A DNA stretch of 30,141 bases from a virus: IMG/VR virus record IMGVR_UViG_3300032267_000581, positions 1-30,141 of that record; one strand, written 5' to 3'. The notes beneath the pieces were generated by a model. The model was not told the DNA's origin. It ran no database searches and saw nothing but the letters and a program-made list of their open reading frames with translations. Every line of letters begins with the position of its first letter. The first letter of the stretch is position 1. The position numbers and the translations under genes were made by a program. This document shows, piece after piece, positions 1 through 30,141 of the stretch.

Positions 1-123
1 ACTGCAAAAGTAGAAGCAAAGTTAGCAAGTCAAAAAGTAGAGTTGGCAAGTATTAATGATTTAAAAAAAATTATTGAAAATGGAAAATCTATCTATAAAA
101 GAGGAGTTCAATTTGTAGATAAA
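1..123. repeat. Direct terminal repeat, left copy
   Basis: Bases 1-123 are identical to 30019-30141, with an offset of exactly 30018. The repeat lies inside a single reading frame that continues across the join, so the window is a circular or circularly permuted genome written with a 123-bp overlap. An overlap of this size may come from the assembler. A biological terminal redundancy would usually be longer, or would fall at a packaging boundary. Confidence 0.95.
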
Positions 124-330
124 AGAGACGCTTTAAAAAAAGAAGCGATTACTGTAAATGGTGATGCAAAAGGATTGTTAACTGGTGGGCAAAAATTAAT
201 TAATGAGTTTATATCTTCTGCAAAAGAATTAGGAATAAATGTTAATCAAATAAAAGAAGTTCAAGAAGCAATAGATATTTTAGGGCCTTTAGACACAATA
301 GAAAAACAAACATCTTCATTTATAAAATAA
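1..330 (+). CDS. Hypothetical small alpha-helical protein (3' part of a gene that wraps the window ends)
   Basis: This is the end of a gene whose ATG is at 29983. The joined product is about 121 aa (12 residues before the repeat plus 109 encoded here). The frame is open from base 1, so the TTG at 43 is not the start. The sequence is Lys-rich and predicted helical, with no recognised domain. Its C-terminal part, around ISSAKELGI, resembles FKKSAQDLGI in the gene at 542, and both proteins have a DLKK segment near the N-terminus, so the two are probably paralogues. It follows the XkdF-like protease (14-bp overlap across the join) and precedes the scaffold-like and capsid genes. A head-associated role is only an inference from this position. 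Codons are richer in AAT and GAT than in the capsid gene. Confidence 0.75.
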   Translation, partial: TAKVEAKLASQKVELASINDLKKIIENGKSIYKRGVQFVDKRDALKKEAITVNGDAKGLLTGGQKLINEFISSAKELGINVNQIKEVQEAIDILGPLDTIEKQTSSFIK

Positions 331-359
331 CAAACAAAACACGAACACATTTTTAGCAA

Positions 360-497
360 GTGGCGAAACAAACTAACGTTAAAGTTCATCTTAAAAAACC
401 GAAAGTTAAACGTGCAGGAGTACACGCAAAAACACGAAATAGCAAATTAAAGTCAAGTAAAAATTACGTTAAAACTTATACAAGACAAGGACGTTAA
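360..497 (+). CDS. Very basic 45-aa protein, GTG start
   Basis: The reading frame starts at GTG (residues MAKQTNVKVHLKKPKVKRAG at the N-terminus) and ends at TAA 497. The product has 15 Lys or Arg residues out of 45 and no Asp or Glu. Similar tiny basic proteins sit in the head-gene cluster of other Bacteroidota phages; this is from memory and was not searched. The composition suggests nucleic-acid binding or a capsid-interior role, but that is inference. There is no ATG in frame upstream, so GTG is the best start. It lies in the 211-bp gap between two paralogous genes. Confidence 0.6.
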   Translation: MAKQTNVKVHLKKPKVKRAGVHAKTRNSKLKSSKNYVKTYTRQGR

Positions 498-541
498 GTT
501 TAAAAATACAACAAAAAATAAACAATTAAATTATATATAAT

Positions 542-937
542 ATGAACACACTACAAAACGTTTACGATAGGTTATCCGACAAAACGGAGTTAGCAAAACA
601 CGAAGTTAATTTAACTGCTCTTGACGATTTAAAAAAATTAGCTTCTATTTCAGCAAAACAATTACAAACAAATAAAAATTTTACTCAAGTACTTATTGCA
701 ATAATTGATGGCGCAAATAAAAAATTAGCTGAAGCAGAAAAAAATTATAATGATAATTTATCACTACAAAAAAACAGCGAAATAATATTTAATAATTTTA
801 AAAAGTCAGCACAAGATTTAGGTATTGATTATAAAAATACGGAAGGTTTTAAACTACACGAAGAAATTTTAAAAAATGCTGTGCAAATGGAAAATAAAAA
901 ACAATTTATAGACGCAATTAAAATTTTAATAAAATAA
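542..937 (+). CDS. Hypothetical helical protein, paralogue of the gene at the window join
   Basis: 131 aa, ATG start preceded by an AT-rich leader without a Shine-Dalgarno sequence. The protein is almost entirely predicted helix, rich in Lys, Asn and Leu. The centre (about residues 45-85) is likely coiled coil, containing KKLAEAEKNYNDNL. The segment FKKSAQDLGIDYKNTEGFKL resembles the end of the preceding gene. No known domain is recognised. It lies between the protease and the scaffold-like gene, so a role in head assembly is possible but unproven. Confidence 0.8.
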   Translation: MNTLQNVYDRLSDKTELAKHEVNLTALDDLKKLASISAKQLQTNKNFTQVLIAIIDGANKKLAEAEKNYNDNLSLQKNSEIIFNNFKKSAQDLGIDYKNTEGFKLHEEILKNAVQMENKKQFIDAIKILIK

Positions 938-955
938 ACAAAAAAAACACGAAAT

Positions 956-1537
956 ATGAAAACAAGCGTAATTAATCAAATCAAAACACTTTTAGGAATG
1001 GAAGTGAAATTGGAAACAATGAAGTTAGCAGACGGAATAACAATTTTTGAAGCGGATGCTTTTGAAATGGACAAAGAAGTTTTTATTGTAACTGAAGACG
1101 AACAAAAGATACCCGTTCCAATCGGAGAATATGAATTAGAAGACGGACGTATTTTAGTTGTAGAAGTTGAAGGAATTATAATGGATGTTAAAGAAGCTCC
1201 AACAACTGAAGAAGTTGCACCTGAAGACGAAGTTGCTCCAGAAGTTCCTGTTGCAGCAGAAGCAGTAACACCAAGCGCAAAAAAGACAATTGAAAGCGTT
1301 GTTAAAGAAACGTTCTTTGCAGAAATAGAAAAATTAACACAAGAAAATATAGAGTTAAAAGCACAATTAGAAAAGTTGTCTAAAGTTGACGAAGTTACAA
1401 CAGAAGTAACCGAACTTGCAGACGTAAAACCTATTGCATTTAACCCTGAAAACACGAATGAAGTTGAACACTTTCAATATGGTTCAAAGAGACCACGTTC
1501 AATTATGGATTCAATTTTAGAAAAAATAAACAATTAG
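956..1537 (+). CDS. Scaffold-like acidic protein preceding the capsid gene
   Basis: 193 aa. Residues 1-75 form a beta-rich domain (VFIVTEDEQKIPVPIGEYEL, then GRILVVEVEG). Residues 78-105 are a low-complexity Glu/Ala/Pro linker. Residues about 108-145 look like a coiled coil (FFAEIEKLTQENIELKAQLE), and the end is SMD.ILEKINN-like. Small acidic coiled-coil proteins between the prohead protease and the major capsid protein are usually scaffolds or capsid assembly factors; this is position-based inference supported by composition. It starts 18 bp after the previous gene and is followed 26 bp later by the capsid gene. A long antisense frame over it is a shadow of codon composition. Confidence 0.75.
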   Translation: MKTSVINQIKTLLGMEVKLETMKLADGITIFEADAFEMDKEVFIVTEDEQKIPVPIGEYELEDGRILVVEVEGIIMDVKEAPTTEEVAPEDEVAPEVPVAAEAVTPSAKKTIESVVKETFFAEIEKLTQENIELKAQLEKLSKVDEVTTEVTELADVKPIAFNPENTNEVEHFQYGSKRPRSIMDSILEKINN

Positions 1538-1563
1538 TATTAACAATTTAAAAACTTAACAAA

Positions 1564-2505
1564 ATGCCATTTGGTTCAAACCCAGTAATTACCACAACTT
1601 ACGCAGGTGAGTTTGCAGGTAAGTATTTAGCAGCCGCTTTATTAAGCGCACCAACATTAGAGCAAGGCGGAGTATCTATACTTCCAAACGTTGCTTACAA
1701 ACAAGTTATGCAAAAAGTAGCTACAGGAAACATAGTAGCAAACGCAACTTGTAACTTCACAGCTTCAGGAACGGTAACACTAACTGAAAGAGTATTAACA
1801 ACAGAAGAATTTCAAGTAAATCTTGAACTTTGCAAATTAGACCTAGCACAATCTTGGCAATCGGCAAGTATGGGTTATTCAGCGTTTAAGACGTTACCTA
1901 AAACTTTTGCAGACTTTTTAATTGCACACGTAGCAGCTAAAGTAGCGGCTAAAATTGAGACTACAATTTGGAACGGAACAAACGCAACAGCAGGAGAATT
2001 TGACGGCTTTAGAGCTTTAATGTTAGCAGACGCAGACGTTATTGACGTAGTTTCAACTGCTATTACATCCGCTAACGTAGTAGCAGAAATAGGAAAAGTA
2101 GTTGACGCTATTCCAGCATCACTTTACGGAAATGAAGGTTTAAGAATTTATGTATCACAAGCGATTGCAAAAGCTTACGTTCGTGCATTGGGTGGTTTTG
2201 GTGCTTCAGGTTTAGGAGCAAACGGAACAAACGCACAGGGTACACAATGGTACACAAACGGTTCTCTTTCATTTGACGGCATTCCAATCTTCATGGCTAA
2301 CGGCATGAAATCAACGGATATGGTCGCAACCACAGTTGACAATTTGTTTTTTGGTTGCGGATTGTTAAATGACAGCTCACTTTGCAAGACAATTGACATG
2401 TCGGATATTGACGGTTCAAACAATGTAAGAGTTATTTTACGTTACAACGCAGGTATTCAATACGGTATCGGTGGAGACGTGGTTCTTTATTCTTCAGGAG
2501 TATAA
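1564..2505 (+). CDS. Major capsid protein
   Basis: 313 aa, Ala-rich and low in charge, ending in a beta strand region (VILRYNAGIQYGIGGDVVLY). The N-terminus reads MPFGSNPVITTTYAGEFAGK and is followed by an Ala-rich segment. Length, composition and place (protease, scaffold-like protein, this gene) fit an HK97-fold major capsid protein of Bacteroidota phages, and I recognise this type from Flavobacterium phages. There is no strong motif, so the call rests on context and overall similarity. Codons are the most C-ending in the window (AAC, GAC, ACG), as expected for a highly expressed gene. A hairpin terminator follows. Confidence 0.8.
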   Translation: MPFGSNPVITTTYAGEFAGKYLAAALLSAPTLEQGGVSILPNVAYKQVMQKVATGNIVANATCNFTASGTVTLTERVLTTEEFQVNLELCKLDLAQSWQSASMGYSAFKTLPKTFADFLIAHVAAKVAAKIETTIWNGTNATAGEFDGFRALMLADADVIDVVSTAITSANVVAEIGKVVDAIPASLYGNEGLRIYVSQAIAKAYVRALGGFGASGLGANGTNAQGTQWYTNGSLSFDGIPIFMANGMKSTDMVATTVDNLFFGCGLLNDSSLCKTIDMSDIDGSNNVRVILRYNAGIQYGIGGDVVLYSSGV

Positions 2506-2515
2506 CATTAAATAA

Positions 2516-2545
2516 AAAGCGTAGGCAACTGCGCTTTATTTTATT
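2516..2545 (+). terminator. Rho-independent terminator after the capsid gene
   Basis: An 8-bp stem, AAAGCGTA (2516-2523) with TGCGCTTT (2530-2537), has one G-U pair and a 6-nt loop GGCAAC. It is followed by a T-rich tract, ATTTTATT. It lies 11 bp after the capsid stop and may give partial termination, raising capsid transcript relative to downstream genes. Confidence 0.75.
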
Positions 2546-2567
2546 CATAATTTAAAAACAAAACACA

Positions 2568-3143
2568 ATGGCTTGTTTATTAACACACGGAAGAGCTGAA
2601 TCTTGCAAAGAATTTGTAGGCGGAATTAAAGCAATTTATTTCCTTAATTACGGAGTTGTAGGTCCACAACCAACGGCTAATTATGGTTTAACTGATTTAA
2701 CAGACCAATTAAATACATTAACACTAACACCTTCAGCTTCAACTTTATTTAAATATGAGTTAAAAGGTGCAAATTCTTTTGAGCAAACAATTACAAGTTC
2801 ACGTGATAACGGAACTACATTTGTAGAGCAAACTTTAACTTTTACAATTAAAGGTTTAGATGCAACAACTACAAAACAAATAAAATTACTTGCTTGGGGA
2901 AGACCGCACGTTATTATACAAACTAACGCTAACTTTTTCTTTATAGCAGGTTTAGAAAACGGAATGGATGTAACTACAGGAACTATTTCAAACGGTACTG
3001 CAATGGGTGACTTAAACGGTTACACAATTACACTTGTAGGACAAGAAGCAATTCCTGCAAACCACTTAAACGTTGCTGCGCCTTACGGTGATACGCAAAT
3101 AAAAGCAGTAACAGGAGCTACTTCAATTATTTTAGCTTCATAA
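2568..3143 (+). CDS. Putative major tail (tube) protein
   Basis: 191 aa, starting MACLLTHGRAESCKEFVGGI. It is rich in Thr, Ser and Gly and predicted mostly beta, with a C-terminal Ig-like or tube-like strand pattern (GYTITLVGQEAIPAN). It lies between two terminators directly after the capsid gene, so it is probably transcribed at high level. Abundant beta proteins in this position are most often the tail tube protein. The alternative is a capsid decoration protein. The tail-tube call is inference from fold type and the absence of any other tube candidate. Confidence 0.5.
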   Translation: MACLLTHGRAESCKEFVGGIKAIYFLNYGVVGPQPTANYGLTDLTDQLNTLTLTPSASTLFKYELKGANSFEQTITSSRDNGTTFVEQTLTFTIKGLDATTTKQIKLLAWGRPHVIIQTNANFFFIAGLENGMDVTTGTISNGTAMGDLNGYTITLVGQEAIPANHLNVAAPYGDTQIKAVTGATSIILAS

Positions 3144-3162
3144 CACTTAAAAAATTATTTTT

Positions 3163-3192
3163 AAAGCCGTTCGTAAGTTCGGCTTTTTTTTT
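3163..3192 (+). terminator. Strong rho-independent terminator
   Basis: The stem AAAGCCG (3163-3169) pairs with CGGCTTT (3180-3186) across a 10-nt loop. The T run continues to 3192, nine T in all. It lies 20 bp after the tail-tube-like gene and isolates the capsid and tail-tube unit from the portal unit. Confidence 0.85.
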
Positions 3193-3236
3193 GTCTTAAA
3201 AAAAGAACAAAAACACGATTATTTAATTATACTAAT

Positions 3237-3569
3237 ATGATAGTATTAACGCCTTCTACAAGTCCACAAACATTTAGCTTTATTCCACGTGACAATACGT
3301 TTAATGTTATGGAACTAACGGACGAACAAACAAACGTAACAACGCCTGTAGCGATTACTTCAAGGACTGTTGGAGACTACATTTATACAATTACAGCGAC
3401 TTTTGGTTTAGTAGAAGGACATTTTTATAATTTAGTTTTAAGAGTAGGTACAACGATTATATATAAAGACCGAGTATTTTGCACGGCACAATCATTAGTT
3501 ACATTTTCGGTTAACAATAACCAGTACGTTTCTAATTCAACAACAAATGATTTTATAGTATATGAATAA
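3237..3569 (+). CDS. Hypothetical beta-rich structural protein
   Basis: 110 aa, rich in Thr, Val and Asn, predicted to be a single beta sandwich (TSRTVGDYIYTITATFGLVE, then FYNLVLRVG). No known domain is recognised. It is the first gene after a strong terminator and overlaps the portal gene by 8 bp, so the two are likely co-translated. A virion role is inferred from its place. Confidence 0.75.
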   Translation: MIVLTPSTSPQTFSFIPRDNTFNVMELTDEQTNVTTPVAITSRTVGDYIYTITATFGLVEGHFYNLVLRVGTTIIYKDRVFCTAQSLVTFSVNNNQYVSNSTTNDFIVYE

Positions 3570-5319
3570 TTTACACGTTTTAAATTTGTCGGCTTATACG
3601 TCACCTGTTATTTCGGAAACAAACCGAGAAAATTGGGTGGACTTTTTAACTGAAGACGGCGACCAATACTTTCAATTCTTAATTGAGAGATATAGCAATT
3701 CAACAACGAATAACGCTATTATAAACAACGTAGCGCGATTAATATACGGAAAAGGTTTAAGTGCATTGGACGCTAATAAAAAGCCGAATGAGTACGCGCA
3801 AATGATGTCTTTATTTAACAAAGAAGACGTACGAAAAATGGTTCTTGATAGAAAAATGTTTGGACAATTTGCTATTCAAGTACACTACAACGACAAGCAC
3901 GACAAAATATTAAAAGCATATCATATACCGGTTAACCTTTTAAGAGCTGAAAAATGCGACAAAGACGGACAAATAACAGGTTATTACTATTCGGACAATT
4001 GGGACGATACTAAAAAGTTTGCACCAATTAGATTTAACGCTTTTGGTTATAGCAAAGAAAAAATAGAAATACTTTATTCTAAACCTTATTCGGTTGGAAT
4101 GAAATATTATTCCTACAGCGACTATGCAGGTTGTATTCCATATTGTCTTTTAGAAGAAGAAATTGCAGACTATTTAATTAACGAAGTTCAAAACGGATTT
4201 AGTGGAACTAAAGTTGTTAATTTCAATAACGGAATACCAACGGACGAACAGCAAAGTATTATTTCAAATAAAGTTTTAAGCAAGTTAACAGGAAGTCGTG
4301 GACAAAAAGTTATAGTAGCTTTTAACAACAACGCTGAAAGTAAAACAACAGTTGAAGATATTCCGTTAAACGACGCTCCAGAACACTACACATATTTAAG
4401 CGAAGAATGTTTGCGTAAAATAATGTTAGGACACAATATAACTTCACCTTTACTTTTTGGTGTTGCTTCAACAAATGGCTTTTCAAGTAATGCAGACGAA
4501 TTAAAAAATTCAAGTGTACTTTTTGACAATATGGTAATTAGACCATTCCAAGAAGAAATTTTAGACGCTTTTGATAGCATATTAGCATTTAACGGAGTTG
4601 CTTTAAAGTTATTCTTTAAAACGTTACAACCGTTAGAGTTTACGGACTTGGAAAACACGCAAAACGAAGAACAAGTTGCAGAAGAAACAGGAACAGAATT
4701 AAGCGCACATACAAATCCTTTAATTGATTTAGGCGAAGAACCACAAGACAATTGGTTATTAATAGACGAAAAAGAAGTTGATTACGAAAATGACGATAAA
4801 GAAAACGAATTATTAAGTAAAGAGCCAAAACAAAGTTTGTTGTCTAAAATTGTAAACTTGGTAAGTACAGGTTCAGCGTTTCCAAATAGCAAAAGTCAAC
4901 AAGACGAACTAATAGACGGAGTTAAATTTTTTACACGTTATAAATACGTAGGCGAAGTAACTAAAAATAGACGTGAATTTTGTACACAAATGGTTTTAGC
5001 TAACAAGATTTATAGAAAAGAAGACATTTTAAGAATGGAAACACAAGTTGTTAACGCAGGTTGGGGGCCAAAAGGTGCTGACACTTATTCAATTTGGTTG
5101 TATAAAGGTGGTGGAAATTGTCACCACAGATGGAACAAGCAAGTTTACGCAAGTTTTGAAGGAACTAACATTGATATAAACAGTCCACGAGCGCGACAAA
5201 TTGCAGGGCAAAAGGCAGAAAAATACGGATATGTAATTAACAACCCAAAGTTAGTAAGTACACGTCCAATTGATATGCCTAACAAAGGGTTTTTACCTAC
5301 AAATAAAAAAGAGAATTAA
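3562..5319 (+). CDS. Portal protein with MuF-like C-terminal domain
   Basis: 585 aa. Residues 1 to about 360 look like a phage portal: an early WVDFLTEDG segment, the clip and wing region, and the helix around DAPEHYTYLSEECLRKIMLG followed by a Ser/Asn-rich loop and RPFQEEILDAFD. Residues about 365-425 are an acidic linker. Residues about 450-560 form a second domain with R..FC (F473, C474), KIYRKEDI, WGPKGADTYSIW and NCHHRW (519-524). That layout is the one seen at the end of MuF-type minor head proteins. The protein thus seems to combine portal and minor-head functions; no separate MuF gene is visible. It overlaps both neighbours (8 bp and 1 bp). Confidence 0.8.
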   Translation: MNNLHVLNLSAYTSPVISETNRENWVDFLTEDGDQYFQFLIERYSNSTTNNAIINNVARLIYGKGLSALDANKKPNEYAQMMSLFNKEDVRKMVLDRKMFGQFAIQVHYNDKHDKILKAYHIPVNLLRAEKCDKDGQITGYYYSDNWDDTKKFAPIRFNAFGYSKEKIEILYSKPYSVGMKYYSYSDYAGCIPYCLLEEEIADYLINEVQNGFSGTKVVNFNNGIPTDEQQSIISNKVLSKLTGSRGQKVIVAFNNNAESKTTVEDIPLNDAPEHYTYLSEECLRKIMLGHNITSPLLFGVASTNGFSSNADELKNSSVLFDNMVIRPFQEEILDAFDSILAFNGVALKLFFKTLQPLEFTDLENTQNEEQVAEETGTELSAHTNPLIDLGEEPQDNWLLIDEKEVDYENDDKENELLSKEPKQSLLSKIVNLVSTGSAFPNSKSQQDELIDGVKFFTRYKYVGEVTKNRREFCTQMVLANKIYRKEDILRMETQVVNAGWGPKGADTYSIWLYKGGGNCHHRWNKQVYASFEGTNIDINSPRARQIAGQKAEKYGYVINNPKLVSTRPIDMPNKGFLPTNKKEN

Positions 5320-5819
5320 TGGCAGACGCACTTTTAGTCACACGACAAGATTTAACAAAGTACACTTCGTTAAACGGAAACGTAGATACGGACAATTTTA
5401 TACAATACATCAAGATTGCACAAGATACAGATTTGCAAAATTTCACAGGAACGAAGCTATTAGACAAGATAAAAGCGGACATCATAGCAAATACATTAAG
5501 TGGAAATTATTTAACGCTTACAACGACTTATTTAAAGCCAATGCTTATTCATTTAGCGATGAAGTATTATTTGCCGTTCGCAGCTTACACGATTTCAAAC
5601 AAAGGAGTTTACAAACACAATTCGGAAAATAGCACGAGCGTAGAAAAAAACGAAATAGACTTTTTAATTGAAAAGGAAACACAAATAGCACAACACTATA
5701 CACAACGTTTTATTGACTATATAAGTAATAACACGAGTTTGTTTCCAGAATATAACACAAATTCAACAAGTGATATGTTCCCAGATACTAATAATAATTA
5801 CACTGGGTGGTACATTTAA
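5319..5819 (+). CDS. Head-tail adaptor-like protein (DUF6712-like)
   Basis: 166 aa. The start overlaps the portal stop (TAATG). The N-terminal half is helical, with VTRQDLTKYTSLNGNVDTDN and a long central helix (TYLKPMLIHLAMKYYLPFAA), as in the gp6 or gp15-type connector proteins placed after portal genes. The C-terminus is Asn/Thr-rich. The family name is from memory. The adaptor role is supported mainly by position. A 120-aa frame over 5270-5632 is a shadow. Confidence 0.6.
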   Translation: MADALLVTRQDLTKYTSLNGNVDTDNFIQYIKIAQDTDLQNFTGTKLLDKIKADIIANTLSGNYLTLTTTYLKPMLIHLAMKYYLPFAAYTISNKGVYKHNSENSTSVEKNEIDFLIEKETQIAQHYTQRFIDYISNNTSLFPEYNTNSTSDMFPDTNNNYTGWYI

Positions 5820-5882
5820 GAACATACAAACCAAAGGAAGTTAATATCGTAAAGTTAAAGACTTACCTAAACACTATAAAAA

Positions 5883-6122
5883 ATGGGAAGTAGTTGGGGT
5901 TCTTTACCTTCGAGAACAAGTCCAAAAGGTGGACAACGTGGTTGTCTATGTAAAGACGGAAAAAGCTATTCTATAAAGTGTTGTAACGGAAGTTTAAGCG
6001 CACAAGGAATAGGTAATATAACAGGAACAGCTGCACCAATAATTATACCAAGTGCATACAGAATAACAGAAATAAGCGACCAAAGAATAACAGAAAATAA
6101 CGACAAAAGAGTAACACAATAA
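5883..6122 (+). CDS. Small Cys-rich hypothetical protein
   Basis: 79 aa. It has a Cys cluster GCLCKDGKSYSIKCCNGSL (about residues 20-38) and a repetitive tail with three RITE/RVT units (RITEISDQRITENNDKRVTQ). Similar Cys-cluster proteins occur between adaptor and fibre genes in Bacteroidota phages (from memory). The four cysteines could bind a metal or form disulfides in the virion. The function is unknown. Confidence 0.65.
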   Translation: MGSSWGSLPSRTSPKGGQRGCLCKDGKSYSIKCCNGSLSAQGIGNITGTAAPIIIPSAYRITEISDQRITENNDKRVTQ

Positions 6123-6132
6123 AAAATATAAA

Positions 6133-7389
6133 ATGGCAGATTTAAAAATTAGTCAATTAACCGCAAAAGGTTCAGCAATAGCTTCTACAGATTTAGTAGA
6201 AATAAGTCAAAGCGATGGAGCAGGTGGTTATGTAACAAAGTCGGTTACAGGTGCAAACATTATAGGTTCAAAGCAGGATACTTTAATAAGTGGTACAAAT
6301 ATTAAAACCATTAATTCGACTACATTATTAGGTAGCGGTGACTTAACAGTACAACCTACGTTAGTAAGTGGCACAAACATAAAAACGATAAATAGTAATT
6401 CGATTTTAGGTAGTGGCGATTTAGTAATAACAGGCGGTGTTTCTTCAGTTTCAGCAACAACACCTGTAGTAGCTACAGGAACTACAACACCTGTTATTAG
6501 TTTAGCTTCAAATTATGGAGACACTCTAAATCCTTATGCGTCAAAGACTGCAAATAATATTTTAGCTGCACCAAACGGAACGGCAGGAGTACCAACATTC
6601 AGAGCTATTGTAGGCGCAGATATTCCTACTCTTAACCAAAACACAACAGGAACGGCAAGTAACGTAACAGGTATTGTAGCAGTAGCGAATGGTGGTACAG
6701 GCACAGCAACACCAAGTTTAGTAGCAGGAGCTAATATAAGTATTACAGGAACTTTTCCTAACCAAACAATAACAGCTTCAGGTTCAGCAGGAGCAGTTAC
6801 ACAAATAGTTGCAGGAACAAATGTTACAATATCTCCCGCAGGTGGTACAGGAGTAGTTACAATAAACGCAAGTGGCGGTGGTGGTGGTACAGAGATAGGA
6901 GCTTTAATTGGTGGCGGTGTAGTTGTTGCAGTATTTAATCAAAACGGAGTAAATAAAGCACTTATTGCAAGTTTAACTAATTTATCTGCAGGTCTGCAGT
7001 GGACAGATAGTGGATTTCAAGGTACTTTGATAGGTGCTACAGCACAAAGTTTTTTTGATGGACTTACAAATACTAATGCAATTATAGCACAAACAGGAGC
7101 TGCTGCAACTACAGCTTATGCCGCAGGAATAGCAAGACTTTTTGCAGCTGGTGGTTTTAGTGATTGGTATCTACCTTCACTATGGGAGTTAAATATGTGT
7201 TATAATTCAGCAGGTATTATTAGCAAAATTACAGGAGTTACAGGGATTCTTGCAACTGTTCAATATTGGTCTTCTACAGAAAATGCACTTAATTCTGCGT
7301 GGCCAAAAAACGTAACGAATGGAGATTCATTTGCAACTAATAAAGGAACTTTATTTGCAGTTAGAGCTGTAAGAATACATACAATATAA
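6133..7389 (+). CDS. Tail fibre or tail-tip protein with DUF1566/lectin-like C-terminus
   Basis: 418 aa. The start DLKISQLTAKGSAIASTDLV is a common N-terminus of phage fibres. Residues 51-73 and 77-99 are two copies of a unit built on SGTNIKTINS..LLGSGDL, a repeat typical of fibre shafts. VANGGTGTA is another fibre motif. Gly-rich linkers lead to a C-terminal domain (about 255-418) with GGFSDWYLPSLWEL, YWSST and FAVRAVRIH, the pattern of the DUF1566 (Lcl) C-type-lectin-like fold. That domain probably binds the host surface. No chaperone gene is obvious; the next gene is tiny. No reverse transcriptase is present, so this is not shown to be a diversity-generating target. Confidence 0.8.
   Translation: MADLKISQLTAKGSAIASTDLVEISQSDGAGGYVTKSVTGANIIGSKQDTLISGTNIKTINSTTLLGSGDLTVQPTLVSGTNIKTINSNSILGSGDLVITGGVSSVSATTPVVATGTTTPVISLASNYGDTLNPYASKTANNILAAPNGTAGVPTFRAIVGADIPTLNQNTTGTASNVTGIVAVANGGTGTATPSLVAGANISITGTFPNQTITASGSAGAVTQIVAGTNVTISPAGGTGVVTINASGGGGGTEIGALIGGGVVVAVFNQNGVNKALIASLTNLSAGLQWTDSGFQGTLIGATAQSFFDGLTNTNAIIAQTGAAATTAYAAGIARLFAAGGFSDWYLPSLWELNMCYNSAGIISKITGVTGILATVQYWSSTENALNSAWPKNVTNGDSFATNKGTLFAVRAVRIHTI
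6283..6429 (+). repeat. Two-unit fibre shaft repeat
   Basis: The units at 6283-6351 and 6361-6429 encode 23-residue repeats that match at most positions. The DNA has diverged at third codon positions, which suggests old duplication kept by protein-level selection. Confidence 0.85.
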
Positions 7390-7399
7390 ATAAATTAAT

Positions 7400-7552
7400 A
7401 TGAAACAATTAATAGGATATTACAACGAACAAGGAACTTATATAGAAGAACTTGTTAATGTTATTGAGAAAACAAACGAAGAATTAATACAAGAGAAAGA
7501 AGCACAGCTTTTAGCTATGTATGATGAGTTAAAAGTTCTTAAAGGAGAATAG
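7400..7552 (+). CDS. Small hypothetical helical protein
   Basis: 50 aa, MKQLIGYYNEQGTYIEELVN at the N-terminus, then an acidic helix rich in Glu and Lys. The ATG follows an AT-rich leader 10 bp after the fibre gene, and the stop abuts the next ATG at 7553. Small proteins directly after fibre genes can be fibre assembly helpers; nothing in the sequence proves this here. Confidence 0.6.
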   Translation: MKQLIGYYNEQGTYIEELVNVIEKTNEELIQEKEAQLLAMYDELKVLKGE

Positions 7553-7717
7553 ATGAAAAGTAACTATTTAGCGGGGTTATATTTTATTGCGGGTTTTTTA
7601 ACTTCGTTTTCTTTGATTTGTCAAGGCACAGAACCCTACATTAATTTGGCTGGAGTTACTTTGTTTTTTTACTTAACTTTCAGTTTAACGGAAGCACTTG
7701 AAAATTTAGGATTATGA
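7553..7717 (+). CDS. Small two-helix membrane protein
   Basis: 54 aa. Two hydrophobic segments are visible, about residues 5-22 (GLYFIAGFLTSFSLI) and 30-44 (NLAGVTLFFYLTFSL). It begins immediately after the previous stop and overlaps the holin ATG by 4 bp (ATGA). It could be a holin partner or antiholin, because it sits at the head of the lysis cassette; this is inference. Confidence 0.6.
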   Translation: MKSNYLAGLYFIAGFLTSFSLICQGTEPYINLAGVTLFFYLTFSLTEALENLGL

Positions 7718-8175
7718 GACTACAATTATATTTATTACTTTACACAATTAAAAATTCCGCATTGAAACTTATAACAATTTGCTTTTCGTTTTTTTTACCT
7801 ATATCCGGAATACTTGGACTTTTATTTGCGTTGATATTGTCGGACACGGCTACAGGAATTTGGAAAGCAAAACACCAAAAACAAGAAATAACTTCACGCA
7901 AACTTTCTGCAATAGTTTCTAAATTACTTTTATATGAATTAACAGTTATAATGTTTTATTTAATAGATTACTATATTTTAAACGACATAATTTTAACGTT
8001 CTTTTCAGTTCCATTAATGCTTACAAAAGTTTTAGCGTTGGTACTTGCTTCAATAGAAGTTATGAGTATAAACGAAAATTACAAAGTTGTTAAAGGAATA
8101 GACATTTGGCAAAGCGCAAAGTTATTGTTTGCAAGAGCAAAAGAAGTTAAAGACAACATTAATAAGTTAAAATGA
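7714..8175 (+). CDS. Holin
   Basis: 153 aa with three or four hydrophobic segments (about 16-44, 66-90 and 95-116) separated by a basic loop (SDTATGIWKAKHQKQEITSR). The layout and the TATGIWKA-type loop match the phage_holin_4 family of toxin-secretion/phage-lysis holins. Overlaps of 4 bp with the upstream membrane protein and with the endolysin gene place it in the lysis cassette. It would open the inner membrane for the endolysin. Confidence 0.75.
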   Translation: MRLQLYLLLYTIKNSALKLITICFSFFLPISGILGLLFALILSDTATGIWKAKHQKQEITSRKLSAIVSKLLLYELTVIMFYLIDYYILNDIILTFFSVPLMLTKVLALVLASIEVMSINENYKVVKGIDIWQSAKLLFARAKEVKDNINKLK

Positions 8176-8606
8176 ATTTAAGCGCACACGTTACATTAAA
8201 AGAATTTCAAGCTTCAGGGTTGGCAACGTTACGCAACCTTAATAACGAAATGAACGAAACACAAATTGCATCCGCAAAGTTATTGTGTGAAAACGTATTT
8301 GAACCTTTAAGAATTTACTTAAACACACCAATACAAATTAGTTCCGGTTTCCGTTCAGTACAAGTTAATAAAATGATTAAGGGGAGTTTATCAAGCCAAC
8401 ATTGTAAAGGTGAAGCAATGGACTTACAAATCGGTTCTAAAGGGTTTAATTTTATTAAAGACAAATTAGAGTTCGACCAACTTATTTGGGAGTTTGGAAA
8501 CGATGAAAATCCTTCTTGGGTTCACGTTAGTTATAGTTCTAAAAATCGTAAACAAGTATTAAAAGCAACCAAAAAAAATGGGAAAACTATCTATTCTAAT
8601 TATTAG
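8172..8606 (+). CDS. Endolysin, M15-family peptidase
   Basis: 144 aa. The zinc-peptidase motifs of the M15A/VanY-like family are visible: SSQHCKGEAMD gives H77 and D84 (SxHxxGxAxD), and WVHVS gives the third zinc ligand H118. SSGFRS precedes them as in family members. There is no signal peptide, so release needs the holin. It would cleave peptide stems in peptidoglycan. The gene overlaps the holin by 4 bp and the following spanin-like gene by 29 bp. Confidence 0.9.
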   Translation: MNLSAHVTLKEFQASGLATLRNLNNEMNETQIASAKLLCENVFEPLRIYLNTPIQISSGFRSVQVNKMIKGSLSSQHCKGEAMDLQIGSKGFNFIKDKLEFDQLIWEFGNDENPSWVHVSYSSKNRKQVLKATKKNGKTIYSNY

Positions 8607-9018
8607 CATTTTACTTTATTCGTGTTCGGCTCAATATCACTTAAATAAAGCAATAAAAAAAGGTTACGTTTGTGAAGACACTTTACAAATGGACACAATA
8701 AGAATAGCAACTATTGATAGTGTTCCGGTAATTGTAAACAACGAAATAATTTACGAAAAATTTATTACGCAAAAAGATACAATAGTTAAATGGAAAACTA
8801 AAAATGTTTACGTTCCAAAAACACGAATAGAATTAAAACGTGAATACAAAATAAAAGTAAAAACTATCTACAAAGACAAGGTAGTTGAAAAAGCACAAGC
8901 ACGAGCTGAAGGCAAAAAGAATAGACCAAAAGGAAATTTAAACCTTCTTTTTGTAGGTGTTGGAATAGGTTTACTACTTTCGTTCTTATGGAAGTACGCA
9001 AAACAATCATTAATCTAA
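8578..9018 (+). CDS. Predicted unimolecular spanin (lipoprotein with C-terminal membrane helix)
   Basis: 146 aa. The N-terminus has a short signal sequence and lipobox LYSC, with C16 as the lipidated residue. The middle (about 20-115) is charged and periplasmic in character, ending in a Lys/Arg-rich stretch. Residues about 121-138 (LNLLFVGVGIGLLLSFLW) form a transmembrane helix with a basic tail. Outer-membrane lipid plus inner-membrane helix in one chain is the defining layout of u-spanins such as T1 gp11. The 29-bp overlap with the endolysin supports a lysis role. The alternative is a lipoprotein of unrelated function. Confidence 0.65.
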   Translation: MGKLSILIISILLYSCSAQYHLNKAIKKGYVCEDTLQMDTIRIATIDSVPVIVNNEIIYEKFITQKDTIVKWKTKNVYVPKTRIELKREYKIKVKTIYKDKVVEKAQARAEGKKNRPKGNLNLLFVGVGIGLLLSFLWKYAKQSLI

Positions 9019-9024
9019 ATTTTT

Positions 9025-10062
9025 ATGGCAAATAACAGCGCAAGGTTTCGACTAAAACAGGACGAAATCGAAATACTTATGCAGTATCGTGGCATCAAAA
9101 ATGCAACGGATGAAGCTGGAGTAGATGACAAAGATGTAAAGCACGGATGGCTAAAAACAAAACAAGCAAGTTTATTTTTTAAGAACCCAAACTTTAAACA
9201 GGAAGAACTAAACGAGATACAAAGAATAAAAGACGAATGTATAAAAGAAGTAAAGTTATACGCTCCGAAATATCACGCAATAGAAACAATAAAAAGCGAA
9301 GACACGCATTTACTTGTAATTGATATTGCAGACTTACATATCGGAAAACTTGCAACAGCATTTGAAACAGGCGAAGACTATAATTCACAGATAGCCGTTA
9401 AACGTGCAAAAGAAGGACTACAAGGCATTTTAAACAAAGCTAAAGGGTTTAACATAGACAAAGTATTATTTGTTGCAGGAAACGACATTTTACACACCGA
9501 TAACACAAGGCGAACTACAACAGGTGGAACACCACAAGACACGGATGGAATGTGGTACGACAATTTTATAATGGCAAAGAACCTTTATATTGATTTGTTA
9601 GAAAAATTATTAAGTTTTGCAGAAGTCGAAGTTGTTTACAATCCGTCAAACCACGATTTAACGCACGGTTTCTTTTTGATGCAGTTAATAGAAGCGCACT
9701 TCAGTAAGTCCACAATTAATTTTAACGTAGATTTAAAACATCGTAAGGCATTTAAGTACGGAAACAACTTAATAGGAACAACACACGGAGACGGAGCGAA
9801 AATCGAACACTTACCGTTATTGTTAGCAACGGAATTTCCAATACTTTGGAGCGAAACTAAACACCGATATATTTATTCGCACCATATACACCATAAAACA
9901 AGTAAAGATTTTATAGGAGTAACATTTGAAACGTTACGCAGTCCTTCAGGAAGTGATAGTTGGCATCATAAAAACGGATATACAGGCGTTCCGAAAGCGG
10001 TTGAAGGTTACATACATCACAAAGAATTTGGACAAATTGCAAGATTAACGCATATTTTTTAG
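9025..10062 (+). CDS. Calcineurin-like metallophosphoesterase
   Basis: 345 aa. The metal-binding motifs of the superfamily are in order: D-L-H at 103-105 (DLHIG), AGND at 151-154, SNHD at 208-211, THGD at 253-256 and SHHIHH at 285-290. The N-terminal 90 residues are helical and specific to the phage form. It could be an SbcD/Mre11-like nuclease or a phosphatase; there is no SbcC-like partner gene. It lies at the end of the late unit, 6 bp after the spanin-like gene and just before a terminator. Confidence 0.85.
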   Translation: MANNSARFRLKQDEIEILMQYRGIKNATDEAGVDDKDVKHGWLKTKQASLFFKNPNFKQEELNEIQRIKDECIKEVKLYAPKYHAIETIKSEDTHLLVIDIADLHIGKLATAFETGEDYNSQIAVKRAKEGLQGILNKAKGFNIDKVLFVAGNDILHTDNTRRTTTGGTPQDTDGMWYDNFIMAKNLYIDLLEKLLSFAEVEVVYNPSNHDLTHGFFLMQLIEAHFSKSTINFNVDLKHRKAFKYGNNLIGTTHGDGAKIEHLPLLLATEFPILWSETKHRYIYSHHIHHKTSKDFIGVTFETLRSPSGSDSWHHKNGYTGVPKAVEGYIHHKEFGQIARLTHIF

Positions 10063-10090
10063 TTTGATTAAATAATTTATATTATATTTG
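10063..10090 (+). promoter_or_regulatory. Possible Bacteroidota-type promoter directly before a terminator
   Basis: TTTG at 10063-10066 and TATATTTG at 10083-10090 match the Bacteroidota -33/-7 elements, but the spacer is only 16 nt. A transcript from here would meet the hairpin at 10113 within a few tens of bases. Confidence 0.35.
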
Positions 10091-10112
10091 TCATTCATAG
10101 TTAAAAAAAAAG

Positions 10113-10153
10113 AAAACAGTTGTAAGCTCCCCAGCACGCAGCTGTTTTTTTTT
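10113..10153 (+). terminator. Terminator closing the late transcription unit
   Basis: A 10-bp stem joins AAAACAGTTG (10113-10122) and CAGCTGTTTT (10139-10148), with one G-U pair, and is followed by T to 10153. The A run before the stem would give a T run on the other strand, so it may work in both directions. Confidence 0.85.
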
Positions 10154-10155
10154 GT

Positions 10156-10196
10156 GACAATAAACGGTTTAATTCCGATTAATTGTCCCGTTTTTT
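10156..10196 (+). terminator. Possible second terminator in tandem
   Basis: GACAAT (10156-10161) pairs with ATTGTC (10182-10187) around CGG/CCG, or alternatively AACGG pairs with CCGTT, and the structure is followed by six T. The stem is imperfect, so this is less certain than the hairpin just upstream. Confidence 0.45.
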
Positions 10197-10408
10197 ACGA
10201 AATAAATTGGACTTTTTATGGTTATAACCTTAATAATAGCAAAGATTTTAAGGGTTTTACCTTTACTCTAATACATTATTAAGTAAAATTTACCTTAATT
10301 ATATGTTTTACTTATTTAAAATGAATATAAATTACACTTTTTTCTATTCAGAAAACGTAATAAACACAAGGATTTTAAAAATAAATTAAAAATAATTGTT
10401 AAAAAGTA
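10197..10408. other. Non-coding region with palindromes, possible operator or origin
   Basis: I see no credible gene between 10063 and 10466. Besides the terminators and promoters listed separately, it holds the perfect palindrome GGTTATAACC (10220-10229). It also holds a 9-bp inverted repeat TAAGTAAAA/TTTTACTTA (10280-10288 and 10306-10314) and repeated ACCTTAAT-type words near 10227 and 10293. Composition is very AT-rich. The region lies just upstream of the early promoter. Operator or replication-origin function is inference. Confidence 0.4.
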
Positions 10409-10438
10409 TTGCAGTTATTAAAATAAGTATTAGATTTG
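10409..10438 (+). promoter_or_regulatory. Early promoter, Bacteroidota sigma-A type
   Basis: TTG (10409-10411), a 19-nt spacer and TAGATTTG (10431-10438) fit the TTG-N19-TAnnTTTG consensus exactly. The first gene starts 29 bp later, at 10467. The initially transcribed bases GCATATAATTATTAAC nearly repeat those after the promoter at 15738. Confidence 0.8.
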
Positions 10439-10466
10439 CATATAATTATTAACGAAAACAAATATT

Positions 10467-10631
10467 ATGAAAACAGAATTTAACAAAGTAATTGATTTCT
10501 TGGAAACACAACAACAGGAAGACAAACTAAACACGAACCAACTGCATTTAATCATCCAGACTTTAGCAACATTTTTAGACGATGAACAATTGCAGGAAGT
10601 AGAAAATTTATTTAACCAATTTAAAAAATAA
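10467..10631 (+). CDS. Small acidic early protein, unknown function
   Basis: 54 aa, MKTEFNKVIDFLETQQQEDK at the N-terminus, predicted helical throughout, acidic and Gln-rich. It is the first gene after the early promoter. There is no recognised family. First genes of early phage operons often target host functions, but nothing in this sequence identifies a partner. Confidence 0.65.
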   Translation: MKTEFNKVIDFLETQQQEDKLNTNQLHLIIQTLATFLDDEQLQEVENLFNQFKK

Positions 10632-10635
10632 GACT

Positions 10636-10773
10636 ATGAAAAATTTAATTGATTACTTTACACCAACAACCGAAGAACACAAATCGTTTTTAAGGCACTT
10701 TTTAAGCACTCTAACGATGTTTATAGTGCTGGGTGGTATGTTCTATTGTTTAATGTATTTAAAAGCGCTGTAA
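10636..10773 (+). CDS. Small single-pass membrane protein
   Basis: 45 aa. A polar N-terminal half is followed by one hydrophobic helix, about residues 23-42 (LSTLTMFIVLGGMFYCLMYL). It starts 4 bp after the previous stop and ends 1 bp before the next ATG. The function is unknown. An early membrane protein could act in superinfection exclusion or membrane remodelling; this is speculative. Confidence 0.6.
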   Translation: MKNLIDYFTPTTEEHKSFLRHFLSTLTMFIVLGGMFYCLMYLKAL

Positions 10774-10774
10774 G

Positions 10775-11107
10775 ATGGAAAATAGAAATTTAGAATTTTG
10801 GAATAAAGGGTGGGAATTAACCTACGAGTTTTTAGGTTGGACTTATTCAATAGCAGGAACTTGGGAATTTAACGATTACGATGAAGTTAGTGAATATGCG
10901 TTTATTGAACTTGACGTTGAAATTTCGCAGAAGTGGGAAACAGAAACAGATGACAATTTACAACCGCACGTTCTTGGGGTTCGTATTTTAGAAGATTTAC
11001 GTTTAGAAATGCAGGAAGCAATAAACAGCGATTTAGCACACTACAACTTTTGGGAATGGAAAACAAGCAATGACGATAGTAACTACACTTTTTACCACGA
11101 ACTATGA
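10775..11107 (+). CDS. Hypothetical early protein, Trp/Glu-rich
   Basis: 110 aa, acidic and rich in Trp (ELTYEFLGWTYSIAGTWEFN). It looks like a small mixed alpha/beta fold. I do not recognise a family. It overlaps the next gene by 4 bp (ATGA), within the early operon. Confidence 0.7.
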   Translation: MENRNLEFWNKGWELTYEFLGWTYSIAGTWEFNDYDEVSEYAFIELDVEISQKWETETDDNLQPHVLGVRILEDLRLEMQEAINSDLAHYNFWEWKTSNDDSNYTFYHEL

Positions 11108-11388
11108 AAAGCGGAACAACTTACGAACAATTGGATTGGTGGCAACGACAATGGCGCGGAACATTTGATTTAGGGTTATACCTTGAAATTTGCAGAATAA
11201 AAAAAAACGAAAACCAAATACAAAAACCTATGAAACGATTTAAAGCAACATTTAAAACTTGGGCGTATGTTGGCGCACCTGTTAAGTTAGAAACACGAAT
11301 AGTTGAAGCTTACGACATCCAGCACGTTAAAAACTTAATACAAAAGAACGATGACATTATTTTAGAAATTAAACAAATAGAAAAATGA
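11104..11388 (+). CDS. Hypothetical early protein
   Basis: 94 aa with a basic middle. The second half (about 42-94: KRFKATFKTWAYVGAPVKLE, then AYDIQHVKNLIQKND) resembles a small beta-beta-alpha domain. An internal ATG at residue 43 could be an alternative start for that domain. ATGA overlaps occur at both ends. No function can be assigned. Confidence 0.7.
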   Translation: MKSGTTYEQLDWWQRQWRGTFDLGLYLEICRIKKNENQIQKPMKRFKATFKTWAYVGAPVKLETRIVEAYDIQHVKNLIQKNDDIILEIKQIEK

Positions 11389-11741
11389 TAGAACTAATAA
11401 AAGAAATAATAGAACAAGACGGACTTGCACAAAAAAACCGAAAACGTGAAATAGTACACAGAAGAATTTATTTGTTTAGAAAGCTACGCGAAGACGGACA
11501 CACACTAAAAGGAATTGGAAGCCTGTTCAATATGAACCACGCAACAATATTACACGGTTTAAAAACTTACCAAGATTTAAGCGATGTAAACGACAAGTTA
11601 TTTTTACACGATATTGAATACTACAAACTTCTTTTGAGTTTAGAACTTCCAGAACTTGACTTGCGTAAAGAAATAAAAGAAGCAAAGAACTTAAAAGACT
11701 TGCGTAAAATTCAGTTGAGAATAAGAAATAAATTTTATTAA
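11385..11741 (+). CDS. DnaA domain IV-like DNA-binding protein
   Basis: 118 aa. Residues about 25-62 match the DNA-binding helix-turn-helix of DnaA domain IV: RRIYLFRKLREDGHTLKGIG, then FNMNHATILHGLK, where MNHATILHG corresponds to the DnaA signature (R/N)DHTTVLHA. The AAA+ domain is absent. The C-terminal 45 residues are charged helices (LRKEIKEAKNLKDLRKIQLR). It may bind the phage origin or regulate transcription. It is followed by the RNA candidate and the replisome organizer and helicase genes, which favours a role in replication initiation. Confidence 0.75.
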   Translation: MIELIKEIIEQDGLAQKNRKREIVHRRIYLFRKLREDGHTLKGIGSLFNMNHATILHGLKTYQDLSDVNDKLFLHDIEYYKLLLSLELPELDLRKEIKEAKNLKDLRKIQLRIRNKFY

Positions 11742-11766
11742 TTCGTGTTTATGTTAAAATAATTAT

Positions 11767-11774
11767 TAAATTTG
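11767..11774 (+). promoter_or_regulatory. Possible promoter for the HNH-leader RNA
   Basis: TAAATTTG matches the Bacteroidota -7 element TAnnTTTG. At 19 nt upstream the sequence is GTG in CGTGTTT rather than TTG, so the -33 element is weak. A start about 7 nt downstream would place the 5' end just before the structured leader at 11784. Confidence 0.55.
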
Positions 11775-11783
11775 CAATTGTAC

Positions 11784-11872
11784 GGTCTAACATTATAAGT
11801 ACAAAAAGGAATTATTGCCCTTGTTTATGAAGTTGAAGTTAGACCCAACGGATTGAACAGGGGCATTTTATT
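11784..11872 (+). ncRNA. Structured leader RNA candidate (interleaved helices, pseudoknot or terminator switch)
   Basis: Helix A pairs GGTCTAAC (11784-11791) with GTTAGACC (11838-11845), 8 perfect pairs. Helix B pairs TGCCCTTGTT (11816-11825) with AACAGGGGCA (11856-11865), 10 pairs with one G-U. The order A-B-A'-B' is that of an H-type pseudoknot. The right arm of B is followed by TTTTATTTT, so B could act as a terminator. Loops of 24, 12 and 10 nt make a pseudoknot sterically possible. It lies 25 bp before the HNH gene. I do not recognise an Rfam family. Confidence 0.55.
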
Positions 11873-11889
11873 TTAAAAAAATTAAGATT

Positions 11890-12384
11890 ATGGAAGAAAT
11901 TTGGAAGGATGTTGTAGGTTATGAAGGAAGGTATTTAATATCAAATACAGGTAGATTAAAATCTATTTTAAAAAACAAAGAAAAATTAATAAAAGGTAGT
12001 TTAGATATTCACGGATATTTACGATATTCATTAAGTTGGAAATTAAAAAACAAAGTTGTATTTTGTTGTTATGCGCATCAACTTGTAGCAATATGTTTTT
12101 TAAATCATAAACCTTGTAATTATAATTTAGTAGTTAATCATAAAGATTTTAATAGATTAAATAATAATGTTCAAAATTTAGAAATAATTACACAAAGAGA
12201 AAATACAAATAAAAAACATTTAAAAAGTAGTAGTAAATATACTGGTGTTTATTGGAATAAAGAAAGAAAAAAATGGAGAGTTCAAATTTTAATAAATGCA
12301 AAAAGAAAATTTTTGGGTCATTTTAATAATGAACACGAAGCACATTTAGCATATCAAAACGAATTAAAAAATATTGAGTTATGA
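11890..12384 (+). CDS. HNH homing endonuclease (NUMOD4-HNH-AP2)
   Basis: 164 aa. Residues 3-48 are a NUMOD4 domain (EEIWKDVVGYEGRYLISNTG). Residues about 60-105 are an HNH_3 nuclease core: AHQLVA with H63, then VVNHKDFNRLNNNVQNLEII with H84 and the Asn residues. Residues about 116-158 form an AP2-like DNA-binding domain (YTGVYWNKERKKWRVQI). This is a typical free-standing phage homing endonuclease. Its codons (AAT, CAT, GAT, AAA) are more AT-ending than those of its left neighbours, suggesting recent arrival. The stop overlaps the next ATG by 4 bp. Confidence 0.9.
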   Translation: MEEIWKDVVGYEGRYLISNTGRLKSILKNKEKLIKGSLDIHGYLRYSLSWKLKNKVVFCCYAHQLVAICFLNHKPCNYNLVVNHKDFNRLNNNVQNLEIITQRENTNKKHLKSSSKYTGVYWNKERKKWRVQILINAKRKFLGHFNNEHEAHLAYQNELKNIEL

Positions 12385-13013
12385 GCGGTTGGATTAAAAT
12401 ACACAGAAAGTTTTTAGATTGGGAATGGTTTAATAAGTCTGAAGCTGTACACTTGTTTTTGTATATGGTTATTAAAGCTAATCACAAGGACAATAAATGG
12501 CAAGGTAACGATGTAAAACGTGGGCAATTTATTTCGTCTTTAGGTAATATTTCAAGTGCTACAGGTATCACTATTCAGCAAATTAGAACCATTTTAAAAA
12601 AGTTAGAAAAAACGAATGAAATTGTAGTAAAATCAACAAGCCAATTTACTATCGTAACTATTTGTAAATACGAATGTTACCAAGATGAAAATGAAGACAC
12701 TAACAAACCAATAACAAACAATCAACAAACGACTAACAAACAATCAACAACAAACAAGAATGAAAAGAAAGAAAAGAATGAAAAAGAAGTGATTTTAGAT
12801 ACTTGGATTGAATACAGGAAGTCGGCAAAAAAGACTCTAACACAACAAAGCATAAAATCTATTTTAGTTAAAATGGAAAATTATACAAATGAACAATGTA
12901 AGTTTGTAATAAACAAATCAATCGAACAAGGTTGGCAAGGTTTGTTTTGGGACAACATACAAACAATACAAGAAGTTAATGAACCTAAAAAATGGAAAGC
13001 ACCGTGGAGTTAA
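12381..13013 (+). CDS. Phage replisome organizer (replication protein O-like N-terminal wHTH)
   Basis: 210 aa. Residues 1-105 look like the winged-helix N-terminus of phage replisome organizers: MSGWIKIHRKFLDWEW, then LFLYMVIKANHKDNKW and RGQFI, and the recognition-helix region GITIQQIRTILKKLEKTNEI. Residues about 105-132 are a low-complexity Asn/Thr/Lys/Glu linker. The C-terminus (about 135-205) is DnaD-like in layout, with KSIEQGWQGLFWDNI, and ends in KAPWS. It likely binds the origin and loads the helicase encoded by the next gene, with which it overlaps by 22 bp. Confidence 0.8.
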   Translation: MSGWIKIHRKFLDWEWFNKSEAVHLFLYMVIKANHKDNKWQGNDVKRGQFISSLGNISSATGITIQQIRTILKKLEKTNEIVVKSTSQFTIVTICKYECYQDENEDTNKPITNNQQTTNKQSTTNKNEKKEKNEKEVILDTWIEYRKSAKKTLTQQSIKSILVKMENYTNEQCKFVINKSIEQGWQGLFWDNIQTIQEVNEPKKWKAPWS

Positions 13014-13909
13014 ATGGATATAAAATTACAGAAGCTGGAGACGTAATTACTCAACTATTCAAGTATAGAGACAATTACAATAATAAAGGCAAATATTTAG
13101 GATTTAAAAGTTTACACGAACATTATTCTATGAGTTTAGGAAATTGTACGGATTGGACGGGTTTTCCTATGAGCGGTAAAACGCAAGTATTAATGGAATG
13201 TTTAATGAACACTTCTAAATTTTATGGTTGGAAGCATTTAGTTTATTTCCCTGATGTTGGTTCTAATGTAGAAATAATTGCTGATTTAATACATAAGAAA
13301 ACAGGCAAGAGTTTTAACCCATTAGACAGGAACACTATTGAAGACAAAGAAATTACACAAGCTATTGATTGGGTATTAGAACATTTTAAGGTATTAACTA
13401 AAAAAGATGTTAAGGCAAAACTTACACCAATCCAATTTTGGGATATGGCTGTTGAACTAAAAAAACACGATGAACTTCACACAGCTTCAATTGATAGTTG
13501 GAAGGACTTAAATCACCCTTATAACGATTACGGTGGCTATGCACAATATTTAGAATATGTTTTGCCGTATAGAAATCAAATTGCAGAAGACAATGATTTA
13601 CATTTGCATACAATTATACATCCTAAACTAACTGAAAAAGAAAACGGAAAAAGAAACGCTCCTGTTCCTTACGATTTAAAAGGTGGCAGTGAATGGTTCA
13701 ATAGTGGTAAATGTATGATTACAGTACACAGGCAAGACCCTACATTTAATTTAGCTGAATTACACTTTAATAAAATTAAACCACGTTCAAACGGAAATAT
13801 TGGAATGATTGAAATTTGGTTTGATAAAGAAAAATTGTGTTACTTTGAACAATCAAATCCAGCGCCAAATGTATATGTAAAAACTTTTGCTTGTAAACAA
13901 ACAATTTAA
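12992..13909 (+). CDS. DnaB/Twinkle-type replicative helicase, RecA-like core only
   Basis: 305 aa. Walker A is GFPMSGKT (57-64) and Walker B is TASID with D168. H210 in HTIIHPKL, the GGSEWFNSGK segment (231-240) and HR at 246-247 follow the order seen in the C-terminal domain of DnaB and Twinkle helicases. There is no primase domain and none of the long N-terminal part of DnaB, so it is a minimal helicase. It follows the replisome organizer with a 22-bp overlap, as in many phage helicase-loader pairs. No primase gene is evident in the window. Confidence 0.8.
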   Translation: MESTVELNGYKITEAGDVITQLFKYRDNYNNKGKYLGFKSLHEHYSMSLGNCTDWTGFPMSGKTQVLMECLMNTSKFYGWKHLVYFPDVGSNVEIIADLIHKKTGKSFNPLDRNTIEDKEITQAIDWVLEHFKVLTKKDVKAKLTPIQFWDMAVELKKHDELHTASIDSWKDLNHPYNDYGGYAQYLEYVLPYRNQIAEDNDLHLHTIIHPKLTEKENGKRNAPVPYDLKGGSEWFNSGKCMITVHRQDPTFNLAELHFNKIKPRSNGNIGMIEIWFDKEKLCYFEQSNPAPNVYVKTFACKQTI

Positions 13910-13920
13910 AAAATAAAAAA

Positions 13921-14211
13921 ATGGAACTTGACTTATTGAGCAGTAGAATAAACTTAAACCACACTTGTTTAAAATTACAAGTAAGCATTGAAGACATAAA
14001 AACGAAACACCCTAACCGAACCGACTTAATAACTTCAATGGAACAAAGTTTATATGAAATTAAAAAAGCAATGGTTGTTTACCAAACGTTAGAAAAAGAG
14101 TTTAGAGCGACAAGACAAATTAACTTTGATTTACAACACATAAATTTAGAATTAAAACAGGATGTAAAAGACTTAAAAAAAATAATAGAATTTAACAACG
14201 CAGAACTATGA
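13921..14211 (+). CDS. Hypothetical coiled-coil protein
   Basis: 96 aa, almost all predicted helix, with a heptad-like C-terminal half (INFDLQHINLELKQDVKDLK). The start follows a 12-bp gap and the stop overlaps the methyltransferase ATG by 4 bp. No family is recognised. Codons are of the C-ending type, unlike the helicase gene before it. Confidence 0.75.
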   Translation: MELDLLSSRINLNHTCLKLQVSIEDIKTKHPNRTDLITSMEQSLYEIKKAMVVYQTLEKEFRATRQINFDLQHINLELKQDVKDLKKIIEFNNAEL

Positions 14212-14873
14212 AAGTATTAAATTTATATGCTTGTTTAGGCGGTAACCGTTACAAATGGGATGAAGTGGCAAATATTGAAGTAACCGCAGTAGAACTTGAC
14301 CCTGAAGCTGCACGACTTTACAAAGAAAGATTTCCAAACGACACGGTAATTGTAGCAGACGCACACCAATATTTATTAGACCATTTTAAAGAATTCGATT
14401 TTATTTGGAGTTCTCCACCTTGTCCAAGTCACAGCAAAGTAAGAATAAGCCAAAAAAATAGAGAAGCTTTTAAATTTATTTACCCAGATATGAAATTATA
14501 TGAAGAAGTTATTTTTTTAGATAATTTTTTTGAAGGTAAATATGTGGTTGAAAATGTAACACCTTATTATGAGCCATTGATACCTGCAAAAAAAAGAGGT
14601 AGACATTTGTATTGGACAAATTTTAATTTACCAAATGATTTAAAAGAAAGAAAATTAGATGGTACTTTAACTAATATGGTTGATGAAATAGGAACATTAT
14701 CTAAATTTCATAATTACGATTTTAGAAAGTACAAAGGCGAACAAAGCACTACTAAAATGGCTCGTAATTTAGTAGACTATGAAGCAGGTAAAACAATACT
14801 TGAAACTGCATTAGGAATAATTAAAAAATCAAATACTAACCAAACATCAATTTTTGATTATGAAAACGATTAA
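14208..14873 (+). CDS. DNA (cytosine-5) methyltransferase, short phage form
   Basis: 221 aa. Motif I-like LYACLGGNRY is at 6-15. Acidic SAM-binding residues follow in VELD (28-31) and VADA (49-52). The catalytic motif IV is SSPPCPS with C72. Motif VI is ENV (115-117). GRHLYWTNF and the C-terminal YEAGKTILETALG resemble later motifs. At 221 aa it is shorter than standard Dcm enzymes, so the target-recognition region is reduced. It could protect phage DNA from restriction. Codon style changes at about 14440, from AAC/GAC/CAC to AAT/GAT/CAT, suggesting a recombinant gene. Confidence 0.8.
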   Translation: MKVLNLYACLGGNRYKWDEVANIEVTAVELDPEAARLYKERFPNDTVIVADAHQYLLDHFKEFDFIWSSPPCPSHSKVRISQKNREAFKFIYPDMKLYEEVIFLDNFFEGKYVVENVTPYYEPLIPAKKRGRHLYWTNFNLPNDLKERKLDGTLTNMVDEIGTLSKFHNYDFRKYKGEQSTTKMARNLVDYEAGKTILETALGIIKKSNTNQTSIFDYEND

Positions 14874-15378
14874 AAAATGTTTTAACTGCAAAGAAGAATT
14901 TACACCGTTCAACACACTACAAAAGTTTTGTTTAAAAAACGAATGTATAAAAGCAATGGTTGAAACGCAAAAGTTAAAGGAATGGAACAAGAAGAAAAAA
15001 AAATTAGTTGAAGACTTAAAAACCGCAAACGATTATTTAAAAATAGCGCAACAGGTATTCAACAAATTTATTCGTGTTCGTGACGCTGGACTAAATTGTA
15101 TATCGTGTAACAAACCTTGTAAAAAAGAAAATGCAGGACACTATTATTCGCAAGGCGGACACAGTAACGTAAGGTTTAACGAAGACAACGTACACTTGCA
15201 ATGCGAAGCTTGTAACACTTATTTAAGCGGTAACTTACTCAACTATCAAGTAGGTATAGAAACACGAATAGGAGCGCAAAGATTAATGGAGCTTCAGGCA
15301 AAAGCACACGAAGTTAAAAAATGGACAAAAGACGAACTAAAAGAATTAATAGAAATTTATAAAAAAAAATTAAAATGA
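14860..15378 (+). CDS. NinG-like recombination protein
   Basis: 172 aa from ATG 14860; a TTG two codons upstream is less likely. The N-terminal zinc-binding motif has CFNC (7-10) and further Cys near 24 and 29. The second half has CISCNKPC, AGHYYSQGGHSNVRFNEDNV and HLQCEACN, the HNH-like core of lambda NinG (Rap) family proteins. These act on recombination intermediates. It overlaps the methyltransferase end by 14 bp and the next gene by 4 bp, and lies near the ERF and exonuclease genes. Confidence 0.85.
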   Translation: MKTIKKCFNCKEEFTPFNTLQKFCLKNECIKAMVETQKLKEWNKKKKKLVEDLKTANDYLKIAQQVFNKFIRVRDAGLNCISCNKPCKKENAGHYYSQGGHSNVRFNEDNVHLQCEACNTYLSGNLLNYQVGIETRIGAQRLMELQAKAHEVKKWTKDELKELIEIYKKKLK

Positions 15379-15731
15379 ATTATAACAACGACTTTAAACA
15401 CGATTTAGAAGTAGGGCAAGTATATGAAAAAGAACTTGGAAACTTACTGCAAAAAAAAGTAGAAGTTAAACGCGACTTTCGTTGTTTAGAAACTAAAAAC
15501 GTTTTTGTAGAATATGAAAGTAGGGGCAAACCTTCAGGAATAGCAACAAGCGAAGCCGACTATTATTGTTTTTGGTTTAGCGATGTTCACTGCGTAATTA
15601 TTAAAACGGACAAATTAAAAGAACACTGCCGTAAATGGATAGGAACAAACCGCGATGTTTTAGGCGGTGACAATAACACAAGCAAAGGTATTTTACTACC
15701 GATTACAATTTTTTTTGAAAATATTTATTAA
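15375..15731 (+). CDS. Putative PD-(D/E)XK-like nuclease
   Basis: 118 aa. The segment QKKVEVKRDF contains an E-x-K (E30, K32) like that of restriction-type nucleases. It is followed by KNVFVEYESRGKPSGIATSE, a pattern found in many small phage proteins near recombination genes (from memory). A catalytic Asp before E30 is not obvious, so nuclease activity is tentative. It is the last gene before the promoter at 15738. Confidence 0.6.
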   Translation: MNYNNDFKHDLEVGQVYEKELGNLLQKKVEVKRDFRCLETKNVFVEYESRGKPSGIATSEADYYCFWFSDVHCVIIKTDKLKEHCRKWIGTNRDVLGGDNNTSKGILLPITIFFENIY

Positions 15732-15732
15732 A

Positions 15733-15757
15733 AATAGTTGTTTATTAAATAACTATT
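15733..15757. promoter_or_regulatory. Inverted repeat overlapping a promoter, candidate operator
   Basis: The arms AATAGTTGTTT (15733-15743) and AAATAACTATT (15747-15757) are complementary over 11 bp with one G-T position, with a 3-nt centre. They cover the -33 element and most of the spacer of the promoter at 15738. There is no T run, so it is a better operator than terminator. Confidence 0.55.
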
Positions 15758-15767
15758 CTTATATTTG
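15738..15767 (+). promoter_or_regulatory. Promoter of the recombination operon, Bacteroidota sigma-A type
   Basis: TTG (15738-15740), a 19-nt spacer and TATATTTG (15760-15767) fit the consensus exactly. The downstream bases ATTTGCATATATTATTAAC nearly repeat those at the early promoter (10434-10453). The ERF gene starts 29 bp after the -7 element, the same distance as at 10467. Confidence 0.8.
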
Positions 15768-15796
15768 CATATATTATTAACTTAAATTATTTAACT

Positions 15797-16312
15797 ATGA
15801 AACATTTATTTAAAAGTTTAGCAGCGTTCCAACAAGAAGTTCCTGTTATTCACAAAGCAACACAAGGTTACGGTTACACTTACGCAGACTTACCGAAAAT
15901 CTTTGAAGTTATAAACCCACTACTAAAAAAACACGGTTTAGGGTTTACACAACTAATTAACGGAACACAAATTGCAACCTGTTTATTTCATATTGAAAGC
16001 GCTGAAAGTATTGAAAGTAAAATTGACATACCACAAGGAGTAATTTTAAAAGGAATGAACGAGTTTCAAGTATTAGGAAGCGCAATAACTTACTTAAGAC
16101 GTTACGCTTTAAGTTCAATGCTTGGATTAGTAACAGACAAAGACACGGACGCAAGCGGCGAACAGGTAAAGCCAGAACCAAAAAAACAAGCAATAGACAA
16201 CGCAAGGTTTCAAAAAGCAATTGACGCAATTAGCAAAGGAGAATATACAGTTGAAGAACTAACAACAAAATTTGATTTAACACCTGCACAATTAAAAACG
16301 TTAAAATTATGA
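15797..16312 (+). CDS. ERF-family single-strand annealing protein
   Basis: 171 aa. The ERF domain spans about 1-125: LAAFQQEVPVIHKATQGYGY, YADLPKIFEVINPLLKKHGL, then GSAITYLRRYALSSMLGLV and DKDTDA, all typical. The C-terminus is a helical tail (VEELTTKFDLTPAQLKTLKL). It anneals complementary single strands during phage recombination, working with the exonuclease encoded next (4-bp overlap). It has its own promoter at 15738. Confidence 0.9.
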   Translation: MKHLFKSLAAFQQEVPVIHKATQGYGYTYADLPKIFEVINPLLKKHGLGFTQLINGTQIATCLFHIESAESIESKIDIPQGVILKGMNEFQVLGSAITYLRRYALSSMLGLVTDKDTDASGEQVKPEPKKQAIDNARFQKAIDAISKGEYTVEELTTKFDLTPAQLKTLKL

Positions 16313-16980
16313 AAATACGTTGTTCAGCATTGGGGCGGTTAATGACCGCTCCACGCACCAAGACCGAAACATTAAGCAAAACAGCAAAGAGTTACATACA
16401 AGAACTTGTTTTAGAAGAAAAATTCGGAATTAAAAAAGAGTTTAGTTCACGTTACACGGACAAAGGTTTACAATGCGAAGACGAAGCAATAAGTTTGGTA
16501 AACGATGTTTTAGGTTTAGGATTTATTTTTAAGAACGAAGAACATTTTAATAACGAATGGATAACAGGAACACCGGACGTAAACACGAATGAAATTTTAT
16601 TAGACATTAAATGCAGTTACGAAGCACACACGTTTCCGTTCTTTGAAGACGAAATACCTACAAAGGATTACTACTATCAATTACAGGGTTATTTATGGCT
16701 TACGAATAAAACCGAAGCACTACTTTGTTATTGTTTAGTCAACACACCGTTAGAAATAGTTGAAGACGAAATTAGACGCGAACATTGGAAACATTTTAAA
16801 ATTGACGAAGACGCAGAAATTAGAGAATATGTAGAAAAGAAACATAACTTCGACCACCTTCCAGAACAAACAAAAGTAAAAGTCTTTAAAATTGAACGTG
16901 ATGAAACTGTTATTTGGGAAATACAAAACAAGGTTGAAGAAGCAAGAATTTATTTTAACAGTTTAATCGAAACAATATGA
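16309..16980 (+). CDS. YqaJ/RecB-type exonuclease
   Basis: 223 aa. The PD-(D/E)XK core is visible: an early acidic pair in GLQCEDEA (57-59), GTPD with D90, LLDIK with D99 and K101, and QLQGY with Q124 and Y128. This order matches YqaJ-like viral recombinases (lambda Exo type). It would resect double-strand ends to load the ERF protein, a standard two-gene recombination module. The overlap is 4 bp at both ends. Confidence 0.85.
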   Translation: MKIRCSALGRLMTAPRTKTETLSKTAKSYIQELVLEEKFGIKKEFSSRYTDKGLQCEDEAISLVNDVLGLGFIFKNEEHFNNEWITGTPDVNTNEILLDIKCSYEAHTFPFFEDEIPTKDYYYQLQGYLWLTNKTEALLCYCLVNTPLEIVEDEIRREHWKHFKIDEDAEIREYVEKKHNFDHLPEQTKVKVFKIERDETVIWEIQNKVEEARIYFNSLIETI

Positions 16981-17177
16981 AAGCAATACTTGAATTTAAT
17001 TTGCCTGAAGACAAAGAAGATTTTGACTTTGCAAACAACGGAGTAAATTATTATTCAGCACTTACGGAGTTTGACAATTGGTTAAGGAGCGAATACAAAT
17101 ACAACGGCAACGAACCAATGTTTGAAGTAAGAAAAAAACTAAACGAATTTATTAACGAAAACAACGTGAAAATATGA
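16977..17177 (+). CDS. Small acidic hypothetical protein
   Basis: 66 aa. The segment ILEFNLPEDKEDFDFANNG and FDNWLRSEYKYN are typical of a small phage protein often found near recombination or nucleotide genes; this is from memory. The function is unknown. ATGA overlaps join it to the exonuclease and to the next membrane peptide. Confidence 0.75.
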   Translation: MKAILEFNLPEDKEDFDFANNGVNYYSALTEFDNWLRSEYKYNGNEPMFEVRKKLNEFINENNVKI

Positions 17178-17266
17178 AAGAAAAAACAATAGCAATTATT
17201 ATTTGGATAGCAATTTATGGTTTTGCTGCCGTTGGTATTTACAAATTTTTTAATTGGTTGATATGA
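17174..17266 (+). CDS. 30-aa single-pass membrane peptide
   Basis: MKEKTIAIIIWIAIYGFAAV is the N-terminus, one hydrophobic helix ending in YKFFNWLI. It is linked by ATGA overlaps on both sides, which supports translation despite its size. The function is unknown. Confidence 0.5.
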   Translation: MKEKTIAIIIWIAIYGFAAVGIYKFFNWLI

Positions 17267-17469
17267 ACATACAAATACAAGACAAAAACGTTTTAAGCGT
17301 AATGGCTAAATTCAAAGAACGTTCAGAAGCAGGAATAAAGAAATACAAGACTACGTTAGAACGAACCGATTTAACAACGTTAGAATGGCTGACACACGCA
17401 CAGGAAGAAGCAATGGACTTTGTTCTTTACTTGGAGCGACTAAAACACGAATACAAACAATCTAAATAA
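17263..17469 (+). CDS. MazG-like small helical protein
   Basis: 68 aa from ATG 17263; an upstream TTG at 17254 is less likely because the ATG sits in an ATGA overlap. KFKERSEAGIKKYKTTLERT, then WLTHAQEEAMDFVLYLERLK, is a pattern of phage proteins related to the all-alpha NTP-pyrophosphohydrolase group, with EE..D metal-type residues. It may hydrolyse a nucleotide or be a reduced relative without activity. Confidence 0.7.
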   Translation: MNIQIQDKNVLSVMAKFKERSEAGIKKYKTTLERTDLTTLEWLTHAQEEAMDFVLYLERLKHEYKQSK

Positions 17470-17474
17470 ATAAT

Positions 17475-17639
17475 ATGAAAATACAAGAACAAATTGTAAG
17501 CGGTCAAGATACTACGTCTTTTTGGCGTTTATATTGGGAAACAACCTTGCCAAATTCAGTAACCGTTGAACAATGGTTAGAAGTACAAGAATACATTGAT
17601 AGTAAAACATTAGAATTTATAACAGAAAAAAACAAATAA
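17475..17639 (+). CDS. Small acidic hypothetical protein
   Basis: 54 aa, MKIQEQIVSGQDTTSFWRLY at the N-terminus, followed by VEQWLEVQEYIDSKTLEF. It is likely an alpha/beta mini-domain. It starts 5 bp after the previous stop and ends 2 bp before the next ATG. No family is recognised. Confidence 0.6.
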   Translation: MKIQEQIVSGQDTTSFWRLYWETTLPNSVTVEQWLEVQEYIDSKTLEFITEKNK

Positions 17640-17641
17640 AA

Positions 17642-17899
17642 ATGGAAACAAGAAACAACACAGGTGCAATTTTTAAAAACGACAACAAAAAAGCGGAAAA
17701 CCACCCAGACTACAAAGGTAAAGTAAACGTAAACGGCAAGGATATGGAAGTAGCTTTATGGATGAAGACTTCAGCAAAAGGAGTTAAATTCTTTTCAGTA
17801 AGCTTTAGTGAACCATTTGTAAAAGGTGAGCCACAAATTCAAAATAATGAGCCACAAATAAAACAATACGGAGACGCAAACGATGACTTACCGTTTTGA
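17642..17899 (+). CDS. DUF736-like protein with SSB-type acidic tail
   Basis: 85 aa. The core (NNTGAIFKNDNKKAENHPDY, then KVNVNGKDMEVALW and KFFSVSFSEPF) resembles DUF736-like small phage proteins predicted to have an OB-like beta fold. The linker is Gln/Asn-rich and the last residues are DDLPF. This matches the C-terminal tip by which single-strand binding proteins recruit partners. With no other SSB visible, it may serve as the phage SSB; this is inference. Confidence 0.65.
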   Translation: METRNNTGAIFKNDNKKAENHPDYKGKVNVNGKDMEVALWMKTSAKGVKFFSVSFSEPFVKGEPQIQNNEPQIKQYGDANDDLPF

Positions 17900-17900
17900 T

Positions 17901-18092
17901 ATGTACATACAAGACGAACAGTTACGCAAGGAATTAAAAAAGATTTTAGCTTTTAAAAAACGAAACAGCATAGTTAAAGAAATACAGGATAAAGGAAATA
18001 AGTTCCACTTTTTCCAGCTTACTAATTTTCTTCAGGGCAAAGACGTTTCACTTTCAACGCTTAAAAAAATAGATTACTTCGTAAATAGATAA
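17901..18092 (+). CDS. Small HTH-like protein, possible regulator
   Basis: 63 aa from ATG 17901, one base after the preceding stop. An in-frame ATG at 17883 would add six residues that overlap the SSB-like tail and look non-native. The C-terminal half (FHFFQLTNFLQGKDVSLSTL) has the spacing of a Cro-like helix-turn-helix, with a basic helix before it. It could bind the operator-like repeat at 15733. Identification as a regulator is tentative. A strong terminator follows 20 bp later. Confidence 0.65.
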   Translation: MYIQDEQLRKELKKILAFKKRNSIVKEIQDKGNKFHFFQLTNFLQGKDVSLSTLKKIDYFVNR

Positions 18093-18112
18093 AATTTTCA
18101 AGTTAAAAACGT

Positions 18113-18143
18113 AGGCGCAGACTTGATTGTTTGCGCTTTTTTT
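18113..18143 (+). terminator. Strong terminator ending the recombination operon
   Basis: A 10-bp stem pairs AGGCGCAGAC (18113-18122) with GTTTGCGCTT (18129-18138), with two G-U pairs and a 6-nt loop. The T run reaches 18143. Confidence 0.85.
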
Positions 18144-18173
18144 GTTCTACACAACTAATTGTTAATAAATTCG

Positions 18174-18207
18174 TTTGTTTATTGTTGAAAAATTAATCAT
18201 ACATTTG
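18174..18207 (+). promoter_or_regulatory. Promoter of the sigma-factor gene, weaker match
   Basis: TACATTTG (18200-18207) is a good -7 element. The nearest -33 candidates, TTTG at 18174-18177 and TTG at 18182-18184, give spacers of 22 and 15 nt, so the spacing is not ideal. It lies between a strong terminator and the TTG-started sigma-like gene. Confidence 0.55.
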
Positions 18208-18230
18208 CTTAATATCTAAACAATTAAAAA

Positions 18231-18770
18231 TTGGAATGGTTAACTAAAGTTGCAAAACATCACAAAGAATGGGTTAAAATGGTTAACACTTTTGGCGAAT
18301 ATTTTTTTGCTGAAGACATAGTACAGGAAACTTACATAATGTTAATGAAGTGGAGCAGCGAAGAAAAACTATTTAAAGACGGAAACATAAGTAAAGGTTA
18401 TATGTGGTTAGCTTTAAAAAACACTTTCCTTCAGCACGTGAACAAAAACAACAAAATCAAATTTATACCTTTAGACGATGTATACAATTTAGCAGAAGAA
18501 AACAACACAGAAGAAAACGAAGCTTACAACGACCTGTTAAATAATGTAGATTTAGAGTGTGATAGTTGGCATTGGTACGACAAACAATTATTTGAGTTAT
18601 ACAAAAACACGAATAAAAGTTTAAGACAAATAAGTGCAGAAACAAACATAAGTGTAACAAGTATATTTAACACGGTTAAAACTTGTAAAAAACGAATTAA
18701 AAATAACGTAGGTGAAGACTACCAAGATTTTATAAATAAAGATTACGAACTAATAAAAAAGAAAAAATGA
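18231..18770 (+). CDS. RNA polymerase sigma factor-like protein (ECF-like)
   Basis: 179 aa. Residues about 1-60 resemble sigma region 2 (FGEYFFAEDIVQETYIMLMK). Residues about 115-160 resemble region 4, with an HTH in KSLRQISAETNISVTSIFNT followed by KTCKKRIK. The start is TTG at 18231; the first ATG in frame is at residue 17 and would remove part of region 2. It begins a transcription unit that leads into terminase and tail genes, so it may direct late transcription; a trigger for its own expression is not visible beyond the host-type promoter. Confidence 0.75.
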   Translation: MEWLTKVAKHHKEWVKMVNTFGEYFFAEDIVQETYIMLMKWSSEEKLFKDGNISKGYMWLALKNTFLQHVNKNNKIKFIPLDDVYNLAEENNTEENEAYNDLLNNVDLECDSWHWYDKQLFELYKNTNKSLRQISAETNISVTSIFNTVKTCKKRIKNNVGEDYQDFINKDYELIKKKK

Positions 18771-19150
18771 AAAGTAAAGGATTAGGCGATACAATCGCAA
18801 AAATTACAGAAGCAACAGGAATTGATAAACTTGTTAAATTTATTGCAGGTGAAGACTGCGGATGTGATGAGAGAAAAGAAAAGTTGAATAAACTATTTCC
18901 GTATGCAAAACCGTTGTGTTTAACAGAAGACGAGTTCAACACGTTAGACACTTATTTTAAACAAAACACGAACACACTAACAAGCGATGAACAAACAAGT
19001 CTAATAGCAATTAACAACAGAGTACTAAACCAAAAATTAACTTTCAGCACCTGTTCAAGTTGTCTGCGAGATTTAGTAAGTAAGTTAAGAGTAATTTACA
19101 ACGAGTACAGTCCAGAACAAACAGAAGAAAATGCAAGTAGCGAAAGTTAA
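18767..19150 (+). CDS. Cys-containing hypothetical protein
   Basis: 127 aa. It opens with GLGDTIAKITEATGIDKLVK and CGC at 31-33, then C51 and a CSSC pair at 96-99. The four or five Cys could bind zinc. Similar proteins with a CGC..R..LN..FPY pattern are found near terminase genes of Bacteroidota phages (from memory). It overlaps the sigma gene by 4 bp and the ParB-methyltransferase by 20 bp. Confidence 0.75.
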   Translation: MKSKGLGDTIAKITEATGIDKLVKFIAGEDCGCDERKEKLNKLFPYAKPLCLTEDEFNTLDTYFKQNTNTLTSDEQTSLIAINNRVLNQKLTFSTCSSCLRDLVSKLRVIYNEYSPEQTEENASSES

Positions 19151-20309
19151 AATTAACAGCATAAAGACGAACCCAAAAAACCCACGTTTAATAAAAGACG
19201 ACAAGTTTAAAAAGTTAGTCAATTCAATTAAGGAATTTCCACAAATGTTAGAACTACGACCAATTGTAGTAGATGAAAACAATATAATTCTGGGTGGAAA
19301 TATGCGACACAAAGCTTGTATTGAAGCAGGGTTAAAAGAAGTTTATATTGTACAAGCAAAAGATTTAACTGAGCAACAAAAAGACGAATTTATAGTTAAA
19401 GACAACGTAGGGTTTGGAGAATGGGATTGGGATATTTTAGCGAATGAATGGGACACCGAAAAATTACAAGATTGGGGTTTAGACTTGCCGTTAGACGTAA
19501 GCGTTCAGGAATTAGAAGCTGAAGAAGACAATTACGAAATACCAAACGAAATAAATACCGATATTGTTTTAGGCGACTTATTCGAGATAGGCGAACACCG
19601 TTTACTTTGTGGGGATAGTACGGATAGCGATTTAATAGAAAAGTTATTAAACGGACAAAAAGCGGATTTAGTTTTCACCGACCCGCCTTATAAAATTGAA
19701 ACTGAAGGTGGATGTAAGGGAATAACGGGTCAAGCATTAAAAAAACAAGGCAAACAAATTGAATTTATATCGGACTTTGAACCAATTAACTTTTTAAACG
19801 TTTTGCCTATTTTATTTGAAAATAAAAAAATGAATGCTTATATTTTTTGCAATAAGGATTTATTGCCAGATTATTTATTTTGGGCTAAAGAAACGGGATA
19901 TTCATTTAATGTTTTAATTTGGAAAAAGCCAAACGCAATTCCGATTGGGGATTCTCACAGACCCGATATTGAATATTTACTGTTATTTAGAAAATCCGCA
20001 ATTTGGAATAATAGTTTAAAAGATGTTAATTATTCAAGGTGTTTGGAATACGGACGGGAAAGCGGATTACACCCAACAATGAAACCAATTGAATTAATTG
20101 CAAATGAAATGCAAATAAGTTCAAATAAAAATAGTTTAGTTTTTGATTTCTTTTTAGGAAGCGGAAGTACAATGGTAGCTTCACACCAATTAAAACGCAA
20201 ATGTTACGGAATGGAATTAGACCCGAAATATTGTCAAGTAATAATTGACCGAATGAAAAAGTTAGACCCAAGTTTAGAAATTAAACGCAACGGAGAAATA
20301 TTAAATTAA
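19131..20309 (+). CDS. ParB-like nuclease domain fused to N6/N4 DNA methyltransferase
   Basis: 392 aa. Residues 1-90 are a ParB/Srx-type domain (SIKTNPKNPRLIKDDKF, RPIVVDENNIILGGNMRH). Residues about 145-375 are a beta-class amino-methyltransferase, with motif IV TDPPY (183-187) before motif I FDFFLGSGS (338-346). HPTMKP is at 314-319. This fusion is common in phages. It may protect phage DNA from host restriction. The region between DPPY and motif I (about 19690-20150), expected to hold target recognition, has more AT-ending codons than the flanks, as if exchanged. Confidence 0.9.
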   Translation: MQVAKVKINSIKTNPKNPRLIKDDKFKKLVNSIKEFPQMLELRPIVVDENNIILGGNMRHKACIEAGLKEVYIVQAKDLTEQQKDEFIVKDNVGFGEWDWDILANEWDTEKLQDWGLDLPLDVSVQELEAEEDNYEIPNEINTDIVLGDLFEIGEHRLLCGDSTDSDLIEKLLNGQKADLVFTDPPYKIETEGGCKGITGQALKKQGKQIEFISDFEPINFLNVLPILFENKKMNAYIFCNKDLLPDYLFWAKETGYSFNVLIWKKPNAIPIGDSHRPDIEYLLLFRKSAIWNNSLKDVNYSRCLEYGRESGLHPTMKPIELIANEMQISSNKNSLVFDFFLGSGSTMVASHQLKRKCYGMELDPKYCQVIIDRMKKLDPSLEIKRNGEILN

Positions 20310-20327
20310 CGTGAATAAAACGAGAAA

Positions 20328-20657
20328 ATGCCAAACGAAGAAAATTTAAAAAAGTTTAGTGCGGAATACCAACCCGAAAAAAACGGACGACCGAAAGGAA
20401 GTAGAAACCGAAGCACAATAGCACGTCTTTGGTTAGAAACAACACAAAAGGCAAAGAACCCAATAACAGGCGTTGAAGAAACTTTGTCGCAAGAAGACTT
20501 GGGAACTTTAGCAATGGTTAAAAAAATGCGCGACGGAGATGTTTCAGCATACAAAGCACTTATGGATAGTGGCTACGGTGCGCCTGTTCAACAAATAGAA
20601 CAAACAAATATAGAACAACCTTTATTTCCTGATGTTAATACGGACGACTGCAATTAG
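20328..20657 (+). CDS. Terminase small subunit-like protein
   Basis: 109 aa. A basic N-terminus, YQPEKNGRPKGSRNRSTIAR (14-33), has the GRPKGSRN pattern of DUF5681-type proteins that precede terminase large subunits. A helical middle (LGTLAMVKKMRDGDVSAYKA) follows. It overlaps the large-subunit gene by 26 bp. A role in DNA recognition for packaging is inferred from place and basic motif. Confidence 0.7.
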   Translation: MPNEENLKKFSAEYQPEKNGRPKGSRNRSTIARLWLETTQKAKNPITGVEETLSQEDLGTLAMVKKMRDGDVSAYKALMDSGYGAPVQQIEQTNIEQPLFPDVNTDDCN

Positions 20658-21792
20658 TAAAATTGCTAAGTTAGACAAGCGAATAAAAATAATTCAAGGC
20701 GGTACTTCAGCGGGTAAAACTTTTGGCGTTATTCCTTTATTAATTGACATAGCGACAAAGCACAAAAACACGGAAATAAGTATTGTTGCAGAAAGCATAC
20801 CACACTTACGTAGGGGCGCGTTAAAAGACTTTGTTAAAATAATGCGTTGGAGTAACAGGTTCTTTGAAGACAAGTTTAATAAATCATTATTAAGGTACGA
20901 ATTTTCAAACGGTTCTTACATTGAATTTTTTAGCGCAGACGATAGTTCAAAATTAAGGGGTGCAAGACGCGATATTCTTTACATAAACGAATGTAACAAT
21001 GTAACATTTGAAAGTTACAACGAACTTGCAATACGTACAAAAAAACGAATATACCTTGACTTTAACCCAGCGAATGAATTTTGGGTACATACGGAACTAA
21101 AAGACGAACCCGACACAGACTTTTTAATTTTAACGTACAAGGACAACGAAGCACTTGATGAACGAATAGTAACGGAAATTGAAAAGAACCGCTTAAAAGC
21201 CACGACAAGCAGTTATTGGGCTAATTGGTGGCGGGTATATGGCGAAGGACTTGTTGGAATGTTAGAAGGAGTTATATTTTCAAACTACAAACTAATTGAC
21301 ACCATACCGCCTGAAGCACGTTTACTTGGTTATGGTTTAGACTTTGGGTATTCAAACGACCCGACAAGCATAGTTGAAGTTTACAATTACAACGGGCAAA
21401 GAATACTAAATGAAATATGTTATCAAACAAGTTTATTAAATAACGACATAGCGAAGAAACTACAAAAACACGTAATAGCATACGCAGATAGTTCAGAGCC
21501 AAAAAGCATTGAAGAAATACGAAGAACAGGACAACAAATAAAAGGAGTAACAAAGGGCGCAGATAGTGTAAACTACGGAATACAAATAATGCAGTCGCAA
21601 AATTATTTAGTTACTTCACAAAGCACAAACCTAATTAAAGAATTAAGGGCGTACTGTTGGGACGCTGATAAGTCTGGAAAAACATTAAACAAACCGCAGG
21701 GCAAAAACGACCACGCAATAGACGCTGTACGTTATCACGAAATGGAAACTTTAGGGTTAAACAATACACACGGGCAATATTTTATAAGATGA
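20632..21792 (+). CDS. Terminase large subunit
   Basis: 386 aa. The ATPase domain has Walker A GGTSAGKT (23-30) and Walker B ILYINE (115-120). The RNase H-like nuclease domain has acidic residues in GLDFGYSNDPT (D237), YADSSEP (D286) and NDHAIDAVRYHE (D360, D364), the Terminase_3 pattern. It powers DNA packaging and cuts the concatemer. The ATG lies inside the small-subunit gene. A more precise packaging strategy cannot be read from this sequence. Confidence 0.92.
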   Translation: MLIRTTAISKIAKLDKRIKIIQGGTSAGKTFGVIPLLIDIATKHKNTEISIVAESIPHLRRGALKDFVKIMRWSNRFFEDKFNKSLLRYEFSNGSYIEFFSADDSSKLRGARRDILYINECNNVTFESYNELAIRTKKRIYLDFNPANEFWVHTELKDEPDTDFLILTYKDNEALDERIVTEIEKNRLKATTSSYWANWWRVYGEGLVGMLEGVIFSNYKLIDTIPPEARLLGYGLDFGYSNDPTSIVEVYNYNGQRILNEICYQTSLLNNDIAKKLQKHVIAYADSSEPKSIEEIRRTGQQIKGVTKGADSVNYGIQIMQSQNYLVTSQSTNLIKELRAYCWDADKSGKTLNKPQGKNDHAIDAVRYHEMETLGLNNTHGQYFIR

Positions 21793-21953
21793 GCGATTTA
21801 GAAGTAATGATGCAAGCGGTTCAAATTTACATATACCAAAAAAAAGGTGTAAAGGTTAGAATTTATTTACGAGACATTCGAGATATTAATATGTTAAAAC
21901 AAGCATACGATTACATACAAAAAAACGAACACAACAAAAACACGAATAATTAA
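21789..21953 (+). CDS. Small hypothetical protein after terminase
   Basis: 54 aa, MSDLEVMMQAVQIYIYQKKG at the N-terminus, then a basic helical half. It overlaps the terminase stop by 4 bp (ATGA). No family is recognised. Confidence 0.6.
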   Translation: MSDLEVMMQAVQIYIYQKKGVKVRIYLRDIRDINMLKQAYDYIQKNEHNKNTNN

Positions 21954-21963
21954 TTATTAAGAT

Positions 21964-22716
21964 ATGAAGTTAGAAATAAACGTACCAACAACTTTAAGTG
22001 AAATTCCATTAAAAAGCTATCAAGAATTTTTAAAGGTTCAACAGGGAAGCAATGACGAAGAATTTATAGCGCAAAAAATGGTTCAAATATTCTGCGGAAT
22101 AGAACTAAAGGACATAGTCAGAATGAAGTTGACAAGTTTAAACGAATTAATATTACACTTTAAAAACCTATTCGAACAAAAGCCAAAATTTCAACCAACG
22201 TTTAAAATAGGCACACAAGAATTTGGATTTATTACTAACCTTGAAGAAATAAGTTTTGGCGAATACGTAGACTTGGAAAACAATTTACTGAAGTGGGAAG
22301 ACTACCATAAGGCAATGGCTGTGATGTACAGACCAATAAAGATGAAATTCAAAGATAAGTACGAAATAGTTGACTATACGCCAATGGAAGAAATGCACGA
22401 GTTAATGAAGTTCACGCCTGTTGATATAGCGATTAGTTCAAGTGTTTTTTTTTGGAATTTAGGAAGCGAATTATTGACAGCTACGCTTACTTATTTGGAA
22501 CGGCAGATAAAGACGAACAAGAAGACGGAAACGAGTTTAGCGAACAAGCTCAATTTGGAAAACAATGGGGTTGGTATCAATCAATTTATGCACTCGCTCA
22601 AGGAGACATTACAAGATTTGACACAGTCACCGGATATAGACTTACTCAATGTCTCACCTATCTTACCTTCGAAAAGCAAAAGCAAGAAATTGAACAACGC
22701 CAACTTAATAAACTAA
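21964..22716 (+). CDS. Putative tail assembly chaperone, unshifted product
   Basis: 250 aa. The N-terminal part (about 1-160: PTTLSEIPLKSYQEFLKVQQ, GFITNLEEISFGEYVDLENN, HKAMAVMYRPI) is a type common in Bacteroidota phages and here opens the tail-gene cluster. After codon 161 the gene crosses nine T. In the normal frame it continues with FFWNLGSELLTATLTYLERQ and ends in NQFMHSLKETLQDL plus a Ser/Lys tail. The -1 frame over the same DNA also looks coding, as for tail chaperones such as lambda gpG/gpGT. The chaperone role is inferred from this arrangement and from position; no direct homology is claimed. Confidence 0.75.
   Translation: MKLEINVPTTLSEIPLKSYQEFLKVQQGSNDEEFIAQKMVQIFCGIELKDIVRMKLTSLNELILHFKNLFEQKPKFQPTFKIGTQEFGFITNLEEISFGEYVDLENNLLKWEDYHKAMAVMYRPIKMKFKDKYEIVDYTPMEEMHELMKFTPVDIAISSSVFFWNLGSELLTATLTYLERQIKTNKKTETSLANKLNLENNGVGINQFMHSLKETLQDLTQSPDIDLLNVSPILPSKSKSKKLNNANLIN
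22445..22453 (+). promoter_or_regulatory. Slippery T9 run, likely -1 frameshift site
   Basis: Frame 0 reads GTT TTT TTT TGG here, giving a T-TTT-TTT heptamer of the X-XXY-YYZ type. The -1 frame is closed by a TAG at 22434-22436 and open from 22437 to 22724, so slippage must occur in this short interval if the -1 frame is used. Stimulatory structure was not identified by eye. Confidence 0.65.
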
Positions 22717-22724
22717 AAAGATGA
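22452..22724 (+). CDS. -1 frame extension of the tail assembly chaperone (gpGT-like)
   Basis: This frame has no ATG start at its 5' end; it begins at the slippery run, so the natural product is a fusion of codons 1-163 of the gene at 21964 with these 90 codons, about 253 aa. The -1 part reads DSYAYLFGTADKDEQEDGNE, then FGKQWGWYQSIYALAQGDIT and CLTYLTFEKQKQEIEQ, a clearly protein-like sequence. I remember conserved WGWY..I..LA.GD-type domains in tail genes. The stop overlaps the next gene's ATG (ATGA), while the frame 0 stop is 4 bp before it, which supports real translation of this frame. Confidence 0.7.
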   Translation: MEFRKRIIDSYAYLFGTADKDEQEDGNEFSEQAQFGKQWGWYQSIYALAQGDITRFDTVTGYRLTQCLTYLTFEKQKQEIEQRQLNKLKR

Positions 22725-23176
22725 CAGGATATTACAACTTATTAGACAAACTAAAAACACACTTTGACGCTGACGTTATTGTAAACACGGTTACACAAGG
22801 AGACATATTTAAAGTTGATTTAAGCAAACAAACAATATTTCCTTTATTACATATAATGGTAAACAGCTGCACGTTAGACGAACGCACAACAACTTGGAAT
22901 ATTAGTTTAATAGCAATGGATGTTGTAGATATTTCAAAGAACGCAACAACAAATATTTTTTTAGGTAACGACAACGAAATAGATGTATTGAATACTCAAC
23001 ACGCAGTATTAAATAGGGCATACGAAATAATAAAACACGGAAGTTTAGCATACGATTTATTTATGGTTGAAGGAACTGCAAATTTAGAACCATTTACAGA
23101 ACGGTTTGAAAATTATATGGCAGGTTGGACTATGACTTTTGACGTAGTAACACCGAACGAAATGACTATTTGTTAA
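22721..23176 (+). CDS. Tail completion or terminator-like protein
   Basis: 151 aa, alpha/beta (YNLLDKLKTHFDADVIVNTV, IFPLLHIMVNSCTLDERTTT, then a strand WTMTFDVVTPNE). Size and place after the chaperone fit a tail terminator-type protein. I see no decisive motif. It overlaps the -1 frame stop by 4 bp. Confidence 0.55.
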   Translation: MTGYYNLLDKLKTHFDADVIVNTVTQGDIFKVDLSKQTIFPLLHIMVNSCTLDERTTTWNISLIAMDVVDISKNATTNIFLGNDNEIDVLNTQHAVLNRAYEIIKHGSLAYDLFMVEGTANLEPFTERFENYMAGWTMTFDVVTPNEMTIC

Positions 23177-23177
23177 G

Positions 23178-23756
23178 ATGAAACAATCGGAAGTACAAAA
23201 AGAACTTGAAAGGTTTCGTGATTACGTTATTAAAGAAGCACGTTCTAATTTAACACGAAGTCAAAAGAACGTTTCTAAAGGACTTTACGAAAGTTTAAAA
23301 GGAAATGTTAAAGCAATGCCGAATTCTTTTTATATGGACTTTAAAATGAATGATTACGGTAAGTTTCAAGACAAAGGAGTAAAAGGTAAAGACCCAAGCA
23401 AAGTTTCTAAAAACGCAAGAATAAAAGGACAACAAGCGCCAAACAGTCCGTACAAATTTGGTAGTGGTTCAGCTTCTGGGCAATGGGGTATGTTTGTAAG
23501 CAATATTCAAAAATGGGCGCAAAAACGAAACATAAGATTAAGAGACGATAAAGGAAAATATAAGAAGGGCGGTTATAGTACAATAGCGCAAATAATAGCA
23601 GGAAACATTTATAATCGTGGAATTAAACCAAGCTTATTTTTTACTACACCATTTGAAGCTGCATTTAAAAGATTGCCTGATGAACTTGTAGAAAAGTTTG
23701 GTTTAGACGCAATGAATTTATTTAAACAAACACAATTTAAAAACGAAAAGAAATAA
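23178..23756 (+). CDS. HK97 gp10-like or tail-completion protein
   Basis: 192 aa, basic. YGKFQDKGVKGKDPSK and NIYNRGIKPSLFFTTPFEAA followed by LPDELVEKFGLD match a protein type found in tail-neck regions of Bacteroidota phages, and resemble HK97 gp10-like proteins in pattern. The stop and next start overlap by 1 bp (TAATG). Confidence 0.55.
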   Translation: MKQSEVQKELERFRDYVIKEARSNLTRSQKNVSKGLYESLKGNVKAMPNSFYMDFKMNDYGKFQDKGVKGKDPSKVSKNARIKGQQAPNSPYKFGSGSASGQWGMFVSNIQKWAQKRNIRLRDDKGKYKKGGYSTIAQIIAGNIYNRGIKPSLFFTTPFEAAFKRLPDELVEKFGLDAMNLFKQTQFKNEKK

Positions 23757-24799
23757 TGGCTAATATATTTGCACGTTCACCGTATATAGTAAGAATAGCA
23801 GAATCAACACAAGTTGGTTCAAAGTTGGAAATATTTTTAAGTCCAACAACTTTTGGCGGAACACCTACATACACGTTAAGTAAATTAATTCCTTCACCAA
23901 CAAATATTGACACTTTGTACGATGTTAGTCCATATATTAGAGAATATATAAAATTCAATTTGTGTGCAGCAGGTGGAAATTCAGCAGTAACAAACCCAAC
24001 GAATGAACGAGTAAACGTACAACTAAAACTTTATTGGTATAACGGCACTACCTATGCACAAGTAGGAGCAACACAAACACACATAGCATTTGACGGTTAT
24101 ACATATTACGAAGACCTTTATAATAAAGATTTAGGAAACTATGGACTTGACGTAGGAAATTATTACTATAATCCTACTTCAGACGCAGGAAAAATACGAG
24201 TAACAACAGGCGCAAGTTTTACAGCACGTTACACAAATTTAAGCACCGCAGTAGTAACAACTTTAGCAGTAGCAAGTTCAACATTTGACATACCACGAGT
24301 AAGAACTGCAAACGTAAACGAAGGAAACAAAGTAGAAATTTTAAACGGAGCTTCAGCAGTACAAGCAACTTGGTATTTTTATCCGTTAGAAGAATGCAAA
24401 TATACACCTGTTATAATTGACTTTGTAAACAAATACGGAGCTTGGCAAAGAGAATTCTTTTTTAAAGCAAGTACAGATAACTTTAATGTTGAAAACACGG
24501 AATATAATTTGATGCAAACATCACAATTTCCAACAACTTTTTATAGTGGATTAGAAGGGCAAAGAAAAACATTTAATACTAACGGCAAAAAAAGTGTTAA
24601 GGTAAATACAGGTTGGGTTAAGGAAACTTGGAAAGAAGTTTTAAAACAAATAATGTTAAGCGAACGAATTCTAATTGACAACAAACCTGCAAAGATTAAT
24701 ACTAAAAGCACGGAGTTGTTTAAGCATATAAACACGAAACAAATAAATTATAGTTTAGACTTTGAGTTTGCATACGATGTTATTAATTCAGTAATATAA
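23756..24799 (+). CDS. Structural tail or baseplate protein
   Basis: 347 aa, beta-rich, starting MANIFARSPYIVRIAESTQV. It is Thr/Asn-rich with several jelly-roll or Ig-like strand runs. Residues about 260-300 contain GLEGQRKTFNTNGKKSVKVN, then WKEVLKQIMLSERILID. It is followed with 1-bp overlap by the largest tail gene. The precise role is unknown. Confidence 0.65.
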   Translation: MANIFARSPYIVRIAESTQVGSKLEIFLSPTTFGGTPTYTLSKLIPSPTNIDTLYDVSPYIREYIKFNLCAAGGNSAVTNPTNERVNVQLKLYWYNGTTYAQVGATQTHIAFDGYTYYEDLYNKDLGNYGLDVGNYYYNPTSDAGKIRVTTGASFTARYTNLSTAVVTTLAVASSTFDIPRVRTANVNEGNKVEILNGASAVQATWYFYPLEECKYTPVIIDFVNKYGAWQREFFFKASTDNFNVENTEYNLMQTSQFPTTFYSGLEGQRKTFNTNGKKSVKVNTGWVKETWKEVLKQIMLSERILIDNKPAKINTKSTELFKHINTKQINYSLDFEFAYDVINSVI

Positions 24800-27174
24800 T
24801 GAAAAGAGAAGTTGGCATTTTTATTGAAACAGATTTTGCACAAGCGGAAACAAACTTTGCACGTTTAGAATTATTCAACGATGAAAAGATTTCCGTAAGT
24901 TCAACTATTCAAAATATTTCGGATATAAGTAAAATATTTACGGACTATTCACAGGGATTTACAATTCCGTGTTCACCAACTAACAACGCTATATTTAAAC
25001 ACTTTTACCAAAATGATGTTGACTCTTTAGGAATAATAGATTACCAAAATAGATACAACGCTTTTATTGAAGTTGACACGGTGTTATTTAGACGTGGTAA
25101 AATTCAACTTGAAAAGACGAACCTAAAAAACGGAAGACCTGATAGTTATTCAGTAACATTTTACGGAGCAGGTGTAAGTTTAAAAGATTACTTCAACGAA
25201 GACAAATTAAACCAATTAGATTACACAAGTTTAAACCACGAATACAAAGAAGTAGAAGTTTACGATAGAATAACAATAGACAGTTTAGTAACTGATTACG
25301 ATGTTAGATATCCATTAATAAGTTCTAAACGAGTTTGGCAGTTTGGTTCAAGTGTTCCGTTACCAACAGCAAACCTTCCAGAATGGTACACTTACCCATC
25401 AAGCAATGTAAATAATTTAGGACACACAACCGGAAGACTTTTTTATACTGAATTATTTCCTGCGGTTCGTGTTGCAAGTATTTTTGATTTAATACAAAAT
25501 CAATACGGAATAACATTTAATGGTTTATTTTTACAAACAGATTTATTTAAAAAAGCATTTTTATGGTTTAAAAATAAAGACAAATTAATTTTAAGCGGAA
25601 CACCTGTTCCAATAGATATTTTAACCGTTAGTTATAACAATTTAACACCAAACACCGCATTTAATACAAGTAATAATACATTTAAAATACAACCCGCGAC
25701 ACCTTCAACTTCTTACACAATAACGCATACTTTACAAATTTTTTGTACTGCATTAACACCGACCGACCCTTTAGATTTTTATCTTGACGTTTACAAAAAT
25801 GGAGTTTTCAGTCAATCATTTACTTACAATACTTTAATGCCTTACACAAGCGTAACGCCATTAACTGCACCGTTTACGATTGATATTAACAACACAGATA
25901 CGGCAACTTTTACTTTTAAAGTTAGGGCAAATTCTCCAAATACAATTGATTTTGATTTTAGATATACAAGAAAAAAACTTTATTTTGGCGGTAGTGTTGA
26001 TACAGGAATTGCGATTGCAAATTCAAGTCAAATAACTTCGGGTTTTACAGATTTAGCGCAAATGGCTCCAGATATGAAAATAAGCGATTTTATTTCTGGA
26101 ATATGTAAAGAGTTTAATATAACAGTTTACTCAAATGAGAAGAACGTATTTACTTTTGACCCTTTGCCTGTTTGGTACGGAAGGGGAATTATTAGAGATA
26201 TAACACAATTTACTGATGTTACAAGCATTGAAATTGAAAGAATGAAGTTGTACAAGTCAATTGAGTTTAAATACCAAGATAGTGAAAGTTTAATGAATAA
26301 AGCATTTTTAGAGAATCCTTTGAATATAGATGCACACGGATATGGAAATGCAAAAATAGGTTGGAACTATGACGGTGGCGAATACAAAATAGAAAGTCCA
26401 TTTGAGAATTTACTACATAATAATTTTGGAAACAATTTGCAAGTAGGTTATTGCTTAAATAAAGAGTTAGCTTCATACATACCTAAACCTTGCTTGTTGT
26501 ATATGAACCAATTAACAACTATAACAGGCACACCTTTACATTGGGACGGCGATAGTCCACATATACCAGAATACGTTCCATTTGGACAAGACACAAATAT
26601 ATTAAATTCATTAGGTGGTTTTTTTCCTGTTACATTAAATTTTGGCGAAGAAATTTCAAGTTTTTATTTAGTAAACAATCCGAATACACTTTATAAAATT
26701 TACTATTCTAACTATTTAGAAAATTTATATAACTATAAAAATAGATTAGTAAAAGTTAAAACGATACTTCCTGTTTCTTTACTTACACAACTTCAGTTAA
26801 ACGACCGACTTGTTATAAGAGATAAACGTTATTTAATAAATGAAATGCAAAGCGACTTAACAACAGGTGATGTTAACTTTTCTTTGATTAGTGATTTTGA
26901 AGAAGTAAAACCAATTAAGTACGAAATTAGTCCAGTAGGAACAGGAAGCGTTCACAAAATGGCAATTTATTTTAGCACAGGAGTTTATGAAGTAAGAATT
27001 TTAAAAAGCGCAAATGCAAGTAATGTTACTTTGTCAAGCGTATTATTCACAAGTGAAGGTTTTCTAATAATAGGAGTTCCTGCAAACGCAGCAAGAACAA
27101 TTACAATAAGTTTAACAAGTAACTACACCAACGGAAACACGGACACAAATTATATTATAATAAACCAAGTATGA
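24799..27174 (+). CDS. Large baseplate-like protein (possible tail hub)
   Basis: 791 aa, the longest protein here. The N-terminus (ETDFAQAETNFARLELFNDE, then SQGFTIPCSPTNN) is followed by many beta strands. Residues about 410-500 contain MAPDMKISDFISGICKEFNI and FDPLPVWYGRG, reminiscent of hub or distal-tail proteins with an Ig-like arm. The end (about 690-791) is a separate beta domain. It comes just before the tape measure gene. The hub role is inferred from size and place, not from a motif. Confidence 0.6.
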   Translation: MKREVGIFIETDFAQAETNFARLELFNDEKISVSSTIQNISDISKIFTDYSQGFTIPCSPTNNAIFKHFYQNDVDSLGIIDYQNRYNAFIEVDTVLFRRGKIQLEKTNLKNGRPDSYSVTFYGAGVSLKDYFNEDKLNQLDYTSLNHEYKEVEVYDRITIDSLVTDYDVRYPLISSKRVWQFGSSVPLPTANLPEWYTYPSSNVNNLGHTTGRLFYTELFPAVRVASIFDLIQNQYGITFNGLFLQTDLFKKAFLWFKNKDKLILSGTPVPIDILTVSYNNLTPNTAFNTSNNTFKIQPATPSTSYTITHTLQIFCTALTPTDPLDFYLDVYKNGVFSQSFTYNTLMPYTSVTPLTAPFTIDINNTDTATFTFKVRANSPNTIDFDFRYTRKKLYFGGSVDTGIAIANSSQITSGFTDLAQMAPDMKISDFISGICKEFNITVYSNEKNVFTFDPLPVWYGRGIIRDITQFTDVTSIEIERMKLYKSIEFKYQDSESLMNKAFLENPLNIDAHGYGNAKIGWNYDGGEYKIESPFENLLHNNFGNNLQVGYCLNKELASYIPKPCLLYMNQLTTITGTPLHWDGDSPHIPEYVPFGQDTNILNSLGGFFPVTLNFGEEISSFYLVNNPNTLYKIYYSNYLENLYNYKNRLVKVKTILPVSLLTQLQLNDRLVIRDKRYLINEMQSDLTTGDVNFSLISDFEEVKPIKYEISPVGTGSVHKMAIYFSTGVYEVRILKSANASNVTLSSVLFTSEGFLIIGVPANAARTITISLTSNYTNGNTDTNYIIINQV

Positions 27175-27338
27175 TAAACAAAATAATTGAAATGCTTTTA
27201 TTAAGTGATTTTTACGGAGAAAGTGAAAACATAGACATAGCAAAGGGTAAATATAAATTTACTACTTCCATAAAAGAACAATGGAAACAAGCACAACGCA
27301 AAAGGTTAATAGAGAAAAAAATAAAGAATAATGGCTGA
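27171..27338 (+). CDS. Small basic protein before the tape measure
   Basis: 55 aa, MINKIIEMLLLSDFYGESEN at the N-terminus, with a very basic end (QAQRKRLIEKKIKNNG). It overlaps the previous stop by 4 bp and the tape measure start by 8 bp. The tight coupling suggests a stoichiometric or assembly role; the function is unknown. Confidence 0.6.
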   Translation: MINKIIEMLLLSDFYGESENIDIAKGKYKFTTSIKEQWKQAQRKRLIEKKIKNNG

Positions 27339-29373
27339 AAAAAAAGTAATTGAATTAGAAGTAAATTCTAATTTAGGCAATTTAAAACAACAACTTAAAC
27401 AAGCACAAGTTGAAGTTCAAACGTTGGCGGAAAAGTTCGGAGCAACTTCAGCACAAGCAGTTGAAGCTGCAAAGAAAGCAGCTATTCTTAAAGACAAAAT
27501 AAGTGACGCAAAAGCGTTAACTGATGCGTTTAACCCAGACGCAAAGTTTAAAGCGTTAAGCGGTGCGCTAACAGGTGTTGCAGGTGGTTTTTCTGTTGTT
27601 ACAGGAGCAATGGCTGCGTTTGGAAAACAAAACGAAGACGTAGAAAAAGCTTTGTTAAAAGTTCAAGGAGCAATGGCTTTGGCTTCAGGCGCACAAGCAA
27701 TCGGTGAAAGCATTGATAGTTTTAAACAACTTGGAGCGGTATTAAAAGCAAATACTATTGTTCAAAGAATAATGACTGCGGCTCAATATGCTTATAATTT
27801 AGCAATGTCGTTAAATCCTATTGGAGCAATTATAGCGGCTACTATTGCTTTAATAGCGGCTGGTTACGGTTTAATAAAAATGTTTCAAGCAAGTACAGAA
27901 GCAACGGTAAAAAACGAATCAGCAGTTAAAAAAAATGATGCAGCTTTAAAGCAACAAATAAAAACAAGTGAACGTGCAAGTGAAGCATTAAAAACAAAAA
28001 ACGGACACGAATACGAAATGGCTAAAGCTTCCGGTGCAAGTACAAAAGCATTAAGAGCGTTGGCATTAAAACACGCAGAAGAAGAAATTGCACTTAACAA
28101 AGCAAGTTTAGCAACTGCAAAAAATACATATGAGAAAAACAAGAATACGTTAGCAAGTTTAATTAATTCAGGCGCAAGTGATGAGTTAATTGAAAAGCAA
28201 AGAGAAATAACAATTGAATCACGAAAAGCGTCCGCAGAAGAACGAAAAGATTTAGAAGAAGCAATTAAAAATAAAAAAGATATTGTAAGGAAAAACCAAG
28301 TTGAAGTTAGACAAGAATTAACCGACAATAATAATAAATCAAAAGAATCAAATAAAGCGCACAACGAAGCAATTAAACAACAAAACGAAGAAGCAGCAAA
28401 AGCTGAAAAAGACCGTATTAAAACACTAAATGAAAACATACTTTCTTTAAACGAAGAAATACGAGTTAGCAAATTAACGGATGAACAAAAGGAAGTTGAC
28501 GCAATAGATAAAAAATATACTAAACTAATTGAAGATGGAAAAAAATCTAAAATTGATGTTGCGTTATTAGAAGAAGAAAAGCGTTTAGCTTTAGCTGGAA
28601 TAACAAAAAAATATGACGATTTAGAACAAGTAGCAAAAGACGAAAAGATTGCAAAAGAAAAAGAAAAGATTGCAACTGAAAAAGCGGTTTTACAAGAACT
28701 AACATTAAGCGAAAACGAATTAAAACTTGCTAAACTTACAGAACAATATGCTGCCGACCAACTTTTATACAAGGACAATAAAGAAATTTTAAAGGCACTT
28801 GACATAAAATATGCAAAGGATAAAGAAGATTTAGATAAAGAAGAACTTGCAAAAAAACAAGCTACTTTACAACAACAATTAGATTTAGTAAAAGGAAGTT
28901 TTCAAGCGTTTGCAGACGTAGCAACTTTGTTTGCAGGTAAAAACAAGAAGGCACAAAAAACTGCGTTTAATATTCAAAAAGCTGCAAATATTGCTTCCGC
29001 AACAATAGACACTTATACAGCGGCAACAGCGGCATTTAAGTCAGCCGCTGGAATACCTGTTGTTGGTGCTGTTCTTGCGCCAATAGCCGCAGCAGGTGCT
29101 GTTGCAGCAGGTTTAATGAACATTAAAAAAATTGCCGCTTCAAAGTTTGAAGGTGGTGAAACACCAAGCGCAAGTGGTGGTGGTGGTGGTGGTGGCGGTG
29201 CAACAGCTCCAACAATGAGCGCACCACAATTTAACGTTGTAGGACAAAGTGGAGTTAATCAGTTAGCAAGTTTAAACCAACAACCAATACAAGCTTATGT
29301 AGTTTCAGGACAAGTAACATCACAACAAGCGTTAGATAGAAACAGGTTAGCAAACGCAACTTTAGGCGGTTAG
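27331..29373 (+). CDS. Tape measure protein
   Basis: 680 aa. The N-terminal 70 residues are coiled coil (LGNLKQQLKQAQVEVQTLAE). Hydrophobic segments lie at about 73-100, 153-182 (LNPIGAIIAATIALIAAGYG) and 571-600. Between about 195 and 510 is a long Lys/Glu/Ala coiled coil. A Gly run near residue 615 precedes a C-terminal tail. This layout and its location among tail genes identify a tape measure. By the usual rule of about 1.5 angstrom per residue, the tail would be near 100 nm. The antisense frame of 306 codons is a shadow. Confidence 0.85.
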   Translation: MAEKKVIELEVNSNLGNLKQQLKQAQVEVQTLAEKFGATSAQAVEAAKKAAILKDKISDAKALTDAFNPDAKFKALSGALTGVAGGFSVVTGAMAAFGKQNEDVEKALLKVQGAMALASGAQAIGESIDSFKQLGAVLKANTIVQRIMTAAQYAYNLAMSLNPIGAIIAATIALIAAGYGLIKMFQASTEATVKNESAVKKNDAALKQQIKTSERASEALKTKNGHEYEMAKASGASTKALRALALKHAEEEIALNKASLATAKNTYEKNKNTLASLINSGASDELIEKQREITIESRKASAEERKDLEEAIKNKKDIVRKNQVEVRQELTDNNNKSKESNKAHNEAIKQQNEEAAKAEKDRIKTLNENILSLNEEIRVSKLTDEQKEVDAIDKKYTKLIEDGKKSKIDVALLEEEKRLALAGITKKYDDLEQVAKDEKIAKEKEKIATEKAVLQELTLSENELKLAKLTEQYAADQLLYKDNKEILKALDIKYAKDKEDLDKEELAKKQATLQQQLDLVKGSFQAFADVATLFAGKNKKAQKTAFNIQKAANIASATIDTYTAATAAFKSAAGIPVVGAVLAPIAAAGAVAAGLMNIKKIAASKFEGGETPSASGGGGGGGGATAPTMSAPQFNVVGQSGVNQLASLNQQPIQAYVVSGQVTSQQALDRNRLANATLGG

Positions 29374-29411
29374 AAAATACAACAAACAAACAATAATTTA
29401 ATTAATATATT

Positions 29412-29996
29412 ATGCGAATAGTCGAATTAATAATTGACGAAAAAGACGAAACAAGCGGAATAGACGCAGTTTCAGTTGTTGAAAGTCCTGCAATAGAAAG
29501 CGACTTTATAGCACTTAAAAAACACGAAATAGAGTTAAAAGAAGTAGACGCTGAAAAGCGTATATTAATGGGTGCGGCTTTAATTCCTAACAAACAAATT
29601 TACCGCAAGAACGACAAGAACGAAGAATATTACATTTACTTTAGCGAAGAAACGGTACGCAAAGCAAGTGAATTGTTTTTTATGAATTCAAACCAGAACA
29701 ACGCAACTTTAGAACACAAACAAAAGTTAGATGGAATGTCGGTTGTCGAAAGTTGGATAGTTGAAGGTTCGCACGACAAAAGTATGAATTATGGTTTTAA
29801 CTTTCCAAAAGGTACTTGGGTTATTTCTATGAAAGTAAACAACGATGAAATTTGGAACAAAGTAAAACTTGGTGAAGTAAAAGGATTTTCTATTGAAGGT
29901 TATTTTGCAGACAAATACGAAATGAGTTTAATTAACGAAGATGAAATTTTAATAGATAAAATAAAACAAATAATAACGGAAAATGAAAACAACTAA
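29412..29996 (+). CDS. XkdF-like prohead serine protease
   Basis: 194 aa. It begins with VELIIDEKDETSGIDAVSVV and SPAIESDF. A candidate catalytic His is H102 in ATLEHKQKLDG and a candidate Ser is S160 in VKGFSIEGYF, the arrangement of XkdF-type phage proteases. The middle, ILMGAALIPNKQIYRKND, is also typical. It would process the scaffold and capsid proteins encoded after the window join. Its stop overlaps the next gene's start by 14 bp. Confidence 0.8.
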   Translation: MRIVELIIDEKDETSGIDAVSVVESPAIESDFIALKKHEIELKEVDAEKRILMGAALIPNKQIYRKNDKNEEYYIYFSEETVRKASELFFMNSNQNNATLEHKQKLDGMSVVESWIVEGSHDKSMNYGFNFPKGTWVISMKVNNDEIWNKVKLGEVKGFSIEGYFADKYEMSLINEDEILIDKIKQIITENENN

Positions 29997-30141
29997 AGAA
30001 TTAATTATTGCAGATATTACTGCAAAAGTAGAAGCAAAGTTAGCAAGTCAAAAAGTAGAGTTGGCAAGTATTAATGATTTAAAAAAAATTATTGAAAATG
30101 GAAAATCTATCTATAAAAGAGGAGTTCAATTTGTAGATAAA
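29983..30141 (+). CDS. 5' part of the gene that continues at position 1
   Basis: MKTTKELIIADITAKVEAK starts at ATG 29983 and stays open to the window end. From 30019 it is identical to bases 1-123, so the gene continues to the TAA at 330 (about 121 aa). It is described with the left part. Confidence 0.85.
   Translation, partial: MKTTKELIIADITAKVEAKLASQKVELASINDLKKIIENGKSIYKRGVQFVDK
30019..30141. repeat. Direct terminal repeat, right copy
   Basis: Identical to bases 1-123. It shows that the contig closes on itself with a unique length of 30018 bp. Confidence 0.95.

Follow-up and report, generated by a model that had tools for sequence, protein, structure and literature searches.

A gene directly downstream of the terminase in a tailed-phage contig appears to yield two products through a change of reading frame at a run of nine T, and the DNA behind this run would be truly coding in both frames. 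In our reading, to which we assign a probability of about 0.6, it is a two-product gene, likely for a tail assembly chaperone, operated by RNA-polymerase slippage on T9. Most expression would lead to a 250-aa protein in frame 0. A fraction would switch at the run of at least nine T into the −1 frame, yielding a fusion protein in which a conserved helical domain follows the same N-terminal part, while the same approximately 270 nt read in frame 0 would provide a second, probably younger, selected C-terminal tail. The switch would most likely be the work of RNA polymerase, which would slip on T9 and give mRNAs with an extra U, and not of the ribosome. The occurrence of slippage, the machine responsible and the product ratio are what we infer from the sequences.

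Gene layout

The window, i.e. the whole stretch of 30,141 bases that was analyzed, is a contig from a virus record with genes for terminase large subunit, portal and tape measure. The terminase large subunit gene (20632–21792, plus strand; Pfam Terminase_3 and Terminase_3C) is the upstream neighbor of the two-frame gene, the portal gene is located at 3562–5319 of the same contig, and the gene for the tail length tape measure protein (27331–29373, plus strand; PHROGs 9483 and 1538, E about 4.5e-12) follows downstream. A Bacteroidota host is likely for this phage, since its terminase is nearest to those of Flavobacterium psychrophilum phages (54% identity). RNA families and tRNAs were not found in the window.

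The frame-0 ORF (21964–22716, plus strand) begins with an ATG at 21964, ends with the stop TAA at 22714–22716 and encodes the shorter, unshifted product of 250 aa. It matches PHROG 32199 with E=1.3e-11. The N-terminal part common to both products comprises about 160 codons (21964–22444, plus strand), in which alignments revealed the conserved motifs GFIPN, GEYxDL and YRP. The slip site follows at 22445–22453 (plus strand), where frame 0 reads ...AGT GTT TTT TTT TGG AAT TTA GGA.... From 22452 on, the −1 frame reads TTG GAA TTT AGG... up to the stop TGA at 22722–22724, which overlaps the ATG (22721–22723) of the next gene (22721–23176, plus strand; 151 aa, PHROG 30964, function unknown). This −1 frame encodes the C-terminal domain of 90 codons (22452–22724, plus strand), predicted to be helical (AlphaFold2, mean pLDDT 81.7) and bearing a W-G-W-Y motif; fused to the N-terminal part, it forms the C-terminal end of the shifted product. 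Over this domain runs the C-terminal tail of frame 0 (22453–22713, plus strand), a dual-coding stretch according to stop avoidance, constraint and structural model. Direct reading confirmed the coordinates of the T9 run, both frames, both stops and the overlap with the next ATG as given in an initial annotation of this DNA. In the long-overlap class, the overlap of the −1 stop with the next ATG is kept by 78 of the 83 relatives scored, a set for which 300 nt downstream were also required. The third (+1) frame is closed just past the run by a TAG read directly at 22460–22462, and it stays open for only 2.0–2.8 codons on average in each of three tail classes. This TAG is no evidence on its own, since it is forced by the Leu-Gly/Phe-Arg pair in the two used frames.

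Several other genes of the contig deserve mention. Upstream of the terminase, a sigma-factor-like gene (18231–18770; PHROG 1740, E=1.3e-6) may drive late transcription; a gene noted with sigma-70 region 2 is found in a similar place in Nonlabens phage P12024S. At 19131–20309 a ParB-type N-terminal domain is fused with an N6/N4 DNA methyltransferase (Pfam). The cytosine methyltransferase-like protein encoded at 14208–14873 may be reduced or diverged; its similarity to the Pfam family (positions 1–81 of 324) is confined to the first 82 residues. Near opposite ends of the contig, the genes at 29412–29996 and 956–1537 match the first (5–171) and the last (205–339) part of PHROG 24921, respectively, and the first of them also matches head maturation proteases. 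The two halves of this PHROG suggest a split protease/scaffold and a circularly permuted contig.

Conservation of the T run

Samples picked by the T run cannot show its conservation; two run-independent samples were taken instead. With the N-terminal motif 80 loci were kept, 7 of them on contigs that end before or in the site, and all 73 loci reaching the site carry 9–11 T, in codon phases 0, 1 and 2. With the Nonlabens protein as query 63 loci were kept, and T9 or T10 occurred in 62/62 after setting aside one unaligned locus. Pooled, at least nine T were found in 135/135 loci and 7 or 8 T in none, where many of the loci are related and some lie on contigs that are also part of the pattern set described below. 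A complete −1 frame of at least 65 codons is present in 130 of the 135, the other five being cut by the contig end. The position of the run across homologues, which the initial annotation had proposed as a check, is thus conserved, and homologues lacking the run or the −1 frame, which would have counted against it, did not appear in these samples. Its T-TTT-TTT heptamer is indeed present in phase, but conservation concerns the length of the run, nine T or more in any phase, and not the heptamer.

A protein search of IMG/VR with the window protein gave 483 relatives; among the best 80 of these by protein similarity (identity at least 82.8%) all carry T9. Locus L007, on a contig starting inside the gene, has both frames (87 and 90 codons). 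Wherever the first codon is Leu in the 135 run-independent loci, it is CTT (25/25); in nearby codon usage, CTT accounts for 15% of Leu codons and TTT for 71% of Phe codons. A codon table of 316 loci and the zero run changes seen in 83 sequences are uninformative on conservation, as these loci were picked by T≥9.

Shorter and interrupted runs were searched for in the whole collection. A scan for T8 with the family flank resulted in 35 matches, one of them in the family (L379). Its upstream frame aligns with neither of the used frames, and we take L379 not for a working T8 variant but for a dead copy or an error by base loss. The scan for TTC ahead of the conserved flank yielded at least 120 matches, with 86 in-register family members among the matches listed. 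All 86 carry T10 followed by C, i.e. an extra Phe codon with the run staying long, which rules out a T_TTT_TTC heptamer alone for these members.

Long T runs are rare elsewhere in these contigs: in 1154 other mechanically called ORFs, T9 was seen 2 times vs. 24.9 expected and T8 14 times vs. 44.2. T7 runs gave no clean signal by phase (0.18, 1.06 and 0.74). Runs of A10 or longer occurred 5 times in the ORFs of related contigs vs. 49.5 expected, so that both T and A runs are strongly depleted. This depletion inside genes is possibly a sign of slippage cost in the hosts; mutational instability could be an alternative cause for the avoidance of long T runs.

Dual coding downstream of the run

That frame 0 stays open far beyond the run was first compared with random recoding, in which the −1 protein is kept, its codons are drawn with local codon usage and the open length of frame 0 is scored. 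In the window frame 0 is open for 87 codons vs. a mean of 14.2 after synonymous recoding, and none of 500 recoded sequences reached 87. Over 218 sequences the open length is 64.7 codons vs. 10.9 expected. Stop ratios were determined for 109 representatives with less than 80% nucleotide identity in three tail classes. Frame-0 stops in the tail occur at 0.17 of expectation in the long class (12 representatives), at 0.60 for tails of 52–67 codons (73 representatives) and at 1.03, i.e. without avoidance, for tails of 16–45 codons (24 representatives). Using the codon usage from after the frame-0 stop, the ratios are 0.14, 0.49 and 0.84, respectively. Once frame 0 has ended, stops are no longer avoided in the two shorter classes (ratios of 1.14 and 1.23). 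Of 15 control ratios, 12 of them from the upstream part and the next gene (both other frames, three classes) and the rest from the third frame within the tail, 14 range between 0.89 and 1.16; the sole outlier, 0.70, stems from the −1 frame of the next gene in the long class with 10 sequences.

Substitutions point in the same direction. On a tree of 83 long-class sequences, −1 wobble sites within the overlap changed 4.2 times each, as against 10.8 times for wobble sites upstream and 10.2 times for those of the next gene. The ratio of the wobble rate in the overlap to that upstream is 0.35 (0.28–0.43; 100 sequences), which bears out the synonymous-site constraint that the initial annotation had suggested looking for. 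Classes of changes were then counted in 106 sequences with tails of at least 79 codons, applying the same context filter to both regions; the figures are read as effect sizes since the pairs are not independent. Transitions that are silent in the −1 frame but alter frame 0 reach 0.0566 vs. 0.1605 for silent ones upstream, and those altering both frames 0.0047 vs. 0.0212 for those altering −1 only. Transversions agree, with 0.0116 vs. 0.1130 for the silent classes and 0.0050 vs. 0.0194 for both frames vs. −1 only. In the window's clade, −1-silent changes altering frame 0 thus occur at about 0.1–0.35 of the silent rate just upstream. Tails of 50–70 codons show the same direction (0.0547 vs. 0.1509; 0.0184 vs. 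0.0249). Counting against dual coding in the shorter tails is the pair test for tails of 60–69 codons, with 0.0723 for both altered vs. 0.0872 for −1 only. Comparison of the −1 wobble before and after the frame-0 stop resulted in 0.68 (0.53–0.86) for the 54–56 codon class and 0.72 (0.53–0.93) for tails below 45 codons. In the 61–63 and 64–68 classes it is not clearly slower, with 0.92 each (0.71–1.24 and 0.65–1.32).

The conserved run, the stop avoidance and the lowered rate of −1-silent changes altering frame 0 show purifying selection on both C-terminal ends and support true dual coding, most strongly in the long-overlap class. The claim of the initial annotation that both C-terminal frames are real over about 270 bases is borne out by stop avoidance and by constraint in both. 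The −1 frame, whose lack of constraint would have spoken against it, is the more constrained of the two. Long and nearly co-terminal ends, also part of that claim, hold for the window's clade but not for its relatives, where frame-0 tails have 16–67 codons.

Family and history of the two ends

The gene belongs to a large group of Bacteroidota phages, mostly uncultured and mostly known from environmental DNA. The only cultured relatives found are the Nonlabens phages P12024S and P12024L (26% identity in the N-terminal part). Searching the genome collection with the window protein gave no homologues, and the −1 protein alone had no matches among phage records; two divergent members found none there besides Nonlabens. 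A 19-base pattern, T9-HNN-ATTTAGG, matched at least 120 stretches in the collection. Among the matches listed, 117 of 120 fit the N-terminal profile, and 116 of these also the profile of the −1 domain. In viral contigs the pattern is near-unique for this phage group, even though in the window itself the run is followed by G. It could be used to count these phages in raw metagenome reads.

Frame-0 tails range from 16 to 88 codons across the family, and the window's clade has the longest. A tree of 76 representatives, with midpoint root and bootstrap not fully settled, places the seven members with tails of at least 79 codons in one group (97/89), which adjoins members with tails of 62–63 codons; short tails (below 50) need only two changes. 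The −1 domain is present in every run-independent locus that is long enough and also in Nonlabens with its short frame-0 tail. For this reason the −1 domain is probably the older one, and the frame-0 tail would be overprinted and growing, a direction that depends on the root of the tree. In the structural model of the frame-0 protein, a long helix extends across the slip (153–197), followed by a second helix (204–220) and a low-confidence end (221–250), so that the tail consists of a helix and a Ser/Lys-rich end of low confidence. Modeled alone, the −1 domain is helical and mostly confident. With hundreds of sequences, tails of 16 to 88 codons represent a graded natural series of overprinting, in which one can trace on the tree how a dual-coding stretch arises and becomes fixed.

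Mechanism and function

Could the frame-0 tail be a passive shadow of the −1 domain, open by chance or for the arrival of ribosomes at the next gene? Its conserved motifs, such as GVGINQFMHSLKETL, mirror the W.WY of the −1 frame as a shadow of WGWYQSIYALAQGDI, and in the window frame 0 stops just 4 nt short of the next ATG. The likeness of motifs means nothing alone, since it is an exact shadow of the −1 W-G-W-Y, and the recoding and substitution tests reject a mere shadow: both the open length over 218 sequences and the transitions in the long class speak against it. Coupling to the next gene cannot explain the 50–70 class, because frame 0 ends about 60–95 nt before the −1 stop in the members inspected. 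We consider this explanation highly improbable. Even harder to credit is that the −1 domain is translated from a start of its own as a free-standing, unfused protein, as which it is annotated in the record of Nonlabens phage P12024S (hypothetical protein gp39). An ATG before the W.WY motif is absent in 85 of 96 representatives, and ATG, GTG and TTG are all absent there in 67 of the 96; moreover, a free-standing gene would give no sense to the constraint on the run.

More weight has to be given to the possibility that the same products and the same dual coding arise by −1 ribosomal frameshifting on U_UUU_UUU through re-pairing of tRNA-Phe, with overlapping heptamers, a mode known from lambda and from many dsDNA phages. 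Every run of nine or more T contains an in-frame T_TTT_TTT, conforming to X_XXY_YYZ in phase at the window, and ribosomal −1 shifts are described for the tail chaperones of many phages (PMC5009743). However, the heptamer needs just seven T, yet none of the 135 run-independent loci has 7 or 8, and T_TTT_TTC alone was never seen, the TTC members among the matches listed all having T10C. In E. coli, U_UUU_UUU is described as prompting little ribosomal shifting, less than A_AAA_AAG (PMC5009743). Stimulators were not detected at the run either: pseudoknot-free downstream structure gave mean z of −0.40, −0.08 and −0.01 in three windows, and an SD-like motif was found in 4/97 only. We regard a ribosomal switch as possible, with less than even odds. 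The conservation of a homopolymer of at least nine T whatever the codon phase is a feature of transcriptional slippage. According to PMC5009743, 9 A or T are a tract on which the RNA polymerase of bacteria slips efficiently in vivo, and the RNA–DNA hybrid has 9–10 bp. An upstream hairpin stimulating polymerase slippage gave no clear signal (mean z −0.14 to −0.45). Because the minimum of nine matches the reported slipping length and the hybrid, because the length of the run is kept across phases and the T10C detour, and because no downstream structure or SD-like element was seen, the comparison favors slippage of RNA polymerase, which we hold to be at least as likely as a ribosomal shift on the heptamer. 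Whether phages set chaperone ratios by polymerase rather than ribosomal slippage is now testable. That this large, mostly uncultured group of Bacteroidota phages forms both of its tail-chaperone-like proteins by polymerase slippage on T≥9, while the unshifted frame grows stepwise into a second selected C-terminus over the entire shifted domain, appears to us an even bet; if true, overprinting has brought the window's clade to almost full dual coding.

With regard to function, the gene behaves like a frameshifted tail chaperone, an identity that we infer by analogy with lambda gpG/gpGT and do not extend to membership of that group. As in chaperone pairs, there are two ORFs, the second in the −1 frame with no start of its own and the slip site at the junction. 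The usual place of such pairs, flanked by the genes for the major tail protein and the tape measure protein, is not the one seen here; the two-frame gene comes after the terminase and a short stretch, and some 4.6 kb with four other genes separate it from the tape measure gene downstream on the same strand. The position directly after the terminase would also suit a recoded dual-coding gene of another kind, e.g. for a head-tail connector or another structural helper, and PHROGs splits the two halves into families of unknown function, 32199 (matched by 21/21 members of a diverse N-terminal alignment) and 38404 (10/23 members). The two-product −1 architecture, an N-terminal part of mostly 155–175 aa and the tape measure gene downstream argue against such a function, as do weak matches to tail proteins and chaperones: PHROG 166 'tail protein' was matched by 5/21 members (best 2.1e-4), and an annotated tail assembly chaperone appeared as structural match at rank 45 (E 0.25, probability 0.66). 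A role other than tail assembly chaperone is thus unlikely in our view. Pfam gave no meaningful match for the two-frame gene, Foldseek against PDB no match at E≤0.001, and the VIA second look at the fold yielded Z of at most 2.8.

A further structural match of the frame-0 model, in Flavobacterium phage 6H (region 10060–10927, minus strand), was tied to gp10 by its length of 191 aa. Upstream of that phage's tape measure gene, gp10 precedes a long open stretch that is unannotated and read in another frame; no slip site could be placed for gp10 and the following frame.

Comparison with known systems

Frameshifted tail genes are already known, as is slippage on nine A or T in bacterial genes. In phage P2, a −1 frameshift at a T-rich site extends the tail gene product gpE to gpE+E', and the downstream frame overlaps; there the shift is ribosomal and the overlap shorter than in the window gene. 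Similar to lambda gpG/gpGT, where the minority product carries the −1 extension and serves in tail morphogenesis (PMC5009743), the window gene has a common N-terminal part and gains a C-terminal domain by a −1 change. No sequence relation to the lambda G/GT chaperones was found. In contrast to lambda, the unshifted product of the window continues over another 87 codons and spans almost all of the −1 domain, and the site of the family is a run of at least nine T without detected stimulator. Unlike here, an end shortly past the slip is usual for the unshifted protein of annotated phage tail chaperones; the distance from the slip to the in-frame stop is given as 26 nt on average for annotated SEA-PHAGES cases and as 169 nt for a mixed viral set (PMC10885494).

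The closest cultured counterpart is gp38/gp39 of Nonlabens phage P12024S, with a homologous N-terminal part, T9 in the same place and a homologous −1 domain. Its frame 0 ends 25 codons past the slip, and the record lists two hypothetical proteins and no frameshift. Polymerase slippage leading to two products is described for Thermus thermophilus dnaX, with a run of 9, and Shigella spa13/mxiE (PMC5009743). Compared to these, the window gene is a phage gene in a morphogenesis region with both frames selected over about 270 nt, its slippage being predicted from the run. The frameshifts of PMC8008677 concern a reverse transcriptase. Titles and abstracts of the open-licence literature contain no description of this gene family, of a tail chaperone using transcriptional slippage or of a nearly full-length dual-coding overlap of this kind. 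What is new compared to the known systems is the long, selected and nearly co-terminal double reading in such a gene, with the tract of at least nine T as the only signal found.
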